DNA from: a virus
DNA length: 36,447 bases
IMG/VR virus record: IMGVR_UViG_3300036652_001431
Coordinates: 1 to 36,447 of that record
Direction: 5' to 3' (one strand)
Shown here: one piece after another, positions 1 to 36,447 of the stretch
Layout: every line of letters starts with the position of its first letter
How positions within the stretch are numbered: the stretch's first letter is position 1
Notes under the pieces: generated by a model
The model's input: only the letters and a program-made list of their open reading frames with translations
Told to the model about the DNA's origin: nothing
Database searches by the model: none
Program-made: the position numbers and the translations under genes

Positions 1-128
1 ATTGAGCGCTCGCCCTGGACCGGGTTCTTGGCCGTCCACTCCATCTGGAGTTCCTCGACGGCCTTCTCCAGTTCGCGGTAGCCATCGAAATACGACATCA
101 CCGCGAGGTCGTGATCAGTCAGATTCAC
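1..128 (-). CDS. Small hypothetical protein, C-terminus cut by window edge
   Basis: Leftward reading frame starting at a GTG (126-128) and running off the left edge, so only about 42 residues are visible. A GGGGAGG ribosome site lies six bases before the GTG, which is why it is preferred over an in-frame ATG seven codons upstream. The visible protein is acidic and probably helical, with segments such as YFDGYRELEKAVEELQMEW. I do not recognise a family. It is the last visible gene of the leftward operon that begins near 1060. Confidence 0.6.
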   Translation of the reverse strand, partial: MNLTDHDLAVMSYFDGYRELEKAVEELQMEWTAKNPVQGERS

Positions 129-145
129 GGTAGGCCTCCCCGGGT

Positions 146-241
146 TCATGGGCACGTACACTGACGTGCGCCAGGGCAACCCGGATGGTGCCACTCGCGC
201 CGATGCCTGCGCAGCCGCTCTCGCCATTCGTCACTTGCCAC
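146..241 (-). CDS. 31-residue basic microprotein
   Basis: A 31-codon frame starting at GTG 241 and overlapping the end of the preceding leftward gene by 11 bases. The start has a GAGGAG ribosome site. The peptide begins VASDEWRERLRRHRREWHH and ends with two cysteines, so it is Arg/His-rich and strongly basic. Its first 25 or so bases, including the ribosome site, copy the start of the upstream gene at 509. It may therefore be a real small protein or a relic of a local duplication. No known family. Confidence 0.4.
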   Translation of the reverse strand: MASDEWRERLRRHRREWHHPGCPGARQCTCP

Positions 242-254
242 GGTGGGACTCCTC
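230..254. repeat. 25-bp direct repeat, copy 1 (copy 2 at 498-522)
   Basis: The 25 bases are identical at 230-254 and 498-522. Each copy spans a leftward ribosome site (GAGGAG), a GTG start and the first codons of the next gene. Because of this, the two upstream peptides both end in EESHRGK and the two downstream proteins both begin VASD. It looks like a duplicated translational junction. Confidence 0.8.
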
Positions 255-509
255 AACTGGCTCGTAGGTCGCAGCGAAGATGTCCGGCTTGCAGGGGTAG
301 AACTCGCCCTGAACGCCACGGATGATCCAGTCACCGGGTCGCGCCAGCATTTTGCCTTCTAGCGTGTCGATGCGGCATCCGTCATCCACGGCGGTGCCGC
401 CGCACCATCCGACCACCGTCAGCGCCTCGTCATAGTCGGCACCTGGATCGAACAGTCGCGCCTCGATCACGACCGGCTTCTTGCGGTAGCGCGTCGGGTC
501 ACTTGCCAC
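231..509 (-). CDS. Conserved phage protein with PGDWIIRGVQGEFYPCKPDIF signature region
   Basis: A 92-residue protein from GTG 509 with a GAGGAG ribosome site. The C-terminal half carries the PGDWIIRG...GEFYPCKPDIF region (about residues 57-78), which recurs widely in small proteins of actinobacterial and other phages. The N-terminal half reads KPVVIEARLF, typical of the same family. From experience the family is conserved, but no biochemical activity is known to me. It lies in a leftward operon and overlaps the following microprotein by 11 bases, suggesting translational coupling. Confidence 0.85.
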   Translation of the reverse strand: MASDPTRYRKKPVVIEARLFDPGADYDEALTVVGWCGGTAVDDGCRIDTLEGKMLARPGDWIIRGVQGEFYPCKPDIFAATYEPVEESHRGK

Positions 510-522
510 GGTGGGACTCCTC
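498..522. repeat. 25-bp direct repeat, copy 2
   Basis: Second copy of the repeat at 230-254, again placed over a ribosome site and GTG start. In this copy the upstream frame is a 13-codon mini-ORF (start ATG about 540, stop at 499) linked by TGATG to the gene ending at 540. Confidence 0.8.
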
Positions 523-539
523 GTCGGGGAAGGTGGGCA

Positions 540-815
540 TCAGGTGGACCCCCTCATCACGCTCTTCCAATGAACCCGCTTGATCCGGCTGGGGTGGAAG
601 GAGCGGAAGGTCGTGTGACCTTCCTTGCCGCCGACCACGTCGATCCACTGCACCCCGTTGGGGCGCGTCACGGCCTTGATGAATCGGAAGCGCCCGGGCT
701 CGTCGGTGATAGAAATCTCTGTCCCCGCGACGATGATCCGCCCGCCCTCGGACTTCCACTCCGTGTGGACGGTCCAGTCCTCGGGAAGCGGGGGCGGGGT
801 GAACGCCTTCTTCAC
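540..815 (-). CDS. Conserved actinophage hypothetical protein
   Basis: A 91-residue protein. I place the start at GTG 815, which overlaps the TGA of the preceding gene as GTGA and has GAGGA just before it. An upstream in-frame ATG at 851 lies inside the neighbour. The fold looks beta-rich: an N-terminal AFTPPPLPEDW stretch, a middle GGRIIVAGTEISI strand pair, and a C-terminal FRSFHPSRIKRVH. Similar proteins are common in actinophage early regions. Its function is unknown. Confidence 0.75.
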   Translation of the reverse strand: MKKAFTPPPLPEDWTVHTEWKSEGGRIIVAGTEISITDEPGRFRFIKAVTRPNGVQWIDVVGGKEGHTTFRSFHPSRIKRVHWKSVMRGST

Positions 816-1060
816 AGTTCCTCGCCGAAACGCGAGAAGTCCGCGCGCCAAGCCTCCGAAGCCACGTCGAACCAGCCGGTCGCGATGATGTAGCCGCTGT
901 CCTCGGCAATAACGATCTCGGCCGTCTTTACGTATCCCCGGTTGCTGTCGAAGGCATCCGACGTGATGTGGGTCATCTTGTCGAGATCGTTCAGGAACGA
1001 GACCACGATCTCCAAGTCATGAAGCGCGGGACCTATTTCCCGCTCTGTCTTTGCTGTCAC
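812..1060 (-). CDS. Hypothetical protein, first gene of the leftward operon
   Basis: An 82-residue protein from GTG 1060, preceded by GGGAGGA at ideal distance. It has a mixed acidic composition with an amphipathic helix (LHDLEIVVSFLNDLDKM) followed by beta strands (AEIVIAEDSGYIIATGWF). It is the first gene after the putative leftward promoter at 1123-1151, and its stop overlaps the next start. I recognise no family. Confidence 0.75.
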   Translation of the reverse strand: MTAKTEREIGPALHDLEIVVSFLNDLDKMTHITSDAFDSNRGYVKTAEIVIAEDSGYIIATGWFDVASEAWRADFSRFGEEL

Positions 1061-1122
1061 CGGGTCCTCCCGAAGAAGCGGCGGCCAGTGGCTACCGAGT
1101 GGTGGTAGTGGTGTTGCGTTTC

Positions 1123-1151
1123 AGAGTGACGCATCCGCGACACGCTGTCAA
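1123..1151 (-). promoter_or_regulatory. Sigma-70-like promoter for the leftward operon
   Basis: On the minus strand TTGACA (1151-1146) is followed after exactly 17 bases by CACTCT (1128-1123). This is a near-consensus -35 with a TANNNT-like -10, about 60 bases before GTG 1060. The -10 has the same CANNCT form as the promoters at 15648, 19486 and 32302. Confidence 0.6.
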
Positions 1152-1173
1152 GCGACACCCGGAGTTGACTTTC

Positions 1174-1195
1174 GAACCGGTTCCTGAGACGGTTC
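1174..1195. promoter_or_regulatory. GAACCGGTTC palindrome plus a degenerate copy
   Basis: A perfect 10-bp palindrome at 1174-1183 is followed by a diverged copy (GAGACGGTTC, 1186-1195). It lies in the divergent gap between the leftward operon and the first rightward gene, just downstream of TTGACT at 1165-1170. It belongs to the dispersed operator-like family described in the findings. Confidence 0.6.
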
Positions 1196-1225
1196 TTCCT
1201 GTCACTTCCACCACGGGAGGTTCTG

Positions 1226-1366
1226 GTGCTTCATCTGTTCTTCGGCGCGGTCATCATCTTCTGCGCCTTCCTCGTGCTCCTCGCGTTGGGGCTCTGTCGG
1301 GCGGCGGCCAAGCCGTTCCCGAAGCCCGGCTACGACCTCTTCCTGGAGCAGGACGAGATCGCCTGA
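1226..1366 (+). CDS. 46-residue single-pass membrane microprotein
   Basis: Starts at GTG 1226, with GGGAGG five bases upstream. Residues 2-24 form one strongly hydrophobic helix (LFFGAVIIFCAFLVLLALGL), followed by a basic stretch and a short acidic tail. The stop overlaps the next ATG as TGATG, so it should be translationally coupled to the RNA ligase. It is the first rightward gene of the array. No family recognised; it is a typical phage membrane microprotein. Confidence 0.65.
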   Translation: MLHLFFGAVIIFCAFLVLLALGLCRAAAKPFPKPGYDLFLEQDEIA

Positions 1367-2010
1367 TGGGCGACTACCCCGCCTTCGGCAAGATCCCGAG
1401 GCTGAACCGCGACATCGTCGTCACCGAGAAGATGAACGGGACGAATGGCTTGATCTCGATCCGGAAGTCGGAGCCCGGCGATCCCATGCCCGGCAACTAC
1501 ATCGACGTCAGCGGCACCGACACGCACGGCACGCTCTTCGACGTTGTGGCTGGCTCGCGCAACCGCTGGCTGTTCGCGAGCAAGTCGGGCGACAACTTCG
1601 GCTTCGCCCAGTGGGTCCACCAGAACGCGCTGGCGCTGTGGCTGACCCTCGGCGAGGGCCTGCATTACGGCGAGTGGTTCGGCTCCGGCATCCAGGGCAA
1701 CAACTACGGCCTGGCCAAGGATGAGCGTCGGTTCGCGCTGTTCAACACCAGCCGCTGGACGCACGACGCCGTCTCGGCGGGCGTGGAGGGTCTGACCGTC
1801 GTTCCCGTGCTCTACGACGGGCCCTTCAACCAGTACGAGATCCAGGTGGCCCTCGGCCGCCTGCGGCTCAACGGCTCGCTCTGGTCGCGCCTTCATCTCC
1901 AGCAGGCCCACCGCGAGGCGGAGGGCGTCATCGTCTACCACGTCGCCAGCCGCCAGTACTTCAAGGTGACGTCCAAGAACGACGAGGCCCCGAAGAGCGC
2001 GGTCGCGTGA
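1366..2010 (+). CDS. RNA ligase family nucleotidyltransferase
   Basis: A 214-residue protein with the core motifs of the covalent nucleotidyltransferase (RNA/DNA ligase) superfamily. Motif I is TEKMNGTNG, with Lys22 as the expected AMP-accepting residue. A motif III-like segment reads HYGEWFGSGIQGNNYG, motif IV is EGVIVYH, and motif V is YFKVTSK near the C-terminus. There is no added C-terminal domain, so it is a minimal ligase core like several phage RNA ligases. The expected chemistry is ATP-dependent sealing of 3'-OH/5'-phosphate RNA ends. A role in repairing phage or host tRNAs is plausible because the genome also carries tRNA genes, but this is inference. The start is ATG 1366 (TGATG coupling). 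Confidence 0.85.
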   Translation: MGDYPAFGKIPRLNRDIVVTEKMNGTNGLISIRKSEPGDPMPGNYIDVSGTDTHGTLFDVVAGSRNRWLFASKSGDNFGFAQWVHQNALALWLTLGEGLHYGEWFGSGIQGNNYGLAKDERRFALFNTSRWTHDAVSAGVEGLTVVPVLYDGPFNQYEIQVALGRLRLNGSLWSRLHLQQAHREAEGVIVYHVASRQYFKVTSKNDEAPKSAVA

Positions 2011-2276
2011 GCCTGGTTGAGGGCGAGGTCGTCGCCACCACTATCGAGGGCCAGGTCTTCGTCAACTGGACCCCGGCGCACGCGCAGGTCGGCCGCATCA
2101 GCAGGCAACTGCTGGACCAGATGGTCGCCGAGACCAACCGGCTGCGCTCAACAGTGCGCCACCTGGAGAACGAGGGCGCACGCAAGCACGCCATGTACGT
2201 CGAGGCCCAGGAGCGGTACTCGCAGTGCCGGGTCGAGCGCGACTCCCTGCGCCGCAGCGAGGGGATGGACCGATGA
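2007..2276 (+). CDS. Hypothetical protein with coiled-coil C-terminal half
   Basis: An 89-residue protein from GTG 2007, overlapping the ligase stop by four bases. The first 30 residues look like beta strands (VEGEVVATTIEGQVFVNW). Residues 35-85 form a charged helix with heptad character (LLDQMVAETNRLRSTVRHLE). No family recognised. It sits in an unbroken chain of overlapping small genes, so it should be co-transcribed with them. Confidence 0.75.
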   Translation: MSLVEGEVVATTIEGQVFVNWTPAHAQVGRISRQLLDQMVAETNRLRSTVRHLENEGARKHAMYVEAQERYSQCRVERDSLRRSEGMDR

Positions 2277-2524
2277 CGTACCGCGTCGAGATCCAACTCG
2301 GCTGCTCCACACAGGAGTGTGCCGAGGTTCTGATGGCGGGAGTCAGCAAGGCGCTGAACGGCGAGATGCGGATGCTGCCAGGAACTGGCGTCCACCTCGT
2401 GGCCAGCACGCTCCGGAAGGTCGAACGGAACCACCTCGACCTGGAGCGCGGGATCTGCTCCTGCGGCAACCGCTTCGACGGAGACAACTTCTGCATGCCC
2501 AGCGCTTGCCAGATGGAGGTCTGA
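2273..2524 (+). CDS. Small protein with a C-terminal cysteine cluster
   Basis: An 83-residue protein from ATG 2273 (ATGA overlap). The N-terminal part alternates strands and a helix. The C-terminus carries CSCGNRF...C...C, a possible single zinc site. The same genome region has many such metal-binding microproteins. The exact function is unknown. Confidence 0.7.
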   Translation: MTYRVEIQLGCSTQECAEVLMAGVSKALNGEMRMLPGTGVHLVASTLRKVERNHLDLERGICSCGNRFDGDNFCMPSACQMEV

Positions 2525-2820
2525 TGAGCGACGAGGCAGAGGCGGTCCTGGAGCGGGGCTACGCCATCGGCAAGCGAGAAGGCGGCCCCCGAAGTCCCGA
2601 GCGCATCTACAAAGTCAAGTCCTTGTCCACCAAGTGGTCCGACGAGGACGTGGTCGTCACCGCCGCGTTCATCTACGAGCGCTGGTGCTGCAACGGCCAC
2701 CACGAACTGTCCGACGCCGCTGCGGCCGTGGGCAATGCCCTCGAAATCGCCGTGCGGCACTGCGAAGAGGAGCGCCGAGAGCGCGACAACAGAGCCTACG
2801 AGGGGGAACCCGATGCCTGA
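2524..2820 (+). CDS. Hypothetical helical protein
   Basis: A 98-residue protein from ATG 2524 (TGATG coupling with the previous gene). A charged, mostly helical sequence with a central YERWCCNGHHELSDAAAAVGN and a very charged C-terminus (CEEERRERDNR). No family recognised. Confidence 0.7.
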   Translation: MSDEAEAVLERGYAIGKREGGPRSPERIYKVKSLSTKWSDEDVVVTAAFIYERWCCNGHHELSDAAAAVGNALEIAVRHCEEERRERDNRAYEGEPDA

Positions 2821-3043
2821 CGCACGTCTGTTTCATCTTCATCGCACCGAGGACGAGACCGGCATCTCCGGGACCGGCCTCGTGGCCGAGGGCGTCGTCT
2901 TCGGCGACGGGACTGTGGCCCTGCGCTGGCTGACCGAGACATCGTCCACGGCGGTCTACGACTCGCTTCAGGACGTGGTCAAGATCCACGGTCATGGCGG
3001 ACGGACGCAGGTCGTGCCCTACGCGCACCGGAGGCACGCGTGA
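2813..3043 (+). CDS. Conserved small actinobacterial/phage protein (FGDGTVALRW type)
   Basis: A 76-residue protein from ATG 2813. The region GISGTGLVAEGVVFGDGTVALRW followed by a short helix (YDSLQDVVKIHG) and GRTQVV is a pattern I have seen in many small actinobacterial and actinophage proteins. It appears to be a compact beta-barrel-like fold. No activity is established. It overlaps both neighbours, consistent with one polycistronic message. Confidence 0.75.
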   Translation: MPDARLFHLHRTEDETGISGTGLVAEGVVFGDGTVALRWLTETSSTAVYDSLQDVVKIHGHGGRTQVVPYAHRRHA

Positions 3044-3267
3044 TCACGCCGGTCATCGACAACAGTCACAAGACCTCGCTGGAGCAGCACGTCATCTGTC
3101 CCGAGTGTGACTCCTTCGTCTGGAACCTCCAAGTGTCGTTCGACGCCGAGGACTGGACCATCGCCGCGTACTTCACCGAGATGTCGTGCGCCAACTGCGG
3201 GCTTCATGCTCGCGCCCCTATGGAGGCCGACATGCTGAAGAAGAAGGCCCTCGATGGCCTGGCCTGA
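3040..3267 (+). CDS. Zinc-ribbon protein
   Basis: A 75-residue protein from GTG 3040 (GTGA overlap). It contains CPEC at residues 20-23 and CANC further on, giving a CX2C...CX2C zinc ribbon with strands between (FVWNLQVSFDAEDWTIAAYF). Such ribbons often bind nucleic acid or protein partners, but no partner is evident. Confidence 0.75.
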   Translation: MITPVIDNSHKTSLEQHVICPECDSFVWNLQVSFDAEDWTIAAYFTEMSCANCGLHARAPMEADMLKKKALDGLA

Positions 3268-3445
3268 CCCGCTGGACGGGCTTGACGCCCACGTGGCTAA
3301 GAGGATCGAAGAAGCGATCCCGGACCTGGCCATGTTCGCCTCCTACCTCGCCAAGGTCGCGCTGAAGGCGCGCCACGAGTTCGTCGTCCAGGCGTCCAAG
3401 GAAGCCGTCTCCAAGCACCTGGAGCGCCCGGCGGCGGACATCTGA
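3254..3445 (+). CDS. Small helical hypothetical protein
   Basis: A 63-residue protein from ATG 3254, starting 14 bases before the previous stop. It is predicted almost entirely helical (AHVAKRIEEAIPDLAMFASY...VQASKEAVSKHLE). No family recognised. Confidence 0.65.
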   Translation: MAWPDPLDGLDAHVAKRIEEAIPDLAMFASYLAKVALKARHEFVVQASKEAVSKHLERPAADI

Positions 3446-3723
3446 TGGCCCGCTGGTTCAAGGACCGGGCCCCGGCGAGGCCGGAAACCCCCTGGCAGCG
3501 CAAGCAGAAGGCAGTGGCTCCGGATCGCTACTACGGTGACGGTGGAACCATTCATGCCAGCGGCACCATAGACATCCAGGTCGATGCCGACGGCCGCGTC
3601 GTTGCGGTCTGGTTTCGCTGCCAGAACCTACCCTGGTGCGTCTCGTTGCAGGGCAGTGGCCAGACCGCCTATGCGGATCTCGACGGCGGCCCAGCCGTAT
3701 CCGGTGTCGTGGTCCAGCGATGA
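3445..3723 (+). CDS. Hypothetical beta-rich protein
   Basis: A 92-residue protein from ATG 3445 (TGATG coupling). It has a basic N-terminal tail (MARWFKDRAPARPETPWQRK), then strands (TIDIQVDADGRVVAVWF) and a CQNLPWC pair. No known family. The coding sequence carries two GGCAGTGGC copies (3510-3518 and 3652-3660) read in different frames. Confidence 0.65.
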   Translation: MARWFKDRAPARPETPWQRKQKAVAPDRYYGDGGTIHASGTIDIQVDADGRVVAVWFRCQNLPWCVSLQGSGQTAYADLDGGPAVSGVVVQR

Positions 3724-3872
3724 CCTGCCAACGCCCGCCGCGCGGATGGCGCTGCTACCTGGACGCCGATCACGGAGGACCCTGCCCGGCCTGGCCGTCG
3801 CTCTGGAACGTCAAGTGGCGCTGGAAGATGCGCGGCGTCCCCATCAGGACCGGCTTCTGGGGGAGTCACTGA
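3720..3872 (+). CDS. 50-residue microprotein, Cys/Trp-rich
   Basis: Starts at ATG 3720 (ATGA overlap). The sequence has three cysteines and five tryptophans (GWRCYLDADHGGPCPAWPS). The GxxCxxxxxHxGxC arrangement resembles short metal-binding actinophage peptides such as the one at 11052-11222. Not assigned to a family. Confidence 0.6.
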   Translation: MTCQRPPRGWRCYLDADHGGPCPAWPSLWNVKWRWKMRGVPIRTGFWGSH

Positions 3873-4021
3873 TGGCGCACACGCAGACGCGCAGGGGCTC
3901 CGGCAGGTCCGGCTGGTGCATGACCGGCTACTGCGTCGGCAAGAAACTCCCGGCCGGGTCCATGGCTTGTCCTGTTGGCGACTCCTGCTCGTGCGAGTGC
4001 CACAAGAAGGAGGAGTCGTGA
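3872..4021 (+). CDS. 49-residue cysteine-rich microprotein
   Basis: Starts at ATG 3872, coupled to the previous stop. It holds five cysteines, including the C-terminal CSCECH cluster, and a basic N-terminus (TQTRRGSGRSG), so it is probably metal-binding. No family recognised. Confidence 0.6.
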   Translation: MAHTQTRRGSGRSGWCMTGYCVGKKLPAGSMACPVGDSCSCECHKKEES

Positions 4022-4137
4022 GCGATCACAACCACTGTTGGACCGCCTGGACGTCGTCCTTGCGCGGCGGGAACCGGTTCCGCCGTTGCGTTGTCCACGG
4101 ATGCATCGCGACCGAATGGTGGCGCGGAAGCACCTGA
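4018..4137 (+). CDS. 39-residue microprotein at the end of the first array
   Basis: GTG 4018 overlaps the previous stop as GTGA. The peptide has CX(n)C...C with several tryptophans and an RFRRCVVHGC core. The coding sequence contains a perfect GAACCGGTTC palindrome (4071-4080), the only clear intragenic copy. It is the last gene before the WhiB transcription unit. Confidence 0.55.
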   Translation: MSDHNHCWTAWTSSLRGGNRFRRCVVHGCIATEWWRGST

Positions 4138-4161
4138 TTCACCCATTCGGCTCCATCGCCA

Positions 4162-4186
4162 GAACCGTCACCACCGATACGGTTAC
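4162..4186. promoter_or_regulatory. Paired half-sites GAACCG...CGGTTA upstream of the WhiB unit
   Basis: GAACCGTCA (4162-4170) and ACGGTTA (4179-4185) face each other across about nine bases, in the only gap between the first gene array and the leader peptide/WhiB pair. They are imperfect members of the GAA(C/G)CGGTTC family. A promoter is expected here, but I see no convincing -35/-10 pair. Confidence 0.45.
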
Positions 4187-4218
4187 TGAATCGCCAGCCA
4201 ACATAGTCGGGAGAGCCC

Positions 4219-4302
4219 ATGCGCAATCTAGTTCGCCGGGCAGTGGCCAGTCCGGTCACGGTCGCCATCCCCAGTCTGATCAGCGGACTGGGCAAGCACT
4301 GA
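4219..4302 (+). CDS. 27-residue leader peptide upstream of WhiB
   Basis: ATG 4219 is preceded by GGGAGA. The 27-codon basic/hydrophobic peptide (MRNLVRRAVASPVTVAIPS then LISGLGKH) ends in TGATG, so its stop overlaps the WhiB start. It may be a real microprotein with an amphipathic helix or a translated leader that delivers ribosomes to WhiB. The similar pair at 16631/16696 suggests the layout is not accidental. Confidence 0.45.
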   Translation: MRNLVRRAVASPVTVAIPSLISGLGKH

Positions 4303-4643
4303 TGTCGGTCGACACAGGAATCCGCCAGGGCGGTCAGTTGGGTCGCGCGGTTCCCGGTGGTTACCGGTCTCGCACACTGATCGACCTGCCCATTCCGGGC
4401 CTCCGCAGCCGCGAGGACGGCAACTGGGCAGTGCAAGGAATCTGCAACCAGACCGACCCGGATCTCTGGTTCGCGGACCACGCCAGCACAGCCGCCACCA
4501 CGGCCAAGCGGATCTGCCGCGAGGAGTGCCCTGTGCAGCGCCAGTGTCTGAACGAAGGACTTCATCCGATCAACCTCGAATGGGGGATCTACGGCGGATA
4601 CAACGCATCCGAGCGCCGCCGAATGGTCGGAAAGAGCCACTAG
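4302..4643 (+). CDS. whiB: WhiB-family iron-sulfur transcriptional regulator
   Basis: A 113-residue protein with the WhiB cysteine set Cys48, Cys72, Cys76 and Cys82, and the GIYGG turn at 95-99 followed by a basic tail (ERRRM). The CNQTDPDLWF segment after the first Cys is typical. WhiB proteins are actinobacteria-specific, bind a 4Fe-4S cluster and act with the primary sigma factor region 4. The middle pair here is C-X3-C rather than the usual C-X2-C. The start is ATG 4302, coupled to the leader peptide. It is a good candidate for a switch of early or late transcription, or for interference with host WhiB regulation, as reported for the mycobacteriophage TM4 WhiB protein. Confidence 0.92.
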   Translation: MSVDTGIRQGGQLGRAVPGGYRSRTLIDLPIPGLRSREDGNWAVQGICNQTDPDLWFADHASTAATTAKRICREECPVQRQCLNEGLHPINLEWGIYGGYNASERRRMVGKSH

Positions 4644-4681
4644 GGCGTGTCGCTACTGACACGCGTCGGACCCATCGGTTA

Positions 4682-4704
4682 CGGTTCTGAAGAACCGATA
4701 CCCT
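4682..4704 (+). promoter_or_regulatory. Promoter with inverted GGTTC-N4-GAACC site
   Basis: CGGTTCTGAAGAACCG (4682-4697) is a perfect inverted repeat with half-sites in the order opposite to the main family. It is followed at once by a TACCCT -10-like box (4699-4704). The next gene starts at 4727 after CGGAGG. A similar inverted element occurs at 16601-16614. Confidence 0.5.
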
Positions 4705-4726
4705 AAGCCACGGAGGACGAAACCAT

Positions 4727-5065
4727 ATGGATGACATCGCCAAGAAGGGCTTCTTCTCCGACTCGCCGAAGGATGCACAGGCCTACTCGTTCGAGGTGAA
4801 CGCGTCATCGGACGAAGACCTGGGATGGGTCCTGTCGGCGGAGTTCACCCTCCACGGCCAGACGCAGGCGGCCACGTTGGACCTCTGCACCGTCTGGTCG
4901 GGGCTGGACGACAGCAGCACCCTGGAGATGCTCGACCAGCAGGCAGCGGCGGCGCAGGCGTTCTACAACGCCGCAGGCGAGTTCCTGATGAGCGTGCTGG
5001 ACGCCCGCACCGCCATCTACACGGCCCAGGGCGAGAACGCCCCCGCGCTTCCCTTCTTCTCGTGA
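4727..5065 (+). CDS. Hypothetical protein
   Basis: A 112-residue acidic protein from ATG 4727, with a GGAGG ribosome site. The N-terminal half is predicted to be beta strands (YSFEVNASSDEDLGWVLSAEF); the C-terminal half is a long alanine-rich helix (LEMLDQQAAAAQAFYNAAGE). First gene of its own transcription unit. No family recognised. Confidence 0.75.
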   Translation: MDDIAKKGFFSDSPKDAQAYSFEVNASSDEDLGWVLSAEFTLHGQTQAATLDLCTVWSGLDDSSTLEMLDQQAAAAQAFYNAAGEFLMSVLDARTAIYTAQGENAPALPFFS

Positions 5066-5274
5066 GGTTTCTGCTGAGCCTCCTGGTCGGGGTCTTCGGT
5101 CTGTTGACCGAGGCCTTCGGGCTGATGATCCTGGCGGGGGCGATTCACGCGGAACTGCTTCCGGCAGTACGCCCCCTGGGGTACCAGGGGGCCCTCCTGA
5201 TCACGCTGGCAACCATCCCTCTCTCGTGCGCTGTCGCATTCGTGTACGGGGTGCAGAAGGAACTCCACTCGTGA
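5062..5274 (+). CDS. Two-helix membrane protein
   Basis: A 70-residue protein from GTG 5062 (GTGA overlap). It has two hydrophobic segments, about residues 2-26 and 44-64, joined by a short loop with PLGYQG, giving a hairpin membrane topology with a basic C-terminal end. Size and topology fit a holin-like or accessory membrane protein, but there is no lysin next to it, so I leave it unassigned. Confidence 0.7.
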   Translation: MRFLLSLLVGVFGLLTEAFGLMILAGAIHAELLPAVRPLGYQGALLITLATIPLSCAVAFVYGVQKELHS

Positions 5275-5510
5275 GCGACGACCTGCCCGTCCGGGAGCCC
5301 ACCGATCTCCCGCTCATTCGGGTGACGCTGATCACCAACGGCGGTCAGGGCGTCAAGCACGGCCGGGTGAGCGAGGTCGAGGTGTCCGCCCCCTACTCGC
5401 CGGACATCGTAGATCAACTCGTGAAGCGCGTTGAGCGCATGCATGGGCTGGCCGAACTCCAGGAATCGCTTCATGACGACGACCTGGACGAGCGGGAAGA
5501 CGTCAAGTGA
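5271..5510 (+). CDS. Hypothetical acidic protein
   Basis: A 79-residue protein from GTG 5271 (GTGA overlap). A beta segment (LIRVTLITNGGQGV) is followed by a helix (PDIVDQLVKRVERMHG) and a very acidic tail (HDDDLDEREDVK). No family recognised. Confidence 0.7.
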   Translation: MSDDLPVREPTDLPLIRVTLITNGGQGVKHGRVSEVEVSAPYSPDIVDQLVKRVERMHGLAELQESLHDDDLDEREDVK

Positions 5511-5848
5511 GCAAGACGAAGCGGGCCATCGGCCCCAACGACTTTGTCATCCCGTCCGCATCCGAGCCCATCTTCGGTATGGCGATGCCGGGGCCGGTGG
5601 TTCTCCGCAACGTCCACAACCCGTCCCTGTGCGAGGGGCGCGGCTGCCCGGTACACCACCCAAGCGATCACCGAATGGTGAACTGGCCGCTGCACTGGCG
5701 CGCCGACAGGGGCCTCATGGAGCGCCTCTGCCCCGAGCACGGCACCGGCCACCCGGACCCCGATGACATCGCCTACAAGGTCAGCATTGGGCTGACGTCC
5801 GAGGGCGTCCACGGTTGCTGCGGCTGCTGCTTCGGAGCGTCCTTGTGA
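5507..5848 (+). CDS. Conserved actinophage Cys/His-rich protein
   Basis: A 113-residue protein from GTG 5507. It carries GRGCPVHHPSDH, LHWRADRGLMERLCPEHGTGHPDPDD and a C-terminal GVHGCCGCC, an arrangement I know from many actinophage genomes. The Cys and His residues probably bind zinc. The family is conserved, with no established activity. Confidence 0.8.
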   Translation: MSKTKRAIGPNDFVIPSASEPIFGMAMPGPVVLRNVHNPSLCEGRGCPVHHPSDHRMVNWPLHWRADRGLMERLCPEHGTGHPDPDDIAYKVSIGLTSEGVHGCCGCCFGASL

Positions 5849-5916
5849 TCCCCCGGCTGGCCGAACTCGATGTCTTCGAGTACGTGGACGACCCCAACGA
5901 CGGGCTGGCCCCATGA
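5845..5916 (+). CDS. 23-residue acidic micro-ORF
   Basis: GTG 5845 overlaps the previous stop and its own stop overlaps the next ATG, filling what would otherwise be a gap in the overlapping chain. The peptide is acidic (VFEYVDDPNDG). It may serve only to keep ribosomes moving between the flanking genes. Confidence 0.4.
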   Translation: MIPRLAELDVFEYVDDPNDGLAP

Positions 5917-6146
5917 GCGCCGGAGCGCCCCGCTTCGATGACTGGGCAAAGGACTGGGTCCAGGTGGCCCGCATCGAGTGGGAGCAGTGGGCCTCCTTCG
6001 GGGGCGAGGGCTTCAAGGTCACCCGGAAGATCACGTTGCTGCGGTGCCCGGTGTGCCAGGCCCTGGTCGACCCGGACGGTCGCGAGCCGCACATGCGCTG
6101 GCACGACCGCATGACCGAACTGGTACAGAACGCAGGGCCGTCATGA
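5913..6146 (+). CDS. Small CCHH zinc-finger-like protein
   Basis: A 77-residue protein from ATG 5913. The C-terminal CPVCQALVDPDG...HMRWH gives a C-X2-C...H-X3-H finger. The N-terminus is a Trp-rich amphipathic helix. Such CxxC/HxxxH microproteins are frequent in actinophages; target unknown. Confidence 0.75.
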   Translation: MSAGAPRFDDWAKDWVQVARIEWEQWASFGGEGFKVTRKITLLRCPVCQALVDPDGREPHMRWHDRMTELVQNAGPS

Positions 6147-6712
6147 CCCGCCTCCGGGTCGGCTTTGACCTCGACGGGGTCCTCTACGACTTCGCCGCCT
6201 CGTTCGCCCGCTACCTGACCATGATTGGCGTCAGCGTGGCCTGGCCCTTGGTCGATGGCGAACCGGTCTGCTGGTATTTCTACCGTCAGATGATGTCCGA
6301 CGCCGAGTTCGTGGCCCACTTCCGTGCCGGTGTTGACGCCGGGGTCATCTTCAGTGGCCCTGCCCGGCCTGGCGCAGCAGAGTCCGTCCGCCGAATCCGC
6401 GAGGCGGGCCACAGCATCCACATCGTCACCGACCGCTCCCTCGGCTCGCCCGGCCGGGCCCAGGCCCTCACCGTCGCCTGGCTCGCCGAGCACGGCATCG
6501 GGTATGACGCGCTGACGTTCTCTGCCGACAAGACCGTCGCAGCACTCGACGTCATGGTCGAAGACAAGATCGAGAACTGGCAAGAGTTGACCGCAGCCGG
6601 AATCCCGACCTACCTCGTTGACCGGCCCTGGAACACGGGTCACGACGTCGGCGAGTTCCGGATTCCGGATGTCCTAGATTATGCCCGGGCCGTGACCGAA
6701 GGGTTCGTGTGA
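6143..6712 (+). CDS. HAD-family 5'-nucleotidase-like phosphatase
   Basis: A 189-residue protein beginning with the HAD motif FDLDGVLYDF (Asp9 nucleophile, Asp11 acid/base). A Thr in IVTDR corresponds to motif II. Acidic VMVEDKIENW near residue 138 fits motif IV, where aspartates or glutamates hold Mg2+. The overall pattern resembles the NT5C (5'(3')-deoxyribonucleotidase) branch with a small helical cap. Likely activity is dephosphorylation of (deoxy)nucleoside monophosphates, which together with the MazG-like enzyme at 14995 points to nucleotide-pool control. A polynucleotide 3'-phosphatase role beside the RNA ligase is possible but less likely without a kinase domain. Start ATG 6143. Confidence 0.8.
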   Translation: MTRLRVGFDLDGVLYDFAASFARYLTMIGVSVAWPLVDGEPVCWYFYRQMMSDAEFVAHFRAGVDAGVIFSGPARPGAAESVRRIREAGHSIHIVTDRSLGSPGRAQALTVAWLAEHGIGYDALTFSADKTVAALDVMVEDKIENWQELTAAGIPTYLVDRPWNTGHDVGEFRIPDVLDYARAVTEGFV

Positions 6713-6804
6713 CGCAGACCACAGCCTGAAGGAGGATTCAGAACGTCAGAACCTCCGGGTACCCTCCGGGAGGACGAAGCCACGACGGAAGGAACACGCA
6801 CAAC

Positions 6805-7422
6805 GTGATCAAGCGCTTGTGGGCCCTAAGGTCGGACAGGGCACCACGGTTCGTTCGAAACGGATCACTCACCATTGTGGGCGTGACTGTGGCGGTGCTT
6901 CTCCTCGCCTTCGGGGAAGTCCCATATCGGGCCGTCTTGCTCCTCGCCATGATCGCCACCGGGTTCTGGTTCATCGGCCTCTTCCTCTCCGACTTGGGGG
7001 CCTCTCGGACTCGCTACCGGATCGCCAGCCTCACGCTTTCTGCCTTGGTCATCCCCACGCAGATACACGACCTGCGCTCGTCCCTGCACTCCTCGGTGCC
7101 GGATCTGACAGCCCTCGGCGGACTCGTGGCGCTCCTGCTCTGCATGCTGCTGGTGGGTACGGTGGTGGCGACGGGCGTCTGGAACAAGATGCTCCCCCGG
7201 TACATGTGTGACCGCCCTCTCTCCTCACATCAGGCCACTGAAGCCGTCCTACGGCTCCGGACCGCCCTTTCCCACAGCGATGACCCGCTGGAAGTCGGCG
7301 AGATCGACCTAATCCTCATGCGCTTCGAGGAGATGGGCCTGCTGTCGATGGGGATGACTGGCGAGGCGCTTTCCTACCAGGAGACGGTAGCCGGGAGCCT
7401 GTTCCGCGAACTGTTCAACTGA
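6805..7422 (+). CDS. Four-helix membrane protein
   Basis: A 205-residue protein from GTG 6805. Four hydrophobic spans are visible at about residues 21-37, 43-61, 71-85 and 101-124, followed by a soluble 75-residue C-terminal helical domain (ATEAVLRLRTALSHSDDPLE...). The 90-base gap before it has GGAAGGAACAC as ribosome site and a short CCTCC/GGAGG stem, but no clear promoter. No family recognised. It is unusually large among its neighbours and may act on the host membrane. Confidence 0.75.
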   Translation: MIKRLWALRSDRAPRFVRNGSLTIVGVTVAVLLLAFGEVPYRAVLLLAMIATGFWFIGLFLSDLGASRTRYRIASLTLSALVIPTQIHDLRSSLHSSVPDLTALGGLVALLLCMLLVGTVVATGVWNKMLPRYMCDRPLSSHQATEAVLRLRTALSHSDDPLEVGEIDLILMRFEEMGLLSMGMTGEALSYQETVAGSLFRELFN

Positions 7423-7430
7423 ACCGGCAC

Positions 7431-7459
7431 TTGCGAACGTACCAACTACCTTCTATGAT
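7431..7459 (+). promoter_or_regulatory. Promoter for the Lsr2-like gene
   Basis: TTGCGA (7431-7436) and TATGAT (7454-7459) are separated by exactly 17 bases. A GAACCGGCAC element (7421-7430) abuts the -35, overlapping the end of the membrane-protein gene. Transcription would start near 7466, giving a leader of about 37 bases with GAAGGG before GTG 7503. Confidence 0.65.
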
Positions 7460-7502
7460 CACGTGATGTCAGTTCACGCGTTCACATTAGAAGGGATGTG
7501 CC

Positions 7503-7862
7503 GTGGCAACCGTGTCCACCAAGGTCTGCGACCGACAGGTTCGGGGCAAGGCCTGCGGTAAGCCCATCGAGGAGACCCAGGTCTTCATCAAGAGCGGAGT
7601 CCGGTACGAACTCGACCTCTGCGAGCAGCACACAGAGGAGTTTGAGGCGTCACTGGCGGCCTGGATCGAAGAGGCCACTCCCACCCGGGCGGCGGGCGTC
7701 CACAACAGCCGGATGCTGCACAAGGCGGGACAGGGAGCCTTCACAACGAAGGATGTGCGCCTGTGGCTCAAGAAGAAGGGCCGCCAGGTCCCCGAGACCG
7801 GCCGCATCCGCGAAGACCTGATCGAGGAGTACAAGCGAGAGATGAGTAAGTCCTCTCGATAG
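7503..7862 (+). CDS. Lsr2-like nucleoid-associated silencer with N-terminal zinc site
   Basis: A 119-residue protein from GTG 7503. Residues 79-112 (FTTKDVRLWLKKKG...TGRIREDLIEEY) match the C-terminal Lsr2 DNA-binding domain, and residues 20-56 (PIEETQVFIKSGVRYELDL then EQHTEEF) match the Lsr2 dimerisation strands. The invariant RGR hook of Lsr2 is TGR here (99-101). Cys9, Cys18, Cys40 and His43 could form a zinc site absent from classical Lsr2. Lsr2 silences AT-rich foreign DNA in actinobacteria. A phage copy may silence phage genes during lysogeny, or mix with host Lsr2 and relieve silencing. It has its own promoter. Confidence 0.8.
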   Translation: MATVSTKVCDRQVRGKACGKPIEETQVFIKSGVRYELDLCEQHTEEFEASLAAWIEEATPTRAAGVHNSRMLHKAGQGAFTTKDVRLWLKKKGRQVPETGRIREDLIEEYKREMSKSSR

Positions 7863-7876
7863 CGAAGCGACACACC

Positions 7877-7914
7877 GAAGCGGTTCTTGACAACCGCTTC
7901 CACTCTCCTGCAAT
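7877..7914 (+). promoter_or_regulatory. tRNA-operon promoter with operator over the -35
   Basis: GAAGCGGTT-cttgac-AACCGCTTC (7877-7900) is a perfect 9-bp inverted repeat. Its spacer and right arm contain the -35 TTGACA (7887-7892). TGCAAT (7909-7914) is a 16-base-spaced -10. Transcription would begin near 7920, at the base of the hairpin at 7918-7954. A protein binding the repeat would block RNA polymerase. Confidence 0.65.
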
Positions 7915-7917
7915 ATT

Positions 7918-7954
7918 GGGGGGTAGGTCTCCGGCCTTCGGGGATCTACCCCCC
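7918..7954 (+). ncRNA. 16-bp hairpin at the 5' end of the tRNA transcript
   Basis: GGGGGGTAG at 7918 pairs with CTACCCCCC ending at 7954, and the stem continues inward to about 16 bp with a GCCTT loop. There is no T-run after it and it lies at the predicted start site. It is better read as a 5' stability or processing element than as a terminator. A small CTTGC/GCAAG stem follows (7956-7974). Confidence 0.55.
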
Positions 7955-7983
7955 ACTTGCGTGTGGGGAGCAAGGCAGTGTCA

Positions 7984-8054
7984 GCGCCTCTGGTGTAAGG
8001 GCAGCACGAGGGTCTCCAAAGCCTTCGGTCTGGGTTCGAATCCTGGGGGGCGTG
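7984..8054 (+). tRNA. tRNA-Trp (CCA anticodon)
   Basis: A 71-base cloverleaf. Acceptor stem GCGCCTC/GGGGCGT, D arm GTGT/GCAC, anticodon stem AGGGT/GCCTT with loop CTCCAAA (anticodon CCA), and T arm CTGGG/CCTGG with loop TTCGAAT. Several G-T pairs are present. The 3' CCA is not encoded. Confidence 0.85.
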
Positions 8055-8183
8055 CTGCTTCGGTCGAGTGAGGGGCTTCTGTCTCTAGGCCCTACGGAGA
8101 CTCACTCCGGCACAACTGGTACAGCGAACCGACGCCGAGGCCGAACTACTCCTACCGCATCACGGCTAGTAACCCTCGGGTGA
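8055..8183 (+). other. Non-coding segment between the two tRNA genes
   Basis: About 210 bases separate the tRNAs. Within it GAGTGAG (8066-8072) pairs with CTCACTC (8101-8107) around 28 bases that include GGGGC/GCCC. No T-arm consensus (GGTTCGAATC) occurs, so it is not a third normal tRNA. No credible reading frame is seen. It could be a structured RNA or a tRNA remnant. Confidence 0.35.
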
Positions 8184-8267
8184 TCGCTGAGAAGAGCGGG
8201 GGTCAAGGCCCGGACGGAACGGGTCTGGGGCGCGCATACGTCCGTACTCGCGAATGCGCCCCACCTT

Positions 8268-8339
8268 TGACCGCTGGCGCAACGGCAGCGCGCCCGGCTG
8301 TTAACCGGGGGGTTCCTGGTTCGAATCCAGGGCGGTCAG
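8268..8339 (+). tRNA. tRNA-Asn (GTT anticodon)
   Basis: A 72-base cloverleaf. Acceptor TGACCGC/GCGGTCA, D arm GCGC/GCGC, anticodon stem CCCGG/CCGGG with loop CTGTTAA (anticodon GTT), and T arm CCTGG/CCAGG with loop TTCGAAT. The 3' CCA is not encoded. It lies 30 bases before the next gene, so tRNA and mRNA share a transcript. Confidence 0.92.
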
Positions 8340-8368
8340 CCTGGGGGCTCAATCATCTGGAGGAACAC

Positions 8369-8551
8369 ATGGCTGTAACGCCGACCGAGAAGAAACTGAT
8401 CATGGACCTCGTCCAGGTCGAGCGCACCGTGGACCTTTCCAAGGTCGAGGCGGCCAACGAGCGGCTTCATTCCCTCAAGGACCGCATGGTCCTGATCGTC
8501 GGCTCAGGCGGCTTCCTGCTGGGCCTGTTCCTGGGCCTGCTCGTCAAGTGA
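8369..8551 (+). CDS. 60-residue helix plus C-terminal membrane anchor
   Basis: ATG 8369 with CTGGAGG upstream. Residues 1-40 form a charged amphipathic helix (PTEKKLIMDLVQVERTVDLS). Residues 41-58 are a single hydrophobic span (VLIVGSGGFLLGLFLGLLV), giving a tail-anchored topology. Small proteins of this shape occur among phage lysis accessories, but there is no supporting context here. Confidence 0.7.
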   Translation: MAVTPTEKKLIMDLVQVERTVDLSKVEAANERLHSLKDRMVLIVGSGGFLLGLFLGLLVK

Positions 8552-8688
8552 GCGAGGCGCTGGTCTGCGTCCGCTGCGACGGGACCTTCGACTTCGCAAG
8601 CGGCCACGACTGCCCCGTGGATCGGGAGTGGTCGGTGGCCCCTTACTGGGCCGAGGACGCGTCCGGGTCGCCATCGAAGAAGGGCTGA
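8548..8688 (+). CDS. 46-residue Cys-rich microprotein
   Basis: GTG 8548 (GTGA overlap). It contains CVRCDGTF...HDC, a likely single zinc knuckle, then an acidic Trp/Tyr stretch. No family recognised. Coupled to the membrane peptide before it and three bases ahead of the phosphoesterase. Confidence 0.6.
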   Translation: MSEALVCVRCDGTFDFASGHDCPVDREWSVAPYWAEDASGSPSKKG

Positions 8689-8691
8689 CCC

Positions 8692-9276
8692 ATGCGGTTC
8701 TGGACTTCGGACCTGCACATCGGGCACGAGAACATCATCAAGTTCTGCGACCGTCCCTTCACCAACACTGACCACATGCGCGAGGAGATCATCCGGCGCT
8801 GGAACGAGGTCGTCGGACCCGAGGACGATGTCTGGCTGCTGGGCGACATCGTCATGGGCAACGCCCGGGTCAACCTGGAGCACCTGCGCAGGCTGAACGG
8901 CCGCAAGCGGCTGGTTACCGGCAACCACGACAAGATCTGGCGGGGCAACAAGCCCGGATACGCCGAGCGCTGGTGGCCGGAGTACGCAGCGGCGGGGCTG
9001 GACATCATTACCGACGGCGAATCCGTGGACACCGAACTGGGCGGCCGGACGGTGCGCGTGTCGCACTTCCCGTACTACGACATCGCCCGCCACGAGGACA
9101 AGTACGCCGACCACCGTCCGAAGGACGACGGGCACTGGCTGATCTGCGGGCACGTCCACCAGGCGTGGAAGGTCAGTGGTCGCCAGATCAACGTCGGGGT
9201 GGACGTCTGGGACTTCACCCCGGTGTCCGATGAGGTGCTCATTCGAACCATTAAAGGGGAAGCGGTTTCCGTCTGA
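8692..9276 (+). CDS. Calcineurin-like metallophosphoesterase
   Basis: A 194-residue protein with every metallophosphoesterase motif: DLHIGH (Asp7, His9), GD at 51-52, GNHD at 77-80, a VSHFPYYD segment, and GHVHQ near residue 155. The family binds two metal ions and hydrolyses phosphomono- or diesters. The compact form matches the common phage and bacterial YfcE/metallophos_2-like enzymes whose substrates are mostly unknown. The start is ATG 8692, right after the Cys-rich peptide. It is the last gene of the tRNA transcription unit. It is unrelated in size and layout to the larger enzyme at 11706. Confidence 0.9.
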   Translation: MRFWTSDLHIGHENIIKFCDRPFTNTDHMREEIIRRWNEVVGPEDDVWLLGDIVMGNARVNLEHLRRLNGRKRLVTGNHDKIWRGNKPGYAERWWPEYAAAGLDIITDGESVDTELGGRTVRVSHFPYYDIARHEDKYADHRPKDDGHWLICGHVHQAWKVSGRQINVGVDVWDFTPVSDEVLIRTIKGEAVSV

Positions 9277-9291
9277 CGGTTCCTGTAGGGT
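9259..9291 (+). promoter_or_regulatory. Promoter giving a possibly leaderless mRNA
   Basis: GAAGCGGTTT (9259-9268) and GACGGTTC (9275-9282) are two family elements overlapping the end of the phosphoesterase gene. TAGGGT (9286-9291) is a good -10, and the ATG of the next gene is at 9298, the expected start-site distance. AGGG within the -10 is the only Shine-Dalgarno-like sequence. Confidence 0.5.
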
Positions 9292-9297
9292 GTTTGC

Positions 9298-9540
9298 ATG
9301 GACCGATCAGACCACTTCGTAGAGGGCCACCAGGAGTCATTCGCTCCCAAGCCCGCCTGGAAGCCCTGGCCGGGCCAGCGGAACGTCACCTGGCACATCC
9401 TCGGCGAGCACATGCAGGGCGGGGCCCGATCCCTCGAAAGCGGCTCCCAGAACTGGATCGCCGAGCACCAGCGCATGCACGAGGAGCAGCACGACCAGGG
9501 GGTTCCTCACAAGCACTTCGTGCCCAAGCGCCGCTACTGA
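9298..9540 (+). CDS. His/Gln-rich small hypothetical protein
   Basis: An 80-residue protein from ATG 9298, rich in His, Trp and Gln (AKPAWKPWPGQRNVTWHI-like core and AEHQRMHEEQHDQGVPHKH). Its ATG lies seven bases after a -10 box, so translation may be leaderless. No family recognised. Confidence 0.6.
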   Translation: MDRSDHFVEGHQESFAPKPAWKPWPGQRNVTWHILGEHMQGGARSLESGSQNWIAEHQRMHEEQHDQGVPHKHFVPKRRY

Positions 9541-9562
9541 CCCCTCCCCCCTTGGAGTAGCC

Positions 9563-10498
9563 ATGCCCAAGCACGCCCTGATCCTTGGTCGGCCCCGCAA
9601 GCGCGTCGTGGGTGCCGTCCTGTCGGCCATCACCGCCGCAGCCGCAGTCGTCACTGTCGCCCTCGGCACGTTCTCCGCTTCGGCGGACTCCGCGCAGGTC
9701 GACGGCAACTATGCCTGCGCGTTCACCTCGGGGGCGTTCAACTGCTCCCCGGCCCCCCTCCCCACCGTGACGGTCACCGAGACAGTGACAGCGACGCCGA
9801 CCACGTCTTCGAGCCCGTCACCCAGCCCGACGCAGACGCAGTCCGGGTCGCTCATGACCGGCGTCTCCTCGCCCGGCCTGGGTGCGTTCCCGACCGCCAA
9901 GGCCGTGCGCACGTACTGGTCAGGGCTGCCGAGCACCAACCTCCCCAGCGCCCCAACAGGCGCAGCGCTCTTCGTATCGTTCAAGCAACTTCCATCGGCG
10001 AGCGCATTCACGGCCGACCTGGCTGCGTGGGCGGCCTCTGGGCGTCAGGTCTACTGGACCTACTTTCACGAGGCTGACGGTGGGGGCCTGACCCCGGCCG
10101 CATTCCAGTCCGGCTGGGCCTCCCTGCTCACCGTGGAGCGCGCGCACCCGTACGCGAACCTTCATTCGGTCACGATCCTGATGGCCTACGCGTTCCAGCG
10201 GGGCAACGTCGAGCAGTACTACGTGCCGAACGTCGACCTGATCGGCTTCGACTGCTACAACCTGAAGGCCGAAGGCCCCGCCCTCAACTACGCGGCGGCC
10301 AAGGGCAAGCGGTTGATCTTCGGTGAGGTTGGCAACGTCCTGAACGGTGCTGCGAACACCGACGCGGCGGCTCTGGCCTATGCCAAGTCCTTCTGGGGAG
10401 CCCTGACGCCCAACGTTCTGGCGGCCATGTGGTGGTCACAGAACACCAACACCCTGAACGGCAAGCCGAACACGGCTGCCTTCCTGGCCGCCCAGTAG
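9563..10498 (+). CDS. Secreted GH26-like glycoside hydrolase
   Basis: A 311-residue protein. It has a basic N-terminus (GRPRKR) and a hydrophobic core (VVGAVLSAITAAAAVVTVAL) ending at SASA, consistent with a signal peptide of about 42 residues. A Thr/Ser/Pro linker (about 65-95) leads to a catalytic domain. YWTYFHEADGG (Glu170) and RLIFGEVGN (Glu255) look like the acid/base and nucleophile of a clan GH-A, GH26-like enzyme. The Thr/Ser linker suggests export and an extended surface form. It may trim a host surface or capsule polysaccharide after infection. The start is ATG 9563 after CTTGGAG. A strong terminator follows. Confidence 0.65.
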   Translation: MPKHALILGRPRKRVVGAVLSAITAAAAVVTVALGTFSASADSAQVDGNYACAFTSGAFNCSPAPLPTVTVTETVTATPTTSSSPSPSPTQTQSGSLMTGVSSPGLGAFPTAKAVRTYWSGLPSTNLPSAPTGAALFVSFKQLPSASAFTADLAAWAASGRQVYWTYFHEADGGGLTPAAFQSGWASLLTVERAHPYANLHSVTILMAYAFQRGNVEQYYVPNVDLIGFDCYNLKAEGPALNYAAAKGKRLIFGEVGNVLNGAANTDAAALAYAKSFWGALTPNVLAAMWWSQNTNTLNGKPNTAAFLAAQ

Positions 10499-10511
10499 TC
10501 ACCGGCACGCA

Positions 10512-10547
10512 AAGAGAGGGGCTTCCCATCAGGGAGGCCCCTCTCTT
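10512..10547. terminator. Bidirectional terminator between convergent genes
   Basis: AAGAGAGGGGC pairs with GCCCCTCTCTT, continuing with TTCCC/GGGAG around an ATCA loop (about 16 bp). A-rich and T-containing flanks on each side suit termination in both directions, between the glycosidase and the leftward gene ending at 10562. Confidence 0.85.
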
Positions 10548-10561
10548 GGTGTCTAGGGGGG

Positions 10562-10981
10562 CTAACTACTGGTGATGTAGGTCTGCCCGTCATCCGAGAC
10601 CGTCGCGGTGACCGTCTGAGTCATACCGTTGGACATCGTGCCGTTGCACGTGAACTCGTGGGGGATTCCGGCAGCGATGCACGTAACTGACGTGGCCGTG
10701 AGGCTGGAGCCCGCCTTGGCGTACCGGGCATTGGCGTCCCGCATGATCGCCTGGGACAACGTGTTCGGGTCGTTCAGTCCACTGCTACTGCTGCTGCTTG
10801 AAATGGACTTAACCACGAACCCCGCCGCGACTAGCACCAGGACGATGAGGACGCCGACCACGATCTGCGCGGTGCGGTTCTTCTTCGCGGGCAGCGGCGC
10901 GGCTGCCGGTGCGGGCGGATAAGACGCCCACGGCATCTCAAGCGGCGTGGAATAGGGCTCTGGCTCTGGCGTAGTGGTCAC
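10562..10981 (-). CDS. Membrane-anchored DUF4333-like protein
   Basis: A 139-residue protein. I prefer GTG 10981 (GGGAGG four bases before it) to the ATG upstream at 11011. It has a proline-rich cytoplasmic N-terminus, one membrane helix at about residues 38-58 (AQIVVGVLIVLVLVAAGFVV), a serine run, and an external domain with two cysteines (CIAAGIPHEFTC) and strands ending in TVSDDGQTYI. This resembles host DUF4333 cell-surface proteins. An external disulfide domain made by a phage suggests alteration of the host envelope, possibly exclusion, but that is inference. Confidence 0.7.
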   Translation of the reverse strand: MTTTPEPEPYSTPLEMPWASYPPAPAAAPLPAKKNRTAQIVVGVLIVLVLVAAGFVVKSISSSSSSSGLNDPNTLSQAIMRDANARYAKAGSSLTATSVTCIAAGIPHEFTCNGTMSNGMTQTVTATVSDDGQTYITSS

Positions 10982-11026
10982 ACGGCCTCCCTTGGTCGGC
11001 AAGGGTCCCATGGTGGCACTTCCTGA

Positions 11027-11036
11027 GAACCGGTTC
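11027..11036. promoter_or_regulatory. GAACCGGTTC palindrome upstream of the leftward membrane gene
   Basis: A perfect copy of the operator-like element, in the 70-base gap between the leftward genes at 10562-10981 and 11052-11222. A promoter for the membrane protein would be expected here. Confidence 0.55.
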
Positions 11037-11051
11037 AATAGGTCTGACGGA

Positions 11052-11222
11052 CTATTCCAGCCAGCACAGCCCGCCAGCCGTCATATGCGCAACCTCGAAG
11101 TGTCCAAGGCGGAGCATGCAGTCCAGATTCCATTTTCGTGCTTCGCACTCGGGCCGCCGGTCATAGATCACGGGCTTGCCAGTGCAACCGCTCATCGGGG
11201 GGTTCGGGTCGTGAGGAGGCAT
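11052..11222 (-). CDS. Conserved small Cys/His actinophage protein (GHxxxH...GxxW type)
   Basis: A 56-residue protein from ATG 11222. The C-terminal C-(M)LRLGHFEVAHMTAGGLCW matches a C...GHxGxHxxxxGxxW signature seen in many small actinophage proteins, probably a metal site. No good Shine-Dalgarno precedes the ATG, and GAAGCGGTTAGAT lies just upstream, so this too may be a leaderless message. Confidence 0.65.
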   Translation of the reverse strand: MPPHDPNPPMSGCTGKPVIYDRRPECEARKWNLDCMLRLGHFEVAHMTAGGLCWLE

Positions 11223-11232
11223 GCGCCTATCT

Positions 11233-11254
11233 AACCGCTTCTCGATGCGATACT
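11233..11254. promoter_or_regulatory. Divergent promoter region with AACCGCTTC element
   Basis: AACCGCTTC (11233-11241) lies between the divergent starts at 11222 (minus) and 11262 (plus). On the plus strand GATACT (11249-11254) is a -10 seven bases before GTG 11262. On the minus strand TTAGAT sits six bases before the ATG. Confidence 0.45.
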
Positions 11255-11261
11255 TAGAACC

Positions 11262-11621
11262 GTGTCGGAACAAGCGCATCCCGCTCTATCGCGGGCACAG
11301 TTCTCCTTCACTCATGCCAGCGAGAACAACGCGGTGTGGGGTGACAACCGGCACGCGATCAACGTCACGGTCCCCGAATCCAAGCACGACGTCGGGCACC
11401 TTGAATGGACTCCAAAGACGGGGGAGGTCTACGTCGTTCACGTGGATGACGCCTACCGCCGCCAGGGCCTGGCTACCGCCATGTGGCACACCGCCAAGGC
11501 AGTGGCGGCAGACACCCGGGGAGTCAAGCCCCCAAGGCACAGCCCCCAGCGCTCCGATGCCGGTGACGCATGGGCCCGCACGGTCGGCGGGGCTGTCCCT
11601 CGCCGAATGACTCACTTCTGA
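11262..11621 (+). CDS. GNAT-like acetyltransferase
   Basis: A 119-residue protein from GTG 11262. VYVVHVDDAYRRQGLATAMW (residues about 64-83) is the GNAT acetyl-CoA pyrophosphate loop (Q/RxxGxG/A type). The rest is short for the fold, and the C-terminus (SPQRSDAGDAWARTVGG) matches a family of small GNAT-like proteins found in actinophages. Substrate unknown. No Shine-Dalgarno is visible and a -10 sits seven bases upstream, so the mRNA may be leaderless. Confidence 0.75.
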   Translation: MSEQAHPALSRAQFSFTHASENNAVWGDNRHAINVTVPESKHDVGHLEWTPKTGEVYVVHVDDAYRRQGLATAMWHTAKAVAADTRGVKPPRHSPQRSDAGDAWARTVGGAVPRRMTHF

Positions 11622-11642
11622 GCGGCGTGTCGCGCTTCAATG

Positions 11643-11668
11643 GAACCGGTTCTTCCCTTACGGTTCCA
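11643..11668 (+). promoter_or_regulatory. GAACCGGTTC palindrome and CGGTTC half-site
   Basis: A perfect palindrome at 11643-11652 is followed by TACGGT (11659-11664), usable as a -10, and a second CGGTTCC half-site. It lies 38 bases before the large phosphoesterase gene, whose start has CTAGGAG upstream. Confidence 0.55.
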
Positions 11669-11705
11669 ACGAACACACACCACGCCCCCGGCCCTAGGAG
11701 CCCAC

Positions 11706-13061
11706 ATGGCGCTCGCTGACGTTGCTGACGAGTTGTCTTGGGTCTCCGACCTTCTTCAGGGAGAGAAGGGCCACGCCGTGGTTGCCGAGGCCCTTATGGA
11801 CGGCAACATCTCCACTTCCGAGAAGTCAGTTCGGCGGTACCGAAGCAAGATCGGATGGGCCCCGTCCGAGCCCGAGGTATCTAAGGCAGTGTCCGCCGAG
11901 GAGCGTCCGCACGCCACCGAAGAAAACGGCGCGCTCACCATCTACCACGACTCGTGGCCGGTGAAGTTGGACGGCGAGACGGGTTACGCGCCCCTGCTGG
12001 AGTTCTTCGGATTCGATCCCGAGGCCTGGGAGGTCGACGGACCTGTCAAGGTCTCGAAGTGGCAGACCTCTAAGGGCTCCGAGAGCGGCGGGCGCGACGT
12101 CATCTGGCTCTACTCCTACAAGTGTCGCTTCAAGCAGCGCACCGGCGATGCCGCCATCGACGTGCAGGACATCGAGGCAGTGGCAGCGCAGGTGCGCGCG
12201 TGGGAGCCCCGTCTTCATCGCCTCGGCCTGAGCCTGCGAGGCAAGGCAGAGCCGGTCACCTTCGTTCATCAGCAGGGTGACGAGCAGACCGGCAAGGCGG
12301 AGGGCAACAGCCTGGACGGCCTGTGGAACCGGGAGACCGAGGCGCTGGAGCGCTCGATGGCCCGCCTGGACCACCTCATGGCCTCCGGCAAGAACATCGA
12401 GTGCATCTTCGACAGCGCGAACGGTGACGGGGTCGAGAACACCTTTGGTCACTACAACAGCCAGATGCGTACCACGGAGACGCTGCGGAAGCAGATCGCC
12501 TTCCGGCGCGACATGGACATCGCCAGGACCAAGGCGTTCTGCGAGTACGGCATCCCGATCAAGAAGGCCTACGCCAAGTCCAATCACGGCGAGATGCGCC
12601 AGGTCGTCGGTTCGTCCCCGTTCAGCAGCGAGTCCGACAACCTCGACCTGATCATCGCCGAGATGGTCAAGGCCGTGATGGACCAGACGCAGTTCGCCGA
12701 CCAGATCGAGTGGTACATCCCGCACGACGAGGACTGGACCAAGATCAATCTCTCTGGTGTGAACGTAGGCACAACGCACGGCCACAAGGCTGACCGCCGC
12801 AAGCAGGTCGACTGGCTGCGCGAGCAGCGGGACATGCTTCATTTCCACGAAGACTGGAAGATGCAGTTGGCACTCTTCGGCCACAAGCACCACGGCCACA
12901 TCGAAGAGGTCTCCGGCACCTGGCTCATCCAGTCCCCGTCCCTGGACGGCGGCAGCCCCTACTTCTCGTCCTTCAAGGGCGACCGGGCACAGCACGGGAT
13001 CCTGACGTTCCTCGTGGGGGAGAGCATTCCCCACGGCTTCGGCGAACTGTCGTTTCTCTGA
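11706..13061 (+). CDS. Large MRE11/SbcD-like metallophosphoesterase with N-terminal helical domain
   Basis: A 451-residue protein. The N-terminal 60 residues look like a winged-helix/HTH (EKGHAVVAEALMDGNISTSE...RRYRSKIGW). The C-terminal 280 residues carry calcineurin-type motifs in order: HQQGDEQTGK, FDSANGDGVEN, AKSNHGEMR, GTTHGHK and FGHKHHGH. The layout matches a family of large phage phosphoesterases found in Streptomyces and mycobacterial phages. Candidate roles are nuclease or phosphodiesterase activity in phage DNA metabolism. The start is ATG 11706; upstream in-frame codons to 11640 overlap the promoter. It heads a unit that continues with three microproteins. Confidence 0.8.
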   Translation: MALADVADELSWVSDLLQGEKGHAVVAEALMDGNISTSEKSVRRYRSKIGWAPSEPEVSKAVSAEERPHATEENGALTIYHDSWPVKLDGETGYAPLLEFFGFDPEAWEVDGPVKVSKWQTSKGSESGGRDVIWLYSYKCRFKQRTGDAAIDVQDIEAVAAQVRAWEPRLHRLGLSLRGKAEPVTFVHQQGDEQTGKAEGNSLDGLWNRETEALERSMARLDHLMASGKNIECIFDSANGDGVENTFGHYNSQMRTTETLRKQIAFRRDMDIARTKAFCEYGIPIKKAYAKSNHGEMRQVVGSSPFSSESDNLDLIIAEMVKAVMDQTQFADQIEWYIPHDEDWTKINLSGVNVGTTHGHKADRRKQVDWLREQRDMLHFHEDWKMQLALFGHKHHGHIEEVSGTWLIQSPSLDGGSPYFSSFKGDRAQHGILTFLVGESIPHGFGELSFL

Positions 13062-13219
13062 TGCGCGCCCGTCTGCGAGCCAAGTGGGCGAAGGTCGTCT
13101 GCTTCTTTCGGCACCACCAGAGCCTCGTCCAGGAGATGTGGGCGGTCACCCGGTGGCTGGAAGTGGACTACTGCCCCCGTTGCGGCCTGGTTCACGACGC
13201 CAGGGTGAAGAAGCCGTGA
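13061..13219 (+). CDS. 52-residue basic protein with CPRCG knuckle
   Basis: ATG 13061 (TGATG coupling). Basic N-terminus (MRARLRAKWAKVV), a helical middle and CPRCG near the C-terminus, half of a zinc ribbon. No family recognised. Confidence 0.6.
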   Translation: MRARLRAKWAKVVCFFRHHQSLVQEMWAVTRWLEVDYCPRCGLVHDARVKKP

Positions 13220-13320
13220 CCGCCCTCGTAGCAATCGTTGCCTTCGTCGTGGGCGCGGGGTTGGGGGCCCTCCTGCTATTCCTCGGGTTCCTGCTCTACC
13301 TCAGCAAGAACCTGAAGTGA
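13216..13320 (+). CDS. 34-residue membrane microprotein
   Basis: GTG 13216 (GTGA overlap) and a stop that overlaps the next GTG. The sequence is one hydrophobic helix (VAFVVGAGLGALLLFLGFLL) ending LSKNLK. It is a typical single-pass phage microprotein. Confidence 0.6.
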   Translation: MTALVAIVAFVVGAGLGALLLFLGFLLYLSKNLK

Positions 13321-13532
13321 TCGAGCACTGGATCTCGCACTGGATGGGGCTGGACGACCCGAGCGGCCCGATCTATGCCTTCTGGTCCGGGATTGCTGGA
13401 CAGTTCGACCGGCTGGCACTCATCGCGGTCGTGTGGCGGCACGTCAACTGCCACGACCGCAGGTGCATGCGTGTGGCCATCCACCACCACCCCGAGACCG
13501 GGTTCCGCGCGTGTAGGAAGCACATCAAGTAG
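13317..13532 (+). CDS. Small hypothetical protein with Cys/His cluster
   Basis: A 71-residue protein from GTG 13317 (GTGA overlap). N-terminal Trp-rich helix, then NCHDRRCMRVAIHHHPETGF and RACRKH, a probable metal site similar to short actinophage proteins. The last gene before the promoter at 13556. Confidence 0.65.
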   Translation: MIEHWISHWMGLDDPSGPIYAFWSGIAGQFDRLALIAVVWRHVNCHDRRCMRVAIHHHPETGFRACRKHIK

Positions 13533-13555
13533 TAGCGACCCCGGTCGATTCCTGG

Positions 13556-13576
13556 GAACCGGTTCACTGATACATT
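13556..13576 (+). promoter_or_regulatory. GAACCGGTTC five bases upstream of a TACATT -10
   Basis: Perfect palindrome at 13556-13565, five bases, then TACATT (13571-13576). The same spacing is seen at 14114 and 22900. The palindrome would occupy about -27 to -18 of the promoter for the gene at 13613. Confidence 0.6.
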
Positions 13577-13612
13577 CTTCACCACCCACCGCCGCGAGAG
13601 AGGAGCCACACA

Positions 13613-14077
13613 GTGGCCGACCACGATCACTACCTGACCATCGGGGACTTCGCCGAGATCCTCACCGACGCCGTTCGCGTCCGCCTGGACACCGACCGGG
13701 TCATGCATCCGGAGGACTTGGCTTATGCGTTCTCCTCTGTCGCCGAGACCGTCGGAGTCGCCCTCTCGCTTCGACGCGCGCAAGCGGCCGATAAGCCCGT
13801 CGTCGCAGTCGATGCGGCTGCGGTCGATGCCCTGGGTCGCCTGGGCAAGCAGTTGGACTCCCAGCGGTTCGAGGTCGGTGACCTCGTGGAGATCGGCGAG
13901 GGCTGCCCCCTCGGCGATGACCGCTTCGTTGGTTTCAAGGCCCGGATCGTCTCCCTGGACCGGGTTCGAGACGGGCACGTGCTGCTCAAGCCCACCACGG
14001 ACCGGCCAGACGGCTTCAAGAAGTCCAAGTTCGTCTGGAACCTGTCGGACGTGACGCTGGTCGAGCGGGCCGCGTGA
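13613..14077 (+). CDS. Hypothetical protein
   Basis: A 154-residue protein from GTG 13613 with AGAGAGGAG upstream. The N-terminal half is helical (GDFAEILTDAVRVRLDTD). The C-terminal half reads like a small beta barrel (FEVGDLVEIGEGC...FVGFKARIVSLDR...HVLLKPT). No family recognised. It stands alone behind its own promoter. Confidence 0.75.
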   Translation: MADHDHYLTIGDFAEILTDAVRVRLDTDRVMHPEDLAYAFSSVAETVGVALSLRRAQAADKPVVAVDAAAVDALGRLGKQLDSQRFEVGDLVEIGEGCPLGDDRFVGFKARIVSLDRVRDGHVLLKPTTDRPDGFKKSKFVWNLSDVTLVERAA

Positions 14078-14113
14078 CACACCAGGGTGACGACATCGTC
14101 AAAGCGATTCTGC

Positions 14114-14134
14114 GAACCGGTTCCCATGTACCAT
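14114..14134 (+). promoter_or_regulatory. GAACCGGTTC five bases upstream of a TACCAT -10
   Basis: Perfect palindrome at 14114-14123, spacer CCATG, then TACCAT (14129-14134), the same geometry as at 13556 and 22900. It drives the DUF7455-like gene starting at 14173. Confidence 0.6.
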
Positions 14135-14172
14135 TGGGCAAAGGCCCGGCAACAGATGGTGGGGACACCCCG

Positions 14173-14373
14173 ATGGCTCTCAGGCAGATCGACCGATGCG
14201 ACCGCTGCGGCGCGCAGGCCTTCTACCTGGCCATGAAGGGGGACGCCGACCTCCTGTTCTGCGGCCACCACGGCAAGCGGCACTTCGACGCCCTGATCGT
14301 CCAGGGCTGGGAGATCAACGACGAGACGGCCTCGATCAACAACAAGCCGTCCGTGAGCGCCAACGCGCTGTAG
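14173..14373 (+). CDS. DUF7455-like zinc protein
   Basis: A 66-residue protein. I choose ATG 14173 because the promoter at 14114 lies inside the longer frame from 14074. CDRCGAQAFYLA (Cys12 and Cys15) and LLFCGHHGKRH form the CX2C...CxHH pattern of the small actinobacterial DUF7455 proteins. The host family is conserved and usually linked to transcription genes, but its role is not established. Confidence 0.75.
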   Translation: MALRQIDRCDRCGAQAFYLAMKGDADLLFCGHHGKRHFDALIVQGWEINDETASINNKPSVSANAL

Positions 14374-14427
14374 CACCCCACCCACGTGAAACCGGGCCGA
14401 ACAGTGGCCCAGATCGGAGAACGCATC

Positions 14428-14640
14428 GTGCCAGGACCGTGCAGTACCCCCAGCGGGGGCAAGAGCAAGGCATCGCCCCAGGCCCCGTTCCAGGGCAAGG
14501 GCGGAGGCAGTGGCCGTCATCTACGCCGGGTCACCGCCCGCCTGGAGGGCCGGATCAAGGATTACGAGAGCATGATCCGAACCGGCAAGGGATCCTCGGC
14601 ATACAAGAAGCCAGGCTCGATGAACCTGCGGAACAACTGA
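14428..14640 (+). CDS. Small basic hypothetical protein
   Basis: A 70-residue protein. GTG 14428 has CGGAGA upstream, whereas an in-frame GTG at 14386 has none, so the shorter form is chosen. It is Gly/Ser/Lys-rich (PSGGKSKASPQAPFQGKGGG), then a basic helix (RHLRRVTARLEGRIKDYE). Possibly nucleic-acid-binding. The stop overlaps the next start as TGATG. Confidence 0.6.
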   Translation: MPGPCSTPSGGKSKASPQAPFQGKGGGSGRHLRRVTARLEGRIKDYESMIRTGKGSSAYKKPGSMNLRNN

Positions 14641-15002
14641 TGGGCGCGGACAGCCTCACCGTCAAGGAGTTCGGCAGAGCCCTCATGGCCGACAAGCCTC
14701 GCGAGGAGTTGGACGGAACGGTCGAGGCGTTCATCGAGCGCGACTTCAATCGGGCGCGGGCGAATCACTTCCCGGACTTCGACGGGGGATACCAGATCGT
14801 GGAGGGTGGCATCGTCTACCCGCCGAACGTCGTGCGAGCGGACGCGCAAGAGATGACTCAGGACGACTGGGACATCGTGGCCATGTTCGAGCCCGAAGAG
14901 GACGGCCCGCAGGTGCCCGAGGGCTACGCCCACGTAACAGGCGACAAGCCTCAGTACGTCTACGGATGGGTTGCGCTGGTCCCGGTGGTGACCCATGGCT
15001 GA
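14640..15002 (+). CDS. Hypothetical acidic protein
   Basis: A 120-residue protein from ATG 14640. Helical N-terminus (TVKEFGRALMADKPREELDG), an aromatic DFDGGYQIVEGGIVYPPNVV segment and an acidic centre (MFEPEEDGPQVPE). No family recognised. It overlaps the MazG-like gene by eight bases, so a functional link is possible. Confidence 0.7.
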   Translation: MGADSLTVKEFGRALMADKPREELDGTVEAFIERDFNRARANHFPDFDGGYQIVEGGIVYPPNVVRADAQEMTQDDWDIVAMFEPEEDGPQVPEGYAHVTGDKPQYVYGWVALVPVVTHG

Positions 15003-15537
15003 ACAGTTGGAACTCTTCGACTCAGAGCAGTTTCGCCGACCCCTGGGCGCTCAGTTGGCCGCGAACCTTGCGGGTCACGTCTCTGGTGTGTGCGTGGAGG
15101 AGATGTCGGCCGGGGGCCAGGTCGACGCGCTGCCCCGGCGATCCTTCTACCGCCCCATGGTCGCTTTGGAGAAGTGGCACGAGGCAATCGGGGAGCAGTA
15201 CTACTCCGAGATCGACAAGGAGGAGCAGGACCGGCTTGTTGACCTGCGGTTCCGGCTGATCGCCGAAGAGTCGCGCGAAGCCACCGACGAACTTCACAAG
15301 TTCATCATGGGACAAGGCGACCGCGTGTCACTGGCCAAGGAACTCGCTGACGTTCTCTACGTTGTCTACGGGACCGCCGACGTCTTCGACATCCCGCTGG
15401 AGGAGATCTTCCAGGAGGTCCACCGGTCGAACATGACGAAGGTCCGGCCAGACGGGACCGTGGCCAAGAACGAGTTCGGGAAGGTGCTGAAGGGTGACTC
15501 GTACATTCCTCCGTCGCTGGAGCGGTTCCTCGACTGA
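14995..15537 (+). CDS. MazG-like nucleotide pyrophosphohydrolase
   Basis: A 180-residue protein. AEESREATDEL (Glu91, Glu92, Glu95) and KELADVLYVVYGTADVF (Glu116, Asp119) are the metal-binding EExxE...ExxD motifs of the all-alpha NTP pyrophosphatase superfamily (MazG, HisE, dUTPase-2). The C-terminal HRSNMTKVRPDGTVAKN is also typical. These enzymes hydrolyse (d)NTPs to monophosphates, affecting nucleotide pools or alarmones. Several phages carry MazG-like proteins. The first 60 residues are an extra N-terminal extension. A terminator follows. Confidence 0.82.
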   Translation: MAEQLELFDSEQFRRPLGAQLAANLAGHVSGVCVEEMSAGGQVDALPRRSFYRPMVALEKWHEAIGEQYYSEIDKEEQDRLVDLRFRLIAEESREATDELHKFIMGQGDRVSLAKELADVLYVVYGTADVFDIPLEEIFQEVHRSNMTKVRPDGTVAKNEFGKVLKGDSYIPPSLERFLD

Positions 15538-15555
15538 TCATCAGCAACGCCCCAC

Positions 15556-15597
15556 CAAGAGGGGTCACCGTCCGATTGCGGACAGTGGCCCCTCTTG
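15556..15597 (+). terminator. Strong stem-loop terminator
   Basis: CAAGAGGGG pairs with CCCCTCTTG, continued by CAC/GTG and GTCCG/CGGAC around ATTG, followed by TGCGTTTGT. It ends the 14173-15537 unit. The left arm side includes ACAGTGGCC. Confidence 0.85.
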
Positions 15598-15626
15598 TGC
15601 GTTTGTGCGGCCAACCGGGTGATCGC

Positions 15627-15703
15627 GAACCGGTTCCTCCGAACCTATTGACGTGATCGTTTCACAAGGGCACACTAGGTGTTGTGCCCAGCCGAACCGG
15701 TTG
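15627..15703 (+). promoter_or_regulatory. Promoter and operators of the HicA-like gene
   Basis: GAACCGGTTC (15627-15636) and GAACCGGTTG (15694-15703) flank a promoter with TTGACG (15648-15653), 17 bases, then CACACT (15671-15676). A separate inverted repeat, GGCACA-N8-TGTGCC (15669-15688), covers the -10 and start site. This is the most operator-dense gap in the window. Confidence 0.6.
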
Positions 15704-15771
15704 GTACAAGGGGGCGGGTATCCAGGTGAATCGTCGGGAGACGAGTCCTGGTAGGTAGGGAAGGGGCCGAG

Positions 15772-15984
15772 ATGGCCAAGCGACTCGGAACGAGCAAGGA
15801 CGTGGAGAAGGCTGCCAAAGCGGCCCGGTCTCAGGGGTGGCGCGTCGAGATCACTCGGGGAAACCATCTGAAGTTCGTGCCACCGCAGAAGCACCTGCCC
15901 ATCATCATCCTGGCGCTCACCGGCTGCTCGCGCAGCGACGTGAACGGGCTCCACTCCCTCCGACGGGCAGGGCTTGTTCTCTAG
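15772..15984 (+). CDS. Orphan HicA-like RNA-binding protein
   Basis: A 70-residue protein from ATG 15772. GTSKDVEKAAKAARSQGWRV is a first helix and turn; EITRGNHLKFVPP places a His in the position of the HicA catalytic histidine (GxSHxxF type). The rest fits the dsRBD-like alpha-beta-beta-beta-alpha fold. HicA toxins cleave mRNA and are normally neutralised by a HicB partner. No HicB is adjacent: the next gene is a membrane protein. It may be a phage-tamed nuclease or act against the host. The promoter has its own inverted repeat, as a toxin gene might. Confidence 0.7.
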   Translation: MAKRLGTSKDVEKAAKAARSQGWRVEITRGNHLKFVPPQKHLPIIILALTGCSRSDVNGLHSLRRAGLVL

Positions 15985-16073
15985 CCCTCGTCATGGGTGT
16001 AACCCCACGTCCACCCTTCGGTATCCTCTTCGTAGAAGCGCTTTCGAAGACTTGGTCGGGAACGGGGCATGCG

Positions 16074-16565
16074 ATGCGGGCTGGCGACGTTGTCACGCAG
16101 GTCCAGGCCTCGCATGGGATCGTAGGTGGGTTGCTCCTTACCGCCGCCGTGATCACCGCGCTGCTGGTCCTAGGTGGTGTCGTTAAGGCCGCGTGGAAGG
16201 TCATCCGTCGCACAGGTCAGTTCCTGGACGACTGGAACGGCGAACCTTCGCGGCCCGGTGTCCCAGAGCAGCCCGGGGTACTCGCCCGCATGGCTTACCA
16301 GGACACGGAGATTGCGTACCTGAAGGCCGAACTGTCGCCGAACAGCCAGAAGTCCATCAAGGACACCGTCAACCGAATCGACAGGAACCTCGTCAAGGTC
16401 GGCGATACGGCCCAGGAGGCTCTGGACCTCAGTCATGTCAACGCGGCGAAGTTGAATCAACTCATCGAGGCTATCCCCGAGGTTGCCGCAATCATCGAGG
16501 CGATCCCCGACGTTGTGTCCGTGGTCGGCTCCCGGAAGATCACCACCACCACGACCGTCTCCTGA
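16074..16565 (+). CDS. DUF2746-like single-pass membrane protein
   Basis: A 163-residue protein. ATG 16074 follows GGGG and a TATCCT box at 16022. Residues about 14-36 form a membrane helix (GIVGGLLLTAAVITALLVLG), then LDDWNGEPSRPGVPEQPGV, as in DUF2746 proteins of actinophages, and a long helical coil (SIKDTVNRIDRNLVKVGDTA). A hydrophobic C-terminal repeat (IEAIPEVAAIIEAIPDVV) may be a second membrane-associated segment. In other actinophages such proteins lie near lysis or tail genes. A holin-type role is possible but unsupported here because no endolysin is adjacent. Confidence 0.7.
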   Translation: MRAGDVVTQVQASHGIVGGLLLTAAVITALLVLGGVVKAAWKVIRRTGQFLDDWNGEPSRPGVPEQPGVLARMAYQDTEIAYLKAELSPNSQKSIKDTVNRIDRNLVKVGDTAQEALDLSHVNAAKLNQLIEAIPEVAAIIEAIPDVVSVVGSRKITTTTTVS

Positions 16566-16585
16566 GCCGCTCCCATTCAGGGAAG

Positions 16586-16614
16586 CGGATCCTCTAGTCT
16601 GGTTCAGAAGAACC
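16586..16614 (+). promoter_or_regulatory. Promoter region with inverted GGTTC-N4-GAACC
   Basis: A degenerate GAAGCGGATC precedes TAGTCT (16595-16600), and GGTTCAGAAGAACC (16601-16614) follows at the likely start site. Compare 4682-4697. It precedes the leader peptide at 16631, which has CTCGGAGG as ribosome site. Confidence 0.5.
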
Positions 16615-16630
16615 GACTCGGAGGTATCGC

Positions 16631-16696
16631 ATGGTCTCGGCATTAGCGCGCACTGCCCACGTGGCGTGCGCTCTTCGTGTCTCTGGGGCCATCTGA
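16631..16696 (+). CDS. 21-residue leader peptide
   Basis: ATG 16631 has an excellent CGGAGG site. The peptide MVSALARTAHVACALRVSGA-I ends in TGATG, overlapping the next start. The strong ribosome site belongs to this short frame, while the following gene has none of its own, so translation of the next gene should depend on it. Confidence 0.5.
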   Translation: MVSALARTAHVACALRVSGAI

Positions 16697-16830
16697 TGGG
16701 GATCGAAGTCGACAGGTGCTGGTTCGTGGACGGGAAGCACGTCTACGAAGGGCCCGACTGTCCCCACTCCAACAAGTCGGACGAACTGGGCGAGATCCTC
16801 CCGCCCGGTTGGACCGTGCAGCAGAACTGA
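16696..16830 (+). CDS. 44-residue protein ending in PPGWTVQQN
   Basis: ATG 16696, coupled to the leader peptide. An acidic short protein with two cysteines (RCWFVDGKHV...GPDCPHS). Its C-terminus PPGWTVQQN reappears at the N-terminus of the next protein as QPGWTVQGN, which hints at a duplicated recognition peptide. No family recognised. Confidence 0.55.
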   Translation: MGIEVDRCWFVDGKHVYEGPDCPHSNKSDELGEILPPGWTVQQN

Positions 16831-16843
16831 GTGGAGACCGGAC

Positions 16844-17170
16844 ATGAGCGACGTCGAGCAGCCTGGTTGGACCGTGCAGGGCAACGCCCCGCAGGAGTCC
16901 TTCGTTGCGCCTTCCCCCGAGCCGGTTGACTACTCAGCGGGTGCCGCCACCGACCCGTGGGAGGGCTGGACCGCCCAGCACATCTACCGCGAGCCGGTCG
17001 TGGACGAGGTAGCCCTGGCCCTGACCGAAGACGTTCCCCCCGCCGCTGTGAAGCCGGAGGCAGTGGCCGAGCCTGTGCTGCTGCTCGATGGCCCGGCGGA
17101 GGAGACCCCCGAGGACAGTGCCACCGAGGCCGTCGAGGTCGACGTCAAGGCCGCACCGGCTGCGAAGTAG
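16844..17170 (+). CDS. Disordered Pro/Glu-rich protein with WT(V/A)Q motifs
   Basis: A 108-residue protein from ATG 16844, low in hydrophobic residues and acidic, so probably disordered. It holds two short ordered-looking motifs: PGWTVQGN (7-14) and DPWEGWTAQ (37-45). The second almost matches DPWAGWTAQ in the head-tail connector at 33868 (residues 145-153), followed in both by an EP dipeptide and a valine. It might be a virion-associated or adaptor protein; no family recognised. Confidence 0.65.
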   Translation: MSDVEQPGWTVQGNAPQESFVAPSPEPVDYSAGAATDPWEGWTAQHIYREPVVDEVALALTEDVPPAAVKPEAVAEPVLLLDGPAEETPEDSATEAVEVDVKAAPAAK

Positions 17171-17172
17171 CC

Positions 17173-17643
17173 ATGGCTCGACCCACTGGCAACGGTGGCG
17201 GGCGCAAGCGCACCCGCATCTACGAGTCGCTGAACCCCAGCCAGCAACAGGGTCGCTCGTACGAGTCCCTCACCCTGGGTGAGGGCCAGCGCGCCGTTGA
17301 CCGCAGTTCCGTCTCTCGGCAGAACCCGGCCGCCGCGTTCGAGGAAGAGCGCAGCCGTACGCGGGACACGGAGTTCGCGGTTGAGGCTGCCCGGCTGGGT
17401 GATGACTCGGTGCTGTTGCCCTACCAGCCGACCCCCTCGATCAACCCTCCTCGTCCCCGGACGGTAGCCGCCGGTTACGACAGGGAGACCCAGACCCTGC
17501 GCGTCCGCTTCCGCGACGGGACGCCCTGGGCCTACTACGACGTGCCGCCCCGTGTGTGGAACAACTTCAAGCGAGTCAAGTCCCCGGGTCGCTTCATCAA
17601 CCGCGTGCTCAACAACTACCCATACGCAAGGGACGACTTCTGA
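17173..17643 (+). CDS. KTSC-domain protein
   Basis: A 156-residue protein from ATG 17173. Residues 1-90 are polar and probably disordered. The last 60 residues (VAAGYDRETQTLRVRFRDG, WAYYDVPPRVWNNF, SPGRFINRVL) match the KTSC domain, a small beta domain found alone or in phage and lysyl-tRNA synthetase-associated proteins, with unclear function. The stop overlaps the next ATG as TGATG, so it is probably co-expressed with the cysteine peptidase-like protein. Confidence 0.75.
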   Translation: MARPTGNGGGRKRTRIYESLNPSQQQGRSYESLTLGEGQRAVDRSSVSRQNPAAAFEEERSRTRDTEFAVEAARLGDDSVLLPYQPTPSINPPRPRTVAAGYDRETQTLRVRFRDGTPWAYYDVPPRVWNNFKRVKSPGRFINRVLNNYPYARDDF

Positions 17644-18122
17644 TGCCACACCTTCCCCAGCCGGGTGACTACGGCCTCGTCCGGACCTACGACGCCATGG
17701 GCTGGTTGATTCGCCTGGGCACGCTGTCCAAGTGGAACCACGCGTTCGTCTACCTGGGTGACGGACTGATCGCCGAGGCGGCCCCCAAGGGTGTGATCAT
17801 CTCTCCGGCCAGCAACTACCCAGACGCGGTGTACTCGAACGACAACCTGGACGCCATCGACCGCAACCTGATCGTGAAGGCGGCCAAGTCCTACGTGGGG
17901 ACCCCGTACAACTGGGTCGACATCGTGGCCATCGTCTGCGTCCGGGTTCTCGGGTTCAAGTTGAAGCGAGCGATGGCCCGGGTCGCCCGGATGGACCGGA
18001 TGATCTGCTCGCAGCACGTCGCCCAGTCCTACGCCGATGCCAGGTACGACCTTCATATCGGCTGGCCCCCCTTCCTGGTGGAGCCCGCTGACCTGGCGAA
18101 CCGGCTGATCGAGGAAGCCTGA
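17643..18122 (+). CDS. Permuted papain-like (NlpC/P60-superfamily, YiiX type) protein
   Basis: A 159-residue protein from ATG 17643. GDYGLVRT leads to SKWNHAFVYLGDGLIAEA, where His33 fits the catalytic His. ICSQHVAQSYADA contains Cys122, the candidate nucleophile. The order His before Cys is that of circularly permuted papain-like folds such as YiiX/YaeF. Such enzymes cut amide bonds in peptidoglycan peptides, or act on lipids or proteins. No signal peptide is seen. It could be a cell-wall hydrolase, but without an export signal or holin pair I do not call it an endolysin. Confidence 0.7.
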   Translation: MPHLPQPGDYGLVRTYDAMGWLIRLGTLSKWNHAFVYLGDGLIAEAAPKGVIISPASNYPDAVYSNDNLDAIDRNLIVKAAKSYVGTPYNWVDIVAIVCVRVLGFKLKRAMARVARMDRMICSQHVAQSYADARYDLHIGWPPFLVEPADLANRLIEEA

Positions 18123-18493
18123 TGGCCGAGACCCACGGGGTAGGCCGGTTCTTCTGGCATCCACTCCGGCTGCTACCAGAGACCCCTTGGTTTCATACCA
18201 GCCCGACGCAGGAGACGGATGCGCCGTTCCGTAGGTCGACGTCGCTGATCATCCATCTGATGCCCAGCGGCTGGGGGATCGCACTCGGCTGGTGGCGGAA
18301 GACCGGGTTCACCGAGGACGAGGCTCTGTTGGCCGCGACCCTGGGTCACGAGACCGAGCCCTGGTGGGAGAACGACGAGAACGCCAAGACAGAACTGCGG
18401 CAGGCAGTGGCCCGGATATCCAAGGACATCGACCACGAACTTGTGGTCCTCGACGCACTGGGGCTGATGAACGATGAAGAAACTGCTCTCTAG
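18122..18493 (+). CDS. Hypothetical protein with hydrophobic core
   Basis: A 123-residue protein from ATG 18122, coupled to the previous gene. The middle SLIIHLMPSGWGIALGWW is hydrophobic but short of a clear membrane helix. The C-terminal part is helical and acidic. No family recognised. It overlaps the next gene by 20 bases. Confidence 0.65.
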   Translation: MAETHGVGRFFWHPLRLLPETPWFHTSPTQETDAPFRRSTSLIIHLMPSGWGIALGWWRKTGFTEDEALLAATLGHETEPWWENDENAKTELRQAVARISKDIDHELVVLDALGLMNDEETAL

Positions 18494-18734
18494 GACAGAG
18501 ACGCCCAAGGTCAGCGAGGAGCGCGCGCGGGCATACGGCCGGATGCGTCGGCTCTCGACGGTTGACACCATGAACTGGATGGACGCCGCAGGCAGTGGCG
18601 TCGCGAGGGCCCTGGACGACTACCGCCGCTACGGCGAGCCCGACTCCCTGAACGAGATCCGGGCAGGGCTTGAGGCCTTGCTGGGCTGCGTGGACTCCCT
18701 CCAGGAGAGGGACATCCTCGCTCCCCGCGCCTAG
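18474..18734 (+). CDS. Small helical hypothetical protein
   Basis: An 86-residue protein from ATG 18474. A basic N-terminal half (VSEERARAYGRMRRLSTVDT) and acidic helices afterwards. Its end overlaps the convergent gene at 18731 by four bases. No family recognised. Confidence 0.65.
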   Translation: MKKLLSRTETPKVSEERARAYGRMRRLSTVDTMNWMDAAGSGVARALDDYRRYGEPDSLNEIRAGLEALLGCVDSLQERDILAPRA

Positions 18735-18958
18735 TGCCTACCGATGATGTCCAGGATCGCGTCAGCAGCGGGGCTGAGGTAGTAGTCGTCCTGCCAGTCC
18801 AGGGCCTCGGCGCGCACCTTGGCGATCTTCTCCATCGCCTCGTCCAATGCCCTATAGGGGCTAGTCCCAGACGTGCATGATCGGGCCGGGATGTGCGCGA
18901 TGGATCCGCCACCGTCGCAGTAGCACGCGGCATCTGGATTGCTGACCACACCGCTCAA
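18731..18958 (-). CDS. Small hypothetical protein
   Basis: A 75-residue protein with a TTG start at 18958 that overlaps the TGA of the preceding leftward gene as TTGA; a GTG three codons later is an alternative. Cysteine-containing N-terminus (ACYCDGGGS) and a helical C-terminus (DEAMEKIAKVRAEALDW). Last gene of the leftward three-gene island. Confidence 0.6.
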   Translation of the reverse strand: MSGVVSNPDAACYCDGGGSIAHIPARSCTSGTSPYRALDEAMEKIAKVRAEALDWQDDYYLSPAADAILDIIGRH

Positions 18959-19209
18959 TTGACGCGCCGCTGGGACACGATCTGCTGGATGCGCTGGCGC
19001 GAGGTGCGGAACTCATCGGCCAGGTACTGGAACCCAGTCTTCTCGACGGTCGCGATCTCGTAGATCAGCGCGTCCCGATCCTCGTTGGGTCGAACCGGCC
19101 AGTCCTCGGCGCAGATCAGCGTGCAGTAGACCGCCGCATCCCGGCGAGAGAAGCCGATCCGCTGGCCGCACCCGGTGCAGTGAAGAGGGGTCAGTTCCTC
19201 GACGGTCAT
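18955..19209 (-). CDS. Zinc-finger plus HTH DNA-binding protein
   Basis: An 84-residue protein from ATG 19209 (overlap with the previous stop). The N-terminal half has CTGCGQRIGFSRRDAAVYC and CAED, a likely zinc site. The C-terminal half has TGFQYLADEFRTSRQRIQQI, a good helix-turn-helix of the sigma region 4/resolvase type. It is one of few clear DNA-binding proteins in the window, so it is a candidate for recognising the GAA(C/G)CGGTTC sites. That is inference only. Confidence 0.75.
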   Translation of the reverse strand: MTVEELTPLHCTGCGQRIGFSRRDAAVYCTLICAEDWPVRPNEDRDALIYEIATVEKTGFQYLADEFRTSRQRIQQIVSQRRVN

Positions 19210-19418
19210 GTGGCGAGCCCGTCGATGATCGTGGCAGCCACCTGACCAGCGATGTCGAGGGGGAGGAGCACGCCGCGTCCCCAGGTCCCGGTGCTCTTGA
19301 CCTGTTCGCGGACCTCGATGTACTTGTCCCCCAGATCCTCGGCGTGGACACGCGACACGACGACAGTCAGGTCCCCGGTCTTCTCGAAGGTGTCCAGGAC
19401 GTCGCGGATCAGCGCCAT
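19206..19418 (-). CDS. Small hypothetical protein, first gene of leftward island
   Basis: A 70-residue protein from ATG 19418, with AAGGGAG upstream. Mixed alpha/beta (LDTFEKTGDLTVVVSRVHAE). No family recognised. It is preceded on the minus strand by the promoter at 19449-19478. Confidence 0.65.
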   Translation of the reverse strand: MALIRDVLDTFEKTGDLTVVVSRVHAEDLGDKYIEVREQVKSTGTWGRGVLLPLDIAGQVAATIIDGLAT

Positions 19419-19448
19419 ATCGTGCTCCCTTGTTCGTTGTCTCCACCG

Positions 19449-19478
19449 AAGGTACCAGACGACGCAAGTGGTTTACAA
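19449..19478 (-). promoter_or_regulatory. Promoter for the leftward island
   Basis: On the minus strand TTGTAA (19478-19473), 18 bases, then TACCTT (19454-19449). It is back-to-back with the rightward promoter at 19486. Confidence 0.45.
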
Positions 19479-19485
19479 CATCCCC

Positions 19486-19514
19486 TTGACAGAGTTACTA
19501 CGAACCGTCACACT
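19486..19514 (+). promoter_or_regulatory. Sigma-70-like promoter TTGACA-N17-CACACT
   Basis: TTGACA (19486-19491) and CACACT (19509-19514) with a 17-base spacer. The spacer contains GAACCGTCA, a half-match to the operator family. It serves the genes at 19543-19919. Confidence 0.65.
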
Positions 19515-19542
19515 TGAGGCTCGACAGAGAGGGAGGCTGCGC

Positions 19543-19755
19543 ATGATGGTCCTGGTTTGCTCGCGGAGACAGAACGGTCCCTGCACGGGTGAGATCTTCG
19601 TCCGGACCTCGCGCAGCGGGCTCACCAAGTCGACCATCTGCGAGGGCCACGCCGCCCGGCTGGAGGCTGACCTGGACGCGGTCGCCCAGCGGTACCCGGA
19701 GATCAACCACCCCGAGGGCTGCACCTGCTGGGGTTGCTCCGAGGGGTCCTACTGA
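19543..19755 (+). CDS. Cys-rich zinc protein
   Basis: A 70-residue protein from ATG 19543, with GGGAGG six bases upstream. Cysteines at CSRRQNGPC, ICEGH and CTCWGC suggest two zinc sites. Similar Cys/His microproteins recur across the window. No family name recognised. Confidence 0.7.
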   Translation: MMVLVCSRRQNGPCTGEIFVRTSRSGLTKSTICEGHAARLEADLDAVAQRYPEINHPEGCTCWGCSEGSY

Positions 19756-19919
19756 TGAAGTTCATGATCGAGATCGACGTCGCAGGCCCGGTCCAACTGC
19801 ATACCGGGACGACTCGCGCCGATCACGTGCGGCAGGAGATCTGGGATGCCGTGGACGACGTCAGGGCCTGGGATGGCGAGGACGAGTACCTCGTGACGGT
19901 CAAGAGCATCACGCCCTAG
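19755..19919 (+). CDS. 54-residue hypothetical protein
   Basis: ATG 19755 (TGATG coupling). A compact beta-alpha-beta sequence (MKFMIEIDVAGPVQLH, DHVRQEIWDAVDDV, DEYLVTVKSI). No family recognised. A weak AGGGG/CCCCT stem follows at 19922-19940. The 170 bases after that hold no gene but contain the recombinase promoter. Confidence 0.6.
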   Translation: MKFMIEIDVAGPVQLHTGTTRADHVRQEIWDAVDDVRAWDGEDEYLVTVKSITP

Positions 19920-20032
19920 ACAAGGGGCCCCGAGACCCCCTAAGAATCGGATTGAGGTACACCCGGTACATGGACCCCACGTATAACGCCTGGTCAGACC
20001 GTTTCCACGTCTACGACACAACCCGTTCAGTT

Positions 20033-20072
20033 GATCGGTTCTCTTGAATCGGTTCTTGGAAATGGTTAGGCT
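20033..20072 (+). promoter_or_regulatory. Recombinase promoter with two CGGTTC elements
   Basis: TTGAAT (20044-20049), 17 bases, then TAGGCT (20067-20072). GATCGGTTC (20033-20041) and GAATCGGTTC (20046-20055) are family elements 13-14 bases apart, the second inside the spacer. The predicted start site is near 20079. Confidence 0.6.
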
Positions 20073-20090
20073 CTAGGCGTTCCGGAGGGC

Positions 20091-20126
20091 GCATGTACCT
20101 CCACCACTCCTGGAGGTACGAGATGC
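20091..20126 (+). promoter_or_regulatory. Hairpin over both candidate start codons of the recombinase
   Basis: GTACCTCC (20095-20102) and GGAGGTAC (20112-20119) form a perfect 8-bp stem with a 9-base loop. Outside it GCAT (20091-20094) and ATGC (20123-20126) can also pair. The stem takes in the ATG at 20093 and the GGAGG and ATG of the alternative start at 20123. Confidence 0.5.
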
Positions 20127-21250
20127 CACGCAGCAAGATCAGCCTCGGCACCATGGTCGAGAACTACCTGGACGTGCGGCAGCGCCTGGGAACGGCCGAG
20201 AGCACCCTGGTAGGGGAGCGGACCGAACTCCGGCGGCTGGTCCGGATGGTCGGAGACACCGACGTCGCGACCTGCTCCACCCCGGTCCTGTGGGCCTACT
20301 TCTACGGGGACGGCGGCCTGCGGGACATCCACTACGACGGGCACGGCCGGGAGTGCCAGCCGCTTGCCGCATCGAGCCACAACATCTCCCTCGTCCGGGT
20401 CCGGCAGTTCTTCGAGTTCTGCGTCCGGCAGGGTGTGATCCGCAAGAACCCGATCCAGAAGGAGGACGGGTTCAAGCCCATCCCCGTCCCCCAGAAGATC
20501 CGCCAGCAGCCCTCGGCCAGCACCTTGCTCAGGATGCTGGGCAGCACCGAGGAGCCCATGCACCGCGCCTACCTGGCCTTCGCGATCAACACCGGCATGC
20601 GCCAGGTGGACATCTCGGCCCTGCGGATCGGCCACCTGGACCTGGACGAGGGGTGGGTCGAGGCCAAGATCCACAAGACCAAGGACGCTGACATGGTCCC
20701 GATCACCTCCGACCTGGACCGGGAGATGCGGACCTGGCTGGCGGCGTACGCGAAGAACCTCGGGATCACCCTGAAGGAGTTGGACCCGGAGTGGTACCTC
20801 TTCCCCAAGCGGTGCGTCACGCTGCGCTCGAAGGGCATGAAGGGCCAGTTCGACACCGACAACGTCAAGGCGTTCGAGTACATGTCGGAGTACCCCGTCG
20901 GGCGGACCTCGGACATCGTCAAGGACGCCATGGCGCGGGTGGGCCTGAAGACGGACGGTGAGGGCACCCACACCATCCGGCGGGGTGTCGCTCGCGCGCT
21001 GTTCGACCTGCTGACGTCCCAGGGGGAGCACGACGCTTCCGCGCTGCGGACGGTCTCGGCCCTGCTGCACCACAAGAGCACGGCTACCACGGAGAGATAC
21101 CTCGGGCTGACCACCGAGAAGGCCCGGCGAAACCGGGTCATGAAGGGCAAGTCGCTGCTGACCCAGATGGTCAAGCAGGAGGAGGCAAAGGTGGTCGACA
21201 TCAACAAGGGGGCCAGGAGGCGGTCCCGAGGTGGGGTCGAGGCGGTATAG
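20093..21250 (+). CDS. int: Tyrosine recombinase / integrase family protein
   Basis: A 385-residue protein. An N-terminal SAM-like DNA-binding region (residues about 15-125) precedes a catalytic domain with NTGMRQVDI (Arg170), HTIRRG (His293, Arg296), LLHHKSTATTERYLG (His326/His327, nucleophile Tyr336) and a KTKD lysine loop near residue 197. The set is complete, so it should be active. It may integrate the phage or resolve genome multimers. No excisionase or attP could be identified. The start is ATG 20093 (GGAGG site, short leader) or 20123. It directly precedes the terminase, an unusual place for an integrase. Confidence 0.85.
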   Translation: MYLHHSWRYEMPRSKISLGTMVENYLDVRQRLGTAESTLVGERTELRRLVRMVGDTDVATCSTPVLWAYFYGDGGLRDIHYDGHGRECQPLAASSHNISLVRVRQFFEFCVRQGVIRKNPIQKEDGFKPIPVPQKIRQQPSASTLLRMLGSTEEPMHRAYLAFAINTGMRQVDISALRIGHLDLDEGWVEAKIHKTKDADMVPITSDLDREMRTWLAAYAKNLGITLKELDPEWYLFPKRCVTLRSKGMKGQFDTDNVKAFEYMSEYPVGRTSDIVKDAMARVGLKTDGEGTHTIRRGVARALFDLLTSQGEHDASALRTVSALLHHKSTATTERYLGLTTEKARRNRVMKGKSLLTQMVKQEEAKVVDINKGARRRSRGGVEAV

Positions 21251-21287
21251 AAGCGGTTCCCACCTGTCGGTTCTGAAAGCCTAACCT
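21250..21287 (+). promoter_or_regulatory. Terminase promoter region
   Basis: GAAGCGGTTC (21250-21259) overlaps the recombinase stop, and a second CGGTTCTGAAAG lies before TAACCT (21282-21287), a -10-like box. GTG 21324 has CCAGGAG upstream. It could start late transcription. Confidence 0.5.
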
Positions 21288-21323
21288 GGGAAGGGCCACC
21301 ACCCGACCCAGGAGAACTGATTC

Positions 21324-22901
21324 GTGTCAGAGACTGATGTCCGTATTGACGACGACCTCACCGTCGAAGAGATCACGGACGAGACAGACGCGGAGCGCCG
21401 CGCTCGCGAGGAGACCGAGGTCATCCTCGATGAGGTCTCACAGGCGATGGTCGACCGTCTCGTGGACAAGATCCTTCTCATCACGGACGAGGTCTCTGGC
21501 CACCCGCTCTACCCCTACCAGATTCCGTTCGCCCGCCGGGTCATTGAATCCCTGATCGTCGGTGACGGCGAGACCATCACCGCGCTCTTCTCCCGGCAGT
21601 CCGGCAAGTCCGAGACAGTGGCCAACGTCGTGGCCACGTGCATGATCATGTTCCCGGTGCTGGCCAAGATCTTCCCGGACCTGATGGGCAAGTTCAAAGA
21701 GGGCCTGTGGGTCGGAGCCTTCGCCCCCGTGGACTTCCAGGCCGACAACCTGTACGGGCGCATAGTGGCCCGCCTTACCAGCGACCGCGCCGTCGAGGTC
21801 ATGTCTGACCCCGAGATCGACGTGAAGTTGCTCCCCAAGGGGAACACGCTGTCCCTGAGCAACGGCTCCATGGTCCGAAAGCAGACCGCCCACCCCCGGG
21901 CCACCATCGAAGGCAGCACCTACCACCTGACCCTCATTGACGAGTGCCAGGGTGCGGACTCCAAGGTGGTCAACAAGTCCATCGCGCCCATGGGCACTGC
22001 CACCAACGGCACCATGGTCTTCACCGGAACGCCTACGTACGAGAAGGGCATCTTCTACAACCAGATCCAGTTCAACAAGCGCGCTGGTCTCCGCAAGGGC
22101 GCGCGGATGAACCACTTCGAGGCGGACTGGCGCGACGCAGGAAAGGCGAACCCGAACTATCTCAAGCGAGCCAAGAAGGAGATGCTCCGTCTGGGTGAGG
22201 ACTCCGACGAGTTCAAGTTGGCCTACCGCCTGATCTGGCTGCTCGACCGAGGCATGTTCGTGACCGCTGAGCGGTTGGACGAACTCGGCGACAACACAAT
22301 GGAGACGATCAAGTCCTACCACGACTCGGCCGTGGTCATCGGAATCGACCCGGCCCGCAAGCAGGACTCCACAATCGTCACCGCAGTCTTCGTGGACTGG
22401 GCCCACCCGGACGCCTACGGCTTCTACCACCACCGGGTGCTGAACTGGCTTGACCTCCAGGGCGACGATTGGGAGGAGCAGTACTTCCGGATCGTGGAGT
22501 TCGTCCGCAACTACCGCGTCTTCGCCATCGGCATCGACTCCGGTGGTGTCGGTGACGTCGTGGCCTCCCGGCTCAAGCGCCTTCTTCCTGACATCCACAT
22601 CGTGGAGATGGGCAGCCAGCGGCCGGACCAGTCCAAGCGGTGGAAGCACCTCATGGAACTGATCGAGCGACGGAAGATCGGGTGGCCTGCTCACTCCCGG
22701 ACTAAGCGTCTGAAGACTTACCGCCGCTTCCGTCAGCAGATGGAAGACCTGGAGAAGAAGTTCGAGGGCCCGTACGTCCTGGCCGCCGCTCCTAAGGCCA
22801 CTGACGCCCACGACGACTACGCGGACAGCCTGGCTATCGCCTGCATGCTCTCCCACGAGTTCACGATGCCGGAGATCGAGGTCTCCTCAGTACCTTGGTG
22901 A
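21324..22901 (+). CDS. terL: Terminase large subunit
   Basis: A 525-residue protein. Walker A-like SRQSGKS at 90-96, Walker B LTLIDEC with Asp206 and Glu207, and a motif III-like FTGTP. The C-terminal nuclease domain has GIDPARK (Asp342), GIDSGG (Asp405) and DAHDDYADS (Asp494-Asp501), matching the RNase H-like terminase nuclease. It packages DNA into procapsids at the portal. No small terminase subunit is evident next to it. Start GTG 21324. The length is normal for the family. Confidence 0.95.
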   Translation: MSETDVRIDDDLTVEEITDETDAERRAREETEVILDEVSQAMVDRLVDKILLITDEVSGHPLYPYQIPFARRVIESLIVGDGETITALFSRQSGKSETVANVVATCMIMFPVLAKIFPDLMGKFKEGLWVGAFAPVDFQADNLYGRIVARLTSDRAVEVMSDPEIDVKLLPKGNTLSLSNGSMVRKQTAHPRATIEGSTYHLTLIDECQGADSKVVNKSIAPMGTATNGTMVFTGTPTYEKGIFYNQIQFNKRAGLRKGARMNHFEADWRDAGKANPNYLKRAKKEMLRLGEDSDEFKLAYRLIWLLDRGMFVTAERLDELGDNTMETIKSYHDSAVVIGIDPARKQDSTIVTAVFVDWAHPDAYGFYHHRVLNWLDLQGDDWEEQYFRIVEFVRNYRVFAIGIDSGGVGDVVASRLKRLLPDIHIVEMGSQRPDQSKRWKHLMELIERRKIGWPAHSRTKRLKTYRRFRQQMEDLEKKFEGPYVLAAAPKATDAHDDYADSLAIACMLSHEFTMPEIEVSSVPW

Positions 22902-22936
22902 ACCGGTTCTGTTCTACCCTCAGAGGGAACCGGTTC
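22900..22936 (+). promoter_or_regulatory. Two GAACCGGTTC palindromes, the first five bases from a TACCCT -10
   Basis: Perfect copies at 22900-22909 and 22927-22936 are 27 bases apart centre to centre. TACCCT is at 22915-22920. The first overlaps the terminase stop codon. The region should drive the gene at 22961. Confidence 0.65.
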
Positions 22937-22960
22937 TCAGTCTTGAAAGGTAGGCACTCC

Positions 22961-23455
22961 ATGTCGGACGTCGCCCAGGATCTCTTGGTTATTCCCGTAG
23001 CGGTCGCTGGTGCGGTCAGCGTCGCGAACGGTGCTCTGCTCTACCCGCTGCCCTACGCGGCGGACCTCGTTCGGGTCGACCTGAAGGCCGCAACCGGCCC
23101 CGTCGGCGCGGCCATGATCGCCAACGTCGCCAAGAACGGCGCGAAGGTGTTCGCGGGCGCGGCCCGTCCGACCATCGCAGACGGTGCGACCGCCGGGACC
23201 CTGGTCCCGCCCGCCCCGGTTGCCCAGGACGGTCAGTCCATCCCGTTCCGTACCCCGGACAACTGGGTGGCGGGTACGACCGGTGGCGAGGCAGCGGTCA
23301 ACGCGTACCACAACGTCATCCTGCCGCTGGGTGCGAACGCAGCGCCGCTGGCGTCGTTCGCCGCTGGCGACACGGTGCGGGTGGACGTGGATCAGGTTGG
23401 CTCCGGCACCGCCGGTTCGAACCTGGCCGTGGTTCTGACCTTCGCTCGTCGGTAG
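22961..23455 (+). CDS. Putative virion protein (Ala/Val-rich, beta-type)
   Basis: A 164-residue protein from ATG 22961. It is rich in Ala, Gly and Val with many predicted strands (VRVDLKAATGPVGAAMIANV and VRVDVDQVGSGTAGSNLAVV). The two matching VRVD segments suggest an internal duplication or a beta-sandwich with carbohydrate or fibre-binding character. It sits between terminase and the first fibre cassette, has its own double-operator promoter and is closed by a terminator, so it could be expressed at high level. No family recognised. Confidence 0.65.
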   Translation: MSDVAQDLLVIPVAVAGAVSVANGALLYPLPYAADLVRVDLKAATGPVGAAMIANVAKNGAKVFAGAARPTIADGATAGTLVPPAPVAQDGQSIPFRTPDNWVAGTTGGEAAVNAYHNVILPLGANAAPLASFAAGDTVRVDVDQVGSGTAGSNLAVVLTFARR

Positions 23456-23461
23456 TTCTTC

Positions 23462-23506
23462 TCAGGCCCTGCCCCGCTTGGTATGAGCCAGCGGGGTGGG
23501 GCCTGA
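23462..23506 (+). terminator. Long stem-loop terminator
   Basis: TCAGGCCC pairs with GGGCCTGA, then CCCCGCT with AGCGGGG, around TGGTATGAGCC. About 17 paired bases. It separates the 22961 gene from the fibre cassette. Confidence 0.8.
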
Positions 23507-23536
23507 TCACAGCGCCTGTTGGTAGGAGGTCTCGCC

Positions 23537-23890
23537 ATGCCGTCGGTCGTTCCCGCCCAGGTGCTGGACCTCAATATCGACGCAGGGGCCACCTTCAGCG
23601 AAACGTTCCAACTCGTTGACGTGAACAGCAACCCGGTCGCCGGGCTCACCGGATACATCGCGACCTTCCAGGTTCGCAAGACCATGCGAGACGGCTACCT
23701 CTTCCTGAACAAGACCCCGTCGTTCGATGCGACCACCGCCACGATCACCCTGACTCTCACGGCCGCTGACACCTCCTCTCTCGTTCAAGGCAAGTTCGTC
23801 TACGGGATCGAACTCGCTGCGGCCTCCGGTGAGCCGGTCATTCGCATTGTCCAGGGCGCGATCTATGTGGACCCGGAGGTTGTCCGATGA
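23537..23890 (+). CDS. About 118-aa beta-sandwich fibre-associated protein, copy A
   Basis: A 117-residue protein from ATG 23537, with TAGGAGG upstream. The pattern [44 protein letters not shown] and [10 protein letters not shown] is that of a small Ig/BppU-like beta domain. The protein at 35382 has the same layout ([43 protein letters not shown]). Both genes overlap the following collagen-like gene as ATGA. It is probably a fibre base or attachment subunit; that role is inferred from context. Confidence 0.75.
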
Positions 23891-25071
23891 GCGTCGGACC
23901 GTTCGAGGTTCTCGTTCAGGGCGCTGGACCGGCTGGACCCACTGGTCCGACCGGCCCCTCGGGCCCGTCCGGGCCTTCCGGGCCTACTGGTCCTCGCGGC
24001 GCGACTGGCCCCACCGGCCCCAATGGGGTCACCGGCCCGACCGGGCCGACAGGCCCCACAGGTGCTGGGGCTACCGGAGCGACCGGTCCCACAGGTGTTG
24101 CCGGTCCCGCAGGCGTGACGGGTGCCACCGGTCCTGCTGGGGCCACTGGCCCGGATGGATTCACCGGAGCGACCGGTCCCCAGGGCGTCGTTGGCGCGAC
24201 AGGTTCCATTGGTCCGACCGGGCCTGCTGGAGCGACCGGTCCCGTCGGAGCGACAGGAGCGACAGGACCCCAGGGTCTGACCGGGTTGGTCGGTGCCACT
24301 GGCCCTGTTGGGGCTACGGGAGCGGCCGGTGGCAATGGCGTCACCGGGGCCACCGGCCCGACCGGACTTGTTGGAGCCACCGGTCCGGCAGGCCTTACCG
24401 GCTTGGCCGGTGCCACTGGTCCTACGGGCCCGGCCGGTACTGCGGGGGCGATAGGCGCAACCGGGCCTACTGGTCCGACTGGTCCTGCCGGTGTCACGGG
24501 TCCGGCGGGGACAAACGGGGTTGGGGTTACGGGAGCAACCGGACCCGCAGGCGCAACCGGACCTGTCGGGCTTCCCGGGGCTACGGGTGCTACCGGCGCA
24601 GTGGGCCCTGCTGGAAGTAACGGGACGGCAGGTGTCACCGGCCCGGCCGGGCCTGTGGGCGCAACCGGAGCGACCGGTGCCATTGGACCCGCTGGCGCTA
24701 CCGGTGCTTCCCCAGCAATCACCTACGGAACCACGGCTGGCACCGTGACGCAGGGCAACGACCCGCGTCTGTCCGACCAGCGCACCCCCTCCGACGGCTC
24801 CGTGACCTCCCCGAAGATCGCCACTGGTGCGGTCGCGAACACGAACTTGGCGAGCGTCCCAGCATCCACCATCAAGGGGAACAACACCTTCTTCTCCGCG
24901 CCCCCGCAAGACCTGGGGCTTACGGATCTGACGGACATGCTCGACGGTGTTCTGACGGCGGCCCAGGTGGTGGTCGACCAGACCGGTGGCTTGGCCGGTC
25001 CCAAGGTCCAGCAAGCACTTCAGGCGCTATACGCCGACGTCCAGGCCGCCAAAGACCCGTTGTTCGAGTGA
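23887..25071 (+). CDS. Collagen-like tail/receptor fibre protein A
   Basis: A 394-residue protein from ATG 23887. A 12-residue head is followed by about 255 residues of uninterrupted-looking Gly-X-Y triplets (mostly GPT, GAT and GPA), a collagen-type triple helix. The C-terminal 120 residues ([40 protein letters not shown]...) match the trimerising region common in phage fibres. Triplet codons use Gly GGN with much synonymous variation, which limits exact repeats. It is likely a trimeric fibre on the virion surface. Confidence 0.9.
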
Positions 25072-25079
25072 GGTAACCG

Positions 25080-27233
25080 ATGACTGCACCTACCTCTCGA
25101 TTCCTCACCGGAGGGCGTACCCGCCTTATCGGGACTTCCCTGGGCTCACCCGGCGCTGGTGAGGAGCCGAACTCGGCAATGTACTGGCCCGGGGGAGTTA
25201 CGCCGGGTTGGCCTTCCAGCGACCTGGCCAACTACAACCAGTGGAAGGCGATGACGGGGCGCGCGCCCGACCTCGTTCGTCTGTACTCCACTAGCCCTTT
25301 CGCCTCCACGGGCGTGACCGGGAGCACGGGCACCTACGGGATGTTCAGCAACGACTGGGTGGCTATTGCCAATGACGGTGCCCACCTCGTCGTCACCTTC
25401 AAAGACTCGGCTCAGATGGCCGGTACGCGTACCTGGCAGGGCATCGCTGACGGCCTGAACGCGGCGGGCTCGAACGCAGTCAAGAACGACTACCTCGTCC
25501 TGATCCAGAACATGAAGCGGTGGCGCGACGACACAGGCAACACCGCGTTGATCAAGTCGATCATCTTCGGGTTCCACCATGAGCCAAGCAACGACCCGGT
25601 GTCCGCAGGGAACGACGCGGCCGGGTACGTGGCGGCGTGCCAGGCCATCTTCAACTTCTTCCTGGACAACGGGATCGGCACCGGGCCGCAGCCAACCAGT
25701 GGACACGGCGCGGCCCACACCGGTACGTGGTACGACATGGTCGAGTGGGCCCACGTCGGCATCGGCTACGACATGCGCACGTCCGCTGGGAACTACGCGT
25801 TCTACCCGGGCGACGGGTTCGTGACCTGGGTGTTTGCGGACATCTACGGCTGGGGCGGCGGCCAGTCGATCACTGGTGGTACGGCGGCGACGCACGCGAA
25901 GGCTGGGCAGGTTCCGCAGCCTGGTGACACGATCACGGCCGGGCACTACAACGACGGCTGGAAGACAATCCAGAACGTCGCCTCGAACCCAATGACTTGG
26001 TTCACGGCCGGAGGCAGTAACCGTCCGGTTCTGTTCGGCCTGGGCGAGTTCGCCATGAGCGAAGACATCGACCGGTTCACCATCTCCGGCGGGTCATTGG
26101 CTCTCCCGAAGACGCACGTGGGTGTTCCGCTCAAGAAGGCGGAGTGGTACCGGGGCGCGCTGAAGTTCCTGCGCGGCGAGGCGTACACCGCACCGTCCAA
26201 CGCCGAGAACAACATCACGGCGGACCCGACCGGACTGAACCTGACGGCCGTGATCCACTGGAACAGCCAGGATGCGGCTCCCCGCTGGTGGAACACCATC
26301 CCATACCAGACCGGAGACACGACGGGCCCCTCGACCACAGGTGCGAATGCGCACGCCGTGTACGACGCCTTCAACGCCCTGGTCAACGACTCGATCTTCA
26401 GCGGGACGCCGATCATCCACACCGCTCCGGTCGGTGACTTCGTGTGGGCCGTGCAGGATGGCGGCGGTCCGGGGGACATGAAGTTCGACGCGACGATCAC
26501 GGGGCACGACGGGGCCATCGTTTCCTATACCTGGAACCCTGGCGACGGGTCCGGCAACGTGGTGGACAGCAGCGCGTTGCTCACCGATGAGTTCCTGTAC
26601 TCGTATGCGACGAACGGGCTGTTCACAGCGACCCTTGACGTGGTGGACGCCAACGGGCTGCACCTCAGCGTGTCCCATCAGGTGGTCGTCCTCCCGGCCT
26701 CCACCACGTACGCGAAGGCTCCGCTCATCGGGCCGCTGGACCGGATCAAGGCGTTCCGTTCCACCTACAACCCGGCGGTGCTGGCCCTGGAGGCGTACAC
26801 CCGCTCTCGGGTCACGCACATCCCTGTCCGGCACGCGGCGGTGACCTGGACCAACCAACCCGTCGCAGTAACGGAGTTCAACGGCGCTACCGCCACCCGG
26901 CAGTACGTGGATCTTACTGGCCTGACCCAGATCAAGTCGGTCTGCAACCTGTCGGCAGCCGGAGCCACGGGGGCACAGTTGGCCCCGGCGTACTCCCTGG
27001 ACGGCGGCACCACGTGGAAGTGGTTCAACTCTTCGGGGGCGGCCGGAACGGCGGTCTCCACGACACTTCTCGGCGCGGTCTGCAATGCCGACACGGTCGG
27101 CATTCACCAAGGCACCTTCGCGGGGATCCCGACGGAGGCTCAGGTGGCGGGCGTTCTGATCACCCTGTTCGGGGCTTCCGGGAACGCCACTGCCGACCCG
27201 ACATACGAGAGCATCGGTCTCCGCTTGCAGTGA
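25080..27233 (+). CDS. Virion-type GH26-like glycosidase with PKD and C-terminal binding domains
   Basis: A 717-residue protein from ATG 25080, eight bases after the collagen gene. Residues 10-370 form a GH-A/GH26-like barrel with IFGFHHEPSND (Glu168) and VLFGLGEFAMSED (Glu323) as candidate catalytic pair. Residues about 435-540 resemble a PKD/Ig domain (FDATITGHDGAIVSYTWNPG, YATNGLFTATLDVVDANG). The last 150 residues are beta-rich and may bind polysaccharide or a receptor. No signal peptide is present, which agrees with a structural enzyme that degrades surface glycan during adsorption. Its closest relative in the window is the secreted enzyme at 9563. Confidence 0.7.
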   Translation: MTAPTSRFLTGGRTRLIGTSLGSPGAGEEPNSAMYWPGGVTPGWPSSDLANYNQWKAMTGRAPDLVRLYSTSPFASTGVTGSTGTYGMFSNDWVAIANDGAHLVVTFKDSAQMAGTRTWQGIADGLNAAGSNAVKNDYLVLIQNMKRWRDDTGNTALIKSIIFGFHHEPSNDPVSAGNDAAGYVAACQAIFNFFLDNGIGTGPQPTSGHGAAHTGTWYDMVEWAHVGIGYDMRTSAGNYAFYPGDGFVTWVFADIYGWGGGQSITGGTAATHAKAGQVPQPGDTITAGHYNDGWKTIQNVASNPMTWFTAGGSNRPVLFGLGEFAMSEDIDRFTISGGSLALPKTHVGVPLKKAEWYRGALKFLRGEAYTAPSNAENNITADPTGLNLTAVIHWNSQDAAPRWWNTIPYQTGDTTGPSTTGANAHAVYDAFNALVNDSIFSGTPIIHTAPVGDFVWAVQDGGGPGDMKFDATITGHDGAIVSYTWNPGDGSGNVVDSSALLTDEFLYSYATNGLFTATLDVVDANGLHLSVSHQVVVLPASTTYAKAPLIGPLDRIKAFRSTYNPAVLALEAYTRSRVTHIPVRHAAVTWTNQPVAVTEFNGATATRQYVDLTGLTQIKSVCNLSAAGATGAQLAPAYSLDGGTTWKWFNSSGAAGTAVSTTLLGAVCNADTVGIHQGTFAGIPTEAQVAGVLITLFGASGNATADPTYESIGLRLQ

Positions 27234-27295
27234 TCGGTTCCGGGTAACCGTCAACTCACAACCGTAACTCCCCGCCGCCTATGCTGGGTGAGTAC
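27232..27295 (+). promoter_or_regulatory. Promoter region for head genes
   Basis: GATCGGTTC (27232-27240) overlaps the glycosidase stop, GTAACCGT and CAACCGTAA half-sites follow, and TATGCT (27290-27295) is a good -10. The gene start is 27318 with AGAGGAAA. Confidence 0.5.
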
Positions 27296-27317
27296 TCCTT
27301 CCGGAAAGAGGAAACAC

Positions 27318-27719
27318 ATGGCTGAGAACCTCGCCCCCGCACCGATGTTCCCGGAGCGGCCCGGTACCTCCTTCGAGGTCAAGCAGGCGGGCAACGTGAC
27401 ACGTCGCGGGCCCCTGCGCTTCGAAGAGGGCATCGCAACTGACACCGACGTTCCCAACGACTTCCAGGTCGGCGCGATGCAGGGATACCTGACCGCCCCT
27501 GGCCGCCCGAACCGGAACGCCAACGTCTTCGAGAAGCCTGCGGCCGAGACCATGAAGGAGCGGGCCCACGTCGGGTCTGCGGCCTGGGTCGAGGCACAGA
27601 CCTTCCTCGGCGAGTTCGCCCACGGTTCGTTCGGTGACCACGGCGTCATCGAGTACGAGCAGGCGGACCGGTCGGGTGGGCGCTACGAGCGCCTGAACCC
27701 GGCTGTTGTTGACGACTGA
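27318..27719 (+). CDS. Putative head-associated protein
   Basis: A 133-residue protein from ATG 27318; an in-frame ATG at 27288 lacks a ribosome site and would begin before the -10. Polar sequence with PAPMFPERPGTSFEVKQAGN and QTFLGEFAHGSFGDHG. Its position just before portal and a conserved gene pattern in actinophages suggest a virion protein. No family recognised. Confidence 0.65.
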   Translation: MAENLAPAPMFPERPGTSFEVKQAGNVTRRGPLRFEEGIATDTDVPNDFQVGAMQGYLTAPGRPNRNANVFEKPAAETMKERAHVGSAAWVEAQTFLGEFAHGSFGDHGVIEYEQADRSGGRYERLNPAVVDD

Positions 27720-27724
27720 CCCCG

Positions 27725-28021
27725 ATGGTCGCCTTCAACGACCGTCGTCCCTGGGGGTACACGACCCCCGGCGATGACGACTTCAACACGCCCCTGGACA
27801 AGCAGGCGAAGAAGGCTGCCAACGCGCGGCTGCGCAACGAAGACCTGAGCGACCACTTCGAGGTCGGCTTCAGCCTCACGGACAAGGCCATCAGCAAGGC
27901 CAACCGGCAGGCGCGGCGGACCGGAGCCGCACCGACCAACGTCGGCGAGTACATCTCCGCCGTCCAGGAGCACCTTCCGACCCTGGTCCAGAAGCACGCC
28001 TACAAGGGCCAGATCGGCTGA
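27725..28021 (+). CDS. Small helical protein upstream of portal
   Basis: A 98-residue basic protein from ATG 27725, six bases after the previous stop. Helix-rich (LDKQAKKAANARLRNEDLSD and ISAVQEHLPTLVQKHAYK). Position and size would allow a small terminase-like or portal-accessory role, but no DNA-binding motif is clear. A terminator follows. Confidence 0.65.
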   Translation: MVAFNDRRPWGYTTPGDDDFNTPLDKQAKKAANARLRNEDLSDHFEVGFSLTDKAISKANRQARRTGAAPTNVGEYISAVQEHLPTLVQKHAYKGQIG

Positions 28022-28025
28022 CGAA

Positions 28026-28067
28026 GACGAGAACCCTGCCTGACCTTGCCCGGGCAGGGCTCTCGTC
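28026..28067 (+). terminator. Stem-loop terminator before the portal gene
   Basis: GACGAGA pairs with TCTCGTC and CCCTGCC with GGGCAGGG around TGACCTTGCCC. About 14-15 bp. Only 30 bases separate it from the portal start, so portal transcription must read through it or begin here. Confidence 0.75.
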
Positions 28068-28097
28068 TCTACCAAGAGAGCGGGTCCGGCATCAGCC

Positions 28098-29825
28098 ATG
28101 AGTTTCACATTCGTCAGCCCTAGCCAGCGGGCCTCGGGGAGCGACCTCACTGTCGCCATTTCCCCGCTTGGGCTCGTTGAACTGGCTGACGAAGAGTTCG
28201 AGGTTCATGGCCCCCGGCTCAACCGCTACGCCCAGAACTGGGCCTTCTACCTCGGCCACCACTGGGGTTACCGCCGCGAAGCGGGCGAGCCCCAGATCAC
28301 CTTCAACTACGTGAAGGCGTTCGCCGATTACATCAACAACTTCACCTTCACCCGAGGCGTTCACTTCGGCTGCGTCAAGCAGTACGAGCACATCATCCCA
28401 GCGCTGCTCAAGCGCGTCTGGGAGGTGGACAACAGCAAGACCAACGTCATGTGGGAGATGGGCCAGTACGGCGGCGTCAACGGCGACGTGTTCGTGAAGA
28501 TCGCGTGGGAAGAGCCCTGGCAAGACGCTGTCGGTGACATGCACGCGCCTCGGGTGCGCATCATGCCCCTGAACCCGGCCTTCTGCTTTCCGGAGTGGCA
28601 CCCCCATGACCGTGAGCGCCTGATCCGGTTCAAGTTGAAGTACCGGTTCTGGGCCACCAGCGCGGAAGGCACGCGCCAGGTCTACACCTACACCGAGATC
28701 CTGACCGACGAGACCATCGAGGAGTACATCAACGACGAGTTGGTGGACTCGCGACCCAACCCGCTCGGCGTCATTCCGATCACGCACATCGCCAACTCGT
28801 ACATCGCAGGGTCCCCGTGGGGGCTCGCAGACATCGCGGACATCGTCTCGATCAACCGTGAGTACAACGAGAAGGCGACCGACATCTCCGACATCATCAA
28901 CTACCACGCCGCTCCCGTAACCATCATCACGGGTGCCAAGGCCTCCAACCTGGAAAAGGGCGCGAAGAAGGTCTGGGGTGGCCTGCCCAAGGAAGCCCAG
29001 GTCTTCAACCTGGAGAACGGCGTCGACCTGGCCGGACCCATGTCCTACCTGGAGATGCTCAAGCGCACGATGCACGAGATCACCGGAGTCCCGGAGTCGG
29101 CTCTGGGCCAGATGCAGCCCATCTCGAACACCTCGGGAGTGGCCCTGGCCATCGCGTACCAGCCGCTGATGCAGCGCTACGCCATGAAGAAGATGCAGTA
29201 CACCAAGGGTCTGAAGCAGATCAACGACCACATCCTGCGGACCTTGTACTGCTTCGAGCCTGAGTCCCTAAAGTACGACCCGACCACCGATGGCGTCATC
29301 AACCCCGAGACCTTCGACGGTCCGCTGGCCATCGACCCCGGCGACCCGCTGGCCTACGTGACGGAGGCCGAGTGGCCTCCGCCGCTGCCCGTCGACAAGT
29401 TGATCACGCTCAACGAGATCCAGATGCGGATGCAGGTCGGTCTGGAGTCGAAGATCGGAGCCCTTCGCGAACTGGGAGAGGAGTTCCCTGCGGACAAGAT
29501 GCAGGAGATCTTCGAGGAGCAGATCGCGGATGCGAAGCAAGCGGGCGCGCTGTCGCTTGTCAAGTCCCAGATCGCTTCCGCTATCGTTGCCCTGACGGGA
29601 ATCGCGCCGGAAGGCGTCGAAGGACCGGAGCCTCAGGAAGACGCTGACGGCAACCCGATCAACCCGCCCACCGGGCCCAACCCGGTATCGACTCCGCCTG
29701 GTGGTGGCGACCCGTTCGCCGCGAAAACACCCGACGAGGTCATGCAGATGATGACGGATCTGGTTACGCAGGCCTACGGGACCAAGTTCCCGCAGCGGCG
29801 TAACCCATCGGAAGACGGCGACTAG
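28098..29825 (+). CDS. Portal protein (SPP1 gp6-like)
   Basis: A 575-residue protein from ATG 28098. YAQNWAFYLGHHWGYRREAG, ITFNYVKAFADYINNFTF and MWEMGQYGGVNGDVFVKIAW are typical of the SPP1-type portal N-terminal region. VPESALGQMQPISNTSGVAL lies in the wing/stem region, and helices follow to about residue 500. The last 60 residues are Pro/Gly-rich and probably flexible. Twelve copies should form the DNA-entry vertex that docks terminase. Ribosome site is weak. Confidence 0.92.
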   Translation: MSFTFVSPSQRASGSDLTVAISPLGLVELADEEFEVHGPRLNRYAQNWAFYLGHHWGYRREAGEPQITFNYVKAFADYINNFTFTRGVHFGCVKQYEHIIPALLKRVWEVDNSKTNVMWEMGQYGGVNGDVFVKIAWEEPWQDAVGDMHAPRVRIMPLNPAFCFPEWHPHDRERLIRFKLKYRFWATSAEGTRQVYTYTEILTDETIEEYINDELVDSRPNPLGVIPITHIANSYIAGSPWGLADIADIVSINREYNEKATDISDIINYHAAPVTIITGAKASNLEKGAKKVWGGLPKEAQVFNLENGVDLAGPMSYLEMLKRTMHEITGVPESALGQMQPISNTSGVALAIAYQPLMQRYAMKKMQYTKGLKQINDHILRTLYCFEPESLKYDPTTDGVINPETFDGPLAIDPGDPLAYVTEAEWPPPLPVDKLITLNEIQMRMQVGLESKIGALRELGEEFPADKMQEIFEEQIADAKQAGALSLVKSQIASAIVALTGIAPEGVEGPEPQEDADGNPINPPTGPNPVSTPPGGGDPFAAKTPDEVMQMMTDLVTQAYGTKFPQRRNPSEDGD

Positions 29826-29835
29826 CCGCATCTGC

Positions 29836-29845
29836 GAACCGCTTC
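29836..29845. promoter_or_regulatory. GAACCGCTTC element between portal and scaffold
   Basis: A one-base-off member of the operator family in the 77-base gap between portal and scaffold genes. No convincing -10 follows. It may be a stoperator-like site rather than part of a promoter. Confidence 0.4.
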
Positions 29846-29902
29846 ACCCTGTTGTCACCCCCCGTGGCTCATTCGTAGAACCAAACCAACAAGGAGTCGA
29901 CT

Positions 29903-30676
29903 ATGTCTGACCTCGACCCGTCTGACGACGGCACCATCACGATCCCGGTTCCCCCGCCCCCGGCCAACCCCGCTGACTCCATCTTCACCAAGGAAGATGT
30001 CGAGCGGCTTCTAGGCAAGGCGCGGCAGGAGGAGAAGGACAAGGTCTACGGCCGCCTCTCCAAGTACGAGGAGACCCTGAAGCAGACGCAGACCGAACTG
30101 GAGGCGTTGCGCAAGGCCAAGGAGGCCGAGGAGGCAGAGCGCCTGGCCAAGGAGGCCGACAAGGCCGCAGCCGCCAAGGCGAAGTTTGAGGAGGACGCGT
30201 CCGCGAAGGATCTGCTCAAGGCGCAGCAGAAGGAGTACGAAGCCAAGTTCGCAGCGTTGGAGCAGGCCCGCGAGCAGGACCGGACCCTCCTGGAGAAGGA
30301 GCGAGAGTTCTCCGCCTTGCGTGAGTTCACACAGAAGCGCATCGCCGAAGAGCGCGATTCCATCGCGCCGGAACTCCTGGTGTACGTTAGTGGTAACACC
30401 GAAGCCGAGGTCGAGCGTAGTATCGACCTTGCGAAGCAACAGAGTCAGGCGCTTGCCTCCTCCTTCCAGGAAGCACAGCAGCGGGCTCGCGCTTCGCTTC
30501 GCGGAGTGGCCCCCACGGGACTCACTCCGTCGGGACCTCTGGACACAGACTCGGCGCACAAATCGTTCTCACCCGATGAACTGAAGAACATGTCGATGGC
30601 GGACTACGCCAAGTACCGGGACAGTCTGCTGGGGACTGCACGAACCGCCCAGCGCAACCGTGGTCTGTACGGCTGA
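29903..30676 (+). CDS. Scaffolding protein
   Basis: A 257-residue protein from ATG 29903, with AAGGAG upstream. It is a long charged coiled coil (residues 30-150, rich in Lys, Glu and Ala, such as ETLKQTQTELEALRKAKEAE). A proline-rich N-terminus and a short C-terminal capsid-binding-like end (MSMADYAKYRDSLLGTARTA) complete it. Composition and position between portal and capsid are those of phage scaffolding proteins, which guide procapsid assembly and are then lost. Confidence 0.88.
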   Translation: MSDLDPSDDGTITIPVPPPPANPADSIFTKEDVERLLGKARQEEKDKVYGRLSKYEETLKQTQTELEALRKAKEAEEAERLAKEADKAAAAKAKFEEDASAKDLLKAQQKEYEAKFAALEQAREQDRTLLEKEREFSALREFTQKRIAEERDSIAPELLVYVSGNTEAEVERSIDLAKQQSQALASSFQEAQQRARASLRGVAPTGLTPSGPLDTDSAHKSFSPDELKNMSMADYAKYRDSLLGTARTAQRNRGLYG

Positions 30677-30716
30677 CGCGTCGCGCGCACCGTAGTCCGA
30701 GATAGGAACCCATCCC

Positions 30717-31760
30717 ATGTCCTCAGCAATCACCGGTACCCCCAACCTTGCGGGGTCCCCCACCGGCTACACGGGTGGCGCGAACACCCAGTTGGCAGCC
30801 GCCATCCAGACCATCTGGTCCAAGGAGATCCTCTTCCAGGCGATGCCGATCCTGCGGTTCGAGCAGTTCGCCGTCAAGAAGACCGAACTGGGTGTTCAGC
30901 CCGGTCTGACGATCAACTTCATGCGGTACAACAACCTGGGTCAGGCTTCGCAGTTGACCGAGGGCGTGCGCATGCAGACGGCCGCGCTGACCGCGAGCCA
31001 GTTCAGCATCACCGTCGCGGAGCACGGTTTCGCCGTGGCCGTCTCGGAACTGCTGCTGAACTCGTCCTTCGATGACGTGATGGCCTCGGCCTCGCGTCTG
31101 CTGGGCCGCAACATGGCCCTGTACCTGGACATCTCGGCCCGGCAGACCCTGCTCTCGGCCTCCAGCGTGGTGTACGGGTACGACAGCACCACGGGCGCGA
31201 CCATCACCAGCCGGAGCCCGTACGACAAGGGCACCGTTGGCACCGGCCCCGCCTCCATGACCGGGCTGTACAACCTGTCCCTCCCGGTCGTGCGTGACGT
31301 GGTCGAGACCCTGGCCACCAAGAACGTCCCGAGGCTCGGCGAGACCTACGTCGGCTTCGTTCACCCGCACCAGTCCCGTACCCTCCGCGAGACCCCGGAG
31401 TTCATCGAGGTCACGAAGTACGCGGCCCCGGGCAACTTCCTGCTGGGTGAGATCGGCCGCCTGAACGACGTGGTCTTCATCGAGACCACGCAGGTTCGCA
31501 AGGTGACCACCGGTGCTGGCGCTGGCTGGACCGCTGACACCCTGAACGCCGATGGGACCACCAGCGGCAACGGTGCGACCGACCGCTACGACGCCGTGTT
31601 CATCGGCGACAACGCGTTCGGCCACGCGATCTCGCTGCCCGTCGAACTGCGTGACGGCGGCATCCTGGACTTCGGTCGTGAGCACGCCCTGGCGTGGTAC
31701 GCGATCTGGGGCCTGGGCCTGATCACGGACCAGTCCGTGATCGTGGCGAAGACCAACTAG
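30717..31760 (+). CDS. Major capsid protein (N4-gp56-like, HK97 fold)
   Basis: A 347-residue protein from ATG 30717, with TAGGAA upstream. TIWSKEILFQAMPILRFEQF, GLTINFMRYNNLGQASQLTE, ITVAEHGFAVAVSELLLNSS and ENVPRLGETYVGFVHPHQSR-like regions match the N4-gp56 capsid family. The length is slightly shorter than average. No N-terminal protease-type delta domain is seen, consistent with a separate scaffold. A UUCG-loop terminator follows. Confidence 0.92.
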   Translation: MSSAITGTPNLAGSPTGYTGGANTQLAAAIQTIWSKEILFQAMPILRFEQFAVKKTELGVQPGLTINFMRYNNLGQASQLTEGVRMQTAALTASQFSITVAEHGFAVAVSELLLNSSFDDVMASASRLLGRNMALYLDISARQTLLSASSVVYGYDSTTGATITSRSPYDKGTVGTGPASMTGLYNLSLPVVRDVVETLATKNVPRLGETYVGFVHPHQSRTLRETPEFIEVTKYAAPGNFLLGEIGRLNDVVFIETTQVRKVTTGAGAGWTADTLNADGTTSGNGATDRYDAVFIGDNAFGHAISLPVELRDGGILDFGREHALAWYAIWGLGLITDQSVIVAKTN

Positions 31761-31783
31761 GTCTTCCCCAAGCACTACCTGAG

Positions 31784-31815
31784 GAGGGGGTCGGGGCTTC
31801 GGCTCCGGCCCCCTT
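31784..31815 (+). terminator. UUCG-loop terminator, sister of 32888
   Basis: GGGGGTCGGGGC and GCTCCGGCCCCC pair around TTCG, followed by TTCTTC. It is nearly the same sequence as the terminator at 32888-32919. It should reduce transcription after the capsid gene. Confidence 0.85.
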
Positions 31816-31836
31816 CTTCATGTCCTGGAGGACACC

Positions 31837-32283
31837 ATGGTTGCTGCGCACGACCAGAAGATGACCCTGCACATCGTCGCCCACATCGCGGAGCACGAGA
31901 TGCGGGAGGATGACCCTCACTACCACCTGTTCAACGAGGCCAAGGCCCGCCTCAAGAAGTTGGGCCTCTGGAAGTGCGCCCTGGACGACGACTACTGCGG
32001 TGGCGGTCCGGAACTGCACCACTACCACGTGGAGTTCAGCCAGCAGAACGGCATGGACTTTCACAAGGTGAACCAGGCACTGGGTCTCCACATCGAGAGT
32101 GACGAAGAGTTCGCCCAGTGGATCGAGAGCCCGGGAAACCTAGAGGTCTTGTGCGCCAACCATCACCGGACCCACTTCGGCATCCACGTCCTACCAGCCC
32201 CTCTATGGGAGCCCCTGCGCTACCGGAAGGCTGGGGTCGCGGCTGGTGGAGAGTTCATCGCGGCGAAAGACCTTCCCAAGTAA
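31837..32283 (+). CDS. HNH-type nuclease-like protein
   Basis: A 148-residue protein from ATG 31837 with CTGGAGG upstream. C47...C54 and C106...H109 bracket an ELHHYHVEF (His61/His62) and NLEVLCANHHRTHFG (Asn101, His109, His110) HNH-like betabeta-alpha-metal site. HNH proteins near packaging genes can assist terminase cutting, but this one lies after the capsid gene and might instead be a homing-type insertion. It sits directly after a terminator, so expression may be low or depend on read-through. Confidence 0.78.
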   Translation: MVAAHDQKMTLHIVAHIAEHEMREDDPHYHLFNEAKARLKKLGLWKCALDDDYCGGGPELHHYHVEFSQQNGMDFHKVNQALGLHIESDEEFAQWIESPGNLEVLCANHHRTHFGIHVLPAPLWEPLRYRKAGVAAGGEFIAAKDLPK

Positions 32284-32301
32284 GCGGTTGATAGAAACCT
32301 C

Positions 32302-32330
32302 TTGACAGTGTCGATACCTCCTGTCAGTCT
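32302..32330 (+). promoter_or_regulatory. Dedicated promoter of the Ltp-like lipoprotein
   Basis: TTGACA (32302-32307), 17 bases, CAGTCT (32325-32330): a strong sigma-70-like promoter inside the head operon. AAGCGGTTG (32282-32290), a degenerate operator-family element, lies just upstream. The gene starts at 32372 after GGGAGG. Confidence 0.7.
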
Positions 32331-32371
32331 GGTGATCCGCGATCACTGGCACCCTGGGAGGGAACCGCTAC

Positions 32372-32863
32372 ATGAAGAAGATCGTCACCACGCTTGCCGC
32401 CCTGGCTCTCGGAGCAGCCATGCTTGCTGGATGCGCCGTCAGCACGACTCCCTCGGGGAGCCCGGCCTCCGGCCAACCTAGCCAGGCCGCTCCGGCGAAC
32501 AGCGTTCCGGCCAACATCGTTCCGGCCACGACCGCGCCTGCCGCACCCGCGATGACCGTCTCGCAGCAGCAGGCGGTCCAGTCGGCACAGTCGTACCTGA
32601 GCATGGGGTCCGGCTTCTCGCTGAAGGGGCTCATGCAGCAGTTGACCTCCTCCTCCGGCGAGGGCTTCTCGAAGGCGGACGCGGCGTTCGCTATCCGACA
32701 CCTGCACCCCAACTGGGACGCCCAGGCCGTAGATTCGGCGAAGGGATACCTGAGCATGGGCGGCTTCTCGCGCACGAGCCTGATCCAGCAGTTGACCTCC
32801 TCGTCTGGCGAGGGGTTCACCTTGGCGCAGGCACTTTACGCCGTTAAGGCTGTCGGTCTCTGA
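32372..32863 (+). CDS. Ltp-like surface lipoprotein (superinfection-exclusion type)
   Basis: A 163-residue protein from ATG 32372, with GGGAGG upstream. Signal MKKIVTTLAALALGAAMLAG-C gives a lipobox with Cys21. A Pro/Ala/Thr linker (about 22-60) precedes two tandem repeats of about 44 residues at roughly 68-111 and 117-159. Each has A-x2-YLSMG...FS...L-x-QLTSSSGEGF...A-x-(Y/F)A-(V/I). This is the host-cell-surface lipoprotein (PF07553, Ltp) repeat. The known member Ltp of streptococcal phage TP-J34 blocks DNA injection by related phages. Its own promoter and closing terminator support expression apart from the head genes. Confidence 0.85.
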   Translation: MKKIVTTLAALALGAAMLAGCAVSTTPSGSPASGQPSQAAPANSVPANIVPATTAPAAPAMTVSQQQAVQSAQSYLSMGSGFSLKGLMQQLTSSSGEGFSKADAAFAIRHLHPNWDAQAVDSAKGYLSMGGFSRTSLIQQLTSSSGEGFTLAQALYAVKAVGL

Positions 32864-32887
32864 CGCCTGGATGAAGCGGTTCCCCGG

Positions 32888-32919
32888 AAGGGGGTCGGGA
32901 CTACGGTCTCGGCCCCCTT
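32888..32919 (+). terminator. UACG-loop terminator, sister of 31784
   Basis: AAGGGGGTCGGGAC pairs with GTCTCGGCCCCCTT around TACG, followed by TCTCGTT. The stem differs from that at 31784 mainly at compensating positions near the loop. GAAGCGGTTC (32873-32882), another operator-family element, directly precedes it. Confidence 0.85.
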
Positions 32920-32976
32920 TCTCGTTACCCTTGTCCAAGAAGTGCTTTCACACTCGTGGCTGAAACGGAGAATCCC

Positions 32977-33363
32977 ATGACTCAAGTTGCTACAACCCCC
33001 CAGGCTGCGCAGCGCAAGCGGGCGGCCGACTTCACCGGCCGTCAGGCCCAGGATCTCGCGGCAGCCAGCGCCGAGGAACTGAAGAAGCGCGAAGGCGAGA
33101 TCGCCCTCCGTACCCAGGCCGACCTCGTCGCCAAGAGCGAGATCGTTGACCTGACCGGCAACGGTGTCGTTGACATCACGGACGAGGTCGAGGCCGCTGC
33201 TGCGGTCGAGGTTTCGAATCCGACCCGCAAGATTCTGGTTCGCGAGGATCTGACCGACGTCACCATCGGCTTCGGGAACTCGTACTCCTTCGAGGCGGGT
33301 CGCACCTACATCGTCCCCAAGCACGTCGCTGACCACCTTGAGGCGCAGGGCTACGTCTGGTAG
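32977..33363 (+). CDS. Putative head completion / capsid-associated protein
   Basis: A 128-residue protein. ATG 32977 has CGGAGA; an in-frame GTG at 32956 has no ribosome site. A helical N-terminus (RKRAADFTGRQAQDLAAASA) precedes a beta C-terminal domain (VDITDEVEAAAAVEVSNPTR, TIGFGNSYSFEAGRTYIVPK). Such proteins commonly lie after the capsid gene in actinophages; a precise role is not known. Confidence 0.7.
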   Translation: MTQVATTPQAAQRKRAADFTGRQAQDLAAASAEELKKREGEIALRTQADLVAKSEIVDLTGNGVVDITDEVEAAAAVEVSNPTRKILVREDLTDVTIGFGNSYSFEAGRTYIVPKHVADHLEAQGYVW

Positions 33364-33379
33364 CCAGGAAGGCTGAGTC

Positions 33380-33856
33380 GTGACCGCGATCTACTACCCA
33401 ACGGACACGCTGAAGAAGGACGTCGTCCGCGCGCTCACCGGCTTGGCGACCACGGACTTTGTCCCTCCCTTCAGCCTGTACTTCGCTCTGCTGACAGCCC
33501 TGCCGATGGTCGACCCGTCGCACATCAACTACGACCCGACTCCCTCTCAGGTCGCTGCTCTGGAGGTTGTGGCCACCGGCTACAGCCGCCAGGCGGTGAC
33601 GTGGGGCGGGGTCACGCAGGGCACCTCGGGCGCGCTGGCGTACCAGTCCAACAGCACGTCTCTCGTCTTCGGTCCCTTCACCGGTACCGGCGGCCTGGCG
33701 GCAACCGGGTACGGGGCGCTGATGACGGCGGCCTCGGGTACCACGGGCAAGGTCCACAGCCTGTGGGACTTCTCGGCCACCTTGGTCTCCGCGCCGCAGG
33801 GCGAGAGTCTGGAGATCCCACCGGGCACCTTCATCCTCGGCGACATGGCCTTCTAA
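33380..33856 (+). CDS. Putative virion protein (Gp80/head-fibre-like)
   Basis: A 158-residue protein from GTG 33380 with CAGGAAGG upstream. A short helix then a beta-rich body (FSLYFALLTALPMVDPS, SRQAVTWGGVTQGTSGALAY, SLVFGPFTGTGGLAATGYGA and IPPGTFILGDMAF). The layout resembles small phage surface or fibre-like proteins that start with a pseudo-lattice LALLT segment. It lies among head-completion genes. Confidence 0.65.
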   Translation: MTAIYYPTDTLKKDVVRALTGLATTDFVPPFSLYFALLTALPMVDPSHINYDPTPSQVAALEVVATGYSRQAVTWGGVTQGTSGALAYQSNSTSLVFGPFTGTGGLAATGYGALMTAASGTTGKVHSLWDFSATLVSAPQGESLEIPPGTFILGDMAF

Positions 33857-33867
33857 GGAGTCCTCCG

Positions 33868-34827
33868 GTGGCGGATCTAACCAGCCTCCTTGCGCGCGTC
33901 CGGAACCAACTGGGCGACCGTGGCCAGTCGTTCCAGGTGAACTTCGTCGCGGACGGCGAGCAGACCCTGTACGACATGGGCTACAGCCCGGTCGGGGCAA
34001 CCTCGATCACTGTCCGGACCCTGGTCGGCGGAACCCTAGCGACCCTGCGCCTCGGCACCGACTTCACGGTGGACGAGGTCAACGGCATGCTCACCCTCGC
34101 GAACCCCGTGACGAACGAGGGCAACATCATCGTCACTGGGAGTTCCTACTCGCTGTTCACCGATCTGGAACTGACGCAATGGGTTACGGACGCCGTGAGT
34201 CAGCACACGCACGGCATGAACACCTCGGAGCGTTTCTCGCAGGGCACCGTCGGCCAGCAGCCTGCGGTCGTGCTGAACTGGAACGGCGCGGCCAACCAGG
34301 ACCCGTGGGCTGGCTGGACTGCGCAGTCCCACAGTGAGCCCCCCGTCAACCTCGTCACCGCCTATGGCGCGACCCCTGCTCCGTACCCAGCCGGTGTGAT
34401 CCGGTACGCCGTTGATGCGGTGGGGCTCAACAACTTGCCGGACATCGAGGAACCGCTTGTCGCATTGCTGGCGACCATCGAGGCGCTCTGGGCTCTGTCC
34501 ACCGACGCTTCCACAGATGTGGATATCCAAACCGCCGAGGGAACGGTCGTTCCCCGTGGCCAGCGCTACCGGCAGATCCTCCAGCAGATCGACATGCTGA
34601 CAGAGAAGTACCGGTCCGTGTGCGCCCAGTTGAACGTCGGGCTGTACCGCATCGAGGTCTCCAACCTGCGCCGGGTCAGCCGCACCACCAACCGGCTCAT
34701 CCCCGTCTACGTGGAGCGCGAGTACGACGACGCGGACCTGCCTGTTCGGCAGATTGTGCCCATCGACGGCGAGTTCCTGGACGACTCGGGGATCCCCAGC
34801 CCCGCGTACTTCACCGGACTGGGGTAA
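33868..34827 (+). CDS. Head-tail connector/adaptor protein
   Basis: A 319-residue protein from GTG 33868 with AAGGAG upstream. N-terminal DLTSLLARVRNQLGDRGQSF, beta region to residue 110, a DLELTQWVTDAVSQHTHGMN helix, and a helical C-terminal half (PLVALLATIEALWALSTDAS, ILQQIDMLTEKYRSVCAQLN). The position after the capsid and the gp15-like adaptor helices support a head-to-tail connector. DPWAGWTAQ (145-153) matches a motif in the protein at 16844. Confidence 0.75.
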   Translation: MADLTSLLARVRNQLGDRGQSFQVNFVADGEQTLYDMGYSPVGATSITVRTLVGGTLATLRLGTDFTVDEVNGMLTLANPVTNEGNIIVTGSSYSLFTDLELTQWVTDAVSQHTHGMNTSERFSQGTVGQQPAVVLNWNGAANQDPWAGWTAQSHSEPPVNLVTAYGATPAPYPAGVIRYAVDAVGLNNLPDIEEPLVALLATIEALWALSTDASTDVDIQTAEGTVVPRGQRYRQILQQIDMLTEKYRSVCAQLNVGLYRIEVSNLRRVSRTTNRLIPVYVEREYDDADLPVRQIVPIDGEFLDDSGIPSPAYFTGLG

Positions 34828-34830
34828 GCC

Positions 34831-35382
34831 ATGGGCCGCCTGGACAACAAGAAGGGCCGGTTCCACGCGGACTTCGAGACCACCGAGATCAACAGGGCGC
34901 TGCTCGGTTGGCAGCAGGAAACCGGAGACACCGTCCTCTGGTACCGGTTCAGCCCGGAGGACTCGGTCACGCACGACATCTACGACGAGGCCACCTTCGA
35001 GGGGAAAGTCTTCGACGGGCCCTACCAGATCGACGTTCTCCACGTCACCCACCAAGAAGGCAGCAACAAGGACACGGACACCGGCTTCTACACGAACGAC
35101 GACCTGCACATCACGGCCTCGTACAACCAGTTGGTCGATGAGGGATTCGTCCACCCCGACCTATTCCCGGCTGGCTACCTGAAGGACCGGATCGTCTATG
35201 ACCAGAAGGTCTTCCGCATCCTGCGCCTGGAGACCCTGGGCCAGATTCACCAGCGAGACATCATCATCGGACTCGACGCCACGCAGGTGAAGCCGGACGA
35301 GTTGGTCAACGACCTCCAGTTCGCGCAGTACGCAGCGGTGGCTCAGCCCAAGCCGCCCTACCTCGGGAAGGTCTACCCCTGA
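34831..35382 (+). CDS. Putative head-tail stopper/closure protein
   Basis: A 183-residue protein from ATG 34831, starting three bases after the adaptor gene. Beta-rich (DTVLWYRFSPEDSVTHDIYD, GPYQIDVLHVTHQEGS, DRIVYDQKVFRILRLETLGQ). Order and size fit the head-closure/stopper position. No diagnostic motif was identified. Confidence 0.65.
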   Translation: MGRLDNKKGRFHADFETTEINRALLGWQQETGDTVLWYRFSPEDSVTHDIYDEATFEGKVFDGPYQIDVLHVTHQEGSNKDTDTGFYTNDDLHITASYNQLVDEGFVHPDLFPAGYLKDRIVYDQKVFRILRLETLGQIHQRDIIIGLDATQVKPDELVNDLQFAQYAAVAQPKPPYLGKVYP

Positions 35383-35741
35383 TGGCTAACGTCCAGTACG
35401 ACATCACTGTGGACGCCGGATACCCGGTCACGGCCACTTTCACCTACCTCGTAAATGGCGCGGTGGTAACCGGCTTCGGGTACTGGAACGCGACCCTCCA
35501 GGTCCGGAAGAACCCGTACCTGACCGACGCGCCGCTCATCAACAAGTCTCTCCAGGTCGACGGGACCACAGGGGACGTAACCCTGGCCCTCACTCCCGCC
35601 GAGACCACGCTTCTCAAGTGGGGCTACTTCATCTACGGCATCGAACTTCAGGACGACGCCTTCAACCCGATTGTGGAACTCGCAGTTGGCAACCTCACTG
35701 TCAACCCGGCCGTGGCACTCGTGCCCCCGGTGGGGCCATGA
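35382..35741 (+). CDS. About 118-aa beta-sandwich fibre-associated protein, copy B
   Basis: A 119-residue protein from ATG 35382 (TGATG coupling). It is a diverged paralogue of the protein at 23537: same length, a [12 protein letters not shown] strand pair, [19 protein letters not shown] in the middle, and a [19 protein letters not shown] end. It overlaps the collagen-like gene that follows. Sequence identity is modest by eye but the order of segments is the same. Confidence 0.75.
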
Positions 35742-36447
35742 GCGGAGACATTGTCGTCAATGCCCCCAGTGGCGAAACCGTCGTAGTCAATGTGCCCAGC
35801 AGCCAAACAGTCTCCGTAACCCCAGCGGCCACTGCCTCCGTACCCGTCACCGTTGGCGGGGGTCCTATCGGTCCTGCTGGTGCGGTTGGGGCAACCGGGC
35901 CGGTCGGAGCCACCGGAGCAGTAGGACCCACCGGGCCCGCTGGGATCACGGGACCAACCGGACTGACAGGCTCTACCGGCCCAACCGGCGTTGCCGGACC
36001 AGCCGGAGTCACTGGACCGGTCGGTCCTGCTGGAGTGACGGGACCCGTTGGTACGCCGGGTGTCACTGGTGCAACAGGTCCCGCTGGGCTCGCTGGCGCT
36101 CCTGGTCCTGCTGGATCCGCAGGACCGTCAGGGGCGACCGGTCCTACTGGCGCGACAGGGCCAGCGGGAACACCTGGCGCAGTAGGTGCTACCGGACCCG
36201 CAGGAGCAGCCGGTGCGGCGGGGCCTGCCGGAGCCACGGGAGCCACTGGTCCTGGGGGCGCAGCCGGAGCAGCAGGAGAAGTCGGTGCCACAGGACCAAC
36301 GGGACTGACAGGTCCGGCCGGTGCGACAGGCCCTGCGGGAGCAGGGGCTACTGGCGCAACCGGACCCGCCGGTCCAGCAGGTGCTACCGGATCCACAGGC
36401 CCTGCCGGTGCGGGCGCTACTGGCGCAACCGGGCCTCAAGGATCCCT
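35738..36447 (+). CDS. Collagen-like fibre protein B, cut by window end
   Basis: Starts at ATG 35738 (ATGA overlap) and is open to the window edge, so about 236 residues are visible. A 45-residue Val/Thr-rich head ([20 protein letters not shown]...) precedes a long Gly-X-Y tract beginning near residue 47 ([20 protein letters not shown]...). The head differs from that of fibre A, implying a different attachment. The C-terminal domain is not visible. Confidence 0.9.

Follow-up and report, generated by a model that had tools for sequence, protein, structure and literature searches.

An Inserted Ltp-Family Lipoprotein Gene, With a Possible Role in Superinfection Exclusion, Next to the Capsid Gene in a Virus Related to Streptomyces Myoviruses

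A gene for an Ltp-family lipoprotein has been inserted 3′ of the major capsid gene, ahead of the following head gene, in the virus examined here (a 36.4-kb record; its full 36,447 nucleotides are hereafter referred to as the window). We consider it reasonably probable that the locus is an acquired cassette, i.e., an exclusion moron gained by horizontal transfer and predicted to stall the DNA entry of an incoming phage. The lipoprotein gene was possibly brought in together with the HNH-type endonuclease gene that precedes it.

Insertion Between the Capsid and Head Genes

The window carries a terminase gene at 21324, a portal gene at 28098 and a probable scaffold gene at 29903, followed by the gene for a major capsid protein of the N4-gp56 family (30717–31760, + strand; TIGR04387 E 3.3e-46), which is 77% identical to that of Streptomyces phages BRock and LuckySocke. 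The nearest isolates by capsid are BRock, LuckySocke, Alone3, pSt2308 and GiJojo (76–77%), and BRock is a myovirus described as virulent and without lysogeny genes (PMC7453282). Immediately 5′ of terL lies a tyrosine recombinase (integrase-like) gene (20093–21250), which the isolates of the phage group do not have. It is also present in the relatives G005 and G006 (contigs L027 and L065), so this branch may be temperate; in the partial genome of the window phage we saw only the integrase-like gene and no repressor gene.

On the + strand 3′ of the capsid gene, the window reads a terminator-like hairpin adjoining the capsid gene (hairpin 1, 31782–31819), the HNH-like gene (31837–32283), the lipoprotein gene (32372–32863), a second hairpin (hairpin 2, 32886–32921) and a conserved head gene (32956–33363). 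The locus recurs in a second contig, L083, with 100% identity over 9,073 bases, so this arrangement is not an assembly slip. Two modules (23519–25071 and 35382–36447) each comprise a small protein and then a collagen-like Gly-X-Y stretch, with the small proteins 39% alike, and both contigs stop at the second of these collagen-like stretches, at about 36,445.

The conserved head gene directly follows the capsid gene in relatives. Of the 84 capsid relatives compared, 80 are IMG/VR loci and four are isolate records, with BRock in both sets. By tblastn both neighbors are visible in 77 of them, and in none of these 77 does an Ltp gene lie in between. Leaving aside the identical contig L083, a search for PF07553 over the whole available records gave no match in 18 other records (17 distinct phages), a set that includes four isolate genomes of 112.5–115 kb and several environmental records that are fragments. 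The absence of Ltp both from the junction and from the whole records shows that the gene was inserted, and the comparison with relatives lacking the locus, which the sequence-only reading had put forward as a check, thus comes out in favor of that reading. The possibility that Ltp is ancestral in the phage group was rejected on the same 0 of 18 records.

The capsid-to-head gap is 96–107 nt in the four isolates (annotated) and −1 to 122 nt in the environmental loci (projected), with L004, L017 and L057 as the exceptions. The longer gaps in L004 and L017 are explained by longer versions of the head gene rather than by insertions. In L057, an endonuclease VII gene occupies the same capsid/head junction (L057:7123–7695), which indicates that this site takes insertions. 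Gaps of approximately 500 nt were also noted between the scaffold and capsid genes of L056 and L057, and the head operon of this phage group seems to accept extra genes at several junctions.

Both hairpins are strong, with −34.5 kcal/mol and z −5.2 for hairpin 1 (region 31780–31820) and −32.0 kcal/mol and z −6.5 for hairpin 2 (region 32886–32927), and no shuffled sequence was as stable as either. The two lie within a direct repeat whose 46-nt copies are 74% identical, and GGGGGTCGGG occurs in the window at these two places only. Neither hairpin has a real U-run; hairpin 1 barely passes a terminator pattern and hairpin 2 fails it. Termination at the two sites seems probable from their structure and conserved position.

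A strong hairpin lies immediately 3′ of the capsid gene in most relatives, and a capsid terminator is for this reason taken to be ancestral. Two of the closest relatives, L003 and L005 (80% by capsid), read AAGGCGGGTCRGG...CCCGCCTTCGTCGTTACGCT there. Taken together with its flanks, hairpin 2 scores 50 in alignment to L005 (500 shuffles: mean 17.6, maximum 34), and hairpin 1 gives just 28, inside the shuffle range. The tail TCGTTA is likewise common to hairpin 2, L003, L005, L027 and L065 and is missing from the 3′ flank of hairpin 1. On this sequence comparison, hairpin 2 is the ancestral putative terminator of the capsid gene, orthologous with its flanks to that of the relatives, and the cassette (hairpin 1, the HNH gene and the Ltp gene) accordingly lies between the capsid stop codon and the old terminator. 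Hairpin 1 either came with the insertion or was duplicated by it. The idea that the cassette ends in a terminator of its own is ruled out by these scores, and the picture of two sister terminators bracketing an inserted cassette has to be revised: the insertion is upheld, and only hairpin 1 falls inside it.

The HNH-type gene encodes 148 aa and is probably a homing endonuclease or a hitchhiker. Its proposed identity is borne out by a match to phrog_8048 (E 5e-4) and by 32% identity to the HNH endonucleases of Bacillus phages AR9 and PBS1. The family is found in 24 viral contigs at 59–100%, the 23 other loci being at 59–70% identity, and in L097, L101, L103 and L115 it lies between the terL and portal genes of a related backbone. 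Its presence at other sites in related phages marks this HNH family as a mover. An Ltp gene was found beside none of the 23 other HNH loci, and the closest Ltp loci are without an HNH gene of this type; a fixed HNH and Ltp pair was rejected on these grounds.

The Lipoprotein and the Charge of Its Repeats

The lipoprotein gene encodes 163 aa with a short signal peptide and lipobox LAGC (MKKIVTTLAALALGAAMLAGC, read straight from the sequence), in which Cys is residue 21, so that export and lipidation are predicted. A disordered linker rich in Pro, Ala, Ser and Thr continues to about residue 60, followed by three-helix repeats at residues 63–111 and 115–160. The two repeats match PF07553 with 104.8 bits against a curated cut-off of 23.2, each passing the cut-off on its own, and the protein matches PHROG 4980 and 15667 (“superinfection exclusion”) at 2.8e-33 and 4.2e-26. 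An AlphaFold2 model built with 50 sequences has a pLDDT of at least 95 in the repeats and three helices per repeat. With this model, the first and second ranks in Foldseek are chains A and B of 4EQQ (E 2.6e-5 and 7.6e-5; rmsd 1.4–1.7 Å) and nothing else is significant; superposition on 4EQQ gives an rmsd of 1.4 Å over about 99 columns and a TM of 0.86–0.89 by target. A PDB sequence search with the protein returned no match, and the fold search alone gave 4EQQ. Ltp-family membership was tested and is borne out by the two PF07553 repeats, the lipobox and the TP-J34 Ltp fold. The sequence-only reading of an Ltp-like gene at 32372 with two repeats and a lipobox is confirmed, and its assignment to the Ltp family is well supported.

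The closest full-length relatives of the protein come from viruses, namely contigs L198 and L199 (both 55%) and L202 (52%). Many bacterial genomes, those of actinobacteria among them, also encode PF07553 proteins, with a best chromosomal match of 65% over the repeats, and because of this abundance the family is not purely one for exclusion. Base composition as a mark of recent transfer was uninformative, the GC and GC3 of both the HNH and the Ltp gene being inside the range of the neighboring genes.

The repeats of the window protein hold 6 basic and 5 acidic residues (net +1), compared with 12 basic and 16 acidic residues (net −4) in TP-J34 Ltp. Across 159 relatives, a set in which the window gene is itself counted once, the repeats have a mean net charge of −5.9, and 13 relatives equal or exceed the window protein. 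Both repeats (32552–32860) read TSSSGEGF where many relatives read SEYGEGF, which in part accounts for the near-neutral charge. In TP-J34 Ltp, the repeats are reported to use acidic residues to bind an incoming phage's tape measure protein (PMC3952083). In that mechanism, the acidic repeat surface pairs with the basic C-terminal region of the tape measure protein. A net charge of +1 makes it unsafe to assume such a contact here, and the acidic-patch mechanism published for TP-J34 may not hold for the window protein. The kept Ltp fold means that binding of a tail component is still the best guess.

Related Ltp Loci

The PF07553 prototype is Ltp of TP-J34 from Streptococcus thermophilus (PDB 4EQQ, the only solved Ltp), which has been shown to exclude phages by targeting the tape measure protein (PMC3952083). 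It has the same lipobox, disordered linker and two helical repeats as the window protein, and both exceed the Pfam cut-off, but the repeats are only about 28% identical in sequence and BLASTP gives no alignment. The two also differ in net charge and in location: TP-J34 ltp belongs to the lysogeny module beside int, whereas the window gene lies among head genes, 11 kb from the integrase-like gene.

Gordonia phages of the Dexdert/GTE6 type are actinophages of another lineage in which a PF07553 gene is found in the packaging/head region just 5′ of the portal gene. In Dexdert, the layout is much the same as in the window: the Ltp gene (L092:4725–5234) lies between strong hairpins of −28.2 and −31.5 kcal/mol and has no good promoter match; its protein shares 48% with the window protein over half the protein, and no HNH partner is annotated alongside. 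This suggests a recurring arrangement in actinophages, in which Ltp genes within structural operons are bracketed by hairpins. The best isolate match (54%) is gp76 of Gordonia phage Sour, with two PF07553 repeats at 136.8 bits and a strong hairpin following its gene, which unlike the window gene is near a genome end among small genes.

Morons of lambdoid phages are extra genes, accompanied by a terminator-like hairpin, between genes that are adjacent in relatives. The window gene does lie between two genes that are adjacent in 77 relatives. It differs from these morons in its weak promoter candidate and in having brought no terminator of its own along, the hairpin behind it being that of the host operon (the ancestral one, by the alignments above) and the extra copy lying upstream.

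The locus had been thought of interest on the view that Ltp-type exclusion was characterized in phages of Firmicutes, an argument for novelty that does not survive: 45 of the 86 matching phage records are Gordonia phages, the PF07553 protein of GTE6 was published in 2015 (PMC4524720), the Ltp-type proteins of Propionibacterium freudenreichii phages PFR1 and PFR2 were discussed in 2024, and the Ltp-like protein gp41 of C. acnes was studied in the same year (PMC11480721). Ltp genes in actinophages are thus already known, some in a similar setting, and the locus is a clean and well-documented further example whose discovery value is modest. Ltp-type exclusion was worked out in dairy streptococcal phages, and dozens of actinophages carry the domain with no more than a label attached to it. 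An insertion this clean, with an identifiable ancestral terminator and empty-site relatives, together with repeats that lack the acidic excess of TP-J34, makes the locus a handy test of the tape-measure mechanism across the family.

Expression, Proposed Role and Alternatives

The promoter that the sequence-only reading had assigned to the lipoprotein gene (TTGACA-N17-CAGTCT, 32302–32330, + strand) is present in sequence and spacing but is weak. The −35 hexamer at 32302–32307 is perfect, and the −10 CAGTCT shares only its A and its last T with TATAAT (2 of 6), giving 8 of 12 consensus positions for a sigma-70-like candidate. A general promoter scan with a stricter rule found none at the locus and 4.2% of the 88-nt stretches of the window reach the same score, so a strong promoter of its own is unsupported for the Ltp gene. 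Between this candidate and the lipoprotein start is a perfect palindrome, GTGATC-CGC-GATCAC (GTGATCCGCGATCAC, 32332–32346, no strand assigned), a possible operator. As a repeated operator it was rejected, since the window has this single exact copy and matches with 2 mismatches are at chance level; 6-nt inverted repeats of this kind number 3.4 per kb in the window, so the palindrome could have arisen by chance.

The explanation we prefer starts from a relative of the BRock-group myoviruses of Streptomyces, which are virulent. This relative would have gained a second hairpin copy, the HNH gene and the Ltp gene between its capsid gene and the old terminator. With the hairpin duplicated, most capsid transcripts would still end at their former place, and read-through or the weak promoter candidate could supply modest expression of the lipoprotein. 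The protein would then be exported and lipid-anchored on the outer face of the membrane, where its two three-helix repeats, held on a flexible linker, may attach to some component of an incoming tail's injection apparatus and so stall DNA entry, an effect predicted from its family. What counts against this explanation is the net charge of +1, the frequency of PF07553 proteins in bacteria, the lack of a repressor gene among those seen in this partial genome and the late-operon position, which is odd for exclusion in a lytic cycle.

That position, in a group with virulent isolates, raises an alternative in which the lipoprotein is made from the late operon and acts in the late phase rather than in lysogens. 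It would shield the producing cell and membranes so that progeny are kept from injecting into debris or cells already infected, along the lines of a proposal made for Llp, a T5 lipoprotein. We regard late-phase protection as rather doubtful. The Ltp gene does belong to the head operon, 3′ of the capsid gene, the nearest isolates are virulent (as BRock, without lysogeny genes; PMC7453282), and the apparently lytic Gordonia phage GTE6 also has an Ltp gene (PMC4524720); however, hairpin 1 should lower read-through from the capsid gene, and the tyrosine recombinase gene at 20093–21250, shared with G005 and G006, means that the branch may be temperate. In a combined reading, to which we assign a low probability, an Ltp-family lipoprotein with near-neutral repeats, in a myovirus lineage with virulent isolates, would be expressed from the late head operon and either exclude phages through a target other than the tape measure protein or protect progeny late in infection.

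Another account makes the lipoprotein a passenger without a selected role, the insertion having been driven by the mobile HNH endonuclease. The varied sites of this HNH family in related phages and the unrelated endonuclease VII gene that L057 has at this junction are in keeping with it, but this seems quite improbable as the lipoprotein gene is intact, with a signal, a lipobox and both repeats complete, and has a GC3 like that of its neighbors, and 0 of 23 other HNH loci have an adjacent Ltp gene. A surface lipoprotein derived from the host, altering the lysogen surface for reasons other than exclusion, would be in line with the wide occurrence of PF07553 in actinobacterial genomes (65% over the repeats in the best chromosomal match) and with a net charge unlike that of TP-J34. 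We judge it very unlikely, given that the closest full-length relatives lie in viral contigs (52–55%) and that the phage families with the PF07553 domain are annotated as exclusion.
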